Assembly: GCF_028069655.1 (NCBI RefSeq)
Contig: NZ_JAMCOS010000001.1
Span: forward strand, 5,200,319 to 5,264,318
DNA: 64,000 bases
Origin: Acidovorax sp. NCPPB 4044
GTDB taxonomy: Bacteria > Pseudomonadota > Gammaproteobacteria > Burkholderiales > Burkholderiaceae_C
Direction of reading: 5' to 3'
Positions 1-64,000 of the stretch are shown here, piece by piece. Below the pieces are notes generated by a model. The model saw only the letters and a program-made list of their open reading frames with translations, searched no databases and was not told where the DNA came from. The translations under genes and the position numbers were made by a program. Within the stretch, counting starts at the first letter, position 1; every line of letters starts with the position of its first letter.

Positions 1-69
1 CGGCCGGCAAGGGTGGCGCGAAGGGCATGCGGGAAAAAAGGGGGCGGGCCGTGGGGCCGGCGGCGGGCT

Positions 70-387
70 TCAGCCGCTGCCGGAGGACCGGTTCTGCATC
101 TGGATCAGGTCCATGTCGTGGATCAGCTTCTCGATGTCCTTGACCATCTGATCGATCGCGCCCTGGTTCTTGCAGTTGTCGATCATGGCGACGCTCTTGG
201 CCGTGGCGGCCATCTGCACCTGGTTCATCGCCTGCTGCTGGCTCAGCGCGATCTGCTGCTGCATGTTCTGGTTGAAGATCTGCTGCGCCAGCGCGAGGTT
301 CGCCAGGATGGCCGGCTGCTCTCCGATGGACTTCGCGTTCGATATCGCGATGGCCTGGATGACATCCGCGGGAAGCGAATCTGACAT
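70..387 (-). CDS. RebB-family R-body (killing trait) protein
   Basis: A 105-residue protein resembling the RebB/killing-trait family, whose members are subunits of R-bodies, the extendable protein ribbons first known from Caedibacter. What is seen: an N-terminal stretch of the family type (residues DVIQAIAISNAKSIGEQPA), then a Gln- and Met-rich amphipathic helix (QNMQQQIALSQQQAMNQVQ) and a short polar tail. There is no signal peptide. I start at the ATG at 387 because GGAGG lies 5 nt upstream; an in-frame TTG at 399 is less likely. A putative regulator is transcribed divergently at 701. Only one reb-like gene is visible, but the window begins 69 bases downstream, so further copies could lie outside. 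The family call is by recognition of motif and size; function in this organism is inferred. Confidence 0.72.
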   Translation of the reverse strand: MSDSLPADVIQAIAISNAKSIGEQPAILANLALAQQIFNQNMQQQIALSQQQAMNQVQMAATAKSVAMIDNCKNQGAIDQMVKDIEKLIHDMDLIQMQNRSSGSG

Positions 388-700
388 GGAGCCCTCCAAT
401 GTTTTTGTGGTGTGCCGCGGTGATTTCGCGAGCTGGAGGGCATCTTATTTCCGGGCACGGGGAATGGAAAAGTATCGTTACGGTTAAGCCCCGGGCGGCG
501 TTACCGTAACCGCCCGGCCCACGGGTTCTCCCCCCGGGGCGGGCCCACACCGGTCCGCAAGCGGCTCCCCACGTATCAATGCCGGCCCCGCGCGCCGATA
601 CGCCTGCTGCCGCTTTCCCGCGATTCGTGCGAAGCTTTTCGCGGGAACCCGGCGGGCCGTGGCACCGCCCGCCCGGCTCCCTCACATAACAAGCGAACAC
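388..700. promoter_or_regulatory. Divergent intergenic region, rebB-like gene / regulator
   Basis: Contains no convincing gene. It must hold the promoters of the two divergent genes. Its middle carries nested inverted repeats, listed separately. It is less GC-biased near 440-485 than the flanking genes. Confidence 0.5.
477..517. promoter_or_regulatory. Nested inverted repeats, candidate operator
   Basis: Two overlapping inverted repeats are readable. GTTACGGT (477-484) pairs with ACCGTAAC (503-510), and CCGGGCGG (491-498) pairs with CCGCCCGG (510-517). They are mutually exclusive as hairpins. There is no T-run, so a terminator is unlikely. The position between divergent genes suggests a regulator site. 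Confidence 0.4.
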
Positions 701-1459
701 ATGAATGAGGGAATGACTTTGAAAGACGGAACCGAGGAAATCAAAGAAGACGATGTCCGCTCCGCGTGCGATGCGATCATGCGGAGCGAGTGCTTCACGA
801 AAGCGCACCGGATGCAGAGGCTGCTGCGCTTTCTCGTGGCGCAGGCGATCGCCGGCGACAGCCGCAACACCAGCGAATACGCCATCGGCATCGAAGTGTT
901 CGACCGCGAGCCCGCGGTGTTCCTGCCGGCGGAGGACCCGATCGTGCGGGTGCAGGTGGGCCGCCTGCGGCAGCGGCTGGAGGCCTACTACGCGGCCAAC
1001 GAGCCGCCCCAGGACATCGAGATCCACATTCCCGTGGGCACCTACATGCCCGTGCTCCGGCGCCGCCGCGACGCCGCCGGGGGCGCGGGCGCCGACCACC
1101 TGCTGATGGTGCAGCCCATCCACTACATCGCCGAGCGCATGGACGGGCAGGCCTTCGCGGACGGCCTGTACGAAGAGCTGCTGGAGCAGCTCTTCAAGTC
1201 GTTCGGCGCCGTGCTGATGGGCTCGGGGCCGTCGCCCGCACCGGCCGGCGCGGCCGCGCGCTGCGCCCACCACCGCGTCGAGGGCAGCGTGCGCATCGAC
1301 GAAGGCCGCATCCGCGCATCGATACGGCTGGTGGATTCATCGCTGCGGCGCATCACCTGGGCGCGCAATTTCGACCGTTCCGTCCAGTTCGGCATCGAGC
1401 AGCAGGAAGAGCTGGCGGCCTGCATCTGCAGCGCGCTGCGCCAGAACTTCCGGCGCTGA
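701..1459 (+). CDS. Putative regulator with TolB/FlgO-like C-terminal domain
   Basis: A 252-residue cytoplasmic protein in two parts. Residues about 25-115 match a domain often found at the N-terminus of adenylate-cyclase-like or TPR regulators in rhizobia and other bacteria, with the features EYAIGIEVFDR, DPIVRVQVGRLRQRL and IPVGTYMPVL. The remainder resembles the TolB/FlgO-like domain that follows it in those proteins (VEGSVR, then RLVD, W, FDR and a final helix with QQEELA). Here the second half is short and no catalytic domain follows. The ATG at 701 is my choice; an ATG at 713 with GAGG close upstream is an alternative. It is divergent from the RebB-like gene, so control of that gene is plausible but not shown. 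Confidence 0.55.
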   Translation: MNEGMTLKDGTEEIKEDDVRSACDAIMRSECFTKAHRMQRLLRFLVAQAIAGDSRNTSEYAIGIEVFDREPAVFLPAEDPIVRVQVGRLRQRLEAYYAANEPPQDIEIHIPVGTYMPVLRRRRDAAGGAGADHLLMVQPIHYIAERMDGQAFADGLYEELLEQLFKSFGAVLMGSGPSPAPAGAAARCAHHRVEGSVRIDEGRIRASIRLVDSSLRRITWARNFDRSVQFGIEQQEELAACICSALRQNFRR

Positions 1460-1492
1460 CGCGGCGTGGGGCGGGCCGGCCCGCCGCCCCTT

Positions 1493-2224
1493 TCAGCGGC
1501 GCATGGCGGTGAACACCTCGAATTCCCAGCTGCGCATCGCCAGCAGCACGGTGTAGCCCTCGCGCTCGCCTTCGGGCAGGCGCTGGTCGGCCAGGTGCTG
1601 CTGCGCGAAATCGTGCGCCACGCGCTGGATGCGCTCCTGGAAGGCCGGCGCCAGGCTGCGGCTGATGGCCCCGTGCACCATCAGCACGCCCTCACCGGGG
1701 CCGTCGAAGCTGCCGGCGAAGTAATCGAGCAGCGCATGGTCGCGGAAGTAATGCATCACCGGCCCGTGCGGGCGCCAGCGGAAGGTCTTGCCCAGCTTGA
1801 GCCGATAGCGGTTGAGGGGGCGCAGCTCGATGATGCCGATGCGGTCGAGCTGCGCGAGGTACTTCACGCCCTCGGCCTCCGAGAGCCGGTAGGTGCCCAG
1901 GATCTGCTCCAGCGTCCACTGGCTCAGCACGCAGATGGCCATGAGCAGCAGCTTCTTGTCGGCCACCACCGCGCGCTCCTGCTCCAGCGTGAGCTGGTCC
2001 AGCAGCGGCTGGCTGTCGGCCACGCGCCGCGCCAGATCGGCAAAATCCAGCCGCAGCGCGCGGCAGATCGCATCGATGCGCGACAGCGGCATGTCGCCCT
2101 TGGCCAGCATGCGCTTGACGCTGGACTCGGCCATGCCCAGCGCCTGGGCGAGGTCGGCATAGGTCATGTGCGCGGCCTTGAGTTCTTTCTTCAGGGCGGC
2201 GACGAGGTCGGCTGTGGTGCTCAT
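1493..2224 (-). CDS. XRE-family helix-turn-helix regulator
   Basis: A 243-residue protein. Residues about 5-65 form a Cro/CI-type helix-turn-helix (MTYADLAQALGMAESSVKR followed by SRIDAICRAL). The C-terminal 170 residues have no domain I can name; they contain a second possible winged-helix stretch (WTLEQILGTYRLSEAEGVKYL) and likely bind a ligand or form the dimer. It is divergent from the ceramidase-like operon. A GTATC-N7-GATAC inverted repeat begins 3 bp upstream of its start codon, suggesting autoregulation. The same repeat recurs at 14879. Confidence 0.8.
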   Translation of the reverse strand: MSTTADLVAALKKELKAAHMTYADLAQALGMAESSVKRMLAKGDMPLSRIDAICRALRLDFADLARRVADSQPLLDQLTLEQERAVVADKKLLLMAICVLSQWTLEQILGTYRLSEAEGVKYLAQLDRIGIIELRPLNRYRLKLGKTFRWRPHGPVMHYFRDHALLDYFAGSFDGPGEGVLMVHGAISRSLAPAFQERIQRVAHDFAQQHLADQRLPEGEREGYTVLLAMRSWEFEVFTAMRR

Positions 2225-2226
2225 GG

Positions 2227-2243
2227 GTATCGATTATGGATAC
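2227..2243. promoter_or_regulatory. Inverted repeat GTATC-N7-GATAC, candidate XRE operator
   Basis: A perfect 5-bp inverted repeat with a 7-bp spacer, immediately upstream of the XRE regulator start at 2224 and about 100 bp before the divergent operon at 2342. A repeat of identical arms and spacing lies at 14879-14895. Confidence 0.4.
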
Positions 2244-2341
2244 TTCTGGAATCGATCCGGGCTGCCGGTGGCAAAAGTCGATGCTGCTGCAGGCCGGCGC
2301 GCCAGACTGCCGCCACGTTCATCCACCCCCCTTTTCCTGCC

Positions 2342-3235
2342 ATGCACCGTTTCCCCAACGCCCCCTCCGCCGCCCCGCCGCGCGTGCGGCTTTTCTCGCG
2401 CCGCGAAGGTGCGCTCTGCCTTTTCCTGGCGGCGTGCCTGGCCTTGGCGCTGGCCGGCCCGTTCGTCGCGGCCGGCGCCCAGGCCCATGCCTATGCGGAC
2501 CAGCGCACGCTCTGGGGCCTGCCCCACGCCATGGACGTGCTCACCAACCTTCCGTTCGCGGTGCTGGGCCTCGCGGGCCTGGCGCGCCTCGCGGCGCGGC
2601 TGCGCGAAGGGGCACTGCGCGGGGCCACGGCCGGCGCGGCGGGCGTGTTCTTCGCGGGGCTGCTGCTCACGGCGGCGGGCTCGGCGCTCTACCACTGGCA
2701 ACCCCACGGCATCACGCTGCTGGCCGACCGCGCGGGCATGCTCGTGGCCTTCGCCGGCATGCTGGCGCTCGCGGTGGACGAGCGCATCGGCGCACGGGCC
2801 GCGGCGTTCACCGCGGTGGCGGTGCTGGCCGGCGGGTGGGCGGCACTGCGCAGCTGGGGCATCACGGGCGACCTGTGGCCCTGGGGGCTGGTGCAGGGCG
2901 GCGGCATGCTGCTCCTGCTGGCGCTGGCCGCCGATGCGGCGCAGGGCCGCCGCACGGGCCGCGCGCCGCTGCCGGGGCGCCTGGGTTTTTCGCTGGCCGC
3001 GGTGGTCGGCTGGTATGCGCTCGCCAAGCTGCTGGAGGCCGGCGACGCGGCGGTGTTCGCGGCCACCTCGCAGGGCGTGTCGGGCCACAGCCTCAAGCAC
3101 CTCGCGGCGGCGATGGCCGCGTGGCCGGTGCTCTCTGCGCTCGGGCACCGGCGGTACTTCGCGCGGTGCGAGCGCGGCACGCCCTGGCGCGGCCGCCGCG
3201 AAGGCACAATGCCGCCCAGCGCGGAGGCCAAATGA
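2342..3235 (+). CDS. Ceramidase-like (alkaline phytoceramidase superfamily) membrane protein
   Basis: A 297-residue polytopic membrane protein with about seven to eight hydrophobic segments. Features typical of the alkaline ceramidase/CREST superfamily are visible: an early polar segment with D and N (MDVLTNLPF), then S-x3-Y-H-W (SALYHWQPH), an aspartate two turns on (LLADRAGM), and a C-terminal histidine pair in SGHSLKHLAAA. In this superfamily such residues bind a catalytic zinc and cleave an amide or hydroxylated lipid; the substrate here is unknown. It begins a plus-strand operon with the fused MFS/acyltransferase 25 bp downstream, consistent with membrane-lipid turnover. The start at 2342 lacks a clear Shine-Dalgarno sequence. 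Confidence 0.68.
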   Translation: MHRFPNAPSAAPPRVRLFSRREGALCLFLAACLALALAGPFVAAGAQAHAYADQRTLWGLPHAMDVLTNLPFAVLGLAGLARLAARLREGALRGATAGAAGVFFAGLLLTAAGSALYHWQPHGITLLADRAGMLVAFAGMLALAVDERIGARAAAFTAVAVLAGGWAALRSWGITGDLWPWGLVQGGGMLLLLALAADAAQGRRTGRAPLPGRLGFSLAAVVGWYALAKLLEAGDAAVFAATSQGVSGHSLKHLAAAMAAWPVLSALGHRRYFARCERGTPWRGRREGTMPPSAEAK

Positions 3236-3260
3236 TTCGATACACCCCCAGGAGCACGGC

Positions 3261-5219
3261 ATGAGCGAGAGCCCAGTCCGCATCGCGGCGACCGACGTGG
3301 CGGCACCTCCGGGTGGCCATGGCGAGCACCCCAACCAGTTCGCGCTGTTGCGCCAGCGTCGGTTCGCGCCGTTCTTCTGGACGCAGTTCGCCGGCGCGGC
3401 GAACGACAACCTGTTCAAGTTCGCGTTCACGGTGATGGTGACCTACCAGCTCAGCGTGTCGTGGATGCCACCCTCGATGGCGGGCCTCGTGATCGGGGCG
3501 CTCTTCATCCTGCCGTTCCTGCTGTTCTCGGCCACCTCGGGCCAGCTCACCGACAAGATCGACAAGACGCGGATGATCCGCTTCGTGAAGAACCTGGAGG
3601 TGGCCATCATGCTGGTGGCCGCCTGGGGCTTCCTGGTGGCCAGCCCGGTGGTGCTGCTGGCCTGCACCTTCCTCATGGGCCTGCATTCCACGCTGTTCGG
3701 CCCCGTGAAGTTCGCCTACATGCCGCAGGTGCTCTCCGAGCGCGAGCTCACCGGCGGCAACGGCATGGTGGAGATGGGCACCTTCGTGGCCATCCTGCTC
3801 GGCCAGGTGGCCGGCGGCCTGCTGGTGGCGCTGCCCGGCGTGGGCCATGCCTGGGTGGCGGCGGCCTGCGTCGCCATCGCGCTCGCGGGCCGGGCGGTCG
3901 CGCAGTTCATCCCGAGCGCGCCGGCCACCGACCCGGGCCTCGTCATCAACTGGAACCCGTTCACCGAGACCTGGCGCAACCTGAAGCTCGCACACGGCAA
4001 CGTGGTGGTGTTCCGCTCGCTGCTGGGCATCAGCTGGATGTGGTTCTTCGGCGCGGTGTTCCTGTCGCAGTTCCCGAGCTTCGCCAAGGACGTGCTGCAC
4101 GGCGACGAGCGCGTGGCCTCGCTGCTGCTGGTGGTGTTCTCCGTGGGCATCGGCATCGGCTCGCTGCTGTGCGAGGTGCTCTCGCGCCGGCACGTGGAGA
4201 TCGGCCTGGTGCCGCTGGGCGCCATCGGCATGAGCGTGTTCGCCATCGACCTGTACTTCGCGTCGCGCGGCCTGCCGCCCGCGCCTTCCATGGGCATCGC
4301 GGCCTTCATGGCCCAGCCCGCGCACTGGCGCGTGATGGCCGACCTGCTGCTGCTCTCGCTGTTCGCGGGCCTCTACAGCGTGCCCATGTACGCGCTGATC
4401 CAGATGCGCAGCCAGCCCACGCACCGCGCGCGCATCATCGCGGCCAACAACATCCTGAACGCGCTCTTCATGATCGCGAGTTCGGTCATCGCGGGCGCGC
4501 TGCTGGCGGCGAAGTTCAGCATTCCGCAGGTATTCCTCTTCACGGGCATCGCCAACGCCATCGTGGCGGGCTACATCTTCCTCATCGTGCCCGAGTACCT
4601 GCTGCGCTTCGTGGCCTGGGTGCTCTCGCGGCTGGTGTACCGCTTCAGGGTGCAGGGCGATGCGCACATCCCCACGCAGGGCGCAGCGCTGCTGGCCTGC
4701 AACCACGTGAGCTTCGTCGATGCCGTGCTGCTCATGGCCGCCAGCCCGCGGCCCATCTACTTCGTGATGGACCACCGCATCTTCCGCGTGCCGGTGCTGG
4801 GCTGGCTGTTCCGCCTTGCCAAGGCGATCCCCATCGCGCCGCAGAAAGAGAACCCCGCCATCTACGAGGCCGCCTTCGAGCGCGCCGCGCAGGTGCTGCG
4901 GGACGGCGACCTGCTGGCCATCTTCCCCGAGGGCGGCATCACGCGCGACGGAACGCTGCAGCCCTTCAAGGGCGGCATCATGAAGATCCTGGAGCGCGCC
5001 CGCGCCGAAGGGGTCGAGCCCCCGGTCGTGCCCATGGCGCTCACCAATCTGTGGGGATCGTTCTTCAGCCGCGTGGACGGCGCGGCCATGGCCCGGCCCT
5101 TCCGCCGCGGGTTCTTCAACCGCGTGGGGCTGCACGTGGGCGCGCCAATGCCGGCGCAGGCCGTGCAGCCCGAGGCGCTGCGCGAGCGCGTGGCGCAATT
5201 GCTGCAGCCGGCCCCCTGA
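3261..5219 (+). CDS. MFS transporter (LplT-like) fused to glycerophospholipid acyltransferase
   Basis: A 652-residue fusion. Residues about 25-440 form an MFS permease of the LplT type (start QRRFAPFFWTQFAGAANDN). LplT flips lysophospholipids across the inner membrane. Residues about 460-650 form a PlsC-type acyltransferase with the catalytic H-x4-D box (N481-H482 to D487, NHVSFVD) and the FPEG box at 555-558. In E. coli the LplT transporter and the Aas acyltransferase/acyl-ACP synthetase are separate proteins. Here the transporter and transferase are fused, and there is no acyl-ACP synthetase domain. Re-acylation of imported lysolipid is the likely role. AGGAG precedes the ATG. It lies between the ceramidase-like gene and a HEAGH-motif gene in one operon. 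Confidence 0.85.
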   Translation: MSESPVRIAATDVAAPPGGHGEHPNQFALLRQRRFAPFFWTQFAGAANDNLFKFAFTVMVTYQLSVSWMPPSMAGLVIGALFILPFLLFSATSGQLTDKIDKTRMIRFVKNLEVAIMLVAAWGFLVASPVVLLACTFLMGLHSTLFGPVKFAYMPQVLSERELTGGNGMVEMGTFVAILLGQVAGGLLVALPGVGHAWVAAACVAIALAGRAVAQFIPSAPATDPGLVINWNPFTETWRNLKLAHGNVVVFRSLLGISWMWFFGAVFLSQFPSFAKDVLHGDERVASLLLVVFSVGIGIGSLLCEVLSRRHVEIGLVPLGAIGMSVFAIDLYFASRGLPPAPSMGIAAFMAQPAHWRVMADLLLLSLFAGLYSVPMYALIQMRSQPTHRARIIAANNILNALFMIASSVIAGALLAAKFSIPQVFLFTGIANAIVAGYIFLIVPEYLLRFVAWVLSRLVYRFRVQGDAHIPTQGAALLACNHVSFVDAVLLMAASPRPIYFVMDHRIFRVPVLGWLFRLAKAIPIAPQKENPAIYEAAFERAAQVLRDGDLLAIFPEGGITRDGTLQPFKGGIMKILERARAEGVEPPVVPMALTNLWGSFFSRVDGAAMARPFRRGFFNRVGLHVGAPMPAQAVQPEALRERVAQLLQPAP

Positions 5220-5247
5220 ACCCCCCCATAACGACGAGAGGAATGCG

Positions 5248-5772
5248 ATGGAAGCCGAGGTGAACCTGGACGCGGAGAACGCGGCGCTGGCGCGCCGCAT
5301 CGTGGATTTCCTGCGCGGCATCGGCCTGCCGGTGCGCGAGGCCGAACTGCCCGAGGGCTGCTTCCTGCCCGGGGTGCGCATCGAGCACGGCGGGCTCTGC
5401 GTGGACATGGCGCGCCTGCGCTGGCCGGGCGACCTGCTGCACGAGGCGGGGCACCTGGCCGTGATCCCTGCCGCGCTGCGCGCCCAGGTGGACGGCGCCC
5501 TGGAAGAGCTGCCCGCCGTCGAGCACGGCGGCGAGACCGAGGCCACGGCCTGGGCCTGGGCCGCCATGCGCCACCTGGGGCTGGATTCGGCCGTGCTGTT
5601 CCACGACGGGGGCTACCACGGGCAATCGCAGAGCCTGCGATTCACGTTCGAGATGGGCGTCTACCTGGGCGCCGCCGGCCTGGCCGCGGCGGGCCTCGCC
5701 CTGCAACCCGCGCAGGCCGAGGCGCAGGGCGCGCAGCCCTACCCGCACATGCAGGCCTGGCTGCGGGCCTGA
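5248..5772 (+). CDS. HEAGH-motif protein of unknown function
   Basis: A 174-residue protein I cannot name. It carries a zincin-type HEAGH motif at residues 65-69, preceded by the hydrophobic stretch expected of a metalloprotease active helix (DLLHEAGHLAVIP). Glu96 or Glu98 (HGGETEATAWAW) could be a third zinc ligand. A glycine- and alanine-rich helix follows near residues 140-155. There is no signal peptide. GAGAGGA precedes the start, and the gene is 28 bp after the acyltransferase, so it is the last gene of the lipid operon. A metal-dependent hydrolase is possible; the fold and activity are inference from one motif. Confidence 0.6.
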   Translation: MEAEVNLDAENAALARRIVDFLRGIGLPVREAELPEGCFLPGVRIEHGGLCVDMARLRWPGDLLHEAGHLAVIPAALRAQVDGALEELPAVEHGGETEATAWAWAAMRHLGLDSAVLFHDGGYHGQSQSLRFTFEMGVYLGAAGLAAAGLALQPAQAEAQGAQPYPHMQAWLRA

Positions 5773-5807
5773 CGCCTGCGACAGGGGGCCTGGCAGCGTT
5801 GCGCATG

Positions 5808-5856
5808 TTTGCTATTGTTTATGTAGCAAACTATGCAATGAATACGGCGGCATGGA
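5808..5856 (+). repeat. Dispersed hairpin repeat, copy 1
   Basis: Starts with the TTTGCTAT...GTAGCAAA hairpin and ends with the conserved CGGCGGCATGGA tail. It lies between two convergent genes. This is one of at least eight related copies in the window. Confidence 0.8.
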
Positions 5857-5932
5857 GGCGAAAAGACTGGGTTGTGGATATCCGGTCGAATGCATTCCGG
5901 ACAGGGGCGCCGCCCTGTGTCGGGCGCGGTCG

Positions 5933-6340
5933 TCAGGGCTTGGTATTGGGGCAGCCCGGTATCTGCGCCGCTTCCGTGCACTCCGGCGGGATGTTTTTAA
6001 AGATGACATCCCTGCCCACATAGACTTTGTTGGATTGCACGGGCGGATCGAGTTGCCAGTCGATATCGATTCCACTCCAAAGATCGACCACTTGGCTTTC
6101 TCCCAGTAGTTCCTTGGGGTCAACCCGGTGCAGGCGGACGATGAACGGGGCCTTCTGGTCGTAATGCACGATGCGCTGCCACAGAGAGGCGTGGTAGAGC
6201 TCCAAACGATAGACGTAGTGGGGGCTGTTGTAGCTGTTGAAGAGCGTCGGCGTGGTCGCATACCAGCCCAGCACCATGCAGGCATTCAATGCCAGGCACC
6301 AGACGATGCAGGGCACGTTCTTGAGATCGGACGGTTTCAT
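5933..6340 (-). CDS. Membrane-anchored 135-aa protein, duplicate copy A
   Basis: A 135-residue protein with a hydrophobic N-terminal anchor (residues 8-28, containing CIVWCLALNAC) and a polar, presumably periplasmic, remainder. It is a close paralogue of the gene at 6400-6807: equal length and clearly conserved from end to end (shared NSPHYVYRLE, RVDPKELLGES, IPPEC, IPGCPNTKP). Start codons and stop codons of the two copies are both exactly 467 bp apart. The start is the ATG at 6340 with TGGAG just upstream. A remnant of the DUF6402 3' end precedes it. I know no function; one idea is that it is an immunity-like partner of the DUF6402 protein. Confidence 0.75.
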   Translation of the reverse strand: MKPSDLKNVPCIVWCLALNACMVLGWYATTPTLFNSYNSPHYVYRLELYHASLWQRIVHYDQKAPFIVRLHRVDPKELLGESQVVDLWSGIDIDWQLDPPVQSNKVYVGRDVIFKNIPPECTEAAQIPGCPNTKP

Positions 6341-6375
6341 CACCACTCCAGCGTAATCGGGAACGGAACCCGCAC
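6340..6375 (-). pseudogene. Remnant of the DUF6402 gene 3' end
   Basis: Reading the minus strand toward the copy A start gives VRVPFPITLEW and a stop that overlaps the copy A ATG by one base. This matches the end of the intact DUF6402 gene (VRLPFPIKLEW, stop), which overlaps copy B in the same way. It shows that the duplicated unit spanned the tail of the upstream gene. Confidence 0.8.
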
Positions 6376-6399
6376 GTGGTGCCTATCAGGGAGCGATCT

Positions 6400-6807
6400 T
6401 CAGGGCTTGGTATTGGGGCAGCCCGGTATCTGCCCTGTCGTAGCGCATTCCGGTGGGATGTTTTCAAAGACGACCCCTGGGCCAACATAGACCTTGTTGG
6501 CTTGCACGGGCGGGTCGAGTTGCCAGTCGATTCCGCTGCCGTCCATGAGATCGACCACCCTGCTTTCTCCTAGCAGTTCTTTGGGATCCACCCGATACAG
6601 GCGGACGATGGCGGGGGCCTCCTGGTCGTTATGCAAGATGCGCTGCCACGGCGATGCGTGGTGAATCTCCAGCCGATAGACATAGTGAGGGCTGTTGTAG
6701 GTCATGAAAAGCGTGGGCCTGGTCGCATGCCAGCCCAGCACCACGCAGGCATTCAATGCCAGGCACCAGACGATGCAGGGCACGTTCTTGAGATCGGACA
6801 GTTTCAT
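6400..6807 (-). CDS. Membrane-anchored 135-aa protein, copy B, coupled to DUF6402
   Basis: The paralogue of copy A. It has the same N-terminal hydrophobic anchor (VPCIVWCLALNACVVLGW) and the same conserved C-terminus. Its ATG at 6807 shares one base with the TGA of the DUF6402 gene (TGATG), so translation is probably coupled and the two proteins are made together. The three cysteines (N-terminal pair and the C-terminal PEC/PGC pair) are kept in both copies. Function is unknown. Tight coupling with the upstream gene and retention of a second diverged copy fit a partner or immunity protein, which is inference. Confidence 0.75.
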   Translation of the reverse strand: MKLSDLKNVPCIVWCLALNACVVLGWHATRPTLFMTYNSPHYVYRLEIHHASPWQRILHNDQEAPAIVRLYRVDPKELLGESRVVDLMDGSGIDWQLDPPVQANKVYVGPGVVFENIPPECATTGQIPGCPNTKP

Positions 6808-7688
6808 CACCACTCCAACTTGATCGGAAAAGGAAGGCGCACGCGGCGTACGTCGGAGACGACCATGAAATCCCCGCCTCGGCCATGCAGCGCGCGCCAT
6901 TGCCTGAAATGCTGGTTCTGCACCAGATAGCTCTGGTGGCTTGCCTCGGCGGCATCGGCGTACATCCATTGCTCATCGATAGGGATTTCCAGGGCGGACC
7001 GAGGGCTGCGCTTCACGCCACGCGGTCCCCAAAAGCCCAGCGGCTGCGACAGAAAGGAATCGTCGTTGAAGTCATAGGCGTCGCGCAGGTAGAAGGCCAA
7101 CTCGTCGATGGCGATGGCGGCTTTGTCTGGCCCCTTGGGCGTCACCAGGCCCGACACCGCGATCTTGAGTGTCGCCTCGCCCATGGCGCCGTAGAAGTCG
7201 TCCATGGGGTCGCCGAACCGGCCCACTTTCAGACGATTCACTTGGCAGGTGCTGTCCAAGACTTTGGCCGGCTGGTTCAGATTTCCAAAACGCCAGGGCC
7301 GGGGCTGTCTTATCGCCTGCTGGTTGGTCTGCGTTTGTAGCCTCTGTATTCCGGCAGGGCTATTCCATTGCGCCTGCAATTTCGACATCGCCGCCTGCAC
7401 ACGTGCAAAGCCCAATGCCCATTGCATCGTGACCGTGTTTTCATCCAGTTGCGAAGACGGCAACTGATGTAGCTGCTTGGGTGGCGTGCTGAGTTTGATC
7501 GGCAAAGTAATCGCAAACCCCGCCCCTCTGAACCACCGATCCATCAACGCCGCCGCCACCGGCCACCCCAGGCGCGAGCGCATCACGCCCGGAATCTCAT
7601 CGAGTTGGAAGCGCCGGATCTTGGGCGGCAGTTTCTTTTCGAGTTCCGCGCGCGTGCGCTCCCTGTCCACGTGGACGATATCGTTCAC
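6807..7688 (-). CDS. DUF6402-like protein
   Basis: A 293-residue protein with the look of the DUF6402 family, notably RFQLDEIPGVMRSRLGWPVAAALMDRW cut short here to its core IPGVMRSRLGWPVAAALMDR near residues 30-50. The rest has alternating polar strands and ends VRLPFPIKLEW. There is no signal peptide or membrane segment. The start is GTG at 7688, behind a GGGGGAGAGG stretch. The family's biochemical role is not known to me; members occur in accessory regions of Burkholderia-like bacteria. It is the first gene of a three-gene unit with the duplicated 135-aa proteins. Confidence 0.6.
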   Translation of the reverse strand: MNDIVHVDRERTRAELEKKLPPKIRRFQLDEIPGVMRSRLGWPVAAALMDRWFRGAGFAITLPIKLSTPPKQLHQLPSSQLDENTVTMQWALGFARVQAAMSKLQAQWNSPAGIQRLQTQTNQQAIRQPRPWRFGNLNQPAKVLDSTCQVNRLKVGRFGDPMDDFYGAMGEATLKIAVSGLVTPKGPDKAAIAIDELAFYLRDAYDFNDDSFLSQPLGFWGPRGVKRSPRSALEIPIDEQWMYADAAEASHQSYLVQNQHFRQWRALHGRGGDFMVVSDVRRVRLPFPIKLEW

Positions 7689-8009
7689 TGGCCTCTCCCC
7701 CCGCTTGGGTCTCTTCGTTCTTACGGGACCGGATTCTCAAGCGAAAAGCAGCCAGGGAAGATGAAAGTCACGGATATTTGGTGACTGCAGGTAACGTTCG
7801 AACCGAAGGGGCGGGCGCCTGCGGTGAGTGCTGCGCGGGAGGCAATGGAGGGCGACCGCGACTGCACCCTCGGCCCGCAAGCGATGAGAGAAACTCCAGC
7901 GCTGCCCCGTGACCCTGCTGGAGCACGGGCAAAGCATCCCCCGGCTATCTATCTGGCTGCTCTGCTGGGGCGATCGGGTTGGGTGCGATGGTCCTGCCTG
8001 CCGGATTGG
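7689..8009. other. Intergenic region upstream of the DUF6402 gene
   Basis: About 320 bp without a gene I can support. It should contain the promoter of the DUF6402 unit. A short minus-strand reading frame ending at 7737 has no recognisable content. A repeat copy follows at 8010. Confidence 0.4.
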
Positions 8010-8058
8010 TTTGCTATTTTTTATATAGCAAACTATTCAATGGATCCGGCGGCATGGA
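8010..8058 (+). repeat. Dispersed hairpin repeat, copy 2
   Basis: A perfect TTTGCTAT/ATAGCAAA stem with a short AT loop, then ACTATTCAATGGAT and the CGGCGGCATGGA tail. It sits just downstream of the chemoreceptor gene (minus strand) and is nearly identical, with its flanks, to copy 7 at 63305. Confidence 0.85.
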
Positions 8059-8093
8059 GCTGTTTTGACTCCAACCGCCGGCCCAGGGCCGGT

Positions 8094-9899
8094 TCAGAAG
8101 GTTTCCCAGTCGTCGCTGTTGCCGCTGGCGGCCTTGGCGGGCGCGGGTGCGGTGGGGGCTGCGGCGGGCGGGAGGGCGACGCGTTGGGCCTTCGCGGGCG
8201 AGGGCGCGGGGGTGCGGGGCGCGGCCACGCGGGGCGCGGGCGCCGGCGCGGGGGCCTTGGCCTGCTGCAGCGCGGCCTGGGCGGCGCGCGCGGTGTCGCG
8301 GCTGCGGTGCTGTGCCTGGGCGATGACGGCGTGGGAGACGGCGTCGTCCACCTGGAAGACGCTGACGAGCTCCACGAGGCGGGAGGCCTGGGAGTTGAGG
8401 CTGTCGGCGGCGGCGGCCGATTCCTCGACGAGGGCGGCGTTCTGCTGGGTGACCTGGTCGAGCTGGTTGACGGCGTCGCCGACCTGGGAGATGCCCTGGG
8501 CCTGCTCGTGGGTGGCGGCGCCGATCTCGGCGATGAGGTCGGCGACGCGGCGGGTCTGCTCGACGATCTCGCCCATGGTGGAGCCGGCCTCGCCCACGAG
8601 CTGGGAGCCGGTCTGGACCTTGGAGACGCTCTCGCCGATGAGGGCCTTGATCTCCTTGGCGGCTTGCGCCGAGCGCTGCGCGAGGGTGCGGACCTCGGAG
8701 GCGACGACGGCGAAGCCGCGGCCCTGCTCGCCGGCGCGGGCGGCCTCGACGGCGGCGTTGAGGGCGAGGATGTTGGTCTGGAAGGCGATGGAGTCGATGA
8801 CGCCGATGATGTCGCCGATCTTGCGGGAGGAGGCGGTGATGTCCTCCATGGTGCGCACGACGTTGCCGACGACCTCGCCGCCGCGTGCGGCGGTGGAGGA
8901 AGCGGAGGAGGCGAGCTGGGAGGCGGTGCGGACGGTGTCGGCGTTCTGCTGGACGGTGGAGTTCATCTGCTCCATGGAGGCGGCGGTCTGCTGGAGGTTG
9001 GAGGCCTGCTCCTCGGTGCGCTGGCTGAGGTCGGCGTTGCCGGTGGCGATCTGGGAGGCGCCGGTGGCGATGGATTCGCTGCTGTGGCGGACTTCGGAGA
9101 CGACCTGTGCGAGGTTGGAGCGCATGGCGCTCATGGCGGCGAGGACGCTGGAGGAGTCGCCGGCGCGCAGGTCGACCTGGACGGCGAGGTTGCCGCGGGC
9201 GACTTCCTGGGCGATCTGTGCGGCGTAGGCTGGCTCGCCGCCGAGCTGGGTCTTCACGCGCCGCGTGATCGTCCAGGCGATCAGGCCGCCGAGGACGGCC
9301 GAGATGGCGGCCAGGGTCAACATCCACCGGCTGGCGCTGGCGGCCTGGTCCTGGGCCTCCGTGCCGGTATCGACCATCAGCTGCTGTTGGTAGGTGGCCA
9401 GGTTGTCCATGGCCTGGAAATAGGTGCGTTGCAGGGGGCGGACATCCTTCAGCAGCATCTCCCGGGCGGCCGCCATGTCGTTCCTCAGCCCCAGTTCGGC
9501 CGCCTTGTTCACCGCCGTGGTGTAGGGCAGGCGTGCCTGCCCGAGCTGCTGGAGCAGTTCCCGGCCGCGCTGCGACTGGATGGCCTGCTTCAGCGCTTCG
9601 AAGATTTCCGAATTGCGGGCGATCGCCTTGTCGATCCGCTGCTTCTCTTCCGCTCTCTGCGGCCCGTCCTCCAGCAGGGCGATGTTGCGCACGCTGCGGG
9701 CAACGACATTGACGTTGTCCTTGAGTTCCTGCACCTGCATCACCTTGCCGATGCGGTCGGAGGTGAGCAAGTTCACATCGTCCGAAACGGAGCCCAGCTG
9801 CACCCCTCCCACGGCCGCGACGGTCAAACCGAGGAGGATGAGGGTGGAAAAGCCTGCGCCGAGCATGACGCCCAGCTTCATGTTGCGAAAGATGGTCAT
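8094..9899 (-). CDS. Methyl-accepting chemotaxis protein with CheR-docking tail
   Basis: A 601-residue transmembrane chemoreceptor. There is an N-terminal membrane helix (residues about 10-30), a periplasmic four-helix-bundle sensor to about 190, a second membrane helix, a HAMP segment, and a signalling domain with the invariant hairpin tip ([20 protein letters not shown]). The end is an Ala/Pro linker and the pentapeptide WETF preceded by DD, like the NWETF docking site for CheR/CheB in Tsr and Tar. It would send ligand signals to CheA/CheW. It is a single gene. Its 3' end, linker included, is almost identical in DNA to the partial gene at 63389, indicating recent duplication or gene conversion. 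Confidence 0.95.
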
Positions 9900-10156
9900 C
9901 GTGTTACTTCCTGACAGTCGCCGGGCATGGGCCCATCGCCGAGATGCCGATAGCGGTGGGAACGTAACGGATTGTTGCTCAGCCGCGAAAAAATTGCTGA
10001 AAATGATTTCGTTTTTCGTGGAATTTGCGGAATTCACGAATTTTTTGGCGCATCGGGTCGGGTGTGCCGTGCCGCTTCGCAAAAAAACCGCCACGCCGCA
10101 GCCCGCCTTCAGCGCGGGCGGCGGCATGCGCGGTGGCCCGTTGTCCGGGGACCGGC

Positions 10157-11149
10157 TCACTCCGGGCGGATATTCGCGCGTTGCGCGATGGCGCGCATGC
10201 GCGGGAGTTCGTCCTCAATGCGCGCCGCCACCGCGTCTGCGGGTTCGTAGGCGGGCTCCAGCCCATGGGCGACGAGCCTGCTGCGGACCCCCGGCGCCGC
10301 CATCACCTCGCCCAATGCCTTCTGCAGCCGGGCTTTGGCATCGGCCGGCAGCCCGCGCGGGGCGACGACGGCCAGCCAGGAGTCTGCCGCGAAGCCCGGA
10401 AAACCGCTTTCCGCCACCGTGGGCACATCGGGCAACTGGGTGGCGCGCGTCGCCCCCATGACCGCGATCGCCTTGATCTTGCCCGCCTTCAGCTGCGGCA
10501 GCGCCGCCGCCACCGTGTCGATGGTGAAGGGAATCTGCCCGCCCATCAGGTCCGCCATGGCGGGCGCGCTGCCCCGGTAGGGCACGTGCATCGGCTTGAT
10601 GCCAGCGGCGGCCCACAGCAATTCGCCCGCGAAGTGGCCCGTGGTGCCGTTGCCGAACGAGCCGTAGGAAAATTTGTCGGGCGTGCGCTTCACCGCGGCC
10701 ACCACCTCCGCCAGGCTGGCGGCCGGCACGTCGCGGTGGGCCAGCAGCACCAGCGGCACCCGCGCCACCATGCCGACGGGCTCGTAGCTCCGGACGGGGT
10801 CGTACGGCAGCTTGGGGTTCAGCGCGGGGTTGCCGGTGAACGTGGAGCCCGAACTGATCAGCAGCGTGTAGCCGTCGGCCGGCGCATTGGCGACGAAGGC
10901 GGCGCCCACGATGGTGCCGGCGCCGGCCTTGTTCTCGATCACCACCGGCTGCCCCAGGTGGTCGCCCAGGGGCTTGCCGATCAGCCGGCCCACGATGTCC
11001 ACGGCACCGCCGGCGGGAAAGGGAACGATGAGCTGGATCGGCCGGGCCGGGTAGCTCTCGGCGCGCGCCGCGGGCCAGGGGCCCGATGCCGCGACGGCCA
11101 GGAGGAGCGCGATGCCGGTGCGCCGGGACGGCAGCAGGTACTTCGTCAT
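10157..11149 (-). CDS. Bug-family tripartite tricarboxylate transporter binding protein
   Basis: A 330-residue periplasmic solute-binding protein (TctC/Bug). It has a signal peptide (residues 1-30, ending PAARA) and the family signatures [30 protein letters not shown] and [17 protein letters not shown]. Bug proteins bind small carboxylates or related acids for TTT or other carriers. Their permeases are often encoded elsewhere, and none is next to this gene. It lies 48 bp downstream of acdS on the same strand, so it may be co-transcribed and bind a substrate related to ACC or its product; that is inference from position. Confidence 0.92.
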
Positions 11150-11197
11150 TTCGGTGTCCTTCCGTCGGGTGAACGATGCGACCGGCGCGGCAGGCCT

Positions 11198-12214
11198 TCA
11201 GCCGTTGCGGAAGAGGAAGCTGTAGGCGTTGAGCGCCGGCACGCCGCCCAGGTGCGCGTAGAGCACGCGCGAGCCTTCGGGGAATTCGCCGTTCTTCACC
11301 ATATCGATCATGCCGTGCATCGATTTGCCCTCGTACACCGGGTCGGTGAGCATGGCTTCCTGGCGTGCGCACAGGCGGATGGCTTCGAGCGTGCCCTCGT
11401 TGGGCAGGCCGTATTCGGGGCCGCCGTAGCGCGTGTCGAGCACGATGTCGGCGTCGGTGATGTCGCGGCCCAGCTCGACCAGTTGCGCGGTGTTCTGGGC
11501 GATGCGCAGGATCTGCGCGCGCGTCTGCTCGGGCTTGGCCGAGGCGTCGATGCCGATCACGCGGTCCGCCCGGCCATCGGCCGCGAAGCCCACCACCATG
11601 CCGGCCTGCGTGCTGCCCGTGACCGAGCACACGACGATGTAGTCGAACTGGAAGCCCAGTTCGGCCTCCTGCTGGCGCACCTCCTCCGCGAAGCCCACGA
11701 AGCCCAGGCCGCCGCGCGGATGCTCGGAGCAGCCCGCCGGGATCGGGAAGGGCTTGCCGCCGGCGCGGCGCACGTCTTCCATGGCCTGCTCCCAGCTCGG
11801 GCGGATGCCGATGTCGAAGCCCGCGGCGTCCAGCCGCACGTCCGCGCCCATGATGCGGCTCATCTCGATGTTGCCCACGCGGTCGTACACGGCATCGGAG
11901 TAGTTCACCCAGTTCTCCTGCACCAGCACGCACTTGAGGCCCAGGTGCGCGGCCACGGCGGCCACCTGGCGCGTCTGGTTGGACTGGATGCCGCCGATCG
12001 ACACCAGCGTGTCGTAGCCGCCCTCGAGCGCCTCGGGGATCAGGTATTCGAGCTTGCGCGTCTTGTTGCCGCCGAAGGCCAAGCCCGAATTGCAGTCCTC
12101 GCGCTTGGCATACAGGTGCACCTTGCCGCCCAGGTGCGCGGACAGGCGCGGCAGCGGCTGGATGGGCGTGGGGCCGAAGGTGAGGACGTGGCGCGGGAAT
12201 TTCTGCAAGTTCAT
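11198..12214 (-). CDS. acdS: 1-aminocyclopropane-1-carboxylate deaminase
   Basis: A 338-residue PLP enzyme that cleaves ACC, the plant ethylene precursor, to 2-oxobutanoate and ammonia. The length equals that of characterised AcdS. The PLP lysine is Lys51 ([10 protein letters not shown]). The residues that separate true ACC deaminase from D-cysteine desulfhydrase are present: Glu295 (DPVYEGKSM) and Leu322 ([10 protein letters not shown]). It is cytoplasmic. It is divergent from an Lrp-type regulator (acdR), the arrangement known from Pseudomonas and Burkholderia, and is followed by a Bug binding protein. The enzyme lowers plant ethylene and lets the bacterium use ACC as nitrogen source. Confidence 0.96.
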
Positions 12215-12301
12215 GGAAAGCATTCCTGGCAAGGGGGAAACCGAAGGGAAAGCTGCCGGCACCGTGCGGCAGCCGCTGCTGCAATGGTAGGAAAATGGCT
12301 G

Positions 12302-12316
12302 CGCAACAGGGTTGCG
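12302..12316. promoter_or_regulatory. Inverted repeat CGCAAC-AGG-GTTGCG, candidate AcdR site
   Basis: A perfect 6-bp inverted repeat with a 3-bp spacer, total 15 bp, in the acdS-acdR intergenic region, 88 bp upstream of acdS. Lrp-type regulators bind 15-bp palindromes, so this is a fair operator candidate. A looser GCAAT...ATTGC pair lies at 12356-12378. Confidence 0.45.
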
Positions 12317-12390
12317 AAAATGTCCGTAGGCAAGCGCCTCGGGCAAAAGAAAATAGCAATCCATCCCGCTTTTATTGCAGGAAAAAGGCG

Positions 12391-12912
12391 ATGTGCGCAA
12401 CGAAATTAACCCAACCGACGGCCGATGTTTCAGCGGCCGATGCCGCCAGCGGGCTGGACCGCACCGACCGGGCCATCCTGCGGGCGCTGCAGCGCGACGC
12501 CTCGGTCTCCAACGTGGCGCTGGCGACCAAGGTGCATCTGAGCGCGCCCGCCTGCCTGCGCCGCGTGGAGCGGCTCAGGCGCCTGGGGCTGATCGACGGG
12601 GTGGTGGCGCTGCTCAACCCGCGCGCCGTGGGCGCGGGCATGCTGGTGATGATCGGCGTGGTGCTGGACCGCTCCACGCCCGAGTCGTTCGCGGAGTTCG
12701 AGAAGGCGGCCGCCAGGATCTCCGGCTGCATGGAATGCCACGTGGTGACGGGCGAGTTCGACTACTTCATGCTCGTGCGCACGCGCGACAGCGACAGCTT
12801 CAACCGCCTGCATGCCGAGCAGCTGCTCTACCTGCCGGGCGTGCGGCAGGTGCGCTCGTTCATGGTGCTGCGCAACGTGCTGTCCACCACCGAGCTGCCG
12901 ATCGCGGTCTGA
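12391..12912 (+). CDS. acdR: Lrp/AsnC-family regulator of acdS
   Basis: A 173-residue Lrp/AsnC protein. The N-terminal helix-turn-helix spans residues about 25-75 ([20 protein letters not shown], then LATKVHLS). A RAM ligand-binding domain follows, with [19 protein letters not shown]. Divergent position to acdS makes it AcdR, which activates acdS when ACC is present in other bacteria. The ATG at 12391 has AGGAAAAAGG in front of it. A palindrome suited to an Lrp-type protein lies in the shared promoter region. Confidence 0.88.
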
Positions 12913-12937
12913 GGCGCGCGCGCCGGCCCGGCCAGGC

Positions 12938-12960
12938 GCCGCCCGCTGCGGCTTTCTTTC
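12938..12960 (+). terminator. Possible terminator of acdR
   Basis: A GCCGC/GCGGC stem with a 5-nt loop followed by TTTCTTTC, between the acdR stop and the convergent gene's stop at 12961. The stem is short, so confidence is modest. Confidence 0.35.
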
Positions 12961-14571
12961 TCAGGGCTGGCGGACCATGTGCGGGTACAGCAGGCCGTAG
13001 TGGCCGGCCACGCCCGGCGTGGCGCTGGGGTTGACGAGCTTGGTGAACGCGGCGCCGATCACGGGCAGGCCCGGGATGTCGTTGATCTGCAGCGTGGCCC
13101 AGCCGGAGACCAGCCCGCTGCGCAGCGGCGACAGCGCCACCGAGGCCGACAGCGGCGAGCTGCCGCCGAAGGCCGCCACCGATACCGCGCCGCACAGCAG
13201 CGGCACCAGCGGCAGCGCCGTGGGAATGGCGGCGCCGCTGGTGGACACCGTGGCGTCGCGCGACGCCACCAGGAACGACCAGCCGGCGTTGTTGCTGCAC
13301 ACCTTGCCGCCGGAGACCAGCGTGTTGTCGGTGTGGAAGAACTGGTCGCCCGTGCCGGCCGGCGGCACCACGGAGTACGTGCGCACCCCGGTGGCGTAAT
13401 CCAGGGCCACGCTGTAGCGCTTGGTGGGCATGCCCACCACCCAGTCGGTCTGCGCGGAGATGGAGGTCTCGGTCGAATACTGGTTGCGCACCTCGCGCGC
13501 GGCGAACACTTCCGACAGCTCGGCCGCCGTGCGGCGCGCGTTCGGCTCCGAGGCGGGCAGGTGGTAGGGCGTGGAGAGGTCGGGCAGGTCGTAGGCGCGG
13601 GCCTGGATCACCGCGGCGCTGGTGGGCAGGTTGGTGGCGCCGTCGATGTCCTTCTGGCGCGTGGCGTAGCCGCCCGAGACCAGCAGCGGATCGGCCGTGT
13701 AGCGCTCGGGCTGGGCGATGGCCTGGTCGGTGGGGGGGAAGAGCACATAGTTGCCGCGCGCGGGCTGGCCGGCCGTGGTGAAGGCCTGCAGCGTCGTCAT
13801 GGGCGAAGAGAACGTGGTGGCCGCGGGCACGTCGATCACGTACCAGGTGCCGCCCACGCCGCCCGAGGGCGTGGCGAAGCCGCGGGCGGCGGCGGTGGCC
13901 TCGTCGCTGGTGTCCTCCAGCAGCGCCGCGTCGATGGCCGAGCCGGTGCACGGGGCCACGTCATTGATCTGGCGGATCGCCGTGTAGAGCGCCGAGCGGT
14001 CCTGGCTGGTGGTGCCGTACACGGCGGCCGAGGGAATGTCGGCCGCCACGATGGCTTCGATGGTGCCCTCGCGCGTGTGGCCGGCGCGCTCCTGCACCGT
14101 CCACGAGGGGCTCAGGCGGTCGGTGGCGAAGGGCTGTGGCGTGCCGGAGGCAAGCCGGGGCGCGGAGCAGGAGTTGTCCGCGGTGACGAGCTGCGCGCGG
14201 CCGTCGGCCCCCGCGGTGATCGCGCCGGTCCACATGTCGCCGGCCGACAGCAGCAGCGTCATGGTGAGCAGGCTGTCGCCGTTGGCCGCGCCGCGGATGC
14301 GCAGCTTGATGGCCTTGCCGTTGGAGAGATCGGTGTTCACGAAGTGCAGCACCGTCATCTGTCCCTGCTGCGCGGTGAAGTAGGGCACCAGCAGCACGTG
14401 GCCCGTCTGGCCCGTGGCGGGCTGCAGCGACGCCGCATCGGTGGCGCCGAGCTGGCTGCGCGACGGCGTGGCGCCCGTGCCGGCGATGACCCCCGCCAGG
14501 GAGGGCGCCGCGAGCCCGAGGCCGCACAGCAGGAAGGCGCTCGCGGCGCGGGCGATGTGCAGGGCAGGCAT
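12961..14571 (-). CDS. Secreted or cell-surface protein of unknown function
   Basis: A 536-residue protein with a signal peptide (residues 1-26, ending SLAGV). The mature part is rich in Thr, Ser, Ala and Gly with predicted beta structure, for example GHVLLVPYFTAQQGQMTVLH and AAVYGTTSQDRSALY. Only a few cysteines are present. No catalytic motif is apparent. Similar proteins of this length occur as uncharacterised exported proteins in Comamonadaceae. GGAG precedes the ATG. It is a single gene, convergent with acdR. Confidence 0.7.
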   Translation of the reverse strand: MPALHIARAASAFLLCGLGLAAPSLAGVIAGTGATPSRSQLGATDAASLQPATGQTGHVLLVPYFTAQQGQMTVLHFVNTDLSNGKAIKLRIRGAANGDSLLTMTLLLSAGDMWTGAITAGADGRAQLVTADNSCSAPRLASGTPQPFATDRLSPSWTVQERAGHTREGTIEAIVAADIPSAAVYGTTSQDRSALYTAIRQINDVAPCTGSAIDAALLEDTSDEATAAARGFATPSGGVGGTWYVIDVPAATTFSSPMTTLQAFTTAGQPARGNYVLFPPTDQAIAQPERYTADPLLVSGGYATRQKDIDGATNLPTSAAVIQARAYDLPDLSTPYHLPASEPNARRTAAELSEVFAAREVRNQYSTETSISAQTDWVVGMPTKRYSVALDYATGVRTYSVVPPAGTGDQFFHTDNTLVSGGKVCSNNAGWSFLVASRDATVSTSGAAIPTALPLVPLLCGAVSVAAFGGSSPLSASVALSPLRSGLVSGWATLQINDIPGLPVIGAAFTKLVNPSATPGVAGHYGLLYPHMVRQP

Positions 14572-14713
14572 GGGGGCTCCTCGGTGGTGTCCAAAAGTAA
14601 GGACCGCAGCCTAACCGATGGCACGGCGCCTGCCCAGGAGGCGTCACCCGCACCGGAGTGGCGCACCGGAGCCCGTGGGCGCCGCTCGCCGCAGGGTTTG
14701 GCGCCGGAATGGC

Positions 14714-14759
14714 TCCATGCCGCCGTATCCATTGAATAGTTTGCTATTCAATGAATAGC
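14714..14759 (-). repeat. Dispersed hairpin repeat, copy 3
   Basis: Inverted relative to copies 1 and 2: TCCATGCCGCCG tail first, then CATTGAATAGTTTGCTATTC and the closing ATAGC arm. The hairpin loop sequence differs from the other copies. Confidence 0.75.
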
Positions 14760-14878
14760 GAATTGCCTGCTGCCCCTGCGCAACAGGCCCGCCACCGGGC
14801 CGGGGCAGGGCGGCCCAGCGGCGCGTACGGCGGCACAGTGCTGGCCGGGGGTGCCTCGTTGCCTTGGCGGCGCCGAAA

Positions 14879-14895
14879 GTATCTCCATCCGATAC
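14879..14895. promoter_or_regulatory. Inverted repeat GTATC-N7-GATAC
   Basis: Same arms and same 7-bp spacing as the site next to the XRE regulator at 2227-2243. It lies 107 bp upstream of the YiaAB-like gene. A shared regulator is possible. Confidence 0.35.
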
Positions 14896-15002
14896 CGGGT
14901 GGCCGAACGGTAGCCACTGGAGTGCTTCCCGGGGGCCTGCGGTGCAGCGCGCTGGCCATGATGCCGCCCATGTTCCACCCCGGGCCGCAAGCCCCCACTT
15001 CC

Positions 15003-15566
15003 ATGTCACGCCATTCCGCTTCCCCGTCGCCTTCTTCCACCCCGCTGGTCCAGCGCGATACCTCCGCCTGGCAATTGCAGGTCTGGGTGTCGTTCGGCAT
15101 CGCCGCCTTCTGCTGCGCGGTGGGGCTGGCCTGGCTGCCGGGAGAGCGGCTGGAGCAGATCTTCATGGTGATGGGCTATGTGTTCTGCCTCTCGGCCGTG
15201 TTCATGCTCGCCAAGTTCGTGCGCGACAACCAGGCCGCCGCGCGCCGCGGCGCGGGCGACACGCCGCTGTTCAAGATCGTGGTCTGGGGCGGTTTCGGCG
15301 TGGCCGTGGGGCTCACCGGCTGGGGCCTCGCGGACATGGAGATCTCGCCCACCTACAAGGCCTTCCTGGGCGTGAGCTGGCTCTACCTCCTCACCACCGC
15401 GTTCACGCTGGCCAAGATGCTGCGCGACCGCCACGAGGCCGACCTTGCCGAAGCCCGCCTGCAGGGCCGCCGCGAGGCGATGCAGATGGCCCCGGCCGCC
15501 GCCCCCACCGCGCAGGAACCTCCTGCCCCGGACGCGCCCGCGCATGCAGGCCGCGCCGCGAATTGA
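15003..15566 (+). CDS. YiaA/YiaB-type inner membrane protein
   Basis: A 187-residue inner-membrane protein with four hydrophobic helices arranged as two helix pairs: WVSFGIAAFCCAVGLAWLPG then a helix ending AKFVRDN, and VVWGGFGVAVGLTGWGLA then a helix ending AKMLRDRHEAD. This two-helix repeat with W, G and P residues between helices is the YiaAB domain. The role in E. coli is undefined. The last 50 residues are Ala/Pro rich and polar. The start at 15003 is chosen because it removes an unlikely extension; the ribosome binding site is weak. Confidence 0.8.
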   Translation: MSRHSASPSPSSTPLVQRDTSAWQLQVWVSFGIAAFCCAVGLAWLPGERLEQIFMVMGYVFCLSAVFMLAKFVRDNQAAARRGAGDTPLFKIVVWGGFGVAVGLTGWGLADMEISPTYKAFLGVSWLYLLTTAFTLAKMLRDRHEADLAEARLQGRREAMQMAPAAAPTAQEPPAPDAPAHAGRAAN

Positions 15567-15627
15567 GCGGCGCGCCATGCACCGCACCCACAACCCCGAT
15601 TCCCGTTCCATCCAGGAGACCGCCGCC

Positions 15628-16110
15628 ATGACACTGCTTCTTCCCTACTCCGGCCATCGGCGGTCGGTGCGCCGATGGATGGCGGGCCTGGCCCTCGCCA
15701 GCGCCGCGCTGGCGGCGGCCCTGCCGGCCCGGGCGCAGAGCGAAGCCTCGGTGGCGCTCTCGATGCTGCCGGTGGCCTCGGTCGTGGGCACCGCATCGGT
15801 GGCCTCCACGGCGGCCGGGGCGGTCGTCGCGCTGCCCGCGGCGCTGTCGGTGGCCGGCGCGGTGCTCACCGTGCGCGTGGTGGAGGCCTCGGCCGTGGGC
15901 ACGGTCTACGTGCTGGAGCGCGCTTCCGACGGCGCCCGTGCGAGCGTCGAGGTGGCCGGCCGCGCCGCCTCGGGCGTGGCGGTGGGCGTGGGCACGGTGG
16001 TTACCTGCAGCGTGATCGGCACGGGCGTGGTCCTCTCGGCGGCGGGCGAGGCGCTGGCCTTCGTGCCCAACGCCCTGGGCCGCTCGCTGCTGCACAACGA
16101 GCGGCTGTGA
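15628..16110 (+). CDS. STM0539-like small exported protein
   Basis: A 160-residue, Ala/Val-rich protein with an N-terminal signal sequence ending LPARAQSE. The mature part is a run of hydrophobic Val/Ala/Gly repeats (SVALSMLPVASVVGTASVAS and similar). It looks like the STM0539 family, which commonly precedes a DUF2145 gene, as here (12-bp gap). AGGAG lies 9 nt before the ATG. Function is unknown; the pair is likely an operon. Confidence 0.6.
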   Translation: MTLLLPYSGHRRSVRRWMAGLALASAALAAALPARAQSEASVALSMLPVASVVGTASVASTAAGAVVALPAALSVAGAVLTVRVVEASAVGTVYVLERASDGARASVEVAGRAASGVAVGVGTVVTCSVIGTGVVLSAAGEALAFVPNALGRSLLHNERL

Positions 16111-16121
16111 GGGCGGCCACG

Positions 16122-16955
16122 ATGTCCCATCGATGGCAGGCCACCCGGCGCTTCGCCGTGTGCGCCGTGGCGCTGGCCGCGGCGCTGGCGGCCGGCGGCG
16201 CCCAGGCGGGGCGCTCGTGCGAGGCCCGGCGTCCCACGCCCCAGAGCATCGAGCGCGGCATGGCGCTGGCCGAGCGCACGGCGCGCGCCCTCGACGCGGA
16301 GCACCGGCGCAGCGGCGCGCGCGTCGTGCTGCTGGCGCGGGCCGGGCAGGACCTCTCGAAATACGGCGTGCGCTACTCGCACCTGGGCTGGGCCTACCGC
16401 ACACCCGAGGGCCCCTGGCGCGTGGCGCACAAGCTCAACGAATGCGGCACGGCCGTGGGCAGCCTCTATTTGCAGGGCCTGGGAGAGTTCTTCCTGGACG
16501 ACCTGTGGCGCCACGAGGCCGTGTGGCTCGTGCCCGCGCCCGAGGTGCAGGCGCGGCTGGCCGACGTACTGGCCGACCGCTCCCGCAGCCTGGCCCTGCA
16601 CCAGCGCGCCTACAGCATGGTGAGCTACGCCTGGGGCACGCGCTACCAGCAGTCCAACCAGTGGGCGCTGGAGACGCTGGCACTGGCCATGGAGCCCGCC
16701 ACCGTGCGCACGCGCAGCCAGGCGCAGGCGTGGCTGCGCTTCAAGGGCTACGAGCCCACCGTGCTGCGCATCGGCCCGCTCACGCGGCTGGGCGGGCGCG
16801 TCACGGCGGCCAACGTGGCCTTCGACGACCATCCGGACCGCGACCGCTTCGCCGACCGCATCGCCACGGTCACGGTGGACTCGGTGCTCGCGTGGATGCC
16901 CCGCGCGGGCCTGGGTGCGGAGCCCGCCACGCTGGCGCTGGACGCGGGCCGGTGA
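16122..16955 (+). CDS. DUF2145 family exported protein
   Basis: A 277-residue protein with a signal peptide (about 29 residues, ending GGAQAG). It resembles the DUF2145 family: RGMALAERTARALD, then GQDLSKYGVRYSHLGWAYR, KLNECGT and YSMVSYAWGTRYQQSNQWALE. The His/Tyr/Asn set is reminiscent of cell-wall amidase-like folds, but no activity is known to me. It forms an operon with the preceding STM0539-like gene. An IS1-family element is inserted 33 bp after its stop. Confidence 0.78.
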   Translation: MSHRWQATRRFAVCAVALAAALAAGGAQAGRSCEARRPTPQSIERGMALAERTARALDAEHRRSGARVVLLARAGQDLSKYGVRYSHLGWAYRTPEGPWRVAHKLNECGTAVGSLYLQGLGEFFLDDLWRHEAVWLVPAPEVQARLADVLADRSRSLALHQRAYSMVSYAWGTRYQQSNQWALETLALAMEPATVRTRSQAQAWLRFKGYEPTVLRIGPLTRLGGRVTAANVAFDDHPDRDRFADRIATVTVDSVLAWMPRAGLGAEPATLALDAGR

Positions 16956-16988
16956 ACGGCCGATGATTGCGCGTTTGGGGTCGAAGTG

Positions 16989-17805
16989 GGGATTGCTAAC
17001 CAGGTAGTAGACCAAAGACGCAATCGGAGGCATGCTCGCCCACATGACCCTGCAATGCCCCGACTGCCAGCACCAAGAAGTCCGCAACGCCGGTACGAGC
17101 CGACATGGTCACCGACGCTGGGCGTGCAAAGCCTGCGGGCGAACCTTCGGCGACAAGAACTACCGTCTGATCGACAGCCAGACCCGGGAGCGGGCACTGG
17201 CGCTGTATGCCGAAGGCATGTCTGCAAGGGCGATCGAGCGCATCGTGGGGGTGAGCCACAACTCCGTGCTGAACTGGGTGCGCAAGGAGGTGGCAGACCA
17301 AGCCCTGCAGCCGATACCACCTGCGACCCAGCAGGTCGTGGAGATCGACGAGATGTGGAGCTACGCGGGTTCCAAAAAAGACCCATCTGGCTCTGGTGGG
17401 CCATAGAGCGCAGCACGCACCGCATCGTGGGCTGGGCCCTGGGCGATAGAGGAGCTGCCACCGCCCGGGTACTGCAGCAGCAATTGCCGCCCTCTGCGAG
17501 TGCAGCCCACATTGAATACTGCACCGACCACCACAGGCCCTATCTTGCGGTCCTCGCGGGCAGGCGCCATACGGTGGGCAAAGCCCATACCCATCACATT
17601 GAGAGCCTGAACAACAAGCTGCGCTGTTATTTGGCACGCCTGCGCAGAAAGACCCATGCGTACAGCAAGAGCGCACAGGCGCTCAGGGATGCGCTGCTGT
17701 TTATCTGGCGGCGCAAGTTCGGCGCTGTGCTGCAGCCCCAGGTGGGCTGCATTGAGAGCACGCGTTTGTGGGATGAACCGGTTCAAATACCTATTTAGCA
17801 ATCCC
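16989..17805 (+). mobile_element. Intact IS1-family insertion sequence with target duplication
   Basis: An 817-bp element. Its ends are imperfect inverted repeats: left GGGATTGCTAACCAGGTA, right (reverse complement) GGGATTGCTAAATAGGTA. It is flanked by direct repeats TCGAAGTG at 16981-16988 and 17806-17813, an 8-bp target duplication (a 9-bp reading, with the next G, is also possible). It encodes one frameshifted transposase. The intact ends and duplication point to recent insertion. The right end abuts repeat copy 4. Confidence 0.92.
17032..17798 (+). CDS. IS1-family transposase, made by -1 frameshift (InsA-InsB')
   Basis: Two overlapping reading frames. The first (17032-17406) has an InsA-type zinc finger (CPDC at residues 10-13, CKAC about 20 later) and helix-turn-helix (GMSARAIERIVGVSHNSVLN). 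It ends soon after the slippery run CAAAAAAG at 17373-17380. Shifting back one base there joins it to the second frame, which runs to 17798 with WLWWAIER, IVGWALGDR, HIESLNNKLR and HAYSKSAQALRDALL, the DDE-type InsB part. The fused product matches IS1 transposase order, with the first Asp in VEIDEMWSYAG. Frameshifting in an A-run is how IS1 makes its transposase. Confidence 0.9.
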
Positions 17806-17814
17806 TCGAAGTGG

Positions 17815-17862
17815 CCTCATGCCGCTGAATCCATTGAATAGTTTGCTATAAAAAATATAGCG
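17815..17862 (-). repeat. Dispersed hairpin repeat, copy 4
   Basis: Inverted orientation. CTCATGCCGCTGAATCCATT, then GAATAGTTTGCTAT, an A-rich loop and ATAGCG. It lies just upstream of the zinc-ribbon protein gene and directly beside the right end of the IS1 element. Confidence 0.75.
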
Positions 17863-17881
17863 ATAACGAAAGGAGTCCGTG

Positions 17882-18931
17882 ATGGCCAAATCCCTGCGCC
17901 TGTCCGAGAAGTGGTTCCGCCGCGGGCTGTGGCTCGTGTCGCTGGTGTTCGCGAGCTTCCTCATCGGCCTGGGCGGCACGCTGGTGGGCGACCTGCCCCG
18001 GGTGGAGGCGCCGCTGCAGCTCGACGACTTCCTCGACCGCCCCGCGGCCGAGGCCCTGCGCGCCGAGGTGCGCGCGGCCGGCACGGCCGAGGAGCAGGCG
18101 CAGGCGGCGCTGGAGCAGGCCCAGCTGCAGCGCAGCAAGGCGCGCAGCGAGAGCCAGGCCGCGCACGAGAGCTTCAACAACTGGATCGCCACGCGCAGCG
18201 CCACGCAGCAGGCCGAGCACAACCCCGAGGTGGTGCAGCGCACCCAGGGGCTCGACGCGCTGAAGGTGCGCGAGCGCCAGGCGCAGCAGGCGGTGGAGGC
18301 CCAGCAGCAGGCCGCGCTCGACGCCCGGCAGGCGGCGGCCGCCGCGCGCCAGCGCCTCGGCCAGCTCGAAGCTGCCGGCTACGAATCGATGCGCGCGGCG
18401 CAGCGCAAGGTGGAGATGCGCGTGTTCCTCTACCGCCTCGCGCTCACGCTGCCGCTGCTCGTGGTGGCCGGCTGGCTGTTCGCGAAGAAGCGCAAGAGCA
18501 CGTGGTGGCCGTTCGTCTGGGGCTTCATCTTCTTCGCGCTGTTCGCGTTTTTCGTCGAACTCGTGCCCTACCTGCCGAGCTACGGCGGCTACGTGCGCTC
18601 CATCGTCGGCATCGTGGTCACCGTGCTGGTGGGGCGCTACGCCATCCTCGCGCTCAACCGCTACCTGGAGCGCCAACGCCAAGCCGAGGCCCTGCCCGAT
18701 GCGCAGCGCCGCGAGGAGCTGAGCTACGACGTCGCCCTGGCCCGGCTCGACAAGGGCGTGTGCCCCGGCTGCGAGCGCCCGGTGGACCTGAAGAACACGG
18801 CCATCGACTTCTGCCCGCACTGCGGCATCGGCCTCTTCGACCGCTGCGGCGCCTGCAGCACCCGCAAGAGCGCCTTCGCGCGGTTCTGCCACGCCTGCGG
18901 CACGGCGGCGGCGCCGGCCGGGGGCGCCTGA
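17882..18931 (+). CDS. Membrane protein with coiled coil and C-terminal zinc ribbons
   Basis: A 349-residue protein. There is a membrane helix at about residues 15-37, then a long Ala/Gln/Glu-rich coiled coil (about 60-170), three to four closely spaced membrane helices (about 180-260), and a cytoplasmic tail with paired CxxC motifs: CPGC, CPHC, CGAC and CHAC between about 295 and 340. These make one or two double zinc ribbons. AAAGGAG lies 6 nt before the ATG at 17882. I know no function. The zinc ribbons suggest binding of a partner protein or nucleic acid. Confidence 0.78.
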   Translation: MAKSLRLSEKWFRRGLWLVSLVFASFLIGLGGTLVGDLPRVEAPLQLDDFLDRPAAEALRAEVRAAGTAEEQAQAALEQAQLQRSKARSESQAAHESFNNWIATRSATQQAEHNPEVVQRTQGLDALKVRERQAQQAVEAQQQAALDARQAAAAARQRLGQLEAAGYESMRAAQRKVEMRVFLYRLALTLPLLVVAGWLFAKKRKSTWWPFVWGFIFFALFAFFVELVPYLPSYGGYVRSIVGIVVTVLVGRYAILALNRYLERQRQAEALPDAQRREELSYDVALARLDKGVCPGCERPVDLKNTAIDFCPHCGIGLFDRCGACSTRKSAFARFCHACGTAAAPAGGA

Positions 18932-19142
18932 ACCCGGCCGAGGCGGTGAACGAATTGCGTGAATTGATTAATTCGATGCGCCCCTCCTGCCATTGGATCC
19001 TTGTAGGACCGGCGCTCTGTCGCACTCCTGGCGGCCGAAAAGGAATGGAATGATGTGATATTTTTGATACAAATGCTTGCATGCCGTCGGGTTGCCCGGT
19101 AGCCTTCGGAGCCGTCCCGACCGCCCCTTCAGAGCCGCCGCC

Positions 19143-20735
19143 ATGAACCCCACGCCCCTCAAGATCTCGACCAAGATGCTCCTGCTGCTGGTCTCGCTGT
19201 GCCTGTGCATGGCCGCCGTCGGCACCCTCGGCCTCGTGGGCATGCGCATGGCCAAGGACGGGCTGGATTCCGTCTACCGCGACCGCGTGGTCCCGCTCAA
19301 GCAGATCAAGATGGTGTCCGATGCGTACGCGGTGGACATCGTGGACACCGCGCACAAGGTGCGCGACGGCGCGCTGACCCCCGCGCAGGCCGAGCAGTCG
19401 GTACTGAAGGCCCGCGAGCGGATCGAGGCGCAGTGGAAGGCCTACCTGGCCACTGACCTCGTGGAGGCCGAGAAGGCGCTGGTGGCGGCGTTCGTGCCGC
19501 TCAGGGCGCGGGCCGACCAGGCCACCGAGCGGCTGCTGGCGCTGGTCCGTGCCGGCGACCTGGAGGGTGTGCGGGCCTTCGCCGCGCGCGAGATGTACCC
19601 CGCCATGGACCCGCTGCAGGAGGTGCTGGGCCAGCTGATCGAGCTGCAGCTCACGGAGACGCAGAAGCAGTACGAGGCGAGCGAGGTGCTCTACCACCGC
19701 AACCTCTGGATCGAGATCGGGCTGGTGATCGCGTGCGTGCTGGGCGCGGCGATCGCCGGCTACGCCATCACGCGCGGCATCACGCGCGCCCTGGGCGCCG
19801 AGCCGGATGCCGCCGCCGCGCTGGCGCGCGAGGTGGCCCGCGGCAACCTCGCAGTGCCGATCCGGCTCGCCGAGGGCGACCGCTCCAGCCTCATGGCGCA
19901 GCTGCGCACCATGCAGGACAGCCTGGCCCGCGTGGTGGGCCGCGTGCACCAGAGCTCGCACGGCGTGGCCACGGCGTCCACGCAGATCGCGCAGGGCAAC
20001 ACCGACCTGTCCTCCCGCACCGAGGAGCAGGCGAGCGCCCTGCAGCAGACGGCGGCCTCCATGGAGCAGCTCACCTCCACGGTGCGCCAGAACGCCGACC
20101 ACCTCGCCGAGGCCAACCGGTACGCGCAGAGCGCGGCCACGGTCGCGGCCGACGGCGGCGACGTGATGCAGCAGGTGGTGCACACCATGCGCGAGGTGGA
20201 CGAGAGCGCGCGGCAGATCGCCAGCATCATCTCGGTGATCGACGGCATCGCCTTCCAGACGAACATCCTCGCGCTCAACGCCGCCGTCGAGGCCGCGCGT
20301 GCCGGCGAGCAGGGCCGGGGCTTCGCGGTCGTGGCGAGCGAGGTGCGCAGCCTGGCGGGCCGCGCGGCCGAGGCCGCCAGGCAGATCAAGGGCCTGATCG
20401 ACCGCAGCGTCTCGCGCGTGCAGAGGGGCTCGGAGCTGGTCGCGCAGGCCGAGAACACGATGTCGCAGGTGGTGCAGTCGGTGCGCCGCGCCACCGACCT
20501 CATGGGCGAGATCAGCGCCGCGAGCGGCGAGCAGTCGCTGGGCGCCGCGCAGATCAGCGACGCGGTGTCGCAGATGGACCAGGTCACGCAGCAGAACGCC
20601 GCGCTGGTCGAGGAAATGGCGGCCGCGGCGGCCAGCATGAGCGTGCAGGCGCGCGAGCTGGTCGAGACGGTGGCGCACTTCCATCTGCCCGCCGCCGCCG
20701 ACCGCCCGGTCCTGGCGGCCGCGCGGCTGGCCTGA
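19143..20735 (+). CDS. Methyl-accepting chemotaxis protein
   Basis: A 530-residue chemoreceptor: membrane helix at residues about 10-32, a four-helix-bundle sensor (MCP_1 type, 40-190), a second membrane helix near 195-215, HAMP, and the signalling domain with the hairpin tip [20 protein letters not shown]. It ends soon after the methylation helices and lacks the WETF tail seen in the receptor at 8094, so it probably relies on other receptors for efficient adaptation. It is a single gene in the same orientation as the SDR gene downstream. Confidence 0.94.
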
Positions 20736-20859
20736 AGAAGCACCTGCCCGGCCCGCCGCACGGGCCGCCGACAGGCAGGCAGAACCTTTTCCTACGGGCT
20801 CGACGGGCGCGGTTTTTTCACACTGGCATGTCCCCCTCTCGTTTCCCGAAGGAGAACAC

Positions 20860-21738
20860 ATGCCTCTCGATCCCCGCACCGCCGGACCCCGCCCGCCCTT
20901 CACCGAACAGCAGCCGCTGAAGCCCCCGGGCGCCGAAACCGACATGCATCCCCGCCCCGACTACGGCGCATCGTCGTACCAGGGCTCGGGCCGGCTGCAG
21001 GGGCGCCGCGCGGTCATCACGGGCGGCGACAGCGGCATCGGCCGCGCGGTGGCGCTGGCCTTCGCGCGCGAAGGCGCTGACGTGCTGATCGCCTACCTGC
21101 CCGAGGAAGAGGGCGATGCGCGCGCCACCCTCGACATCGTCACCGCCGAGGGGCGCCGCGCCGTCGGCGTGCCGGGCGACATCCGCGAGGAAGCGCACTG
21201 CAACGCCATCATCGAGCGCGCGGTGAAGGAGCTGGGCGGCATCGACATCCTGGTCAACAACGCGGCCTACCAGATGTCGCACGAAAGCATCGACGAGATC
21301 TCGGCCGAGGAATTCGACCGCACCTTCCGCACCAACGTCTATGCCACGTTCTTCCTCAGCAAGGCGGCGGCGCGGCACATGCCGCCGGGCAGCGCCATCA
21401 TCAACACCGTCTCGGTGAATGCCGACAAGCCCAACCAGACGCTGCTGGCCTACGCCTCCACCAAGGGCGCGCTGCAGAACTTCACGGGCGGGCTCGCGCA
21501 GCTGCTGGCCGGCAAGGGCATCCGCGTGAACTGCGTGGCGCCCGGGCCGGTCTGGACGCCGCTGATCCCCTCCACCCTGCCGATCGAACGCGCGCGCGAA
21601 TTCGGCCAGCAGGTGCCGCTGCAGCGCCCGGGCCAGCCGGCCGAGGTGGCGCCGGCCTACGTGATGCTGGCCTCCGACCAGGCCAGCTTCATCTCGGGCG
21701 CCACCGTGGCCGTGACCGGCGGCGTGCCGATCATTTGA
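20860..21738 (+). CDS. SDR-family oxidoreductase (YghA / GSP39-like)
   Basis: A 292-residue NAD(P)-dependent short-chain dehydrogenase. It has the longer N-terminus of the general-stress-protein-39/YghA group (PLDPRTAGPRPPFTEQQPL, MHPRPDYG), the cofactor motif TGGDSGIGRA, NNAAYQM, and the catalytic YASTK. The usual catalytic serine position is in NTVSVNAD. The substrate is unknown. GAAGGAG precedes the ATG. It is separate from the GST gene, which is convergent 18 bp away. Confidence 0.9.
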   Translation: MPLDPRTAGPRPPFTEQQPLKPPGAETDMHPRPDYGASSYQGSGRLQGRRAVITGGDSGIGRAVALAFAREGADVLIAYLPEEEGDARATLDIVTAEGRRAVGVPGDIREEAHCNAIIERAVKELGGIDILVNNAAYQMSHESIDEISAEEFDRTFRTNVYATFFLSKAAARHMPPGSAIINTVSVNADKPNQTLLAYASTKGALQNFTGGLAQLLAGKGIRVNCVAPGPVWTPLIPSTLPIERAREFGQQVPLQRPGQPAEVAPAYVMLASDQASFISGATVAVTGGVPII

Positions 21739-21756
21739 GGATTTCGGGCCGCCGGT

Positions 21757-22446
21757 TCAGCCGCCCATCACCACCGGCCCGCCCTGCGCGATGGCGCGCT
21801 GGTACGCGGGCCGTGCGTTGACGCGGTCGCGCCAGGCGTGCACGGCGGTGAATTCGCCCGCGCCGCTGGTGCGCGACAGCGCTGCCTCCACCGCGAAGCT
21901 CATCTGGAAGTCGGCGATGCTGATCGCATCGCCCGCGAACCACGCGTTGCGCGAGAGGTGCTCTTCCATGAAGGCCAGGGCCGTGGCGAGGTTCGGGTCC
22001 ACCAGTTTCTTCTGCGCCTTGCCGCAGATGGCGTACGCGATGGGCCGTACGAAGAACGGCATGGGCTGCGTGGGCAGGGTCTTGAAGACCAGCTTCATCA
22101 CCAGCCAGTTCATGAGCGAGCCCTCGGCGTAGTGCATCCAGAAGCGGCACTGCCGGTGCTCCGGCGTGCCGGGCAGCGGCACGAGGTGCGCCAGCTCGCC
22201 CGGGGCGCCGGCGCCGTAGCGCTCGGCGATGTGCTCGATGATCGCGCCGGATTCGGCGATCACTTCGCCGCCATCTTCGATCACGGGCGATTTGCCCAGC
22301 GCGTGGATGCGCTTGAGTTCGGGCGGCGCGAGGCGCGTGCGCGGGTCGCGCGCATAGCGCCGGAGGTCGTAGGCCACGCCCAGCTCTTCGAGGAGCCAGA
22401 GCACGCGCTGGGAGCGGGAGGTTTCGAGGTGGTGGACGGTCAGCAT
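21757..22446 (-). CDS. Glutathione S-transferase family protein
   Basis: A 229-residue GST. The N-terminal thioredoxin-fold domain has the start LTVHHLETSRSQRVLWLLEE, the cis-proline KSPVIEDGG and ESGAIIEHI, which binds glutathione. The C-terminal helical domain has the conserved capping motif ISIADFQMSF. The active residue is probably the Ser in TSRSQR. It is a soluble enzyme and the substrate is unknown. It is convergent with the SDR gene; downstream of tgt in map order but separately transcribed. Confidence 0.92.
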   Translation of the reverse strand: MLTVHHLETSRSQRVLWLLEELGVAYDLRRYARDPRTRLAPPELKRIHALGKSPVIEDGGEVIAESGAIIEHIAERYGAGAPGELAHLVPLPGTPEHRQCRFWMHYAEGSLMNWLVMKLVFKTLPTQPMPFFVRPIAYAICGKAQKKLVDPNLATALAFMEEHLSRNAWFAGDAISIADFQMSFAVEAALSRTSGAGEFTAVHAWRDRVNARPAYQRAIAQGGPVVMGG

Positions 22447-22513
22447 GGGCGCATCGTAGGCCCTGGCCGCCCCCCGGGGCGTAGGCCGGGGCCCGGCCCC
22501 GGTCGCCTGCGTG

Positions 22514-24926
<2,413 letters not shown>

Positions 24927-25283
24927 GGTGACGACCTCCGAGCGGGCATTGTCGAGCGGCCCCGTGCCTGGCGATGGCGCGTAAAACGGCGGAAAGACCG
25001 CTCTTATTCCACGCGGAGCGGATGGCCTTTGCGGCCTGCCGGGCTGGGGATGCGGCGCCAGAGGGATGGAAGCTGCCGCGCGTGCCATTGTGTCGGCGCA
25101 GCCTGGGGGCTTCAACCCGCCAGGGCCGTCAAACGGTAACGGGATGTGATGCCGGCAGCGCGGTGCTGCGCGCCCGGCCGCCGGTGCTCCACACGGTGGG
25201 ATTGCGCCCGGCCCGATTGCGGCCCCCCATGAAAAAAGGGCCGGGGATACCCGGCCCTTCGGCGCTCAGGCGATGGCCGCGCG
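24927..25283. other. Intergenic region, promoter of the 133-aa gene and pldA terminator
   Basis: About 357 bp without a gene. It holds the upstream region of the 133-aa gene and, at 25232-25257, the terminator of the rep-pldA operon. I see nothing else in it. Confidence 0.5.
25232..25257 (-). terminator. Intrinsic terminator of the rep-lipoprotein-pldA operon
   Basis: On the minus strand an 8-bp GC stem (GGGCCGGG, loop TATC, CCCGGCCC) is followed by six T residues, 26 bp after the pldA stop codon. This is a classical rho-independent terminator. Confidence 0.88.
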
Positions 25284-26462
25284 TCAGAAGTCCACGAGGC
25301 TCAGGCCCACGCTCAGCACCGTGCGCTTGCGGTTGTAGTCGGTGATGGAGTCGCCGTAGCCGCTGAAGAGCGCGGTGTGGAAGCGCAGGTTGCTCTTGAT
25401 GCCGCCCAGGTCCTTGCCCACGGCGCGCAGCCATTCCAGGCGCAGCGAGCCGCGCCCGGTGGACGCGAACGAATTGCGCGCCGTCAGCGACAGGGTGTTG
25501 TCGCGGTCGTAGTTCCAGCCCACCTGCACTTCGCCGCGGCCCATGTAGTCGATGATGTCCGGGTTGTCGTCGCCGTCCACGCCTTCCTTCATGCGCTTCC
25601 AGGCGCGCGCCGTCACGGTCCAGCGGTTGTCCAGCTCCATGCCGGTCATCAGGTACACGCGGTTCCAGCTGCGCGAGAGCGGCAGGTTCTGGCCGTTGGA
25701 CTGGTGCACCAGGCCGATGCCGCTGTAGCGCCAGCGCCAGCCGAAGGGCAGCTTGGCGTCGGTCGGGTAGACGTACATCACCTCCGGCTCGTGGTCGGTG
25801 GCGCGGAACGGGCGCGAGATGTCGGGGCTGAAGAGCTGCCAGTACGACTGCTGCGTGTAGCCCACCCACACCGAATCCTTGAGCGTCGGGTGCCCCTGCG
25901 TGAGCAGCCCTTGCGCGATCTTGGTGCGCACCGAGAGCTGGATGCGGTTCTCGGTGGTGCGGTAGTTCACGGCCGACGCCGCAGTGTGGTCGGGGGCCGG
26001 CGACGTGGGCTGGCGGTTCATCGTGTCGGAGGTCACGACCGAGATCGAGATGGGCCGGTAGCCGCGGAAGCGGAAGGTGCCGCAGTCGCTGCCCGATTCG
26101 AGTTCCCAGAAGCGCGAGAGCGTGCTGTACTGGTCGTCGCGGCACCCTTCGACCTGGGCCACGTCGATGACGCGCGTGGCGGGCAGCGTGGTGTCCACGG
26201 GCGTCGTCGGCGCATTGCTGCCGGCCGGCGCGGCCCCGGCGGCCGATGCCGAGGCGGATGGCGATTGCCACACCTGCTGGCCGGCCCACTGGTCGAAGCA
26301 GGCGAGGCGCGCCTCGCTGCTGCCGAGCGCGGTGCAGCGCCGCCAGGCCTCGCCCGCGGCTCCGGTGGAAGCGCCGGCCGGGGCCGCGTTTTGGGCGAAG
26401 GCGGCCCCGGCCGGCGCGCAGAGCGCCAGGGCCAGCGCGCCCATGCGGGCAGGCGCCCTCAT
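25284..26462 (-). CDS. pldA: Outer membrane phospholipase A1
   Basis: A 392-residue OMPLA that hydrolyses phospholipids in the outer leaflet of the outer membrane. It has a signal peptide (residues 1-25, ending GAAFAQ), an Ala-rich linker, and a 12-strand barrel. The catalytic His-Ser-Asn region is visible in GLVHQSNGQN and the preceding YTQQSYWQ box; this is the YTQ...H-x-SNG signature. The last residue is Phe, as in barrel proteins recognised by BAM. The start at 26462 overlaps the stop of the lipoprotein gene as ATGA, so translation is coupled. It is the last gene of the rep operon. Confidence 0.93.
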   Translation of the reverse strand: MRAPARMGALALALCAPAGAAFAQNAAPAGASTGAAGEAWRRCTALGSSEARLACFDQWAGQQVWQSPSASASAAGAAPAGSNAPTTPVDTTLPATRVIDVAQVEGCRDDQYSTLSRFWELESGSDCGTFRFRGYRPISISVVTSDTMNRQPTSPAPDHTAASAVNYRTTENRIQLSVRTKIAQGLLTQGHPTLKDSVWVGYTQQSYWQLFSPDISRPFRATDHEPEVMYVYPTDAKLPFGWRWRYSGIGLVHQSNGQNLPLSRSWNRVYLMTGMELDNRWTVTARAWKRMKEGVDGDDNPDIIDYMGRGEVQVGWNYDRDNTLSLTARNSFASTGRGSLRLEWLRAVGKDLGGIKSNLRFHTALFSGYGDSITDYNRKRTVLSVGLSLVDF

Positions 26463-26941
26463 GGCGAGCCGGCCTGCTTGCGCAGCACGAAGGGAAGGGG
26501 TCGGTTGTCTTGAGCGTGTGTCCATGTTCCGCGGATCTCCTTGCCGCAACTGCCGTCCACCACCCGGCCGATCCAGGTGGCACTGATGTTCTTGCCGTTT
26601 TCCGACTCCTCCAGCGTGAGGTCGCCGTCGTCCACGTCGCCGGCCGCCTGGGCCGCGGTGCCGCCGCGCTCCACCGTGCCTCGCACGCTCTGTGCCAGTT
26701 CCGGGTGGGGCCGCAGCGAGACACGCGCCGCGGCGCCGCCCTGCACCTCGGCGTTCCAGGTGCCGATCAGCTGGCGGTGCGTGGTGTCCTCCGCATCGGG
26801 GCAGCCCGCGGTGGACGCCGGGCGCGCGGACGGCGCGGCGGCGCGCGGGGGCACGGGAGCGCAGGCCGCGCAGGCGAGTGCCGCGAGGGTGCAGGCGATG
26901 GCGAGGCGCGATGGCGCCGGACCGGGTCGGGAAATCTTCAT
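26459..26941 (-). CDS. Probable lipoprotein, 160 aa
   Basis: A 160-residue protein with a signal sequence and a cysteine-rich cleavage region (CTLAALACAACAPVPP), most likely a lipoprotein. The mature part begins Pro/Ala-rich, then has LIGTWNAEVQGG and GTWTHAQDNRPLPFVL, short beta segments with a pattern of paired GTW that suggests a small beta-barrel or lipocalin-like fold. Both ends overlap neighbours as ATGA: with rep upstream and pldA downstream. Co-translation with a phospholipase makes an envelope role plausible. I know no family name. Confidence 0.72.
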   Translation of the reverse strand: MKISRPGPAPSRLAIACTLAALACAACAPVPPRAAAPSARPASTAGCPDAEDTTHRQLIGTWNAEVQGGAAARVSLRPHPELAQSVRGTVERGGTAAQAAGDVDDGDLTLEESENGKNISATWIGRVVDGSCGKEIRGTWTHAQDNRPLPFVLRKQAGSP

Positions 26942-29004
26942 GGGGTGGCGGGGGTCTGCGCCCGGCGCGCGGCGAATTCGGCGCGCAGGGCCTTGAGCTT
27001 CTCGCGCGGGTCTTCGCGCGCAGTGTTCTTGTCCAGGCCCATCTCGGCGATGAAGCGGCTGGGCTGCACGGCCACCATCTCGCGGCCCTTCTTGCGGCGC
27101 TTGGTCCAGCTCACGGCCAGGCTGCGCTGGGCGCGCGTGATGCCCACGTACATCAGGCGGCGCTCTTCCTGCAGGCGCTGCAGGGTGTCGTCGCTCACCT
27201 TCTGCTGGCGGCCGCCGTCGTCGTCGAGCTTGAAGGGCAGCATGCCCTCGGTCACGCCCACGAGCACCACGTGCGGCCATTCGAGGCCCTTGGACGCGTG
27301 CAGCGTGGAGAGCGTGACCACGTCCTGGTCCTTCTCGCGCTCGCTGATGGTGGACAGCAGCGCGATGGTCTGCGCCACTTCGAGCAGGCTCTTGGTCTCC
27401 TTGGCGATCACGGCGCCGGCCGCGTCCTCGATCTGCCCGCCCGCGCGCTGGGCCATCCAGTCGCAGAACTCCAGCACGTTGCTCCAGCGGGCGGCGGCGA
27501 CGGTCTCGCTTTCCTCGCCCTCGTAGAGGTGCTGCTCGTAGCCGATCTCCTTGAGCCAGTCGGTCAGGAACGTGCGCGAATCCTCCGCGCCGTGCGTGTG
27601 CCGGGCGCGGTATTCCAGGTCGTTGATCGCGCGGCCGAACTCCATGAGGCCGTCCAGCCCGCGCTTGGGGATCGCCGCGGGCAGCATGCCGTTGAAGAGC
27701 GCGCCGAACATGCTGAGCTTGTGCTTGCTGGAGAACTCTCCCAGCGCGCCCAGCGTCGTGTGGCCGATGCCGCGCTTGGGGCTCGTGATGGCGCGCAGGA
27801 AGGCCGGGTCGTCGTCGTTGTTGATCCAGAGGCGGAACCAGGCGCACAGGTCCTTGATTTCCGCGCGGTCGAAGAAGCTCGTGCCGCCCGAGACCTTGTA
27901 GGGCACGTTGGCGCGGCGCAGCGCCTTCTCGAACGGCTTGGCCTGGTGGTTGGCGCGGTAGAGCAGGGCGAAGCTCTTCCAGTCGGGCGGCGGATTGGCC
28001 GCGGCGCGCAGGCTCTGGATGCGGGCCACGGCGCGCTCGGCCTCGTGCTCCTCGTTGTCGCAATCGACCACGCGCACGGGCTCACCTTCGCCGAGTTCGG
28101 AGAACAGCGTCTTGGGGAAGAGCTTGGGGTTGGGCTGGATGACGTTGTTGGCCGCGCGCAGGATGGCGGAGGTGGAGCGGTAGTTCTGCTCCAGCTTGAT
28201 CACCTTGAGCTGGGGGAAGTCCACCGGCAGCTTCTTGAGGTTGTCCAGCGTGGCCCCGCGCCAGCCGTAGATCGACTGGTCGTCGTCGCCCACGGCCGTG
28301 AAGCGCGCCCGCTCGCCGACCAGCAGCTTGAGCAGGTCGTACTGCGTGGCATTGGTGTCCTGGTACTCGTCCACCAGCACGTGGCCCAGCGCCTGCTGCC
28401 ACTTGGCGCGCACCTCGGGGAAGTCGCGCAGCAGGCGCAGCGGCATGCCGATGAGGTCGTCGAAATCCACGCTCTGGTAGGCGGTGAGGCGTTCCTCGTA
28501 GCGCTGCATGATGACGGCGATGCTGCGCTCGTTGTCGTCCCGCGCCTGCGCGAGCGCGGCGGTGCTGTCCAGGCCCGCGTTCTTCCAGTTGCTGATGGTC
28601 CACTGCCACTGGCGCGCGGTCGCCACGTCGGTGGTGCCGCCGGCGGCGTCCTTGATGATGCCGGTCACGTCGTCGGCATCGAGGATGCTGAACTGGGGCT
28701 TCAGGCCCAGCACGTGGCCGTCTTCCCGCACCATGCGCACGCCCAGGGCGTGGAAGGTGCACACCAGCACCTCCTTCGCCGCGCGGCCGATGAGGCCCTG
28801 CGCGCGTTCGCGCATTTCGGCGGCGGCCTTGTTCGTGAAGGTGATGGCGGCGATGCGGCGGGGCTCCAGCCCCAGCTCGATCAGGCGGCCGATCTTGTGC
28901 GTGATCACCCGCGTCTTGCCCGAGCCCGCGCCCGCCAGCACGAGGCACGGGCCCTCGGTGTAGTGGACAGCCTGGAGCTGGGCGAGATTGAGACCGGCGG
29001 ACAT
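26938..29004 (-). CDS. rep: ATP-dependent DNA helicase Rep
   Basis: A 688-residue SF1A helicase (E. coli Rep is 673). Motif I is GAGSGKTRVIT near residue 25; Ia TFTNKAA; II VDEYQDTN; III GDDDQSIYGWRGA; IV YRST; V VVTLSTLHASKGLEW; VI ERRLMYVGITRAQ. It moves 3'-5' on single-stranded DNA and helps forks pass bound proteins. The C-terminus lacks the long UvrD-type tail; hence Rep rather than UvrD or PcrA. It begins an operon with a lipoprotein and pldA, which is an unusual partnership. Confidence 0.93.
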   Translation of the reverse strand: MSAGLNLAQLQAVHYTEGPCLVLAGAGSGKTRVITHKIGRLIELGLEPRRIAAITFTNKAAAEMRERAQGLIGRAAKEVLVCTFHALGVRMVREDGHVLGLKPQFSILDADDVTGIIKDAAGGTTDVATARQWQWTISNWKNAGLDSTAALAQARDDNERSIAVIMQRYEERLTAYQSVDFDDLIGMPLRLLRDFPEVRAKWQQALGHVLVDEYQDTNATQYDLLKLLVGERARFTAVGDDDQSIYGWRGATLDNLKKLPVDFPQLKVIKLEQNYRSTSAILRAANNVIQPNPKLFPKTLFSELGEGEPVRVVDCDNEEHEAERAVARIQSLRAAANPPPDWKSFALLYRANHQAKPFEKALRRANVPYKVSGGTSFFDRAEIKDLCAWFRLWINNDDDPAFLRAITSPKRGIGHTTLGALGEFSSKHKLSMFGALFNGMLPAAIPKRGLDGLMEFGRAINDLEYRARHTHGAEDSRTFLTDWLKEIGYEQHLYEGEESETVAAARWSNVLEFCDWMAQRAGGQIEDAAGAVIAKETKSLLEVAQTIALLSTISEREKDQDVVTLSTLHASKGLEWPHVVLVGVTEGMLPFKLDDDGGRQQKVSDDTLQRLQEERRLMYVGITRAQRSLAVSWTKRRKKGREMVAVQPSRFIAEMGLDKNTAREDPREKLKALRAEFAARRAQTPATP

Positions 29005-29214
29005 GCGGGCAGGGGCGGCGGGCGGGCGGACGGGAGGGCTGGGCGAGGGAAGCCGCCGGGCGGCTGGAGAGCGCCGGCCCGGGAAGCGGGTGCCGATGAT
29101 AACGGGGCGGTCCGGAACCGGGGTTCCCGCGGGCGGCGGCGCGGGCCCCGACGCGGCAGCGTCCTACAGGCCCCGTGCAGCGGTCCTGCCCGGAGCGCGC
29201 TGCGAGAATGCCGC

Positions 29215-30183
29215 GTGCTTTCCGTCCTGGCCATCACCTTCCCCTTCTTCGCGCTCGTGCTGTGCGGCTACCTCGCCACGCGCGCCGGCCTGCTGCCGCT
29301 CGCGGCGATCCCCGGGCTCAACGCCTTCGTGCTGTTCTTCGCGCTGCCGTGCATGCTGTTCCGCTTCGGGGCGCGCACGCCCATCGCCGAGCTGCTGGAC
29401 CCGGCCGCCGCGGGCGTGTACCTCGCCAGCGGGCTGCTGCTGGTGGCGGCCGCCGTGGTGCTCACGCGCCGCCGCCTGGGGTGGAACGATGCGGCCTTCG
29501 GCGCGCTGGTGACGGCCTTCCCGAACACGGGCTTCATGGGCGTGCCGCTGCTGGTGGCGCTGCTGGGGCCGGCGGCGGCGGGGCCGGTGATCCTCACGAT
29601 GCTGCTGGACATGGTGGTGACCACGGCGGTCTGCGTCGGGCTGTCGCGGCTGGACGCCGGCAGCGGCGCGCCGGGCTCCGAAGGCGCGCGGGCGGCGCTG
29701 GGCCGGGCGCTGCGCGGCATGGCGGCCAACCCCATGCCCTGGTCGATCGCGCTGGGCGCGCTCGCATCGGCGCTGCAGTGGTCCCTGCCGGGCCCGCTGG
29801 ACCGCACCGTGGGCCTGCTGGCGGATGCCGCGGCTCCCGTGGCGCTGTTCACCATCGGTGGTGTGCTCGCGCGCGCGGGCATGGCGCGGCATCCGCAGGA
29901 GGCCCTGCGCCCGCGCGACGGCGTGGGCGCGGCGCTCGCCAAGCTGGTGGTGCACCCGCTGCTGGTCTGGGCGCTGGGCACGGCGGCCATCGCCCTGGGC
30001 ATGCCGCTTTCCGCGCCGGCGCTCACGGCGCTGGTGCTGGCCGCGGCCCTGCCGAGCGCGAGCAACGTGTCGCTGCTGGCCGAGCGCTTCGGCGCGCACA
30101 CCGGGCGCATCGCCCGCGTGATCCTGGTGTCGACGGCGCTGGCGTTCCTGAGCTTTTCCGCGGCCGTGGCGCTCTGGGCCTGA
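29215..30183 (+). CDS. AEC-family (auxin efflux carrier) transporter
   Basis: A 322-residue inner-membrane carrier of about ten helices. Family features are the start ITFPFFALVLCGYLATRAGL, the Asn/Pro turn PGLNAFVLFFALPCMLF, AFPNTGFMGVPLL, and the C-terminal LPSASNVSLLAERFG. Substrates are usually malonate, malate or other organic anions. I start at GTG 29215, since the frame has no ATG nearby with a better context. It is divergent from rep. Confidence 0.9.
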   Translation: MLSVLAITFPFFALVLCGYLATRAGLLPLAAIPGLNAFVLFFALPCMLFRFGARTPIAELLDPAAAGVYLASGLLLVAAAVVLTRRRLGWNDAAFGALVTAFPNTGFMGVPLLVALLGPAAAGPVILTMLLDMVVTTAVCVGLSRLDAGSGAPGSEGARAALGRALRGMAANPMPWSIALGALASALQWSLPGPLDRTVGLLADAAAPVALFTIGGVLARAGMARHPQEALRPRDGVGAALAKLVVHPLLVWALGTAAIALGMPLSAPALTALVLAAALPSASNVSLLAERFGAHTGRIARVILVSTALAFLSFSAAVALWA

Positions 30184-30199
30184 ACCGTCCCGGGGCGCG

Positions 30200-30817
30200 T
30201 CAGGCCGCGGGCAGCACCGGCCGGCCCGCGATGGCGTCGTCGATGGCCCGGAGCGTGGCGGCCTTCATGCCGCCCGGCGGATTCCAGGGGACGGCGGCGG
30301 CGTCCTGGTGCGCGCCGAGCCAGCGCCAGCCCGCGCGGCCGAAGCGGCTCGCGGCGATCTCGATCCGCATGCCCTCCGGGATCTTGCGCGCGTCCACGGC
30401 CTGCTGCACGCGGGCCTGCAGTTCACCGGCCCACGCGAAGACATCGGCGATCTCCGCGCGCGCCGGTTCGGGTTCGGTGTAGGCACCGCCCCAGGGCAGC
30501 TGGATGAAGAGCGCGATCCCCGGGGCGACCCGGTAGAAGTGCACCGCCCAGCTGTTGGTGCCGTGCCCGTCGAAGCCGACCAGGGCGTATTCCGGCAGGT
30601 CCGGGCGCGCCTCGGCCTCGGCCAGGAAGGCACCCAGCCCATAGGGCGAAGCATCCACGGGCCGGGTGGCGAACCAGGCCGGCCCCCAGGGGCGCAGCGA
30701 TGCCGCGAGAGGGGCGGGCAGGGGCGGAAAGGGCAGGCGCTCGCCGTCGAACAGGGCCTGGGCGGTGGGGGCTGCGTGGCCGCCCGGAGCGGGCGCGTGG
30801 GCAATTGCATTCGTCAT
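30200..30817 (-). CDS. Hypothetical protein co-transcribed with the kinase-like effector
   Basis: A 205-residue soluble protein I do not recognise. It is Pro/Ala-rich at the start, then has YALVGFDGHGTNSWAVHFYR and IALFIQLPWGGAYTE, and a helical segment (VFAWAGELQARVQQAVDARK). The start at 30817 follows the effector stop by 12 bp, with GAGAAAGAT upstream, so it shares the effector transcript and the PIP-box promoter. It may be a chaperone or an effector-linked enzyme. Its size and context alone do not decide. Confidence 0.65.
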   Translation of the reverse strand: MTNAIAHAPAPGGHAAPTAQALFDGERLPFPPLPAPLAASLRPWGPAWFATRPVDASPYGLGAFLAEAEARPDLPEYALVGFDGHGTNSWAVHFYRVAPGIALFIQLPWGGAYTEPEPARAEIADVFAWAGELQARVQQAVDARKIPEGMRIEIAASRFGRAGWRWLGAHQDAAAVPWNPPGGMKAATLRAIDDAIAGRPVLPAA

Positions 30818-30829
30818 CGGGGATCTTTC

Positions 30830-32545
30830 TCACCAGCTTTTGTGGTTCGGAGCCGCGGCTTTCTCGAGTTCTTTGGCTTGCTCGGCCAGCCTGGCCTGCG
30901 CTTTGCCGATTGCGCAGCCGACGTAGCTGTTCTCCCAGGTCATCAGCTCCTGGGTGCTGTGAAGGCCCCAATCCGCGGGATCGATGATCCTGCCGGTGGC
31001 GTGCAGATGGTCGATGTGGGCCTTGACCCCCTGAAGGCGCTGGATCGCCGCCTCGATCTCGTCCGGTTTGAGCTTGTCCGCCAGCATCTCGCGGATGTCC
31101 TGCGGCGTGAGCGCGTCGATGGTGCCCGCCATGCGGAAATCGACCACCGGTGGCAGCTCCGTGCCGTGCAGCACCCAGGTGTCGGAGTCGTCGTCGATCG
31201 CCCGGATACCGGCAGGATCGGTCACGTTCTTGCCGAAGCATTGGTCGTTGTCGATGCCCGCGATCTTGGCGCGATCGTCCGCGCCGAAGTGGATGAAATA
31301 GTTGTTGCCATGGCGGTCGCCCTGCCCCGTGAGGTGGTCGAGCAGTTGCAGCTTGGTCAACTCCTCGCACACGTCGCCCCTGCGGAACAGGTGCGCCGGG
31401 GTCTGGGCCGCGGGCTTGCCCCGGGCCCGTTCCATCATCAGCCCGACGTCCGGATCCAGGGGGCCCCGCCCGGTATCGATCACCGCCAGGCGCGTGTCCA
31501 CCACCACGTGCAGGCCCAGCTTTCTCGCATAGGCCACCGTCGCGATGTTGCGCATGGCGGTCTGCGGGTCGTTTCGGGGGATGCCGCTGACCTGGGCGAC
31601 GCTTCCGGTTTCCTGTGTGTTGAGCGGCTTGAATATGCCGTCGATCGTGGAGCCGTCGGCGTCTTTGAGCTTCACGGCGTAGACCTTGTTGTAGGCGCCG
31701 CTTCCCACCTGTACCGGCTTTTCCGCCACGTCGCTGTCTGTGAACTCGGGCAATGTTTCGGGTGTGACCTGCAGCTTCAACGGCCGGTAGAGCTGTTCGA
31801 CGGCCACCTGGTCGAGCGTGTCCAGCAGCAGCTTCCGGTCTGGCTCCAGGGTGCCGTTCGCCAGGCTCCCCTCCAGTGCGGCCATGCGGATCGTATCGAC
31901 GGCCATCAGCGGGGGAATACGGCCCGTGCGGGTCAGGGACGATACGTCGGCATGCACCAGGGCCTTGAAGTCCTCTCTACGGCGCCCTTCCATGGGTTGC
32001 GGCTTTCCCTGCAGCCGCGCCCGCCATCGGTCCGAAACCGTGGTGGGCTGCTGCCTGCCCGCGCGTTCCTTCAGCCGCTTCATGACCTTGCCGCCCCCGG
32101 GCAAGCCCGCATACATCTGCCGGGCTTCGTCCCGCAGGCGTTCGCGGGCCAGCATGTCGCGAAGGGTGGTGCGGGGCGGCTTCGGCGCGGTGGCGTTCCC
32201 GTGGGGCAATTCCACGAGGGCAGACGGCGCCGGCAGCGATTGCACTTGGCTCGGCAATGAAGACGAAATCTGGCTGGACCCTGCCGACGAGCGCGGCATC
32301 GAAGACGCCGCCGTGTAGAAGGACTGCTGCGAGTGGCTGGATGGCGGGGACGGGAGCAGTGCGTTGCGCGGTGCCGGTGTTTGTCCGCCCGCGATGCTGC
32401 GGGCAGGCGAGCCGCCGAGCCCGGTGGGCGTGTCGAGCGAAGCACTGGAGCGGGTCGCCGTGCGAGATGGCGCGGTGTTCTCCGACGTGTTCCGTGCGGC
32501 CGGAGCGGGATTCCGGGCGATCCGAATCGGGGTGTCCGGCAACAT
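30830..32545 (-). CDS. Candidate type III effector with PI3/4-kinase-like domain
   Basis: A 571-residue protein. Residues 1-130 are Ser/Pro/Thr-rich and disordered, as in type III secretion signals. From about 270 a kinase-like domain follows: glycine loop VGSGAYNKVYAVK near 280, GIFKPL near 305, the catalytic GDRHGNN with Asp410 and Asn415, and the metal motif GIDND with Asp432 and Asp434. The D-R-H-x2-N plus D-x-D order is that of PI3/PI4-kinase-like folds rather than ordinary protein kinases. A perfect PIP box lies 176 bp upstream of the ATG at 32545. Earlier in-frame starts overlap the PIP box and are unlikely. The substrate, lipid or protein, cannot be told from sequence. Confidence 0.8.
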   Translation of the reverse strand: MLPDTPIRIARNPAPAARNTSENTAPSRTATRSSASLDTPTGLGGSPARSIAGGQTPAPRNALLPSPPSSHSQQSFYTAASSMPRSSAGSSQISSSLPSQVQSLPAPSALVELPHGNATAPKPPRTTLRDMLARERLRDEARQMYAGLPGGGKVMKRLKERAGRQQPTTVSDRWRARLQGKPQPMEGRRREDFKALVHADVSSLTRTGRIPPLMAVDTIRMAALEGSLANGTLEPDRKLLLDTLDQVAVEQLYRPLKLQVTPETLPEFTDSDVAEKPVQVGSGAYNKVYAVKLKDADGSTIDGIFKPLNTQETGSVAQVSGIPRNDPQTAMRNIATVAYARKLGLHVVVDTRLAVIDTGRGPLDPDVGLMMERARGKPAAQTPAHLFRRGDVCEELTKLQLLDHLTGQGDRHGNNYFIHFGADDRAKIAGIDNDQCFGKNVTDPAGIRAIDDDSDTWVLHGTELPPVVDFRMAGTIDALTPQDIREMLADKLKPDEIEAAIQRLQGVKAHIDHLHATGRIIDPADWGLHSTQELMTWENSYVGCAIGKAQARLAEQAKELEKAAAPNHKSW

Positions 32546-32720
32546 GGTGGTGTTTGGCTTTTGACGTTGGTCGGGTGCGACCGGAAAACCTTCCGGCTGC
32601 GCGGACTGCCCCACGCTGCGGCGCCTTGGGCCGGACCGCTTCTGCGGGTTCCGCCGGCCGCTGCAGAAGGCCAGTTCCGGACAACTCTGCCCGCGCCGCC
32701 CGGCGGGCCGGCGCCCCTGT

Positions 32721-32745
32721 GCGAAGTGCTGCGCCGGCATGCGAA
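32721..32745 (-). promoter_or_regulatory. PIP box (HrpX-type) for the kinase-like effector
   Basis: On the minus strand TTCGC-N15-TTCGC, a perfect PIP box (also the hrpII consensus TTCG-N16-TTCG). A possible -10 element CAGAGT lies 29 nt downstream (32691-32686), close to the usual 30-32 nt spacing. It points toward the gene at 32545. Confidence 0.88.
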
Positions 32746-32835
32746 CCGGCTCCGTTGCCGCCCGGCCCCCGCGGCTGCACCGTGCCTGGCGTTATGCCCG
32801 GAATAACGCCTGTGCATGCCGCAGAGCGGGACCGG

Positions 32836-32860
32836 TTCGCCTGCCCGGCAAGGGCTTCGC
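32836..32860 (+). promoter_or_regulatory. PIP box (HrpX-type) for the chaperone-effector pair
   Basis: TTCGC-N15-TTCGC on the plus strand, identical in layout to the box on the other strand 90 bp away. It lies 94 bp upstream of the chaperone start. I cannot pick out a good -10 element at the expected spacing. Confidence 0.88.
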
Positions 32861-32954
32861 CCCGTTCATAGGACCGTCACATCGCGGTTCGACAGTGGCC
32901 GGGTCTGCCGCGGTTGCGCGGCTCCCCAACGTGTCGTCCCAGGAAACCCACACC

Positions 32955-33428
32955 ATGCCCATCCCTTCTTCCGCAGCCCCCGCGCCGCAAGGCGCCGATC
33001 CGGCACGTGCATTCCTCTCGCAGATCGGCATCCACCTCGGTATTCCCCCGCAGACCCTGGCGGCCGTGGAGGCCGGCGAGCCCTTCATGGGCCCGTCGGG
33101 CCTGCTGTGCCGCATCCACACGCGGGCCGCCGAGGCCGGCTGGCACGCCTACCCCGAGGTGGTGCTGCCGATGGCCGCCGCCGAACTGGGGGGGCTGGAC
33201 GTGCTGCGCCTGCTGGGCGTGCAGGAGCAGTTGCTGGGCGAGGAAGGCTGGCACCTGGGCCTGATGGAGGGCGGCGGGCTGCTGTCGCTGCGGCCCCTGC
33301 AGGCCAGTGCCGATGCCGCGCAGGTGGCGGCCGACATGGACCGCGGCCACGTGCTCGGGCGCGCCGCGCTGGACGTGCTGGCGGGCGACCCCTCGCCGGC
33401 CGATGCCGGCCCGGGAGGCGCACCATGA
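32955..33428 (+). CDS. CesT-like type III secretion chaperone
   Basis: A 157-residue, small acidic protein of the kind that binds effectors in the cytoplasm and brings them to the type III secretion ATPase. CesT/Tir-chaperone features visible: the N-terminal helix with DPARAFLSQIGIHLGIPP, a beta segment with H and W (TRAAEAGWHAYPEVVLPM), LLGEEGWHLGLMEGGGLLS and a C-terminal helix. A perfect PIP box is 94 bp upstream and AGGAAA precedes the ATG. Its stop overlaps the effector start as ATGA, typical of chaperone-effector pairs, so the partner is almost certainly the downstream gene. Confidence 0.82.
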   Translation: MPIPSSAAPAPQGADPARAFLSQIGIHLGIPPQTLAAVEAGEPFMGPSGLLCRIHTRAAEAGWHAYPEVVLPMAAAELGGLDVLRLLGVQEQLLGEEGWHLGLMEGGGLLSLRPLQASADAAQVAADMDRGHVLGRAALDVLAGDPSPADAGPGGAP

Positions 33429-35824
33429 TCGGCAGCCCCAGCCGCGCCCTGCTGCAGGGGGTTTCGGAGCGGTCGGACAGCTCGGTCGGCTCGGTCGATG
33501 AGCGGCAGACGAAGCGCGCGCGGACCGCGCGCACACCTTCGTCCCGCTCGCTGCCGGCCCCGCCCCAGGAATTGCAGGAGCTGGGCCCGGGCCCGCGCAG
33601 CGCCTCGGCACGGATGGATGCCACCGCGTCGCAGCGGCGCACGGGCCTGCCGCCGTCGGGGCTGGGGCTGGGATCGGGGCGCGTGTCCGGGCACCCGCCC
33701 TTCCCGGTGCCGTTGCCGGTGCCGGAGAGTGGCCGGGAGATCGCGTCCGATCCCGGCGCCTTTTCCTCGCGCAACACCTTCTACTCCACCGTCCGGGAAA
33801 TGGAAGAGCTGAGCGACTTCGGCGATTCGATGCGCATGGACGTCTCCGGTGGCACGCATGAGCGCCGGCCCAGCATCGATGAGCTGTCGCGCAGCCATTC
33901 GGCGTCGTCCATGGACCTCGACACGGTGGAGCCGCGCGGCGTGGGCCGCGAAGAGGAGGCGCAGCGCCGCGACGCGCCGGGGGCCGTCACCATCGAGGCC
34001 CTGCGCGCGCAGGTCGAGGCGTACCTCGCCACGCTCGATCCGGCCGGGCCGGAACCGGTCCCGCCCGGGGAGCAGGAATCGACGCCGCTGGTCGCGGCTG
34101 AGCTGGCGCGGCCCGACCAGCAGGCACAGATGCAAACCGAATATGTCGCGTGGGCCGCGGAACAGCTGATGGCGCGGCACAAGGCCTACGGCAGCCAGGG
34201 CGGCTTCCGCATGCGCGAGGACATGGAGGCCGTGGGCGTGGGGCGCGCCTCGGTGGCCATCGCCTACGAAAGCCTCAAGGGCTTCATGACCTCGGCCACG
34301 CGCACGCCCTCCGGCGGCTCGATCTCGACCCTGCGGGACAACGAGGACGGGCCCACCGCGCCCAAGCTCTGGCCGGCCGTGTTCGGCGGACTCACGGCCG
34401 GGCCCGTCAACTACCTGGTCGAATCCATCCTCATCCCGGCCATGGACCGGCGCTCGCGCGTGGCGAACCTGCCCGTCTTCAAGGCCGTGGACCCCAAGGT
34501 GCTGCAGCCCGAGCCCGCACCCGTGCAGCTCGAGGTGGTGGACGGCACCAAGCGCTTCTGGCGACCCATCCGGGATTCGGAAGTGGGGCACATCGCCACC
34601 ACGGGCAGCGTGGACCGCAAGACGCGCAATGCGCTGCGCGGCGAAGCCTACGACCGCCGCAAGCTGGCGGAGACGCGCCAGAAACTCATGGATGGCAAGG
34701 CCGAGGCCGCGCTGCTCAAGCCGGTGCTCACCGCCGGCGCGAATGCGTTCCGGCGCTGGGCCAGCTCCGCCGCCACGCTCGCGTCGCCGCTCAAGGTGCT
34801 GGGCTGGGGCGCGGTGGCCTCCGGCGGCGCCTCGGCCGTGAACAAGGCCGTGCTGGACACGACCAAGGCGCTGCAGAGCACGGGCCAGGTGGTCGTGCCC
34901 GACCTGGTGGGCGGCACGCAGCGGCTCAACCTGTTCCGGCTCGCGCTGCCCGACGAATCGCAGCCGCCGCTGCAGTGGAAGGACGCGCGCCGCCTGCCGG
35001 GCTTTGGCTGGGAGGTGGCGCAGGAAGCCGTGCCGCTGCTGGCCGAGGCGTTCCGCTCGGCCTCGGGTTTCCTGCACGCCTCGCGCGACTTCGTCGTGCG
35101 CAGCGTGGGGGGCAACGTGGTGATCGGCGCGGTCGCCTCCGCGGCGGGGCTGCAGTTCGCCTCGGCCGTGCGCGGGAGCTACGGCGTGCCCGAGGACGGC
35201 GAATCGCACCGGTCCGTCGGCAGCGTGCTGCAGCAGGCGGGCCAGAGCTTCTTCAGCGAGCTGGGCTGGAGCGGCTGGAAGGCGCTGATGGGCGACATCA
35301 GCGGCGAGCTGGCCTCGCGGCTGGACGACCGGCGCAACCGGAAGCAGGAGCGGCTCTGGAGCGAGGCGCGCGGCGAGATGCGCGCCCTGGACACCGATCT
35401 GGAGCAGGCGATGAGTGTCTCCATGCGCCACTTCGCGCCCCTGGCCACACCGGCCGCCGCGCACGCCGATGCCGGCGCCGATGACGCACTGCGCGACATG
35501 GAGGAAGGCCGCGCGGGGACCGCCGCCCCGAGCGACCCGGCTGCGCCGGCCGGCCTGCGGACGCTGGTGGAGCAGGCCCGGCACCGCCTCGCGGCGCTGA
35601 TGGAAGCCAGCCCCCGGGGCATCATCGACCACGGCGAGGTGGCCGCTGCCGCCGACACGCTGCGCCGCCTCACCCGGCACAGCGCGCCGGAGCTGGCGCG
35701 CGAGGGCGCGGACCTGCCGCAGCTGCAGCAGATCCTCGGCCGGCTCGACACGGTGGAACGCATCCTCCAGCAGCGCGAGGGGATGATCGAATGGCGCGAG
35801 GGCCGCAGCCTGTACGCCGTCTGA
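33425..35824 (+). CDS. Candidate type III effector, 799 aa, with dedicated chaperone
   Basis: A 799-residue protein with no family I can name. Residues 1-190 are Ser/Arg/Pro-rich and disordered (start MIGSPSRALLQGVSERSDSS), a likely secretion signal and chaperone-binding region. From about 240 it is helical, with hydrophobic stretches near 320-335 (WPAVFGGLTAGPVNYLVES), 455-475 (VLGWGAVASGGASAVNK) and 560-580 (VGGNVVIGAVASAAGLQFAS), each perhaps membrane-active. The end is polar and coiled (LQQILGRLDTVERILQQREG). No catalytic motif was found. Membrane insertion or a translocator-like role is conceivable. It is translationally coupled to the CesT-like chaperone and under the same PIP box. Confidence 0.78.
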   Translation: MIGSPSRALLQGVSERSDSSVGSVDERQTKRARTARTPSSRSLPAPPQELQELGPGPRSASARMDATASQRRTGLPPSGLGLGSGRVSGHPPFPVPLPVPESGREIASDPGAFSSRNTFYSTVREMEELSDFGDSMRMDVSGGTHERRPSIDELSRSHSASSMDLDTVEPRGVGREEEAQRRDAPGAVTIEALRAQVEAYLATLDPAGPEPVPPGEQESTPLVAAELARPDQQAQMQTEYVAWAAEQLMARHKAYGSQGGFRMREDMEAVGVGRASVAIAYESLKGFMTSATRTPSGGSISTLRDNEDGPTAPKLWPAVFGGLTAGPVNYLVESILIPAMDRRSRVANLPVFKAVDPKVLQPEPAPVQLEVVDGTKRFWRPIRDSEVGHIATTGSVDRKTRNALRGEAYDRRKLAETRQKLMDGKAEAALLKPVLTAGANAFRRWASSAATLASPLKVLGWGAVASGGASAVNKAVLDTTKALQSTGQVVVPDLVGGTQRLNLFRLALPDESQPPLQWKDARRLPGFGWEVAQEAVPLLAEAFRSASGFLHASRDFVVRSVGGNVVIGAVASAAGLQFASAVRGSYGVPEDGESHRSVGSVLQQAGQSFFSELGWSGWKALMGDISGELASRLDDRRNRKQERLWSEARGEMRALDTDLEQAMSVSMRHFAPLATPAAAHADAGADDALRDMEEGRAGTAAPSDPAAPAGLRTLVEQARHRLAALMEASPRGIIDHGEVAAAADTLRRLTRHSAPELAREGADLPQLQQILGRLDTVERILQQREGMIEWREGRSLYAV

Positions 35825-35839
35825 ATCCGGCAGCGATGG

Positions 35840-35888
35840 TTTGCTATTGAATATGTAGCAAACTATTCAATGGAATCGTCGGCATGGG
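35840..35888 (+). repeat. Dispersed hairpin repeat, copy 5
   Basis: TTTGCTATTGAATATGTAGC then AAACTATTCAATGGAATCGT and a GGCATGGG tail. It sits between the convergent effector and priA genes. Confidence 0.8.
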
Positions 35889-35954
35889 GCAAAAACGCTT
35901 CGGAGCCTTTCCGGGCGCCCGGGGCCTGCCGTGTTCCCGTTCGGCGTGCGGACG

Positions 35955-38114
35955 TCAGATGGCGAGCGGGTCCACGTCCACGAGCCAGCGCACGAGTCCG
36001 CGGTGCGCCGGGTCCGCGCGGCAGGCATGCAGGAGCGGCTGCCAGGCCGCGAGGAAGCGCTGCAGCGCCGCGCGGCGCGGGCTCTCCAGCAGCATCTGCG
36101 CGCGCTCCACGTTGGCCACGCGCTGGATGGCGAGCGGCACGGGCGGGAACAACGTCACATGCTCCAGGCCGGGCAGGGCGGCCGCGCGCGCGGCCTCCGA
36201 GCACGCGCCCAGGAAGGCCTGCGCCACCTCCTGCGTGCGCGCGTCGGCCCGCACCAGCGCCTGGAACGCGAAGGGCGGCATGGCGGCCTCGGCGCGCTCG
36301 GCGAGCTGGCGCGCGGCGAAGGCCGGGTAGTCGTGGCGGCGCAGCGCGGCATAGACGGCATGGTCGGCATGGAAGGTCTGCACCCACATCTCGCAGGGGC
36401 TGCCCTGCGCGGCCACGTAGCCCGCATCGCGCCCGGCGCGGCCCGCGGCCTGCATGAGCAGCGCGAAGAGCCGCTCGGGCGCCCGGAAATCGCTGGAGAA
36501 CAGCGCGCCGTCGGGCTGCACGGCGGCCACCAGCGTGATGCGCCGGAAGTCGTGCCCCTTGGCCACCATCTGCGTGCCGACCAGCACGTCCACCTCGCCC
36601 GCATGCACCTGGGCGAGCTGCTCTTCCAGCGCACCCTTGGCCCGCGTGGTGTCGGCATCGATGCGGGCCACGCGCGCGGCGCGGCGCTCCGGCGTGATGA
36701 CGTTGCGCAGCAGTTGCGCGAGCTGCTCTTCGAGCTGCTCGGTGCCGCGGCCGATCGGCGCGATGTCCGGGTTGCCGCAGCCCGGGCAGGCGTAGGGCAC
36801 GCGCTGCGCGAAGCCGCAGTGGTGGCAGCGCAGCGAGCGGTCGATCTTGTGGAAGACCTGGTGGGCGCTGCAGTGCGGGCAGTCGCTCTTCCAGCCGCAT
36901 TCGGTGCAGTGCAGCACGGGCGCGAAGCCGCGCCGGTTGAGCAGCACCAGGCACTGCTCGCCGCGCTCCACGCGCTCCGTGATGGCCGCGACCAGCGGCG
37001 GCGAGAACACCGCGCCGCGCGGCTGCTGGGCCATGTCCACCAGCCGCACGCGCGGCAGCGCACCCGCGCCGATGCGGCTGGGCATGTGCAGCCGCAGGTA
37101 GCGGCCGCCCGGGTCGTCGCCTTCCGCCGGGCGGCTCGCGTGCCAGCTCTCCAGCGACGGCGTGGCCGAGCCGAGGATCACCTTCGCGCCCTGCTCGCGC
37201 CCGCGCCAGATGGCGAGGTCGCGCGCCGAGTAGCGCGCGCCCTCCTGCTGCTTGTAGCTCGCGTCGTGCTCCTCGTCCACGACGATGAGCGCGAGGCCCG
37301 GCAGGCTCGCGAACACCGCCATGCGCGTGCCCAGCACGATGCGCGCCTGGCCCGCGTGGGCCGCGAGCCAGCTCTTGAGCCGCTGCGGATTCGTCATGCC
37401 GCTGTGCAGCGAGACCACGCTGTCCGCCCCGTAGAGCGGCGCGAAACGCGCGAGGAAGCGTGCCTCCAGCTGCGGCGTGAGGTTGATCTCCGGCACCATC
37501 ACCAGCACCTGCGCGTCCGGGCGCGCGGCCAGCGCCTGCTGCACGCTGCGCAGGTACACCTCGGTCTTGCCGCTGCCGGTGCTGCCGTAGAGCAGGAAGG
37601 GCCCGGGCTCCACCGCGATGCGGTCGGTGGCCGCGCGCTGCTCGTCGCTCAGCGCGAAGGTGTCGGGCGCGTAGCAGGCGGCGGCCTCGCCCACGGCGGT
37701 GGCCGGCGCGCGCTTGAGCCGCCGGGCCAGCTGTGCGGGGCTCAGGTCGCGCAGTTGCGGCGGCAGCGCGGCGAGCGCCACTTCGCCCAGCGCGCGCTGG
37801 TAGTAGCGCGCCGCGAAGGCCACGAGCCGGCGCCAGGCCGCATCCAGCGGCGCGAGCCCGTCCAGCACCCCGGCGACGGGCCGCACGGCGGCCCCCGCCG
37901 GCAGCGGCGCGGCATCGGCCGGCGCGTCCCACACGACGCCCAGCACCTCGCGCGCGCCCAGCGGCACGCGCACCAGCGTGCCCGGCGGCAGCGGCACGGC
38001 GCTCTCGTAGCTGAGCAGATCGCCCACGGCGCTGTGCGCGGGCGTCTGCACGGCCACCGACACCAGGGCGGTGCCGTCGGCATGCGGCAGCCCGGGAGGT
38101 ATCGGGGATGGCAT
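35955..38114 (-). CDS. priA: Primosomal replication protein N' (PriA helicase)
   Basis: A 719-residue 3'-5' helicase that reloads the replisome at stalled forks. Seen: the N-terminal 3' DNA-binding domain (residues 10-110), Walker A GSTGSGKTE, the DEEH box VVDEEHDAS, eight zinc-binding cysteines in three pairs and more (CTECGWKSDCPHC, then CHHC, CPGC), and VGTQMVAKGHDF and QAAGRAGR in the second helicase lobe. The ATG at 38114 is chosen; a GTG at 38138 is possible. It is convergent with the effector gene. hemE lies further upstream on the same strand, separated by the P450/AraC pair. Confidence 0.96.
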   Translation of the reverse strand: MPSPIPPGLPHADGTALVSVAVQTPAHSAVGDLLSYESAVPLPPGTLVRVPLGAREVLGVVWDAPADAAPLPAGAAVRPVAGVLDGLAPLDAAWRRLVAFAARYYQRALGEVALAALPPQLRDLSPAQLARRLKRAPATAVGEAAACYAPDTFALSDEQRAATDRIAVEPGPFLLYGSTGSGKTEVYLRSVQQALAARPDAQVLVMVPEINLTPQLEARFLARFAPLYGADSVVSLHSGMTNPQRLKSWLAAHAGQARIVLGTRMAVFASLPGLALIVVDEEHDASYKQQEGARYSARDLAIWRGREQGAKVILGSATPSLESWHASRPAEGDDPGGRYLRLHMPSRIGAGALPRVRLVDMAQQPRGAVFSPPLVAAITERVERGEQCLVLLNRRGFAPVLHCTECGWKSDCPHCSAHQVFHKIDRSLRCHHCGFAQRVPYACPGCGNPDIAPIGRGTEQLEEQLAQLLRNVITPERRAARVARIDADTTRAKGALEEQLAQVHAGEVDVLVGTQMVAKGHDFRRITLVAAVQPDGALFSSDFRAPERLFALLMQAAGRAGRDAGYVAAQGSPCEMWVQTFHADHAVYAALRRHDYPAFAARQLAERAEAAMPPFAFQALVRADARTQEVAQAFLGACSEAARAAALPGLEHVTLFPPVPLAIQRVANVERAQMLLESPRRAALQRFLAAWQPLLHACRADPAHRGLVRWLVDVDPLAI

Positions 38115-38427
38115 GGGGGCGAGGGAGAAAGGGGGCACGGTCGAGAAGAAAGCGCGGCGCTATCGTACGCGCCGCTTTTTTCACCGGAGTGGTGGAGTAT
38201 GCGTCCGGCTCGCTCACCTCGATTGCGGGCTGCCCTGCGTCCAACTGGGCGGGGAAAGTCCATTCAAGCAGACGCGAAACGCTGCGTGGGAATGGAATGA
38301 AGGTGACCGGGCTGGCCGTTTGCGGCGCAAGGCCCGTGTCGAACGCCCGCCGTGTTCTTTTGTCTGCCAGGCGGATTCCTGCCCTTCGGCGAGGCCGTCT
38401 TGTCTGGCGGCAGAGCTGGCAGGCCTC
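38115..38427. other. Intergenic region between P450 and priA
   Basis: About 313 bp without a gene I can support. It carries the promoter of priA. GC is lower than in the flanks, in line with the inserted look of the P450/AraC pair. Confidence 0.4.
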
Positions 38428-39882
38428 CTATCGTTTCTCCAACCGCAAAATCACTGGCGTCGCTGGACGTAAAGTCACATTGAGCTTTGGCGCGGAGGGA
38501 GCCGCACCCGCAGGTAGCACGATCGTGTACCGCTGCAGCAGCAGCGCCGCCAGCAGCGTCATTTCCAGCATCGCAAAGTGCTGTCCGATACACACGCGGG
38601 GGCCCACGCCGAACGGGATCCACGCGCCCTTCTCGATGGGGGCAGCACCGTCCAGGAACCGCTCGGGCACAAAATGGTCGGCCTGCGCAAACCAGCGCTC
38701 GTCCCGGTGCAGCACCCACGGGGTGATGCGCAGCATGGCGCCCCGGGGTATGGCCACGCCGCCGAGCGTGATGGGCGCGGTGGTGCGGCGGGTCATCAGC
38801 GCCGCCACCGGCGGGTACAGGCGCAACGCTTCTTTCAGCGTGGCGGTCAGCCAGGGCAGCTTGGCCATGTGCTCGGGTCCCGGCGTGCCGCCCTGCAGCA
38901 CGGCATCCACCTCGGCCTGTGCGCGCCGGGCGGTCTCAGGGTGCTCGGCCATCAGGCGGCTCCACCACAGCAGGGCTGTGGCGCTGGTCTCGTGACCGGC
39001 CTGGAAGCTCACCATGCACTGGTCGAACACCTCCTGTGGTGACAATGGCTCGCCTGTGGCATCGTCGCGCAGGGCCAGCAGCATGTGCAGCAGGTCGGTG
39101 CGCTCTTCTGGCGTCTGCACGCCTCGCGACGCAGCGTCTGGTTGGCGGGCATCGATGTGCCGCTGCACCAGTTCGCGCAGCGCCTTCAGCGCGCACCGCT
39201 TGGTGGCCTTGCCCGGCAGGGGAAGCCAGTCGGGCAGCGTGAAGGGCATGAACATTTCACGGAATGCGGCGGCTGACAAAGTCTGCGTGGCCCACGCCGC
39301 ATCGCGCGCGTCGGACTGCGCCGACTCGCTGAACAAGGTGCGTAGGATCACGTCCATGGCCACGTCGTTCCAGAGCGTGTCCATGGCCACCAGGCCGTCT
39401 GCTTGGCCTGCGGGCACGGCCGCATCGAGCGCGCTTTTCGCCGCGTCGGTCATGAGCTGTGCGTAGCCTGCCACGCGCCGGGGGCTGAATGCGGGCATCA
39501 GCATGCGTCGCTGGCGCTGCCAAGCGTCGCCCTCCGTCACCAACACGCTTTGGCCGAACACCTGCTCAAACACGGCGATGCCGCGTTCCCAGCGGATGAG
39601 CGAGTCCGCATGGGTGACCAGTGCTTCGCGCACCAGTTCAGGCGACATCACGTCCCAGGCGTCTTCGTTGACGATGCGCATGCGGGTCAGATCGCCGTGT
39701 TCACGCTGCAGGCGCTGCACGAAACCCAGGTAGTCCGCCCGCATCTCGCGCAGCAGGGGGAGGCCCCAGCAGCGGTAGGGCGGCCCCCCGGCTTTCAAGG
39801 CAGGGGCGCCTGGCGTTGGAGCCACAAGAGAGTCTGAAGATGCGCCGGGCATCGGCGGGCGGGCTGTCGTGGTGGGGTTCAT
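38428..39882 (-). CDS. Cytochrome P450
   Basis: A 484-residue P450 monooxygenase. The heme-thiolate loop is FGVGPRVCIGQ with Cys431, the I-helix oxygen groove is AGHETSATALL, the ExxR is KEALR, and the PERF region is FVPERF. There is no N-terminal membrane anchor, so it is soluble and depends on separate ferredoxin or reductase partners not found here. The start is the ATG at 39882 (MNPTTTARPP); an ATG at 39933 is possible. It is divergent from an AraC regulator, which likely controls it. The substrate is unknown. Its position between hemE and priA suggests acquisition. Confidence 0.92.
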   Translation of the reverse strand: MNPTTTARPPMPGASSDSLVAPTPGAPALKAGGPPYRCWGLPLLREMRADYLGFVQRLQREHGDLTRMRIVNEDAWDVMSPELVREALVTHADSLIRWERGIAVFEQVFGQSVLVTEGDAWQRQRRMLMPAFSPRRVAGYAQLMTDAAKSALDAAVPAGQADGLVAMDTLWNDVAMDVILRTLFSESAQSDARDAAWATQTLSAAAFREMFMPFTLPDWLPLPGKATKRCALKALRELVQRHIDARQPDAASRGVQTPEERTDLLHMLLALRDDATGEPLSPQEVFDQCMVSFQAGHETSATALLWWSRLMAEHPETARRAQAEVDAVLQGGTPGPEHMAKLPWLTATLKEALRLYPPVAALMTRRTTAPITLGGVAIPRGAMLRITPWVLHRDERWFAQADHFVPERFLDGAAPIEKGAWIPFGVGPRVCIGQHFAMLEMTLLAALLLQRYTIVLPAGAAPSAPKLNVTLRPATPVILRLEKR

Positions 39883-39958
39883 GCTGCCGATGGTGCGGGG
39901 CGATGGCACTGCGGTATTGAACGAATTCGACATCCGCGCAGGCCTACACTCGCCGTGC

Positions 39959-40870
39959 ATGGCCACCCTGGTTTCCTCTTCCGCACGCCAGCCCGACGGG
40001 CTGATCCCCTCGGGTCAGCTCTGGCTTGCACGCCCTGCGCTATCGGCTTGCGTGCGCGGCACCATCGTGCGCAGTACGGTGGGCCATGTGCTGCGCAATG
40101 AGGACCGCATCAACCGCTTTCCGGCCGCACCACTGTGCAGCTTGAGCTGGTGGTTTACAGGCCGCAGCGAAACCCTGGTGCCCGAGCGCCCAGGCACCAT
40201 GGCCGGCCTGAACAGCCCGCGCGAGCCCATGCCTGGCCGCTGGGTGCTGGCAGGTCCGCAGACCCGCCCCACCACCAGCTATTGCGCCGAACCCACGCAC
40301 GCCATGATGGTGATGTTCATGCCCGATGCGCTCTACCAGCTCACCGGTCTGGAGCCGCAGGCGCTGACGGACCGTGTGGTGGACGCGCAGACCCTGCTGC
40401 CGTCGGACTGGATCGCCATGTGCGCGGCCGTGCAGTGCCAAGCCGACGACGCTGCCCGCCTGGAGTGCCTGGAAGACTTCCTGGAGCCCCGTTGGCAGAT
40501 CTGCCGCCCCGCGCAGCCGTTGCCAACACAGCGCTACGTCGACTGGGCCGCGCACCTCGCGCAGCGCGCAGTGTTGTCCGCCCCCGGCCGCAGCCTGCGG
40601 CAGTTGGAGCGGCGCATCAAGCGCTGGGCCGGGCTGCCGCTGCGCGAGCTGCGCGGCTTCGGCAAGGCGGAGCAGGCGTTCTTCGACGCCATCGCAGCCG
40701 ACACGGCAGGCAAGTCGGTGAAGTGGGCGGACGTGGCAAACGGTGCGGGGTTTTCAGACCAGTCGCACCTGTGCCGTGTGACGCGGCGCATCACAGGCTA
40801 TGCGCCGCAGGCGCTGTACCACGGCATCCACCGGGAGGAGGCATTCTGGGTGTACCGGATCTGGGAGTAG
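39959..40870 (+). CDS. AraC-family transcriptional regulator
   Basis: A 303-residue regulator. The N-terminal ligand domain is about residues 1-185. The C-terminal AraC/XylS domain follows; its second helix-turn-helix reads WADVANGAGFSDQSHLCRVT then RRITGYAPQALYH. The first part of the AraC domain has ERRIKRWAGLPLRELRGF. The ATG at 39959 is preceded by no strong Shine-Dalgarno sequence. It is divergent from the P450 gene and shares a 76-bp gap with it, so it probably regulates that gene. Confidence 0.88.
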   Translation: MATLVSSSARQPDGLIPSGQLWLARPALSACVRGTIVRSTVGHVLRNEDRINRFPAAPLCSLSWWFTGRSETLVPERPGTMAGLNSPREPMPGRWVLAGPQTRPTTSYCAEPTHAMMVMFMPDALYQLTGLEPQALTDRVVDAQTLLPSDWIAMCAAVQCQADDAARLECLEDFLEPRWQICRPAQPLPTQRYVDWAAHLAQRAVLSAPGRSLRQLERRIKRWAGLPLRELRGFGKAEQAFFDAIAADTAGKSVKWADVANGAGFSDQSHLCRVTRRITGYAPQALYHGIHREEAFWVYRIWE

Positions 40871-41566
40871 CGGGTCGGCCCGATGCAGTGGATGGCGCTG
40901 CGCAGCAGGCCAGCTGCTTCATCCCGCCCGTCTGTCCGGGTATCGGACCGGTGGGCTTGAGCAACGCAACCATGCATTCCGTACGCTGCCGTTGTGGATA
41001 ACTTTGTGGGCATCCCTGGATATCCGGGGGAAGATGCGCGGGCCGGCGGCCCTGCGGCACCTGGGAGATGCCCCCCGTAGGCTCATGAAAATCCTTATGA
41101 ATCAATGAGTTTGCGCGGTTTGTTTCATGTCGTTTGCGATGCTGGCGCCTGTGGATTGCTGCGCCGCCGCATCGCCCGAAGTGTGCATAACTCGCTTGTC
41201 AAGCGCCTTGCGGAGCCCGAATCTGTGGTAGCCGGGGGGCGCCAGGTGCAGCGTCTTCTGCACTTCGAGAGGCAAGTGCTTGATTTCACAGGGATTTCAA
41301 GGAAATCCAGAATTTCTGTGGATAACTTTGTTGATATCCGCTGCGCAGGCGGCTCCGGCCCTTGAAAACACAGGCTTCCGCTGGAATGCCCGCAAATGCG
41401 GCACGGGCGGCCATGCCCTTATGAATCAAGCACTTGGCGCTGCCTGCAAAAAAAGTGCGCCGGATCGCGCCAGGAGGCTGCCGGCCGCTCCGCTGCACCG
41501 CCGTGGTGCCTGCGATGTGCATAACTCGCCACCCCCGGGCTGGTGGGCCGCGCCTGCGCCGTGCGT
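40871..41566. other. Long gene-free region upstream of AraC and downstream of hemE
   Basis: About 700 bp with no coding sequence I can support. It is richer in A and T than its flanks, contains four perfect DnaA boxes (next entry), and has two copies of TTATGAATCAA (41097-41107 and 41417-41427). Confidence 0.6.
40993..41524 (-). other. DnaA-box cluster, four boxes in one orientation
   Basis: On the minus strand TTATCCACA occurs at 40993-41001 and 41317-41325, and TTATGCACA at 41182-41190 and 41516-41524. All four match TTATNCACA exactly and face the same way. The first and third share the extension AAAGTTATCCACA, the form usual in betaproteobacterial origins. An AT-rich stretch (about 41280-41335) lies beside the third. 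A partial box, TGTGGATTG on the plus strand, is near 41153. Confidence 0.65.
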
Positions 41567-42685
41567 TCAGGCCCGGCCCGCGCGCTGCGCCCGCGAATGG
41601 CTGTGCACCGCCTCCACCAGCGCCGAGACATGCTCGGGTGGCGTGTACTGGCTGATGCCGTGGCCCAGGTTGAAGATGTGCGTCGGGCCGGTGGTGGCCG
41701 GCTCGGTGTGCGGCGTGCCGAAGGCGTCCAGCACGGCGCGCGCCTGCTCGGCGATGCGCTCGGGCGGCGCGAAAAGCACGTTGGGGTCCAGGTTGCCCTG
41801 CAGGGCCTTGCCCGGGCCGCCCGGGGTGCCGCCCACCAGGGCCCGTGCCCGCGCCAGGTTGGCGGTCCAGTCCAGGCCCAGCACCTCGCAATCCAGGTCC
41901 TTCATGGCGTCCAGCCAGAGCGCGCCGCCCTTGGTGAAGACGATGCGCGGCACGTCGGCGCCGTCCGGGCCGGTGCGTTGGAGCTGCGCCAGCACGCGCT
42001 CGGTGTAGGCCAGGCTGAAGGTCTGGAATGCGCCGTCGGCCAGTACGCCGCCCCAGCTGTCGAACACCATCACGGCCTGCGCGCCCGCGTCGATCTGCGC
42101 GTTCAGGTAGGCGGCCACGGCATCGGCGTTCACGGCCAGGATGCGGTGCATCAGGTCGGGGCGCGCGTACATCAGCGTCTTGACCTGCCGGTAGTCGTCG
42201 CTGCCCTTGCCTTCCACCATGTAGCAGGCGAGGGTCCAGGGGCTGCCCGAGAAACCGATCAGCGGTACGCGGCCGTCCAGCGCGCGGCGGATGCCGGTGA
42301 CCGCGTCGAACACGTAGCGCAGCTTGTCCATGTCGGGCACGGCCAGGGCCGCCACGGCGGCCTCGTCGCGCACCACCTTGGCGAAGCGCGGGCCCTCGCC
42401 CTCGGCGAACGACAGGCCCAGGCCCATGGCGTCGGGCACGGTGAGGATGTCGGAGAACAGGATCGCCGCATCGAGCGGGAAGCGCTCGAGCGGCTGCAGC
42501 GTCACTTCGGTGGCGTAGTCCACGTTGGTGGCCAGCCCCATGAAGCTGCCGGCCCGCGCGCGCGTGGCCTTGTACTCGGGCAGGTAGCGTCCGGCCTGGC
42601 GCATGAGCCAGAGCGGCGTGTAGTCGGTGGCCTGGCGGCGGCACGCGCGCAGGAAGGTGTCGTTGGCGAGGGGTGCGAAGGGCAT
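41567..42685 (-). CDS. hemE: Uroporphyrinogen decarboxylase
   Basis: A 372-residue enzyme that removes four carboxylates from uroporphyrinogen III to give coproporphyrinogen III in heme synthesis. Family signatures: [16 protein letters not shown] at the N-terminus, [15 protein letters not shown] with the catalytic Asp, [19 protein letters not shown] and the C-terminal [15 protein letters not shown]. It is soluble. The start is at 42685. It is transcribed toward the DnaA-box region. A repeat copy lies 90 bp upstream of its start. Confidence 0.97.
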
Positions 42686-42774
42686 GGGCCCGATTGTCGC
42701 GGAAGCCCCGGCGCGGGGGCCTTGGGCGCCATGCCGCGGAGATGACGTGCGGCAAGATTCAGGCACTTTATGTG

Positions 42775-42815
42775 CCCATGCCGCCGGATCCATTCAATAG
42801 TTTGCTATCAATTCA
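42775..42815 (-). repeat. Dispersed hairpin repeat, copy 6 (shortened)
   Basis: CCCATGCCGCCGGATCCATT then CAATAGTTTGCTATCAATTC. The second hairpin arm is missing. The stop codon of the downstream regulator (42813-42815) lies in this copy's edge. Confidence 0.75.
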
Positions 42816-43721
42816 GGAGTTATCCAGCCCCAGCCCGCTCGCACCGGCTTCGGCCAGGCGCGTGAGCAGCGGGTGCATCACCTTGCGGGCGCTGTAGATG
42901 AGGTGGAACTCCTCGTACACCTCGGCCGAGGTGCCCACGGGCTCCAGCGCGTGGGTGCGCTCCAGGTGGGCGCCCAGCAGCAGCGGCGCGGGCATGACGC
43001 CCATGCCGGCTTCGGCGAAGGTGCTGAGCAGGGCGCTGTCCTCGAACTCGCCCGCGATGCGCGGGCGCACGCGCTCGCGCTCCAGCCAGTGGTCGATGCG
43101 CGGCCGCACGGCGGCGTGCCCGGTGGGCAGCAGCACCGGCACCTGCGCGAGGCTGTGCGGGAAATCGCGCCGCGCCTCGGCGGCCCAGGCGGCCGGCGCC
43201 CACCAGCCGATGGCGCTCGCGCCCAGGCGCTGGCTGGCGGTCTTCACGGCGGGGTTGGGCGGGGCGGGGCGGTCCGACAGCACCGCGTCGAGCTTGTGCA
43301 GGGCCAGCTCGGCCAGCAGGGGCTCGAACTCGCCCTCGTGGCAGAGCAGCCGCAGGTGGGGCTCGTCCAGCACCGGCGTGAGCAGCCGGTGCACGGCCAG
43401 CTTGGCGATGCCGTCGGAGATGCCCAGGTTCAGCCGCACGGTGCGGCCCGTGGCGGCTTCGCGCACGCGGTGGGGCAGATCTTCGCCCAGCGCGAAGATG
43501 TGGTCGGCCTCGTGCATGGCCGCCACGCCCGCGTCGGTGAGCACGAGCTTGCGGCCCTCGGCCCGCAGCAGGCTCGCGCCCAGGGCCTTCTCCAGTTCGC
43601 GCACCTGGGCGCTGATGGTCTGCACCGCCATGTCCAGCCGCTCGGCGGCGCGGGCCATGCCGCCTTCCTTGGCGACGACCCAGAAGTAATAGAGGTGGCG
43701 GTAGTTGAAGCTCTGGCTCAT
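42813..43721 (-). CDS. NhaR-like LysR-family regulator
   Basis: A 302-residue LysR-type protein. The N-terminal winged helix has FNYRHLYYFWVVAKEGGMA, which is typical of NhaR, the activator of Na+/H+ antiporter genes, then RLDMAVQTISAQVRELEKAL. The C-terminal effector domain is periplasmic-binding-protein-like. NhaR in E. coli senses sodium. Here the neighbour on the other side is a TerC-family gene rather than an antiporter, so its target may differ. The stop codon is inside the edge of a dispersed repeat. Confidence 0.86.
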   Translation of the reverse strand: MSQSFNYRHLYYFWVVAKEGGMARAAERLDMAVQTISAQVRELEKALGASLLRAEGRKLVLTDAGVAAMHEADHIFALGEDLPHRVREAATGRTVRLNLGISDGIAKLAVHRLLTPVLDEPHLRLLCHEGEFEPLLAELALHKLDAVLSDRPAPPNPAVKTASQRLGASAIGWWAPAAWAAEARRDFPHSLAQVPVLLPTGHAAVRPRIDHWLERERVRPRIAGEFEDSALLSTFAEAGMGVMPAPLLLGAHLERTHALEPVGTSAEVYEEFHLIYSARKVMHPLLTRLAEAGASGLGLDNS

Positions 43722-43907
43722 GGAGGCAGGGGCGGGGCAGCGGTGCGGAAGGCCCCGGGCGCTTCGCCCGGTGATCCAACGTTTCGCAATACTTCGTAAA
43801 AACCGAAGCTATGTTACCAATATCGCAGGTTTTGGAACATGGCGGGCCACGCTAGAGTCGGCCCATCTTTTTGTTCTCCAAACTCCTCCGCCTTGAATGG
43901 AGCGCCC

Positions 43908-43994
43908 ATGACCCCTCTGCCCGCCCTCTCCGCCTTCCCGCCCCTGCGGCCGCCGCGCCGCCTTGTCCGTGCCTCCGGGCGTTCGGGGAGCTGA
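43908..43994 (+). CDS. Possible 28-codon leader ORF of the TerC gene
   Basis: A short frame starting MTPLPALSAF and ending with TGA 4 bp before the TerC ATG. TGGAG lies 7 nt upstream of its ATG. It encodes many Pro and Arg residues (FPPLRPPRRLVR), which slow ribosomes, so it could tie TerC translation to elongation. It has no homologue I know and may be chance in GC-rich DNA. Confidence 0.35.
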   Translation: MTPLPALSAFPPLRPPRRLVRASGRSGS

Positions 43995-43998
43995 CGCC

Positions 43999-44997
43999 AT
44001 GGAAACCATCGGAACCCCCTTGATGTGGGCAGGCTTCGGCCTGTTCGTCGTGGTCGCCATCGCGATCGACCTGCTGGTCATGGAGCGCCAGGGCGCGCAC
44101 AAGGTGACCATGAAAGAGGCGCTCGGCTGGAGCGTGCTGTGGTTCTCGCTCGCGTTCGTGTTCGTCGCCATCCTGTGGTGGTACCTGAACGGCTCGCAGG
44201 GAAGGGAGGTGGCCAACACGGTGTCGATGCAGTTCATCACCGGCTACCTGGTGGAGAAGAGCCTGTCGGTGGACAACATCTTCGTCTTCCTCATGATCTT
44301 CAGCTACTTCGCCGTACCGGCCGAGTACCAGAAGCGCGCCCTCATCATCGGCATCGTCGGCGCCATCGTGCTGCGCACGCTGCTGATCCTGGCCGGCGCC
44401 TGGCTGCTGGCCACCTTCCACTGGCTGCTGTACGTGTTCGGCGCGTTCCTGGTCATCACCGGCGTGAAGATGTGGATCGCCGCGGGGCAGGAGCCGGACA
44501 TTTCCTCCAACCCGGTGCTCAAGCTGCTGCGCCGGCACATCCGCATGTCCGACAACTTCGACGGCGAGAAGATGACCACCATGGTCGACGGCGTGAAGCG
44601 CTTCACCCCGCTGTTCGTGGTGCTGATCATGATCGGCGTCACCGACGTGATCTTCGCGGTGGACAGCATCCCGGCGATCTTCGCGATCACGAGCGACCCG
44701 TTCATCGTGCTCACGGCCAACATCTTCGCCATCCTGGGCCTGCGCGCGCTGTATTTCCTGCTGGCCGACCTGGCGGACCGCTTCCACCTGCTGGCCTATG
44801 GCCTGGCCCTGGTGCTGGTCTTCATCGGCACCAAGATGCTGCTGATCGACGTGTACAAGATCCCGATCGGCTACGCGCTGCTGGTGACGGGCGCGCTGAT
44901 CGCCGGCTCGATCGTGGCCTCGCTCTGGACGTCCCGCGGACAGGGCGGCGGCAATGCCGGCGGCCCGCCGCCCGCCCTCCCGGGCAAGGGCTCCTGA
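43999..44997 (+). CDS. TerC-family membrane protein (Alx-like)
   Basis: A 332-residue integral membrane protein of about nine helices. The two conserved acidic transport motifs are ITGYLVEKSLSVDNIFVFLM (with E and D) and VTDVIFAVDSIPAI, as in TerC/Alx, which move Mn2+ or protect against tellurite and metal stress. In E. coli alx is under a pH- and Mn-sensing riboswitch; here I see no clear match to that RNA, but a 28-codon leader ORF lies upstream. GGGGAG precedes the ATG at 43999. The small membrane protein at 45069 is 71 bp downstream. Confidence 0.92.
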   Translation: METIGTPLMWAGFGLFVVVAIAIDLLVMERQGAHKVTMKEALGWSVLWFSLAFVFVAILWWYLNGSQGREVANTVSMQFITGYLVEKSLSVDNIFVFLMIFSYFAVPAEYQKRALIIGIVGAIVLRTLLILAGAWLLATFHWLLYVFGAFLVITGVKMWIAAGQEPDISSNPVLKLLRRHIRMSDNFDGEKMTTMVDGVKRFTPLFVVLIMIGVTDVIFAVDSIPAIFAITSDPFIVLTANIFAILGLRALYFLLADLADRFHLLAYGLALVLVFIGTKMLLIDVYKIPIGYALLVTGALIAGSIVASLWTSRGQGGGNAGGPPPALPGKGS

Positions 44998-45068
44998 GCG
45001 CCCGCCCGCCCATCGACCGACCGATCAACGAACGCAGATACCTGCGCCAAGCCGAAGGAAAGAAAACC

Positions 45069-45233
45069 ATGGACCTCACCATGACCGAAGCCGTGATGGC
45101 CACCCTGTTCGCCGCTTTCGCGCTCACCACCTGGCTGAGCTGGCGCGGCGGTAACGAGCGACGCGACGTGCGCCTGCTGGCCTCGATCACCGGCGTCTGG
45201 GGCGCGGCCACCGCGGCGCTGGTGGCGCTGTGA
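45069..45233 (+). CDS. Small membrane protein, 54 aa
   Basis: A 54-residue protein with two hydrophobic segments (VMATLFAAFALTTWLSW and LLASITGVWGAATAALV) flanking a short polar loop GGNERRDVR. AAGGAAAG precedes the ATG. Its stop overlaps the GTG start of the next gene as GTGA, so the two are translated together. No function known to me. Confidence 0.72.
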   Translation: MDLTMTEAVMATLFAAFALTTWLSWRGGNERRDVRLLASITGVWGAATAALVAL

Positions 45234-45808
45234 CCGCTGCCCCGGCCCTGGCCGCCCGGGTGGCGATGCCGCTGGCGCGGTTCATGAACGGGGTGCGGCG
45301 CTGGCTGCGCCGCCAGGAGCCCGCCACGCGCGCGCTGATGGAGCGGCCCTTCCTGGCGCGCCTGCGGCCGTGGCTGGAGCGGCGCCAGCTGCTGTGCCTG
45401 CGGCGCGAAGCCCTGGCGCGCGGCACCGCGGCAGGGCTCTTCTGCGGGCTCATCCCGGGGCCGCTGCAGGTGCCTGCCACGGTGGTGGCCTGCGCCGGGC
45501 TGCGCGGCAACGCGGTGGCCGGCGCGGCCGCCACGCTCTACACCAACCCGCTCACCACGCTGCCGCTCTACGCCCTGGCCTTCCAGGTGGGCGCATGGGT
45601 GCTGCCGGGCGAGCAGACCCTGCCGCCCTGGGAGGGCTTTTCTGCGGCCGGAGGGGTGGAGGCCGTCGCCGCGTGGATGCAGGCGCTGGGCGCGCCGCTG
45701 GCCGTGGGCCTGCCCCTGCTGGCGCTCATGTTCGCCGTGGCGGGCTATGCGGCGGTGCAGGCGCTGTGGCTCGTGCCCGTGTGGCACCGTGCGAACCGCC
45801 GGCGCTGA
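45230..45808 (+). CDS. DUF2062 family membrane protein
   Basis: A 192-residue membrane protein. A basic N-terminus (residues 1-55) leads to three hydrophobic segments. The DUF2062 core is recognisable: REALARGTAAGLFCGLIPGP then LRGNAVAGAAATLYTNPLTT with the conserved NP. The family's role is unknown; it is common in betaproteobacteria. The start is GTG at 45230, overlapping the stop of the 54-aa protein gene by four bases. It forms a small operon with it, and possibly with TerC. Confidence 0.82.
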   Translation: MTAAPALAARVAMPLARFMNGVRRWLRRQEPATRALMERPFLARLRPWLERRQLLCLRREALARGTAAGLFCGLIPGPLQVPATVVACAGLRGNAVAGAAATLYTNPLTTLPLYALAFQVGAWVLPGEQTLPPWEGFSAAGGVEAVAAWMQALGAPLAVGLPLLALMFAVAGYAAVQALWLVPVWHRANRRR

Positions 45809-45844
45809 AGCCGACCGGGCCCCCGCGCGCCGGGCCGCGCACAC

Positions 45845-46462
45845 TCAGGCCGGCGCCTTGTACTTGATGCTGCAGCCGTAGGGCTGCGTGGTGGCCGTGG
45901 CGATGGGCCGCTGCGCCGCCACGTCGGCCAGTGCGTCCTTCACGTAGTTGGTGGCCTTGTCGATGTCGGCGGGGCGGGCCGACGGGATGCTGTCGATGCC
46001 GCCCGCATACACCAGCGTGCCCTGCGGATCGACGATGTAGAGGTGCGGCGTGGTGCGCGCGCCGTAGGCCCGGCCCACGGTGCCTTCCTCGTCCATCAGC
46101 ACGGCCGTGGGCGCGGCCTTGCGCTCCTGCAGCCAGGCCGCGAGCTGGGGCGGCGCCAGGTAGTCGGCGCTGGCCTTCTCGGTGGAATTGACCGCCAGCC
46201 ACACCACGCCCTGGCCCTGCGCGCCCTTCTGCGTGGCGGGCAGGTTGCCGCTGTCGTAGTGCTTGCGCACGAACGGGCAGCCCGGGTTGGTCCATTCCAG
46301 CACCACCGTGCGGCCGCGGTAGTCGGCCAGGCGCACGGTCTTGCCGGCCGTGTCGGTGAGCGTGAAGGCCGGGGCCGGCTGGCCCACGGTGGCCGTGGCG
46401 GCGTGGGCGGCGCCCGCAGCGGCGAGCGCGAGGACGGAGGCGATCAGGGTGCGTCGGAGCAT
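45845..46462 (-). CDS. Periplasmic thioredoxin-fold redox protein
   Basis: A 205-residue exported AhpC/TSA-redoxin-like protein. It has a signal peptide (residues 1-21, ending AHAAT), then VGQPAPAFTLTDTAGK, and the single active cysteine in WTNPGCPFVRKHYDSGN. Only one cysteine sits in the usual CxxC position, so it is closer to a peroxiredoxin or one-cysteine reductase than thioredoxin. A second cysteine is near the C-terminus (QPYGCSIKYK) and may resolve it. AAGGAT precedes the ATG. It is divergent from the SUMF1-type gene. Confidence 0.85.
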   Translation of the reverse strand: MLRRTLIASVLALAAAGAAHAATATVGQPAPAFTLTDTAGKTVRLADYRGRTVVLEWTNPGCPFVRKHYDSGNLPATQKGAQGQGVVWLAVNSTEKASADYLAPPQLAAWLQERKAAPTAVLMDEEGTVGRAYGARTTPHLYIVDPQGTLVYAGGIDSIPSARPADIDKATNYVKDALADVAAQRPIATATTQPYGCSIKYKAPA

Positions 46463-46657
46463 GGGTTCATCCTTTCGCGGAAGCGGTGGGGGAACGGACG
46501 ACAGGACCGTGGGACGGCGGCAACGCCGCGCAGTATGGAGCGCGGCGGGCGGTGGCGCGGCGGCGGCCCTACCGCCTACACTGGCTTTTACACTCGCGCC
46601 GCGCCCGCCCCCGGGCCGGCCCCTGCCTGCCCGTCCGTCCACCTGCTGGAGCGCCGC

Positions 46658-47704
46658 ATGCCGCCTGCCGTCCGCCTGCACACCCTGACCCTGGCGCTCC
46701 TGGCGTGGCCGCTGGCCGCGGGAGCCCAGGCCCGCCCGCCGGTGCCGGCCACCTGGACCAATTCGATCGGCATGCCCTTCGTGCGCATCCCCGCGGGCAG
46801 CTTCCGCATGGGCAGCGACGAATCGCCCGAACGCCTTGCGCGCGATTTCCCCGGCATGGAGCCGGCCCGGCTCGCATCTTTGGCCGACGAGGCCCCCGTG
46901 CACACGGTGCGCATCACCCGGCCGTTCTACCTGGGGCAGACCGAGGTCACCGTGGGGCAGTTCCGCCGCTTCATCCAGGCCTCGGGCTACCGCGCCGAAT
47001 CGGAGGCCGACGGCACCGGCGGCTACGGCTACAACCCCGCCTACGACCCGGCGAAGAGCGCGCGCGGCGACGCCTTCGAGGGGCGCGATCCGCGCTATTC
47101 GTGGCGCAACCCGGGCTTCGCGCAGGGCGACGACCACCCCGTGGTCAACGTCACCTGGCACGACGCGCACGCGCTGGCCGCCTGGCTGAGCGCCACCGAG
47201 GGCCACCGCTACCGCCTGCCGACCGAGGCCGAGTGGGAATACGCCTGCCGCGCGGGCCAGCCCACGCGCTACGGGCACGGCGACGACCCCGCCGCACTGC
47301 CGCGCCACGCCAACACCTTCGACCGGGATGCGGCGCCCCACTGGCCGCGCTGGCAGGCCCAGGCCGTGCCGGGCCACGACGGCCACGCCTTCACCGCGCC
47401 GGTGGCGAGCTACCCGCCCAACGCCTTCGGGCTGCACGACATGTCGGGCAACGCCTGGGAATGGGTCTCGGACTGGCACGACGACGACGCCTATGCCCAT
47501 GCCCCGCGCGACGACCCGCAGGGCCCCGCCACCGGCACCGTGCGCGTGCGGCGCGGCGGCTCGTGGCACACGTGGCCCCTCTATGCGCGCTGCACCTACC
47601 GCAACTGGAACAGCCCGGAGACGCGGTATACGCTGGTGGGGATGCGGCTGGTGCGGGAGGTGAACGCGGCGCCTTCGACAACGCCGCGGCACCGCGCCCG
47701 GTAG
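46658..47704 (+). CDS. Exported formylglycine-generating-enzyme-like protein (SUMF1 domain)
   Basis: A 348-residue protein. It has a signal peptide (about 24 residues, ending AGAQA), then the FGE-sulfatase domain: IGMPFVRIPAGSFRMGSDE, YLGQTEVTVGQFRRFI, HPVVNVTWHDAHALAAWL, RLPTEAEWEYACRAG, FGLHDMSGNAWEWVSDW and RVRRGGSWHTWPLYARC. The copper-binding cysteine pair of true FGE (in a C-terminal R-C-x4 region) is only partly present, so catalysis is not assured. Related domains act as ligand-binding or protein-stabilising folds. GGAG precedes the ATG. Confidence 0.88.
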   Translation: MPPAVRLHTLTLALLAWPLAAGAQARPPVPATWTNSIGMPFVRIPAGSFRMGSDESPERLARDFPGMEPARLASLADEAPVHTVRITRPFYLGQTEVTVGQFRRFIQASGYRAESEADGTGGYGYNPAYDPAKSARGDAFEGRDPRYSWRNPGFAQGDDHPVVNVTWHDAHALAAWLSATEGHRYRLPTEAEWEYACRAGQPTRYGHGDDPAALPRHANTFDRDAAPHWPRWQAQAVPGHDGHAFTAPVASYPPNAFGLHDMSGNAWEWVSDWHDDDAYAHAPRDDPQGPATGTVRVRRGGSWHTWPLYARCTYRNWNSPETRYTLVGMRLVREVNAAPSTTPRHRAR

Positions 47705-47728
47705 GCGCATGGCGCCGTATCCGCGCCC

Positions 47729-49978
47729 CTATAGCGCCGCCACCGCCGACCGCAGTTCCCGCTCGCCCAGGATCTCCGAGAACACCACGGGCGCCTTGCC
47801 CGGGGCCTGCAGCACGTAGACGGGCACGCCGCTGCGGCCGAGCTGCGCGAGCGCGGCGGTGATGGCCGGGTCGCGGCGGGTCCAGTCGGCGCGCAGCAGG
47901 GCCACGTTCTTGCCGGCCAGGTCGCGCAGCACGGCATCGCTCGCGAGGGTGGTCTTCTTGTTGAACTGGCAGGTCACGCACCAGGCGGCGGTGTAGTCCA
48001 CGAACACCGGCCGGCCCTGGGCCAGCAGTTCGTCGGCCAGGCCCGGGCGCCAGGGCTGCCAGGCCGTGGCGGCGGCAGCGCCGCCGCGCGGGGGCGCCGC
48101 CTCGGCCACGGGGGCCATTTCAATGACCTTGGGGCCCCATGCCGCCGCAAACATTGCAAAGATTGCTATTGAAATCGTAGCAATCGCGATGCGGACGCGG
48201 CCCGCCAGCGTGAGCGACCACACCACCATGCCCAGCGCCACCAGCAGCGCCAGCAGCGCGGCCGCGCCGTCGATGCCGCTCTGCTGGCCCAGCACCCACA
48301 CGAGCCAGACCACGGTGGCGAACATCGGGAAGGCGAGGAAGCGGCGCAGCGTGTCCATCCAGGCGCCGGGCCGGGGCAGGGCGCGCGCCACGGCGGGCAC
48401 CCAGCTGGCCGCGAGGTAGGGCAGCGCCAGCCCCAGGCCCAGCGCGGCGAACACCGCCAGGGCCTGCGCGGCCGGCAGCGTGGCCGTGAGGCCGAGCGAG
48501 GCGCCCATGAACGGCGCCGTGCACGGCGAGGCCACGGCCACGGCCAGCACGCCGGTCAGGAACGCATCGGCGACCGGGTGGCGCGCCTGCAGGCCGGCGA
48601 GCGACGACGGCAGCATGCGGCCGAACTCGAACACGCCCGCGAGGTTGAGCCCGATCAGCGTGAAGAGCGCCGCCAGCGCCGCCACGACGGCCGGCGACTG
48701 CAGCTGGAAACCCCAGCCCACCGCCTCGCCCGCCGCGCGCAGCGCCAGCATGGCGCCGCCCAGCGCCAGGAACGACAGCACCACGCCCGCGGTGTAGGCC
48801 AGGCCGCCCAGCCGGTGGGCGCGCCGGTCCTGCCCGTGGCGCGCGAAGCCCACCACCTTGATCGCCAGCACCGGGAACACGCAGGGCATGAGGTTCAGCA
48901 CCAGCCCGCCGAGCAGCGCACCCAGCAGCGCGGTGGCCAGCAGGCCCGCGGAAGCCGGCGTGGCGGCGGCCGGCGGTAGCGGTTGCTGCTGCGACTGTTC
49001 CTGCGCATTGGCGCGCAGCGCGGCTTCGAGCGCGGGCGACACCGTGGCGGCCGACGCCGGCCGCGGCCAGCCGCCTTCCACCGGCAGTTCGGCGCGCCAG
49101 CCGCGGCCGCCGTGCGCGAGCACCACGGGCAGCGGCATGGGGCTTTCGCTGCGCTGCGGCGAGATCGGCACGCGTGCCGTCCAGACATCGCCCTGCCAGT
49201 CCTGCATGCCGTCGGCGGCGGTCTCGATCACGCCGGGCGTCTCGGGGAAGAAATCGAGCGGCTTGCCGCGCACCGTCTCGGGCAGGCCGGCCACGGTGAG
49301 CACCAGCATGCCGCGCTCCACGCGCGCATGGCTGCGCGTGCCGCCGGCGGCCGCGGCCGCCGGGGCCGGCAGCGGCTGCGGGTGCGCCAGCCGCGCGGCC
49401 TCGAAGGCCAGCGCGTTCATCGCCGTGGTGCTGGCGAGCGGCACCTGCAGCGTGAAGGTGCCTTCCTCGGGGATGCATTCCTTGCGGCACACCAGCCACG
49501 AGGCCTGCAGCGTGAAGGTGGCGTTGCGCTCGAAGGGCCCGGGCGCGAAGGCGCTGGAGACGGCCATCGGCACGGGCAGCAGCACCGTGCCCTCGTAGCC
49601 GTAGTTGGCCAGGGTGCCGATGGGGATCTTGCGCGGCACGGGCCAGGCGATCTCGCCGGCCTCGATGCCGGCCGGCAGCTGGCGCCATTCGAGCTGCGTG
49701 GGCAGGCCCGAATCGCCGGAATTCTTCCAGTAGGTGTGCCACTCGGGCTGGTGCGCGATCGACAGCCCCAGCCAGAGCGGCTTGCCCGGGCCCACGCCGT
49801 CGGGCGCGTGCGCCACCAGTTCGGCGCGCACGTGCGGCGTGGTCACGGTGCTGCTGCCACTGCCGCCTCCGCCGGCACCGGGTTGCGAGGAAAACTGCGC
49901 GGATGCCGGCGCCGCCAGGGCGCAAGCTGCTATGAAAAAGAGAGTAAGCAGCAGGCGCTGCAGAGGGCGGACGGGCAT
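47729..49978 (-). CDS. dsbD: Thiol:disulfide interchange protein DsbD/ScsB
   Basis: A 749-residue protein passing electrons from cytoplasmic thioredoxin to the periplasm. Order: signal peptide (1-27), a periplasmic DsbD-alpha/DsbC-corrector domain with CRKEC near residue 150, eight membrane helices with the paired cysteines LMPCVFP and ASPCTAP, and a C-terminal thioredoxin domain with WCVTC. The domain order is that of ScsB-type DsbD. A dispersed repeat lies inside the coding sequence (48135-48185) and encodes part of the membrane region (IAIATISIAIFAMF). The gene is not disrupted by it. The start is the ATG at 49978. Confidence 0.93.
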   Translation of the reverse strand: MPVRPLQRLLLTLFFIAACALAAPASAQFSSQPGAGGGGSGSSTVTTPHVRAELVAHAPDGVGPGKPLWLGLSIAHQPEWHTYWKNSGDSGLPTQLEWRQLPAGIEAGEIAWPVPRKIPIGTLANYGYEGTVLLPVPMAVSSAFAPGPFERNATFTLQASWLVCRKECIPEEGTFTLQVPLASTTAMNALAFEAARLAHPQPLPAPAAAAAGGTRSHARVERGMLVLTVAGLPETVRGKPLDFFPETPGVIETAADGMQDWQGDVWTARVPISPQRSESPMPLPVVLAHGGRGWRAELPVEGGWPRPASAATVSPALEAALRANAQEQSQQQPLPPAAATPASAGLLATALLGALLGGLVLNLMPCVFPVLAIKVVGFARHGQDRRAHRLGGLAYTAGVVLSFLALGGAMLALRAAGEAVGWGFQLQSPAVVAALAALFTLIGLNLAGVFEFGRMLPSSLAGLQARHPVADAFLTGVLAVAVASPCTAPFMGASLGLTATLPAAQALAVFAALGLGLALPYLAASWVPAVARALPRPGAWMDTLRRFLAFPMFATVVWLVWVLGQQSGIDGAAALLALLVALGMVVWSLTLAGRVRIAIATISIAIFAMFAAAWGPKVIEMAPVAEAAPPRGGAAAATAWQPWRPGLADELLAQGRPVFVDYTAAWCVTCQFNKKTTLASDAVLRDLAGKNVALLRADWTRRDPAITAALAQLGRSGVPVYVLQAPGKAPVVFSEILGERELRSAVAAL
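48135..48185 (-). repeat. Dispersed hairpin repeat, copy 8, inside dsbD
   Basis: CCCCATGCCGCCG tail, then ACATTGCAAAGATTGCTATT, and the hairpin GATTGCTA (48161-48168) / TAGCAATC (48178-48185). It matches copies 3, 4 and 6 in layout. Its translation in the dsbD frame is the hydrophobic IATISIAIFAMFAAAWG. Confidence 0.7.
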
Positions 49979-50049
49979 GGCGCAGTGTGGGAGGGGCGGG
50001 GGCGGCGTTGGTTCCGGTGCGGTGGGTGTCCGTGGTGTGGCGGCCGCGT

Positions 50050-50823
50050 TCAGGCCGCGAAGCCCAGCACCACGCGCCGGGCCATCGCGCCCTTCTTCTC
50101 GATCCTGGTGACCCGCACGGCGCCGATCTCGGCGGTGCTGGCCACGTGCGTGCCGCCGCAGGGCTGCAGGTCGATCAGCGGGGCGCCCTCGGCGCCCACG
50201 CGCACGGTGCGCACCTGCCCGCTGCCGCGCGGGGGCTGCACGCTCATGCTCTTCACCAGGTCGGGCTGGGCATCCAATTCGGCATCGGCGATCGCGCCGA
50301 TCGCCACCGGGTGCGCCTCGGCCACGAGCCGTGCGATGCCGGCGTTCAGCGCCGCGGCATCGAGCGGCCCGTCCATGTGGAAATCCAGCCGCGCCGCATC
50401 GGGCGTCACCGAGCAACCGTTCACGGGCTGCGCGACCAGGTGGCACAGCAGGTGCGTGGTGGTGTGAAAGCGCATGAGCCGGTGGCGGCGCTCCCAGTCG
50501 ATGCGCGCGGTGACTTCCTCGCCCACGGCGGGCGGCTCGGCGCCCGGCGCCGGCACATGCACGATGGCGGCCGTGGGCCGGCCCTCGGCGTCCTTGCCCT
50601 TGCGGGTGTCGGCGATGGCCACCGTGCGGCCGTCCGCGCGCAGCAGCGCGCCCGCATCGCCCGCCTGTCCGCCACCCAGCGGGTAGAACACCGTGCGGTC
50701 CAGCACGATGCCGCCATCGGGCAGCACCGCGGTCACGGTGGCGCGGCACTCGCGCAGGTAGGCGTCTTCACGGAACAGGTCGCGGGTGGGGGCGGAGAGG
50801 GCGGCAGCGGCGGCATCGGTCAT
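50050..50823 (-). CDS. Alanyl-tRNA editing protein (AlaX family)
   Basis: A 257-residue trans-editing enzyme that hydrolyses mischarged seryl- or glycyl-tRNA(Ala). The zinc site is HTTTHLLCHL together with CGGTHV near residue 215. An N-terminal barrel part similar to the AlaRS editing domain precedes it (FYPLGGGQAGDAGAL). It is soluble and lacks a catalytic aminoacylation domain. Its stop is 71 bp before the start of dsbD (49978); dsbD is downstream on the same strand, so the two could be co-transcribed. Confidence 0.92.
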   Translation of the reverse strand: MTDAAAAALSAPTRDLFREDAYLRECRATVTAVLPDGGIVLDRTVFYPLGGGQAGDAGALLRADGRTVAIADTRKGKDAEGRPTAAIVHVPAPGAEPPAVGEEVTARIDWERRHRLMRFHTTTHLLCHLVAQPVNGCSVTPDAARLDFHMDGPLDAAALNAGIARLVAEAHPVAIGAIADAELDAQPDLVKSMSVQPPRGSGQVRTVRVGAEGAPLIDLQPCGGTHVASTAEIGAVRVTRIEKKGAMARRVVLGFAA

Positions 50824-50906
50824 CGGGCGATGGTAGCGCCGGCTCCGCAGGCAGGGCCGCACGCACGGCAAAGCCCTGCGGCGGGGCCTGGCGACCTGTT
50901 CCTTGG

Positions 50907-50923
50907 GAAGGCCGCGGAGCAGG
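50907..50923. repeat. Short dispersed repeat, GAAGGCCGCGGAGCAGG, copy 2
   Basis: Same 17 bp as at 24391. It lies in the gap between AlaX and the dehydrogenase gene. Confidence 0.4.
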
Positions 50924-50960
50924 TCCGTGGGCGCGCAAGCGCGAAGCGTCCCCGTGGCGA

Positions 50961-52016
50961 TCAATCCTGCATGGCGGTGAGCACCAGCTTGCCCATGGTG
51001 CGGCCGCTCTCGATGCGCGCATGCGCCTCCTGCAGCGTGGCGGCCGAGAGCGGCCCCAGCGTCTCGGTGAGCGTGCTGCGCAGGCGGCCGGCCTGGGCCA
51101 GCGCCGCCACCTCGGCCAGCAGCCGTCCCTGCTCGGCCAGGTCGGGCGTGCCGAACAGCGAGCGCGTGAACATCAGCTCCCAGTGCAGCGACAGGCTCTT
51201 GCGCTTGAGCGGCATCACGTCGAGCGTGGGCATGTCGTCGATCACCGCGATGCGGCCCTGCGGCCGCAGGCACTCCACGTACTGCGGCAGGTAGTCCGCG
51301 GTGTGCGTGAGGCTGGCCACCGCATCCACGGCGGCGATGCCCAGCGCCGCCAGCTGCGGCGCGAACGGCGCGCGGTGGTCGATGACGGCATGCGCGCCCA
51401 GGTCCAGGCACCACTGGCGCGTCTCGGGGCGCGAGGCCGTCGCCACCACCCGCAGCCCCGTGAGCTGCCGCGCGATCTGGACGAGCATCGAGCCCACGCC
51501 GCCCGCACCGCCCACCACCAGCAGCACCGGCGCATCGGCCGCCGTGGGCACGGGGCCCTGCGCGGACTGCGGATCCCGCGCCACGCCCAGCCGGTCGAAC
51601 AGCAGCTCCCAGGCCGTGATGGCCGTGAGCGGCACGGCGGCCGCCTCCGCATCGCTCCACGCGGCGGGCGCATGGGCGGCGATGCGCGCATCCACCGCAT
51701 GCAGCTCGGCATTCGTGCCCGGGCGGTCGATGGCGCCGGCATAGAACACGCGGTCGCCCACGGCGAAGCCGCGCACCTCGGTGCCCAGCGCCTCCACCGT
51801 GCCCACCGCATCCCAGCCCAGCACCTTGGCCTGGCCCGGCTCCGGCGCCGCGCTGGCGCGCACCTTGGTGTCCACCGGGTTCACGGAAACGGCACGCATG
51901 CGCACCCGCAGATCGTGCGGGCGCGGCACCGGCGCGGGCAGGCCGGTGAGGTCCTGCAGGCCCTGGCCGGGCGCGGTATCGAGGGCATGGGGGGTGTAGT
52001 AGCCGACGGCTTTCAT
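50961..52016 (-). CDS. Zinc-type alcohol dehydrogenase / quinone oxidoreductase-like protein
   Basis: A 351-residue medium-chain dehydrogenase/reductase. The N-terminal catalytic fold has VRMRAVSVNPVDTKVR and GWDAVGTVEALG; the NAD(P)-binding motif is GGAGGVGSML. The typical catalytic zinc ligands of alcohol dehydrogenase are not evident, so it is nearer the quinone-oxidoreductase group. Substrate unknown. It is divergent from a LysR regulator, which likely controls it. A TCAAT-N5-ATTGA repeat lies between the two. Confidence 0.9.
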   Translation of the reverse strand: MKAVGYYTPHALDTAPGQGLQDLTGLPAPVPRPHDLRVRMRAVSVNPVDTKVRASAAPEPGQAKVLGWDAVGTVEALGTEVRGFAVGDRVFYAGAIDRPGTNAELHAVDARIAAHAPAAWSDAEAAAVPLTAITAWELLFDRLGVARDPQSAQGPVPTAADAPVLLVVGGAGGVGSMLVQIARQLTGLRVVATASRPETRQWCLDLGAHAVIDHRAPFAPQLAALGIAAVDAVASLTHTADYLPQYVECLRPQGRIAVIDDMPTLDVMPLKRKSLSLHWELMFTRSLFGTPDLAEQGRLLAEVAALAQAGRLRSTLTETLGPLSAATLQEAHARIESGRTMGKLVLTAMQD

Positions 52017-52086
52017 CACGTCATCCTTTCTTGGGGTGGCAGCGCGACATCGCGCGGACGGTGGCAAGACCAAGGATTGTGGTGAT

Positions 52087-52101
52087 TCAATACGGCATTG
52101 A
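52087..52101. promoter_or_regulatory. Inverted repeat TCAAT-N5-ATTGA, candidate LysR site
   Basis: A perfect 5-bp inverted repeat with a 5-bp spacer in the 115-bp gap between the divergent dehydrogenase and LysR genes, 30 bp upstream of the LysR start. It has the T-N11-A form of LysR boxes. Confidence 0.55.
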
Positions 52102-52131
52102 TAAGCCGGCCATTCCATCCATCACCTGCAA

Positions 52132-53061
52132 ATGAAATTTGAAAATCTCTCCGACCTGCGCGTGATCGTGGAGGCCGCGCGCGGTGGCTCGCTCACCGCG
52201 GCGGCGCGCGCGCTGGAGGTGACGCCTGCCGCCGCCAGCGCCATGCTCAAGCGGCTGGAAGCCCAGGTGGGCGTGCGCCTTTTCGAGCGCTCCACGCGCG
52301 CGCTGCGGCTCACCGAACAGGGCGCCACGCTGCTCGGCTACGCCGAACGCGCGCTGGACCTGCTCGATGAAGGCGCCGGCCTGGCGCAGAGCGACGCGGG
52401 CGCGCTGCGCGGCACCGTGCGCGTGGCCGCCCCCGCAGACCTCTCGCGCGTGCTGCTGCCCTGCATCGACCGGTTTCTGGAACGGCACCCCGGCGTGCAC
52501 GTGGCCCTGTCGGCCAGCGACCGCCTGCAGGACGTGCGCCGCGACGCCGTGGACCTGGCGCTGCGCTACGGCGGCCCGGCGCTGCCCGATTCGCAGCTGG
52601 TCGCTCGCCCGCTGCGCACCACCCGCCGCGTGGCCTGCGCCGCGCCCGACTACCTCGCGCGGCACGGCACGCCGCAGCACCCGGCAGACCTTGCCGCGCA
52701 CCGCTGCATCGGCATGCTCATCGCGGGCCGGCGCGAGACGCACTGGACCTTCGAGCGCGAGCGGGGCGGTGACGGCGGGCGCGCTCCCGGCCCTGCGGAA
52801 ACCGCCACCGTCGCCGTGCGCAGCGACCGCAGCGTGGACGACGGCGCGCTCGCCCACGCCTGGGCGCTGGCGGGCGGCGGCATCGTCTACAAGTCGCAGC
52901 TCGACGTGCAGGCCAGCCTGGAGAGTGGCCGGCTCGTGGCGCTGCTGCCGGGGTGGCTGGGGCAGGCGTACACCGTCTATGCGGTGCTGCCGAGCCAGCG
53001 GTTCGTGCCGGCGCGGGTGCGCGGGCTGGTGGAGCACCTGGCGCAGGCGTGGAAGGGCTGA
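52132..53061 (+). CDS. LysR-family transcriptional regulator
   Basis: A 309-residue LysR protein. The winged-helix N-terminus is FENLSDLRVIVEAARGGSLT then LEVTPAAASAMLKRLEAQVG. The effector-binding domain follows, with VALSASDRLQDVRRDAVDLA and LVARPLRTTRRVACAAPDYL, the CrgA/YafC-like pattern. It is divergent from the dehydrogenase gene, which is its likely target. It is the last host-like gene before the CHAT operon. Confidence 0.92.
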   Translation: MKFENLSDLRVIVEAARGGSLTAAARALEVTPAAASAMLKRLEAQVGVRLFERSTRALRLTEQGATLLGYAERALDLLDEGAGLAQSDAGALRGTVRVAAPADLSRVLLPCIDRFLERHPGVHVALSASDRLQDVRRDAVDLALRYGGPALPDSQLVARPLRTTRRVACAAPDYLARHGTPQHPADLAAHRCIGMLIAGRRETHWTFERERGGDGGRAPGPAETATVAVRSDRSVDDGALAHAWALAGGGIVYKSQLDVQASLESGRLVALLPGWLGQAYTVYAVLPSQRFVPARVRGLVEHLAQAWKG

Positions 53062-53123
53062 CGGGACCGGGCGATGGGGGTGTTCCAGCCGCCTTCACCG
53101 TCGCGTTAGACTGCGTTACAAAA

Positions 53124-53138
53124 TGCAATGAAATTGCA
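53124..53138. promoter_or_regulatory. Palindrome TGCAAT-GAA-ATTGCA upstream of the CHAT operon
   Basis: A perfect 6-bp inverted repeat with a 3-bp spacer in an AT-rich stretch, 76 bp upstream of the operon start. It could be an operator. No regulator gene for it is visible in the operon. Confidence 0.45.
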
Positions 53139-53214
53139 CGCATCGGCGGTCCAGGCACGTCTCTGGATCCGCGCAGACCGGTGACCCCGTCACCACAACG
53201 AGAGAGGTGAGGGA

Positions 53215-56200
53215 ATGCGGCTCAAAGTCACGGATTGGGTGGACGCTACGCGCTGGCGCTGGGTGCTGGAAGAGCCCGATGGACGGTTCATTGCCGACCA
53301 CACGGTGCGGCTGGACCTTGCGAGCCGGGAATGCCAGGCCTTCTTCGACCTGGCCCGGCACCTCGACTACCACGCACCGGTCAGCACTCCGCAAGAGCAG
53401 CTCAGGCAGCTCGGAGACTGGGTGGGCAAGGCCGTTTTCGGGGGATTGCTGCCGGCCCTCCGCAAAAGCGCCCGGCCGCCGGCCAAGGCCGTGCAGGTGA
53501 TCGTGCCCCCGCAGGCACAGGCGCTGCTGGAGCGGCCCTTCGAGATCGCCTGCTTTGCCGATGGCAAGCGCTTCGACGCTGCCGGCCTGCGGCTGGTCTA
53601 CCAATCCGGCGAGTCACCCGCCGCGGCCAAGGCAACGGGGGCCGCCCTGCGCATGCTCGCGGTGTTCAGCCTGCCCGTTCGGGCCCATCCGCTCAACCTG
53701 CGGCGGGAGCGGTACCAGCTGCAGCAACTCGTGCGCCAACTCCAGCAGACCCACGGCCTGGCCGTGGATTTGCGCGTGCTGCAGTACGGCGCCACGCGGC
53801 AGACGCTGAGCGACGCGCTGCAGGAAGACGACGGGTGGGACGTGGTGCACCTGTCGGGGCACGGCCAGAGCGGCCAGCTCTTGCTGGAAACCGAGGACGG
53901 CGGCGAGGACCCGATCGACACGCAGGCTCTGGGCGAGCTGCTCGATCCGCTGCATGACCGGCTCCAGCTGCTGCTGCTCGATGCCTGCTACAGCGGCGCT
54001 GCGAGCCACTCGGCCGCACGCGTGCAGGTGGGCCTGGACGCCACGCGTGACGTCGGCGCGGAGCCGGAGGGTGTGCCTGCGCCCGAAGCGGCGGCCACGC
54101 CGTTGCCCAACCTGGGACATGCATTGGCCGCAAGACTCGACTGCGCCGTGCTGGCCATGCGCTATGCCGTGGACGACAGCTTCGCCACCGAACTCATGCT
54201 GGCGCTCTACGAGAAGTTGCTGGGCAAGCGCCAGCCATTGCCTGCCGCATTGAATCTGGCGGTGCAGGCTGCCGTCAGCAAGCCCATGGGCCTGTCGCCC
54301 TCGGCGCTGGCGGGACTGACCCCGATGTTGCTGGGTGCGCGGGCGGGTGCGCTTCAGTTGACGGTGCCCCAGCACGTCGCCGCCACCGCATTGCCCACCA
54401 CGGGCCTGGACATCGGTTTCCCGCAACAACCCGCGCGCTTCGTCGGGCGGCTGCATCCGATGCTGCGCGCCACCCAGGCCCTGGCCCCGCACAGCCCCCG
54501 GCGGGCGGTTCTCTTCCACGGCATGCCGGGCGCCGGCAAGAGCGCATGCGCTCTGGAGCTGGCCTATCGGCATGAGCAAGGCCGCTTCAGTGGCTATGTG
54601 TGGTACCAGGCGCCGGAGGCGGGCAGCGACATTGCCTCATCGCTGTACCACCTCATGCATGAAATCCAACGCCAGCTGAACGCGCCTGGATTGGGGTTGA
54701 CCACCACACTGGACGATCCGAAACACTTTGCCCAATACACGCTTCCGCGGCTGCGCGTTTTGCTGCAGCAGAAAGCGGTGCTGCTGGTGGTGGACAACCT
54801 GGAAACCCTGCTCACCGACAGCGACCAGTGGCGCATGCCGCTGTGGGGAGAGGTTCTGGAAACGCTGCTGGCCAGCCAGGGTCTTTCGCGTGTGGTGCTG
54901 ACCAGCCGGCGCGTCCCCGTCGCCCTGGTGAACGATGCCAGGGTGCTGGCCCAGCCGATCCATGCGCTCAGCTTTGCCGAGAGCGTATTGCTCGCGCGTG
55001 AGCTGCCGAAACTGGGCAAGCTGTTTGAGAACGAAAGCGACCGCGAACTGCTGCGCCAGACGCTGCGCGTGGTCCAGGGCCACCCCAAGCTGCTGGAGCT
55101 GGCCGACGGGATGGCGGAGGATCGCGAGGCGCTGCGGCAGAGAGTGCAGGCTGCGGAAAAGCAGTTGGCCGACAGCGGCGAGCTGCTCGATGCATTTTTT
55201 GCCAAGGGCGGGGCGCATGAAGGCGAAAGCCAGCAGCAGCCCGAACAATTCGTAAACGCTCTTCAAGGGTGGACCTGCGATGTGCTCTCCCGCCTCACGC
55301 CGACTGCGCAGCGGCTATTTTTCTTCCTATGCCGGCTTGAGCCAGAAGATCGTATTCACTGGGTAGTACTAGGGAATTGGAGCGACACTCTCGTGCGGAT
55401 GGATGAGGCAGACGCGAGTGCGCGGGCGGAACATGGACAGGGACTGCTTCCGGCCCTGCAGGAACTGGAAGAAGCTGGTTTGATCGATTCATCGCTTGGT
55501 TCTGGCGCTAGGCCAGCAAGTGCTTATTACAGAATTCATCCTGGCGTCGCTGAGGCAGCATTGGAGCTCGCCGACGTGGCGTTTCTCGACGCCACAGATG
55601 TTGAACTAGGCCGATTTTTCACTACTGCCTTCTCTCAGTTTCAGAAGAACGAGAGCGATGAATGGGCTGTGGCAAATGCTGCACGTCGTGGTACGCCTTA
55701 CCTAATGCGCACTCAACAATGGGGGGCCGCTGCCTTGCTTCTCGGGCATCTTCTTACGGTGGACGAAAGACCAGATACGGTTGCATTTGCTCTGCCGGTG
55801 TTGAAACGCTGTGCTACAGCCACTATTCGTAGCGCTGACGAGTTGGCAGTTGCAGGAACGTTGGCGGAGGCCTTAGCGAAGGCTGGCCTGAACGATGAGG
55901 CCGAACAGGGCATGCGGAGTGTGATTGATCTTGCACGCAGTTCAAATCAATACCGGGTGGCATCTGCGGTCGGCGCAGACCTGACAAATCTATTGCGCGG
56001 CACTGGTCGAGCGAAAGAAGCCTTGCAGGTTTGCGAGGATGCAGCTACGGATACTCGCAAAGCGGGACTTGGGCCTTGGACTCAGATAGGGGATGAAGGG
56101 CGGCGCTTGCAAGTAATGGCTGCGCTTGGGCACTACGCAGAGGTGTGGCGAGCGGTGAAGCGCTTGCGCTTGCTAATGGCCAATCTGCCAGAAAGAAGCG

Positions 56201-57378
56201 AGGCGAATGAAGCTGTAGACCTTTGGAGGGTGCGTGAAATAGTGCTGGACACCGGACATACCGCCGCGTTGTATTTGGAATACTACGAAGAAGCACTGGA
56301 GTTGAATGACGAAATTATTGAAATCATGCGCAATCGCGGCGCAAGCGCATTGCGGTTGGCGCGCACGCGGTTTAATGATTATGGACCACTGCTCGCACTA
56401 GGGCGGAGTCAAGACGCTCGCATTCTCTTGCTCGAATGTCGTAGGCTTTTTGAAGCGGAGCGTTACGTTCAAGGGTTAGGAAAGATCTTTTCGGCTTTGG
56501 CCGACGTCGAAGGTGCGACTGGCAACTTTTCAGATAAACCGGTGAAATTTGAATGTGTAGCACTGACCTATAAATATCATGTTGGAGACCCGGATGACTG
56601 TTCGATCAGTCACCACAACTTGGCGAAGTATTTGTATTTGTCAGGTAGTCACGAAGAGGGCCTCGCCCACTTGCTGGCGTCCGCTACGTTGAGTATGCAG
56701 ATACTAGCGGGTCATTCGGAAAGTATTGCCGAGGTTCTGGCTAATCTCGAGCTTCCAATGGAGCCCCCGCCTTTTGACGACGTGGTCAAGCAAGTTGAAA
56801 AAGTTCCTGGCGTGCGCTTCGCCGAACTCTTCAAACGACTGCCCCGCAACTTTACGGATGGGGACAGCTTGTTGGCGGCTCTGTGGCAATTAGTGCGTGA
56901 CAAAAGACACCGGTGGATTCATAGGGCGGAGGCGATACCCGCTGTACTCGCAGAAATGCCTTTGTCGGTTCGAGCTGCTTTTGAATTAGAGGGAGATGGT
57001 TTCTCAAGCGCAATCCGGTCAGCGCTGGAGTCGTTACCCGGGGATAAATCTATGCAAATACTTCAGCGATTGCGTGAAACGGATTTGATCAGAGAACGGG
57101 TCCATAGCGAGCCCATCGGCAAGACCCTAAAGCAGTTCGAGCCTTTGCTTCAGAAGATCGCAGCATCGATCGCTGATGAAGATCAGGAGCATCAAGTCGC
57201 ACTCGAAGCACTGCTGATCGACCTCCATGGGAGGGGATTCAATTTGAGGGAGCCAGTGCACCGCATGTGTTCAGGAGAGCGCAACGCCCCCGCACTGGTC
57301 GCTGGCCTCGATGCAACCGATACCCGCCTGATCGAGCGGCTGCTCGAACTGGTGTCTCAACCCACAGGCGACGGATGA
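53215..57378 (+). CDS. CHAT protease - STAND ATPase - repeat protein (candidate defence sensor)
   Basis: A 1387-residue cytoplasmic protein. An N-terminal segment (1-130) without a name leads to a CHAT (caspase-like) domain at about 130-380 with His216 (LSGHGQSG) and Cys258 (LLLLDACYSGAAS). A STAND-type ATPase follows: Walker A GMPGAGKS (436-443, Lys442), Walker B VLLVVDN with Asp527, and LTSRRVPVAL as a sensor motif. From about 700 to the end it is helical, TPR-like repeats (for example AGTLAEALAKAGLNDEAEQG and ALQVCEDAATDTRKAG). From about 55290 to 57230 the DNA is clearly less GC-rich than before, so the repeat region appears to be replaced. GAGAGG precedes the ATG. The subtilase gene follows after 48 bp. 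Confidence 0.88.
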   Translation: MRLKVTDWVDATRWRWVLEEPDGRFIADHTVRLDLASRECQAFFDLARHLDYHAPVSTPQEQLRQLGDWVGKAVFGGLLPALRKSARPPAKAVQVIVPPQAQALLERPFEIACFADGKRFDAAGLRLVYQSGESPAAAKATGAALRMLAVFSLPVRAHPLNLRRERYQLQQLVRQLQQTHGLAVDLRVLQYGATRQTLSDALQEDDGWDVVHLSGHGQSGQLLLETEDGGEDPIDTQALGELLDPLHDRLQLLLLDACYSGAASHSAARVQVGLDATRDVGAEPEGVPAPEAAATPLPNLGHALAARLDCAVLAMRYAVDDSFATELMLALYEKLLGKRQPLPAALNLAVQAAVSKPMGLSPSALAGLTPMLLGARAGALQLTVPQHVAATALPTTGLDIGFPQQPARFVGRLHPMLRATQALAPHSPRRAVLFHGMPGAGKSACALELAYRHEQGRFSGYVWYQAPEAGSDIASSLYHLMHEIQRQLNAPGLGLTTTLDDPKHFAQYTLPRLRVLLQQKAVLLVVDNLETLLTDSDQWRMPLWGEVLETLLASQGLSRVVLTSRRVPVALVNDARVLAQPIHALSFAESVLLARELPKLGKLFENESDRELLRQTLRVVQGHPKLLELADGMAEDREALRQRVQAAEKQLADSGELLDAFFAKGGAHEGESQQQPEQFVNALQGWTCDVLSRLTPTAQRLFFFLCRLEPEDRIHWVVLGNWSDTLVRMDEADASARAEHGQGLLPALQELEEAGLIDSSLGSGARPASAYYRIHPGVAEAALELADVAFLDATDVELGRFFTTAFSQFQKNESDEWAVANAARRGTPYLMRTQQWGAAALLLGHLLTVDERPDTVAFALPVLKRCATATIRSADELAVAGTLAEALAKAGLNDEAEQGMRSVIDLARSSNQYRVASAVGADLTNLLRGTGRAKEALQVCEDAATDTRKAGLGPWTQIGDEGRRLQVMAALGHYAEVWRAVKRLRLLMANLPERSEANEAVDLWRVREIVLDTGHTAALYLEYYEEALELNDEIIEIMRNRGASALRLARTRFNDYGPLLALGRSQDARILLLECRRLFEAERYVQGLGKIFSALADVEGATGNFSDKPVKFECVALTYKYHVGDPDDCSISHHNLAKYLYLSGSHEEGLAHLLASATLSMQILAGHSESIAEVLANLELPMEPPPFDDVVKQVEKVPGVRFAELFKRLPRNFTDGDSLLAALWQLVRDKRHRWIHRAEAIPAVLAEMPLSVRAAFELEGDGFSSAIRSALESLPGDKSMQILQRLRETDLIRERVHSEPIGKTLKQFEPLLQKIAASIADEDQEHQVALEALLIDLHGRGFNLREPVHRMCSGERNAPALVAGLDATDTRLIERLLELVSQPTGDG

Positions 57379-57426
57379 CTACAGGACGGTCGCCCCAGAA
57401 AATTCACAACGAGGGAGGAAATCAAA

Positions 57427-58671
57427 ATGGAAAAAGACAGCTATCTGGTTCTCAGGGTCACCGGCGGTGGCGCAGTCAGGGAGGCCGGCCATGAGGTGCT
57501 CAGGAGCACCGTTCGTTCGCACGGCTTCTCCGTGCCCACGGCTTCTGCCTTCGGGGTGGAGCCGCCCCAGTACCGGGTCGACACCCAGGTACTGGATGCG
57601 AAGGATTACAAGGACCTGCGCCAGGACCGGACCGTGGCGGCCATCGCAAAGCCGATGCCCCTGCGCAGGATTGCACCGGTGCCCAGCGCAGCCGCGGCGC
57701 CCAAGCCCGCGCCCGCCGACGGCGCCACCTGGGGCGTTCGGGTAACGGGCGCCTTGCAGAGCCCGTATCTCGGGTACGGGGTCTGCGTGGCCGTGCTCGA
57801 TACCGGCATCGACGCCGGCCATGAGGCTTTCACCGGTATCGAACTCGTGCAGAAGGACTTCACCGGTGAAGGCAACGGCGACGCGGACGGCCATGGAACG
57901 CACGTGGCGGGCACGATCTTCGGCCAGCCCGGCAGCGGGCTCCGGTATGCCGTGGCGCCGGGCGTGCGCCGGGCCCTGATCGGCAAGGTGATCGGCCAGA
58001 ACCGCTCGGCCACCACGAAAGAGCTGATCGACGCGATCCAGTGGGCGGCCGACGAACGGGCCCACATCGTCAACATGTCGCTGGGTTTCGACTTCCCGGG
58101 GCTGACGGAGTATTGGGTGCAGCAAGGGTTGCCGGTGGACCTCGCCACCTCGCGTTCGCTCGCGCAGTACCGCGACAACGTGCGCTTCTTCGACGCGACC
58201 ATGAACCTGCTGCGTGCGCGCTCGGCGGAGTTCGGCAGCCCGCTGGTGGTGGCCGCCGCCGGCAACGAGAGCCGCCGGCTCGTGAAGATCGACCACGTCA
58301 TCGAGGTGTCGCCGCCTGCCGCGGCGGACGGCATGGTTTCCGTGGCGGCGCTGGAGTCGCTGGACGCGGACCACACCCGGTTGGGCGTGGCGCCGTTCTC
58401 CAACATCCGCGTCTCGCTCGCCGCGCCCGGCCACGAGATCTACTCTGCCCGGGCAGGCGGCGGCTACACCTTCCTGAGCGGGACGAGCATGGCGAGTCCG
58501 CACGTCGCCGGCGTCGCGGCACTGTGGGCCGAGCGGCAGCTCAAGCAGACGGGCCGGGTCAGCATGTCGACGCTGGATGCGCAGCTCCGCGGCAACGTGC
58601 GGTCCGACCGTCTGGCGGGCAGCCACTATCTGGACGTGGGCGATGGTTTGGTCACGGCGCCCTCCGCCTGA
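57427..58671 (+). CDS. Subtilisin-like (S8) serine peptidase without export signal
   Basis: A 414-residue subtilase. The catalytic triad is Asp125 (VAVLDTGID), His156 (DGHGTHVAG) and Ser354 (SGTSMASPHVAG), with oxyanion Asn280 (AAAGNES). The first 100 residues have no signal peptide and look like an I9-type pro-domain (RTVAAIAKPMPLRRI) followed by a Pro/Ala linker, so the enzyme is likely cytoplasmic and may be held inactive. GGAGG lies 8 nt before the ATG, 48 bp after the CHAT-STAND gene, so the two form an operon. Activation by the CHAT protease is an inference from this arrangement. Confidence 0.92.
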   Translation: MEKDSYLVLRVTGGGAVREAGHEVLRSTVRSHGFSVPTASAFGVEPPQYRVDTQVLDAKDYKDLRQDRTVAAIAKPMPLRRIAPVPSAAAAPKPAPADGATWGVRVTGALQSPYLGYGVCVAVLDTGIDAGHEAFTGIELVQKDFTGEGNGDADGHGTHVAGTIFGQPGSGLRYAVAPGVRRALIGKVIGQNRSATTKELIDAIQWAADERAHIVNMSLGFDFPGLTEYWVQQGLPVDLATSRSLAQYRDNVRFFDATMNLLRARSAEFGSPLVVAAAGNESRRLVKIDHVIEVSPPAAADGMVSVAALESLDADHTRLGVAPFSNIRVSLAAPGHEIYSARAGGGYTFLSGTSMASPHVAGVAALWAERQLKQTGRVSMSTLDAQLRGNVRSDRLAGSHYLDVGDGLVTAPSA

Positions 58672-58794
58672 GGCATGGCCGCCCGGGACCGGTGGCGCAG
58701 GGATGCGCCGGGTGGCGGCGCCCGCCCGCATAATCTCCGCCGTGCGGCATGGCCCCCAGGGGCCGCTGCAACCTCCGACCCATTCACGCACCCC

Positions 58795-59166
58795 GTGACC
58801 TCGCTCCTTGCCCACCTCCGCCGCTTGACCCCCTGGGTGCTCGCCTGGTGGATGCTCGCCTTCGGCATGGCCGCGGCCTCGCCGCTGCTGCATCCGCAGA
58901 GCCTGCAGGTGGTCTGCAATGCGGCGGGCAGTGCCAAGCTGGTGGTCGTGCAGGACGATGGCAGCGGGCTGCGTGAGATGGGCCAGCACGGCCTCGATTG
59001 CGCGCTGTGCCTGGCGGCGGGGGCGCCGCCCCCGGCGCCGGCCGTGGTGCTGCCGCCCGCCGTGTGGCAGCCGCTCGCGCATGCCGTGCGGCCGGTGGTG
59101 GCCGCGCGGCTGGCGGCCCTGGTCGGCGCGCCACTGCCCGCGCGCGGGCCTCCGGCGCGCGCCTGA
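58795..59166 (+). CDS. DUF2946-like protein
   Basis: A 123-residue protein. It has an N-terminal signal or anchor helix (PWVLAWWMLAFGMAA) and the DUF2946 features: a Ser-Pro-His region (ASPLLHPQSLQVVCNAAGSA) and the paired cysteines LDCALCLAAGAPP. Members of the family often sit beside metal-uptake genes. The start is GTG at 58795; longer starts give an unlikely N-terminus. It precedes a TonB-dependent receptor and a PepSY protein, so a role in copper or iron uptake is plausible. Confidence 0.68.
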   Translation: MTSLLAHLRRLTPWVLAWWMLAFGMAAASPLLHPQSLQVVCNAAGSAKLVVVQDDGSGLREMGQHGLDCALCLAAGAPPPAPAVVLPPAVWQPLAHAVRPVVAARLAALVGAPLPARGPPARA

Positions 59167-59328
59167 TCCGATCCGGCAGGTCTGCCGCTGGGCCCACGTG
59201 CCGGGCGCTGCGGCAGCCACCGGTTGCTTTCTCGCTTTTCGTTCCCGTTTCTTTTTTCGCAAGGGGCTTTCCTTCCGTTGCCGCGCCCGGTGCTGGGCGC
59301 CGGCCCGTGCGCGGGCGCGTGGGTGGCT

Positions 59329-59343
59329 GGTCAGTGACTGACC
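59329..59343. promoter_or_regulatory. Palindrome GGTCAGT-G-ACTGACC upstream of the TonB receptor
   Basis: A perfect 7-bp inverted repeat around one base, 117 bp before the receptor start. It is the clearest operator-like sequence in the 59167-59459 gap and may bind the metal-responsive regulator of this operon. Confidence 0.5.
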
Positions 59344-59459
59344 GAGCGCGTGGGCGCGCATGCCCGGAGGCCGGCATGCATCGGCGTTCCTGCGCTCCCG
59401 GTCCCGCGACCGCGCAGCCGCCCGCCGCGGAAGGGGTCCCTGCATGGGGTGAGGTGGAT

Positions 59460-61625
59460 ATGGCTATCGACATGGATACAGGCCTGGAGGGGCACCGGCT
59501 GCGCCGGCGCAGCCGTTTTCTTTCTTTTTCGCCGCGCGCGTTGGCGTCTCCGTTCTCGATGACCGCCATCGGCCGCGCCGTGCGCCGCACGGTGCCGGCC
59601 GCGTTGGCGGCGCTGCCCGCGATGGCCGCCTGGGCGCAGGCGGAGGGCGGCGGCGGCAGTGCCCCGCCGGACACCAGCCCCGCGCTCACGCTGGGCGCCG
59701 TGGAGGTGCGCAGCGGCGGCGCGGGCGGGGCCTTGCCCGCGCGCAGCGTGTCCACGTCGGTGGACATCGTGGGCGGCGAGGTGCTGCAGGATGCGCGCGT
59801 GGACCACGCCTGGGAGCTGCTGGGCCGCGCGCCGGGCGTGCAGGTCACGCCGTTCCGCCAGGGCACCGACGCGGGCCGGTTCTCGTTCCGCGGCTTCAAT
59901 GGCGAGGGGCGGGTGAACGCGGTCAAGCTGCTGATCGACGGCATTCCGTCGAACGACAACGCGGGCGGCATGCCGTTCCTCGATGCGGTGTTCCCGCTCG
60001 ACATCGAGGCGGTGGAGGTGGTGCGCGGCACCAATGACCCGCGCTACGGGCTGCACAACATCGCGGGCAACGTGAACGTGCTCACGCGCACGGGCGGCAA
60101 CGAGGGGCGCGCGACGGTCACGGCGGGCAGCTTCGGCATGCGCGACGTGCAGGTGGTCAAGGGCATCGAGTCGGGCCCGTGGAGCCAGAACTACGGCGTG
60201 TTCTGGCGCACGGGCGACGGCTGGCGCGACCATGCCGAGGGCACGCAGCGCGCGCTGTCGGGCAAGTGGTTCTACACCGACGAGGGCGGGCGCTGGCGCG
60301 CCGGGATCACGGCGCGCGCCTTCCGCAACGAGGCGCAGGAGTCCGGCTACCTCACGCGCGAGCAGGCGGCCGCGCAGCCGCGCGGGTCGCCGCCGTGGTC
60401 GGCCTCGGACCGCAGCACGCGCGAGACCGGCCAGCTCGGCCTGCACTGGGACGCCGAGCTGGCCGAGCGCCTGTCGTGGACGGCGCGTGCCTACGCCAGC
60501 CACTACGAGAACCAGCGCTGGGTGCGCTTCTCGCAGGCCGGCGTGCAGCAGGAGCGCGGCAACGACGAGGACCAGCGCGGCCTCTCGGGCGTGCTCACCT
60601 GGCGGCCCGCGGTGGCCTGGGCGCATGCGTTCACGCTGGAGGGCGGCGTCGATGCGCAGTGGCAGGACAACGCCGCGCAGCGCTGGCGCACGGTGGAGCG
60701 CGTGCGCACGTCGCAGTTCCGCGACTGGGATTTCGGGTTCCGCACGCAGGGCGCCTACGTGCAGGCCGTGGCGCAGCCCGTGCCGTCGCTGCGCATCGTG
60801 CCCGCGCTGCGCGTGGACCGGCTGGATGGCGATTTCACCGACCGGCTCACGGGGCAGCGCTACGGCGTCAACGGCTACGGCACCGTGCGCCAGCCCAAGC
60901 TCAGCGTCGCGTGGACGGCGCGGGAGGGCGTCACGCTGTATGCCAATGCGGGCCGCACCTTCCAGGTAGGCACGGGCATCGATGCCTACCGCACGCAGGC
61001 GCGCGACCTGGGCCCGTCGATCAACGACGGCTGGGAGGCGGGCGTGCGCTGGCAGCCGGCCCCGGGCCTGGAGGTGCGCGTGGCCGCATGGCAGCAGCGC
61101 GCCTCGGGCGAGGTGGCGCGGGTGCTGGGCGTGGACGGCCTGCCCGACCCCGGCGGCCTGGGCAACGTGGGCCGCACGCGGCGCAAGGGCTGGGACGCTC
61201 AGCTCAACGCGCGCCTGCCCGGCGGCTGGACGGGCTGGGTGGCGTATTCGCACCAGGTGGCGCGCATCGCGGTGCCCGACCCCTCGGCGCCGGCCACGGC
61301 GGGCCGCGAGGTCGAGAACGTGCCGCACTACCTCGTGAGCGCGGGCGTGCAGGTGCGCGCCACCGAGGTGCTGCGGCTGTCTGCCGGCGTGACGGCGCAG
61401 GGCGACTACTACCTGGACCGCACCAACACCCAGGGCCGCGCGGGGCGCTACGCGCTGCTGGACCTGGGCGCCACCTGGCAGCTCACGCCCGCGGCCGACG
61501 TGAGCCTGCAGGTGCGCAACGCGACCGACCGGCGCACCGTCTATGCGTGGTACGACAGCGGCTCCTCGGGCTATTCGCCGGGCGACGGGCGCAGCGTGTC
61601 GGTGAGCCTGGGATGGAGGTTCTGA
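59460..61625 (+). CDS. TonB-dependent outer membrane receptor
   Basis: A 721-residue receptor. A long N-terminal signal region is followed by a plug domain (VRSGGAGGALPARSVSTS, then GVQVTPFRQGTDAGRFSFRG and VEVVRGTNDPRYGLHNIAG) and a 22-strand barrel ending in YSPGDGRSVSVSLGWRF with terminal Phe. The ATG at 59460 has GAGG 5 nt upstream; the ATG at 59559 would give a cleaner signal peptide. The ligand is not evident. The DUF2946 gene before it and the PepSY protein after it suggest a metal chelate such as copper or iron. Confidence 0.92.
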   Translation: MAIDMDTGLEGHRLRRRSRFLSFSPRALASPFSMTAIGRAVRRTVPAALAALPAMAAWAQAEGGGGSAPPDTSPALTLGAVEVRSGGAGGALPARSVSTSVDIVGGEVLQDARVDHAWELLGRAPGVQVTPFRQGTDAGRFSFRGFNGEGRVNAVKLLIDGIPSNDNAGGMPFLDAVFPLDIEAVEVVRGTNDPRYGLHNIAGNVNVLTRTGGNEGRATVTAGSFGMRDVQVVKGIESGPWSQNYGVFWRTGDGWRDHAEGTQRALSGKWFYTDEGGRWRAGITARAFRNEAQESGYLTREQAAAQPRGSPPWSASDRSTRETGQLGLHWDAELAERLSWTARAYASHYENQRWVRFSQAGVQQERGNDEDQRGLSGVLTWRPAVAWAHAFTLEGGVDAQWQDNAAQRWRTVERVRTSQFRDWDFGFRTQGAYVQAVAQPVPSLRIVPALRVDRLDGDFTDRLTGQRYGVNGYGTVRQPKLSVAWTAREGVTLYANAGRTFQVGTGIDAYRTQARDLGPSINDGWEAGVRWQPAPGLEVRVAAWQQRASGEVARVLGVDGLPDPGGLGNVGRTRRKGWDAQLNARLPGGWTGWVAYSHQVARIAVPDPSAPATAGREVENVPHYLVSAGVQVRATEVLRLSAGVTAQGDYYLDRTNTQGRAGRYALLDLGATWQLTPAADVSLQVRNATDRRTVYAWYDSGSSGYSPGDGRSVSVSLGWRF

Positions 61626-61704
61626 TGGCGCACTGCCGCATTCACTTCCTGGGCGCGCCGGTTCCGTGGGCGGGCGAAGGTGTGCAACGCGATGGAGAAA
61701 CGAG

Positions 61705-63198
61705 ATGGCTTTCATGACCCGGGCCGCTGAGGCGTCCCCCCTGCGCGCCGCCAGCCTGTACCGGGCCGTGTGGCGCTGGCATTTCTACGCGGGCCTGCTG
61801 GTGCTGCCCTTCCTCGCCTGGCTGGCGGTGACGGGCGGGGCCTACCTGTTCCAGCGCGAGATCGATGGCTGGTACCACCGCGATCTGCTGCGTGTGCCGG
61901 TGGCGGCGCCGGCCGGGGCCGGCCTGCCGCACGGCGCCGTCGTGGCGGCGGCGCTGGCCGCGCAGCCGGGGCAGTGGTTCCGCTACACGCCGGCCGAGGC
62001 GCCCGGCGAGAGCGCGAGCGTGGGCATCGCCACGGCCGGCGGCGAGCGCGTGGCGGTGTACGTGGACCCGGCCACCGCGCGCGTGCTGGGGCAGTTGCCC
62101 GAGCGCGGCACGCTGGCGTGGCAGATCCGGCGGTTGCACAGCCTGAAGGTGATCGGACCCGTGGCGCGCGGCCTGATCGAGATGGCGGCGGGCTGGGCCG
62201 TGGTGCTGGTGGCGACGGGGCTCTACCTCTGGTGGCCGCGGGGCCGCCGGGGCGGCGTGGTGACGGTGCGCGGCCGGCCATCCGAGCGCGTGTTCTGGCG
62301 CGACCTGCATGCCGTGCTGGGCCTGGGCGTGGGGCTGGTGCTCGCGTTCCTGGCGGTCACGGGGCTGCCGTGGTCGGTGTTCCTGGGCGCGCAGGTGAAT
62401 GCGTGGGCGAACGGCAGCCACTGGGGCTATCCGTCCGGCGTGCGCGTGCAGGTGCCGATGTCGGCCGTGCCGGTGGCGGACACGCTCGCGGTCCCCTGGA
62501 GCCTGCAGCAGGCGCGCGTGCCCGCGGCCGGCGCCGCGCAGGCCCCGGCCGACGGGCATGAAGGCCATGGCGCGGGGCACGGCGGCGGCCACGATGGGCA
62601 TGAAGGGCACGGCCCCTCGCCCGCGGCCACGGCTGCACCGGCGCAGGCGCAGGCGCAGGCGATGCCGTCCTCCCCCGCCACGGCGGGCACCCGGCCGCCG
62701 CTGGATCTGGATGCGGCCATGGCCGCCTTCGGGCGCCTGGGGCTCGCGCCGGGCTTCAGCGTGGCCGCGCCGCAGGGGCCGGGCGGGGTCTACACGGCCT
62801 CGGCCTACCCGAGCGCGCTGGAAGGCCAGCGCGTGGTGCACCTCGACCAGTACACCGGCCGGCCGCTCATCGACATGGGCTATGCCGACTACGGCCCCGT
62901 GGCGAAGGGGCTGGAGTGGGGCATCAACGTGCACCTCGGGCAGCAGTACGGCGTGGCCAACCAGATCGTGCTGGCAGTGGCCTGCGCGGGCATCGTGCTG
63001 CTGAGCGTGGCCGGCGCGGTGGCCTGGTGGAAGCGCCGCCCCGCCGGCGGCCTGGGCGTGCCGCCGCTTCCCGCGCAGCCGCGCGCGCTCTGGTGGGTGG
63101 TGGCGATCATCGCGGCCGCGGGCGTGGCGATGCCGCTGCTGGGGCTGTCGCTGCTGTGCATGCTGGCGCTGGATGCCCTGGGGCAGGGCGCGGCCTGA
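61705..63198 (+). CDS. PepSY-associated membrane protein with His-rich loop
   Basis: A 497-residue inner-membrane protein of the PepSY_TM family. Four membrane segments are visible (near 25-50, 180-205, 220-250 and 415-440) plus a C-terminal pair. Periplasmic regions carry the PepSY-type VAVYVDPATARVLGQLPERG and VHLDQYTGRPLIDMGYADYG. Between about 288 and 310 a His/Gly-rich loop (HEGHGAGHGGGHDGHEGHG) is a likely Cu or Fe site. GGAG lies 8 nt before the ATG. It follows the TonB receptor by 79 bp and probably reduces or passes on the imported metal. Confidence 0.88.
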   Translation: MAFMTRAAEASPLRAASLYRAVWRWHFYAGLLVLPFLAWLAVTGGAYLFQREIDGWYHRDLLRVPVAAPAGAGLPHGAVVAAALAAQPGQWFRYTPAEAPGESASVGIATAGGERVAVYVDPATARVLGQLPERGTLAWQIRRLHSLKVIGPVARGLIEMAAGWAVVLVATGLYLWWPRGRRGGVVTVRGRPSERVFWRDLHAVLGLGVGLVLAFLAVTGLPWSVFLGAQVNAWANGSHWGYPSGVRVQVPMSAVPVADTLAVPWSLQQARVPAAGAAQAPADGHEGHGAGHGGGHDGHEGHGPSPAATAAPAQAQAQAMPSSPATAGTRPPLDLDAAMAAFGRLGLAPGFSVAAPQGPGGVYTASAYPSALEGQRVVHLDQYTGRPLIDMGYADYGPVAKGLEWGINVHLGQQYGVANQIVLAVACAGIVLLSVAGAVAWWKRRPAGGLGVPPLPAQPRALWWVVAIIAAAGVAMPLLGLSLLCMLALDALGQGAA

Positions 63199-63304
63199 AG
63201 CGGGAAGGCTGGGAGGGTGCGCAGGGCCCCCGGTGCAGCGCTGCCGGCTGCGCTGCGCATCGCGTCCGCAGACGGGGCGGAAGCCGCTGCTGCCCACAAA
63301 ATGG

Positions 63305-63353
63305 TTTGCTATTTTTTATATAGCAAACTATTCAATGAATTCGGCGGCATGGA
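63305..63353 (+). repeat. Dispersed hairpin repeat, copy 7
   Basis: Almost identical to copy 2 (8010-8058), with the same loop. The following 35 bp (GGAGCTGTTTTGACTCCAA and on) also match, so copy and chemoreceptor 3' end were duplicated together. Confidence 0.85.
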
Positions 63354-63388
63354 GCTGTTTTGACTCCAATCGCCGGCCCAGGGCAGGA

Positions 63389-64000
63389 TCAGAAGGTTTC
63401 CCAGTCGTCGCTGTTGCCGCTGGCGGCCTTGGCGGGCGCGGGCGCGGGTGCGGTGGGGGCTGCGGCTGGCGGGAGGGCGACGCGCTGGGCCTTCGCGGGC
63501 GAGGGCGCGGGGGTGCGGGGCGCGGCCACGCGGGGCGCGGGCGCCGGCACGGGGGCCTTGGCCTGTTGCAGCGCGGCCTGGGTGGCGCGCGCGGTGTCGC
63601 GGCTGCGGTGCTGTGCCTGGGCGATGACGGCGTGGGAGACGGCGTCGTCCACCTGGAAGACGCTGACGAGCTCCACGAGGCGGGAGGCCTGGGAGTTGAG
63701 GCTGTCGGCGGCGGCGGCCGATTCCTCGACGAGGGCGGCGTTCTGCTGGGTGACCTGGTCGAGCTGGTTGACGGCGTCGCCGACCTGGGAGATGCCCTGG
63801 GCCTGCTCGTGGGTGGCGGCGCCGATCTCGGCGATGAGGTCGGCGACGCGGCGGGTCTGCTCGACGATCTCGCCCATGGTGGAGCCGGCCTCGCCCACGA
63901 GCTGGGAGCCGGTCTGGACCTTGGAGACGCTCTCGCCGATGAGGGCCTTGATCTCCTTGGCGGCTTGCGCCGAGCGCTGCGCGAGGGTGCGGACCTCGGA
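63389..64000 (-). CDS. Methyl-accepting chemotaxis protein, C-terminal part (runs off the window)
   Basis: The last 203 residues of a chemoreceptor; the gene continues past 64000. It carries the end of the signalling domain (from about [20 protein letters not shown]), the Ala/Pro linker and the WETF docking tail. Protein and DNA are nearly identical to the receptor at 8094-9899: from about 63590 to the edge I see no base difference, and in the linker a 6-bp insertion plus a few substitutions. Both genes are on the minus strand. The sensor part is outside the window and may differ. Confidence 0.93.

Follow-up and report, generated by a model that had tools for sequence, protein, structure and literature searches.

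The window, the 64,000-nucleotide stretch of DNA that was analysed, contains a two-gene locus encoding a CHAT-STAND-TPR protein followed by an S8 subtilase. The architecture, the intact catalytic sites, the predicted zymogen fold, the recurrent adjacency, the sensor exchange and the patchy insertion are established here. The explanation that best fits them, to which we give an even chance of being correct, is that a sensor-activated caspase-like protease switches on the subtilase, the two proteins forming an NLR-like conflict module that is probably anti-phage. The features of the locus are as follows.

53215..57378, + strand: CHAT-STAND-TPR gene, ORF with ATG start, 1387 aa
53446..54273, + strand: caspase-like CHAT domain, residues 78-353, with the His216/Cys258 dyad (Pfam CHAT)
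54478..55173, + strand: NB-ARC/STAND ATPase, residues 422-653, Lys442 and Asp527 (Pfam NB-ARC, E 2.3e-8)
55285..57375, + strand: repeat half, residues 691-1387, exchanged in comparison with P0003 from Acidovorax sp. GBBC 3334
57379..57426, + strand: intergenic gap of 48 bp; a ribosome-binding site of the GGAGG type was identified by visual inspection
57427..58671, + strand: S8 subtilase gene, probable zymogen, ORF with ATG start, 414 aa, triad Asp125/His156/Ser354 plus Asn280
57427..57714, + strand: subtilase pro-domain plus linker as predicted, approximately residues 1-96
53048..58791, no strand: region for which blastn gave no match in four genomes of the same genus

The two ORFs are present, 48 bp apart, as described in the original prediction, which was made from the letters alone. 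No terminator-like site was called in the gap between them, and a promoter scan of the locus yielded no sigma-70-type site. The predicted CHAT domain is supported by a Pfam match (PF12770) of 35.1 bits against a cut-off of 24 (E 1.3e-8), and the two dyad residues are located where they had been placed. Among the 120 proteins listed per search, query included, H216 is conserved in 116/116 and C258 in 116/117 non-gap rows. The Walker A lysine and Walker B aspartate of STAND NTPases are also present as predicted, within an NB-ARC match above its cut-off, and K442 is conserved in 119/120 and D527 in 120/120 of the listed proteins. The long repeat region was predicted correctly as far as the relatives are concerned, since TPR_12 matches 16 of the 24 proteins of alignment A1, but in the window protein the same match is weak and below the cut-off (E 0.011). 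The layout is that of a STAND sensor, with the effector (CHAT) at the N-terminus and the repeats, weak in this protein, at the C-terminus. The NCBIfam EACC1-type caspase model gave only 25 bits for the CHAT part, against a cut-off of 140, and no PADLOC defence family matched the CHAT-STAND protein at E 0.1. When the PDB sequences were searched with a profile of CHAT-STAND, only solenoid-type and designed proteins were hit, all of them in the repeats.

The second protein exhibits a Peptidase_S8 domain at residues 117-371 (Pfam, E 5.9e-37). Its predicted triad is positioned correctly and is conserved among the 120 listed proteins, with D125, H156 and Asn280 found in 120/120 and S354 in 119/119 non-gap rows. 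The lack of an export signal, also predicted, is consistent with a Kyte-Doolittle scan of the N-terminus, which revealed no signal-like hydrophobic stretch (the 15-residue mean peaks at 0.6 within the first 60 residues). The suggested pro-domain has no Pfam match, but the predicted fold is that of a pro-subtilisin: when the AlphaFold2 model was compared with the PDB, each of the nine top matches was a subtilisin with a pro-domain, the alignment starting at residue 1-3. As the predicted fold best matches unprocessed pro-subtilisins, the S8 protein is probably a zymogen. Pro-subtilisins mature by self-processing, and the S8 pro-domain may likewise process itself without CHAT. The window S8 protein (P0002) matches the PADLOC 'subtilase' model (E 4.3e-21), which presumably belongs to the set of a bacterial gasdermin system; no gasdermin family was named among the 13 window ORFs scanned, 5 of which had no match at all.

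Residues 1-660 of the CHAT-STAND protein are 97.7% identical to those of P0003, the homologue from Acidovorax sp. GBBC 3334, compared with about 47% in the repeats, and GC3 is 0.83 before residue 690 and 0.54 after it. Because identity falls and GC3 drops at this junction, the repeat half, judging from these two alleles, was exchanged, which fits what a sensor would be expected to show. Among 8000 candidates covered, at least 77 further proteins matched this half, and the Pfam annotation named no other effector fused to it. As the two Acidovorax alleles are otherwise near-identical, the exchanged repeat half makes them well suited to working out what the sensor detects.

In Pseudomonadota, the S8 subfamily is located directly after a caspase-fold gene in 7 of the 9 loci read. 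The upstream gene encodes CHAT-STAND in the window, L003 and L005, CHAT in L168 and L169, and caspase C14, together with a TIR protein, in L166 and L174. The order is constant in these seven loci, with the caspase-fold gene first and S8 second, and the gaps range from 8 to 48 bp. L003 and L005 came from the CHAT-STAND query and cannot be counted independently for the S8; among the loci found by S8 alone, the caspase-fold gene is present upstream in 4/6 and absent at L170 and L175. None of 13 distant plasmid S8 controls follows a caspase-fold gene, these being 13 of 35 lower-scoring plasmid S8 records judged by the incomplete PLSDB annotation. A trypsin-NucA fusion and TIR-caspase genes are found near the S8 of L168. 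Next to this CHAT gene there is also another, more distant S8 (85 bits) in divergent orientation, so the proximity of S8 and CHAT is not entirely a property of this subfamily. Among 22 S8 loci of Actinobacteria, where part of the ORF calls, as at other compared loci, are our own predictions in high-GC DNA, no caspase-fold neighbour was detected and a NACHT gene lies upstream in 7. Four Agrobacterium records carry the S8, one of which was read for context. The occurrence of similar pairings in several other defence-type gene sets suggests a two-step cutting cascade, which may be directed against viruses.

The pair itself recurs. The longest contigs of 16 of 119 CHAT-protein clusters are identical in size to that of one of 119 S8 clusters, whereas 600 shifted lengths gave a mean of 0.30 coincidences and a maximum of 3. 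This count, which can miss pairs, covers the best 119 non-query clusters per table and only the longest contig of each; one of the 16 is Variovorax JS1663, which is also L003. A 17th coincidence, P0245 with P0157 at 5492 bases, was observed outside the 16 counted. Across 18 pairs, the distances among CHAT proteins are correlated with those among S8 proteins (r 0.70, permutation p 0.0005); 15 of these pairs are defined solely by longest-contig size coincidence, and the correlation may reflect common descent. The co-occurrence on which the original prediction was to be judged is observed, but it is not obligate: at E 1e-40, S8 is absent from 37 of the 39 other CHAT-STAND genomes, including that with the 66% identical Accumulibacter copy. 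This count used 39 of 41 loci, L017 and L040 sharing assemblies with L011 and L036, and in some of the 41 (e.g. L019, L033 and L036) the contig ends in or at the gene, leaving the downstream neighbour out of sight. As so many CHAT-STAND genomes lack it, S8 is an optional add-on. No other partner was evident in the nine ORFs neighbouring the S8-less CHAT-STAND genes of L004, L007, L009 and L012, which comprise metabolic or transport genes, one DUF2252, one metallopeptidase-like ORF on the opposite strand in L007 and four without family.

The cassette is rare, being found only in its own genome among 17 of the genus and in 2 of 399 genomes of the family sample. In four same-genus genomes, the common flanks of 53048..58791 enclose 2.7-3.6 kb of other DNA instead, and a search for mobile-element ends found short imperfect repeats only. 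Horizontal acquisition, as a patchy insertion between conserved flanks, is part of the explanation that we favour. The neighbours in the window are LysR and DUF2946 genes. A location in a defence island, another check attached to the original prediction, is not apparent from the 13 neighbouring ORFs scanned (44.0-63.9 kb), among which no defence gene was recognised, but the S8 relative of L174 adjoins a gene matching the GajA (Gabija) model (E 2.2e-241). Many CHAT-STAND loci come from filamentous Actinobacteria, Chloroflexi and planctomycetes, and no CHAT-STAND relative was matched in phage or plasmid collections. A viral, phage or plasmid origin of CHAT-STAND was considered and rejected, none of 337 pattern matches in viral contigs encoding a relative. 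The 80 viral-contig S8 relatives that were kept reach up to 36% identity and were judged too distant. S8 was found in 1 of 327 genomes of the class of G1178, namely G1178 itself, and in 0 of 400 genomes of the phylum of the Anaerolineae genome G408, in a search without positive control.

In the proposed mechanism, the exchangeable C-terminal repeats would respond to an invader or to a sign of cell damage. By analogy with STAND biology, the ATPase would then oligomerise and turn on the CHAT cysteine protease, which could cut the co-encoded, probably cytoplasmic subtilase in its pro-domain or linker. The released subtilase would act as a broad protease, so that phage production stops or the cell dies. 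In this view, the S8 gene would be a transferable executioner that caspase-fold proteases of several kinds have acquired. Instead, CHAT and the subtilase might be independent proteases of one operon, both under the STAND sensor or infection, with no cleavage between them. This is rather unlikely, even though most CHAT-STAND genomes lack S8 and the S8 resembles self-maturing pro-subtilisins, because the S8 follows three kinds of caspase-fold genes, which would be odd if the cysteine protease left it alone. The subtilase could also be a brake or a processor that cuts CHAT-STAND or its products, thereby maturing it or shutting it off. The constant gene order and the existence of the sensor without S8 are compatible with such a role, which is nevertheless quite improbable: the S8 is found beside caspase-fold proteins of different architecture and beside NACHT proteins, and a single common substrate is therefore less likely.

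The taxonomic origin of many CHAT-STAND loci and their absence from the phage and viral collections could reflect programmed death in stress or development, or signalling, instead of phage defence. We consider this unlikely, as the insertion between conserved flanks, the sensor exchange and the GajA neighbour in L174 are more typical of defence. That two unrelated proteases merely happen to adjoin is extremely improbable; the many genomes without S8 would be expected in that case, but the excess of size coincidences and the adjacency read in Variovorax sp. JS1663 and MAG GS5 contradict it. Returning to the two-step cascade, a broader form of it is possible, although we hold it only tentatively. 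The S8 subfamily would be a portable executioner zymogen, repeatedly picked up by CHAT-STAND, CHAT, TIR-caspase and perhaps NACHT sensors, and the cascade a true one from initiator caspase to an executioner of a different protease fold, with sensor halves swapped by recombination. If true, bacteria would use a cascade of two proteases, the first a caspase-like initiator and the second a different protease that it unlocks, in parallel to initiator and executioner caspases. With the same S8 partner behind several sensors, one cleavage mechanism could explain several conflict systems.

The CHAT-STAND and S8 pair was not found in the covered passages of the open PMC literature, subscription papers lying outside that search. 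STAND/NLR-like antiphage proteins, such as Avs and bNACHT, exhibit a central STAND ATPase, an N-terminal effector and C-terminal repeats. The window protein shares this layout but differs in its CHAT effector, its separate S8 and its lack of a PADLOC match. In the anti-phage system IetAS, the S8 peptidase IetS is partnered with an ATPase, as in the window, but P0002 scored 26 bits with the NCBIfam IetS model, far below the cut-off of 900. A TIR and caspase pair, reportedly presented by Rousset et al. in 2025 as type IV Thoeris-like, also comprises a caspase-fold protease, and in L174 and L166 the S8 comes next after ThsB-like TIR and caspase C14 genes. In contrast, the window has no adjacent TIR gene, and its sensor is a fused STAND-TPR.

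According to the covered passages on TPR-CHAT/Csx29 of type III-E CRISPR (PMC9729208, PMC10028731), this protein likewise combines a CHAT cysteine protease with TPR repeats, whereas the window protein has a STAND ATPase in between. The original comparison with TPR-CHAT stands for the domains but not for the gene context: the 13 window ORFs scanned (44.0-63.9 kb) include no recognisable CRISPR/Cas family, and hence no gRAMP/Cas7-11 neighbour as in type III-E. In Hachiman, AVAST and canu loci, as described in the covered part of PMC12799240, a protease linked to a sensor switches on a pro-enzyme encoded by a separate gene, and unrelated systems have repeatedly acquired this pair; the pro-enzyme there is an MBL-type nuclease, whereas the window partner is a Peptidase_S8. 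Kaur et al. 2020 (PMC7159879) predicted that several peptidases, S8 among them, act in cascades; 'CHAT' is absent from the main text, and the window pair is not among the passages covered. The covered passages on Thiohalocapsa (PMC10907252) describe a NACHT target beside an S8-WD40 peptidase, with the sensor diversified by a retroelement. As in the window, a STAND protein stands next to an S8 peptidase and the sensor has diversified, but this pair differs: it has no CHAT, its S8 carries WD40 repeats, and its diversification is due to the retroelement.

With regard to the pairing of the two genes, the original prediction of a CHAT-STAND/S8 operon was borne out, and the finding reaches beyond it because the S8 subfamily also recurs with other caspase-fold proteins. 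The two genes are separated by 48 bp:

53215 to 57378, + strand, CHAT-STAND protein of 1387 residues (repeats at residues 691–1387)
57427 to 58671, + strand, S8 subtilase of 414 residues

Protein searches returned at least 603 relatives of the CHAT-STAND protein and at least 7513 of the S8, the best 120 of each being compared. Among the best clusters listed, 16 of 119 CHAT-STAND clusters had a longest contig equal in length to that of one of 119 S8 clusters; shifting the lengths by 1–300 bases as a control gave 0.30 coincidences on average and at most 3. Among 41 genome loci, the S8 lies directly downstream of CHAT-STAND in Variovorax sp. JS1663 (L003) and in MAG GS5 (L005), and the L005 pair is found again in genome G210, on an equally long contig. 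CHAT and S8 distances correlate over 18 pairs, 15 of which are defined solely by equal length of the longest contig (r 0.70, p 0.0005; STAND 0.69, repeats 0.65). This correlation fits co-inheritance, and common descent alone would fit it too. At E 1e-40 the S8 was absent from 37 of 39 other CHAT-STAND genomes, among them the Accumulibacter genome whose copy is 66% identical (L007). The expected co-occurrence of both genes is thus recurrent but not obligate, the partnership being optional on the CHAT-STAND side.

Other contexts of the S8 came to light when plasmids were searched with it (8 records at E 1e-40) and in a Pseudomonadota sample, in which 3 of 398 genomes carry it, that of NCPPB 4044 included. 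A caspase-fold gene ends 8–48 bp before the S8 in seven of the nine Pseudomonadota loci read, namely the window, L003, L005, and loci from Sphingomonas (L166), an Agrobacterium Ti plasmid (L168), Sinorhizobium (L169) and genome G1065 (L174). As L003 and L005 came from the CHAT-STAND query and not from the S8, the count for S8-found loci outside the window is 4 of 6. The remaining two are a Bradyrhizobium locus (L170), where a split S8 has transposase genes on its upstream side and trypsin-like ones downstream, and a lone S8 (L175). L166 and L174 share the order TIR (ThsB-like), caspase C14, S8, followed in L166 by CHAT and a second TIR gene, and in L174 by a gene matching PADLOC GajA (E 2.2e-241). 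The order is CHAT, S8, TIR in L168 and CHAT, S8 in L169. The L168 conflict-gene cluster also contains, near by, a caspase-TIR pair, a trypsin-NucA fusion, further CHAT genes and another S8 that is more distantly related.

For 13 distant plasmid S8 controls, drawn from 35 lower-scoring records, no gene annotated as CHAT or caspase was present within 4–5 kb. Plasmid records with the L174-type caspase number 43 (25 listed), and close relatives of the L174 S8 are found in 8 records, to which three more distant ones from Vibrio can be added. The S8 is an optional partner, since among the matches listed only the Sphingomonas record is common to both. A small gene of about 74–87 aa, perhaps encoding an inhibitor, closely follows distant plasmid S8 genes in Palleronia, Deinococcus, Vibrio and Streptomyces (L176, L177, L178, L179, L180, L187).

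The S8 subfamily is present in 21 of 322 genomes (22 loci) from the order to which G410, from Streptosporangiaceae, belongs, and no caspase-fold gene was detected around these loci by phmmer or motif within 13 kb each (7 kb for L194). A NACHT protein lies directly upstream of the S8 in 7 of the 22, assigned by Pfam in L199, L205 and L206 and by at least 62% identity to L199 in L201–L204; Nonomuraea L167 resembles L205, with an identical S8. These NACHT proteins comprise about 720–750 aa with hydrophobic stretches. NACHT-S8 in this Streptosporangiaceae-related order is possibly a separate pair. In a group of seven Actinobacterial S8 loci (L191–L197), six show an ORF of 93–107 aa just downstream of the S8. 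In the S8 tree, several deep forks of which are weak or open, the window S8 groups with the A2 set, apart from the L166/L168/L174 group and from the Actinobacterial group.

The two halves of the CHAT-STAND protein differ in their relationships. Compared with P0003, the homologue from Acidovorax sp. GBBC 3334, residues 1–660 are 97.7% identical, and residues 691–1387 only about 45–47%, the largest such gap among 6436 protein pairs (mean 7.4 points, sd 5.8). The best score of the window repeat half is with P0020 of Variovorax (57%), GC3 is 0.83 for residues 1–690, drops to 0.54 in the remainder and stands at 0.88 in the S8 gene, and at the protein level the C-terminus of P0003 is shorter. The simplest reading of these sequences is that one of the two lineages received a new repeat half by recombination. 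A search with the repeat half alone returned at least 77 additional proteins; no other effector was named in any of them, so the exchange appears to stay within the CHAT-STAND family.

The operon occupies the following spot, which holds other DNA in four congeners and may therefore be a variable site:

53048 to 58791, stretch between the LysR and DUF2946 genes

Both the LysR and the DUF2946/TonB flanks are kept in four of five same-genus genomes tested (G386, G265, G190, G088), enclosing 2.7–3.6 kb of DNA without a blastn match to the cassette; in the fifth (G328), the LysR match was absent at E 1e-100. CHAT-STAND matches were found in 1 of 17 genus genomes, that of NCPPB 4044 itself; of 399 genomes sampled from the family, 2 have one, the same genome and G210. 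Given the unmatched DNA in the congeners and these counts, the operon is patchy in distribution and was probably acquired. Transposon-like ends were looked for and not found. Pfam matches were obtained for 8 of 13 neighbouring ORFs scanned, several of them probably antisense frames: LysR, zinc dehydrogenase, AhpC/redoxin, DsbD, DUF2946, TonB receptor, PepSY and an MCP fragment. No defence gene was recognised among these 13. The same genome encodes a second CHAT protein (L002, L061; G000:C1:1543944-1544237), with CHAT at 300–528 of the 550-aa ORF scanned and an open frame of 1334 aa; in the 16 kb read there, neither the window CHAT-STAND nor the S8 had a match at E 1e-4. Several consecutive CHAT-STAND ORFs are present in two Geodermatophilus genomes (L015, L020).

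Domain order, intact catalytic sites, patchy insertion, recurring pairing, sensor exchange and recurrence behind different caspase-fold proteases are established for the operon. The S8 fold is predicted by modelling to be a zymogen, and the putative CHAT-to-S8 mechanism is plausible: the repeats would sense, STAND would oligomerise, and CHAT, once active, would cut the S8 pro-domain or linker, upon which the S8 would degrade proteins and halt phage growth. Peptidase cascades in conflict systems are discussed in passages of Kaur et al. 2020 (PMC7159879). Passages of PMC10907252 mention an S8-WD40 peptidase next to STAND targets, the nearest printed parallel to the window pair in the literature covered.
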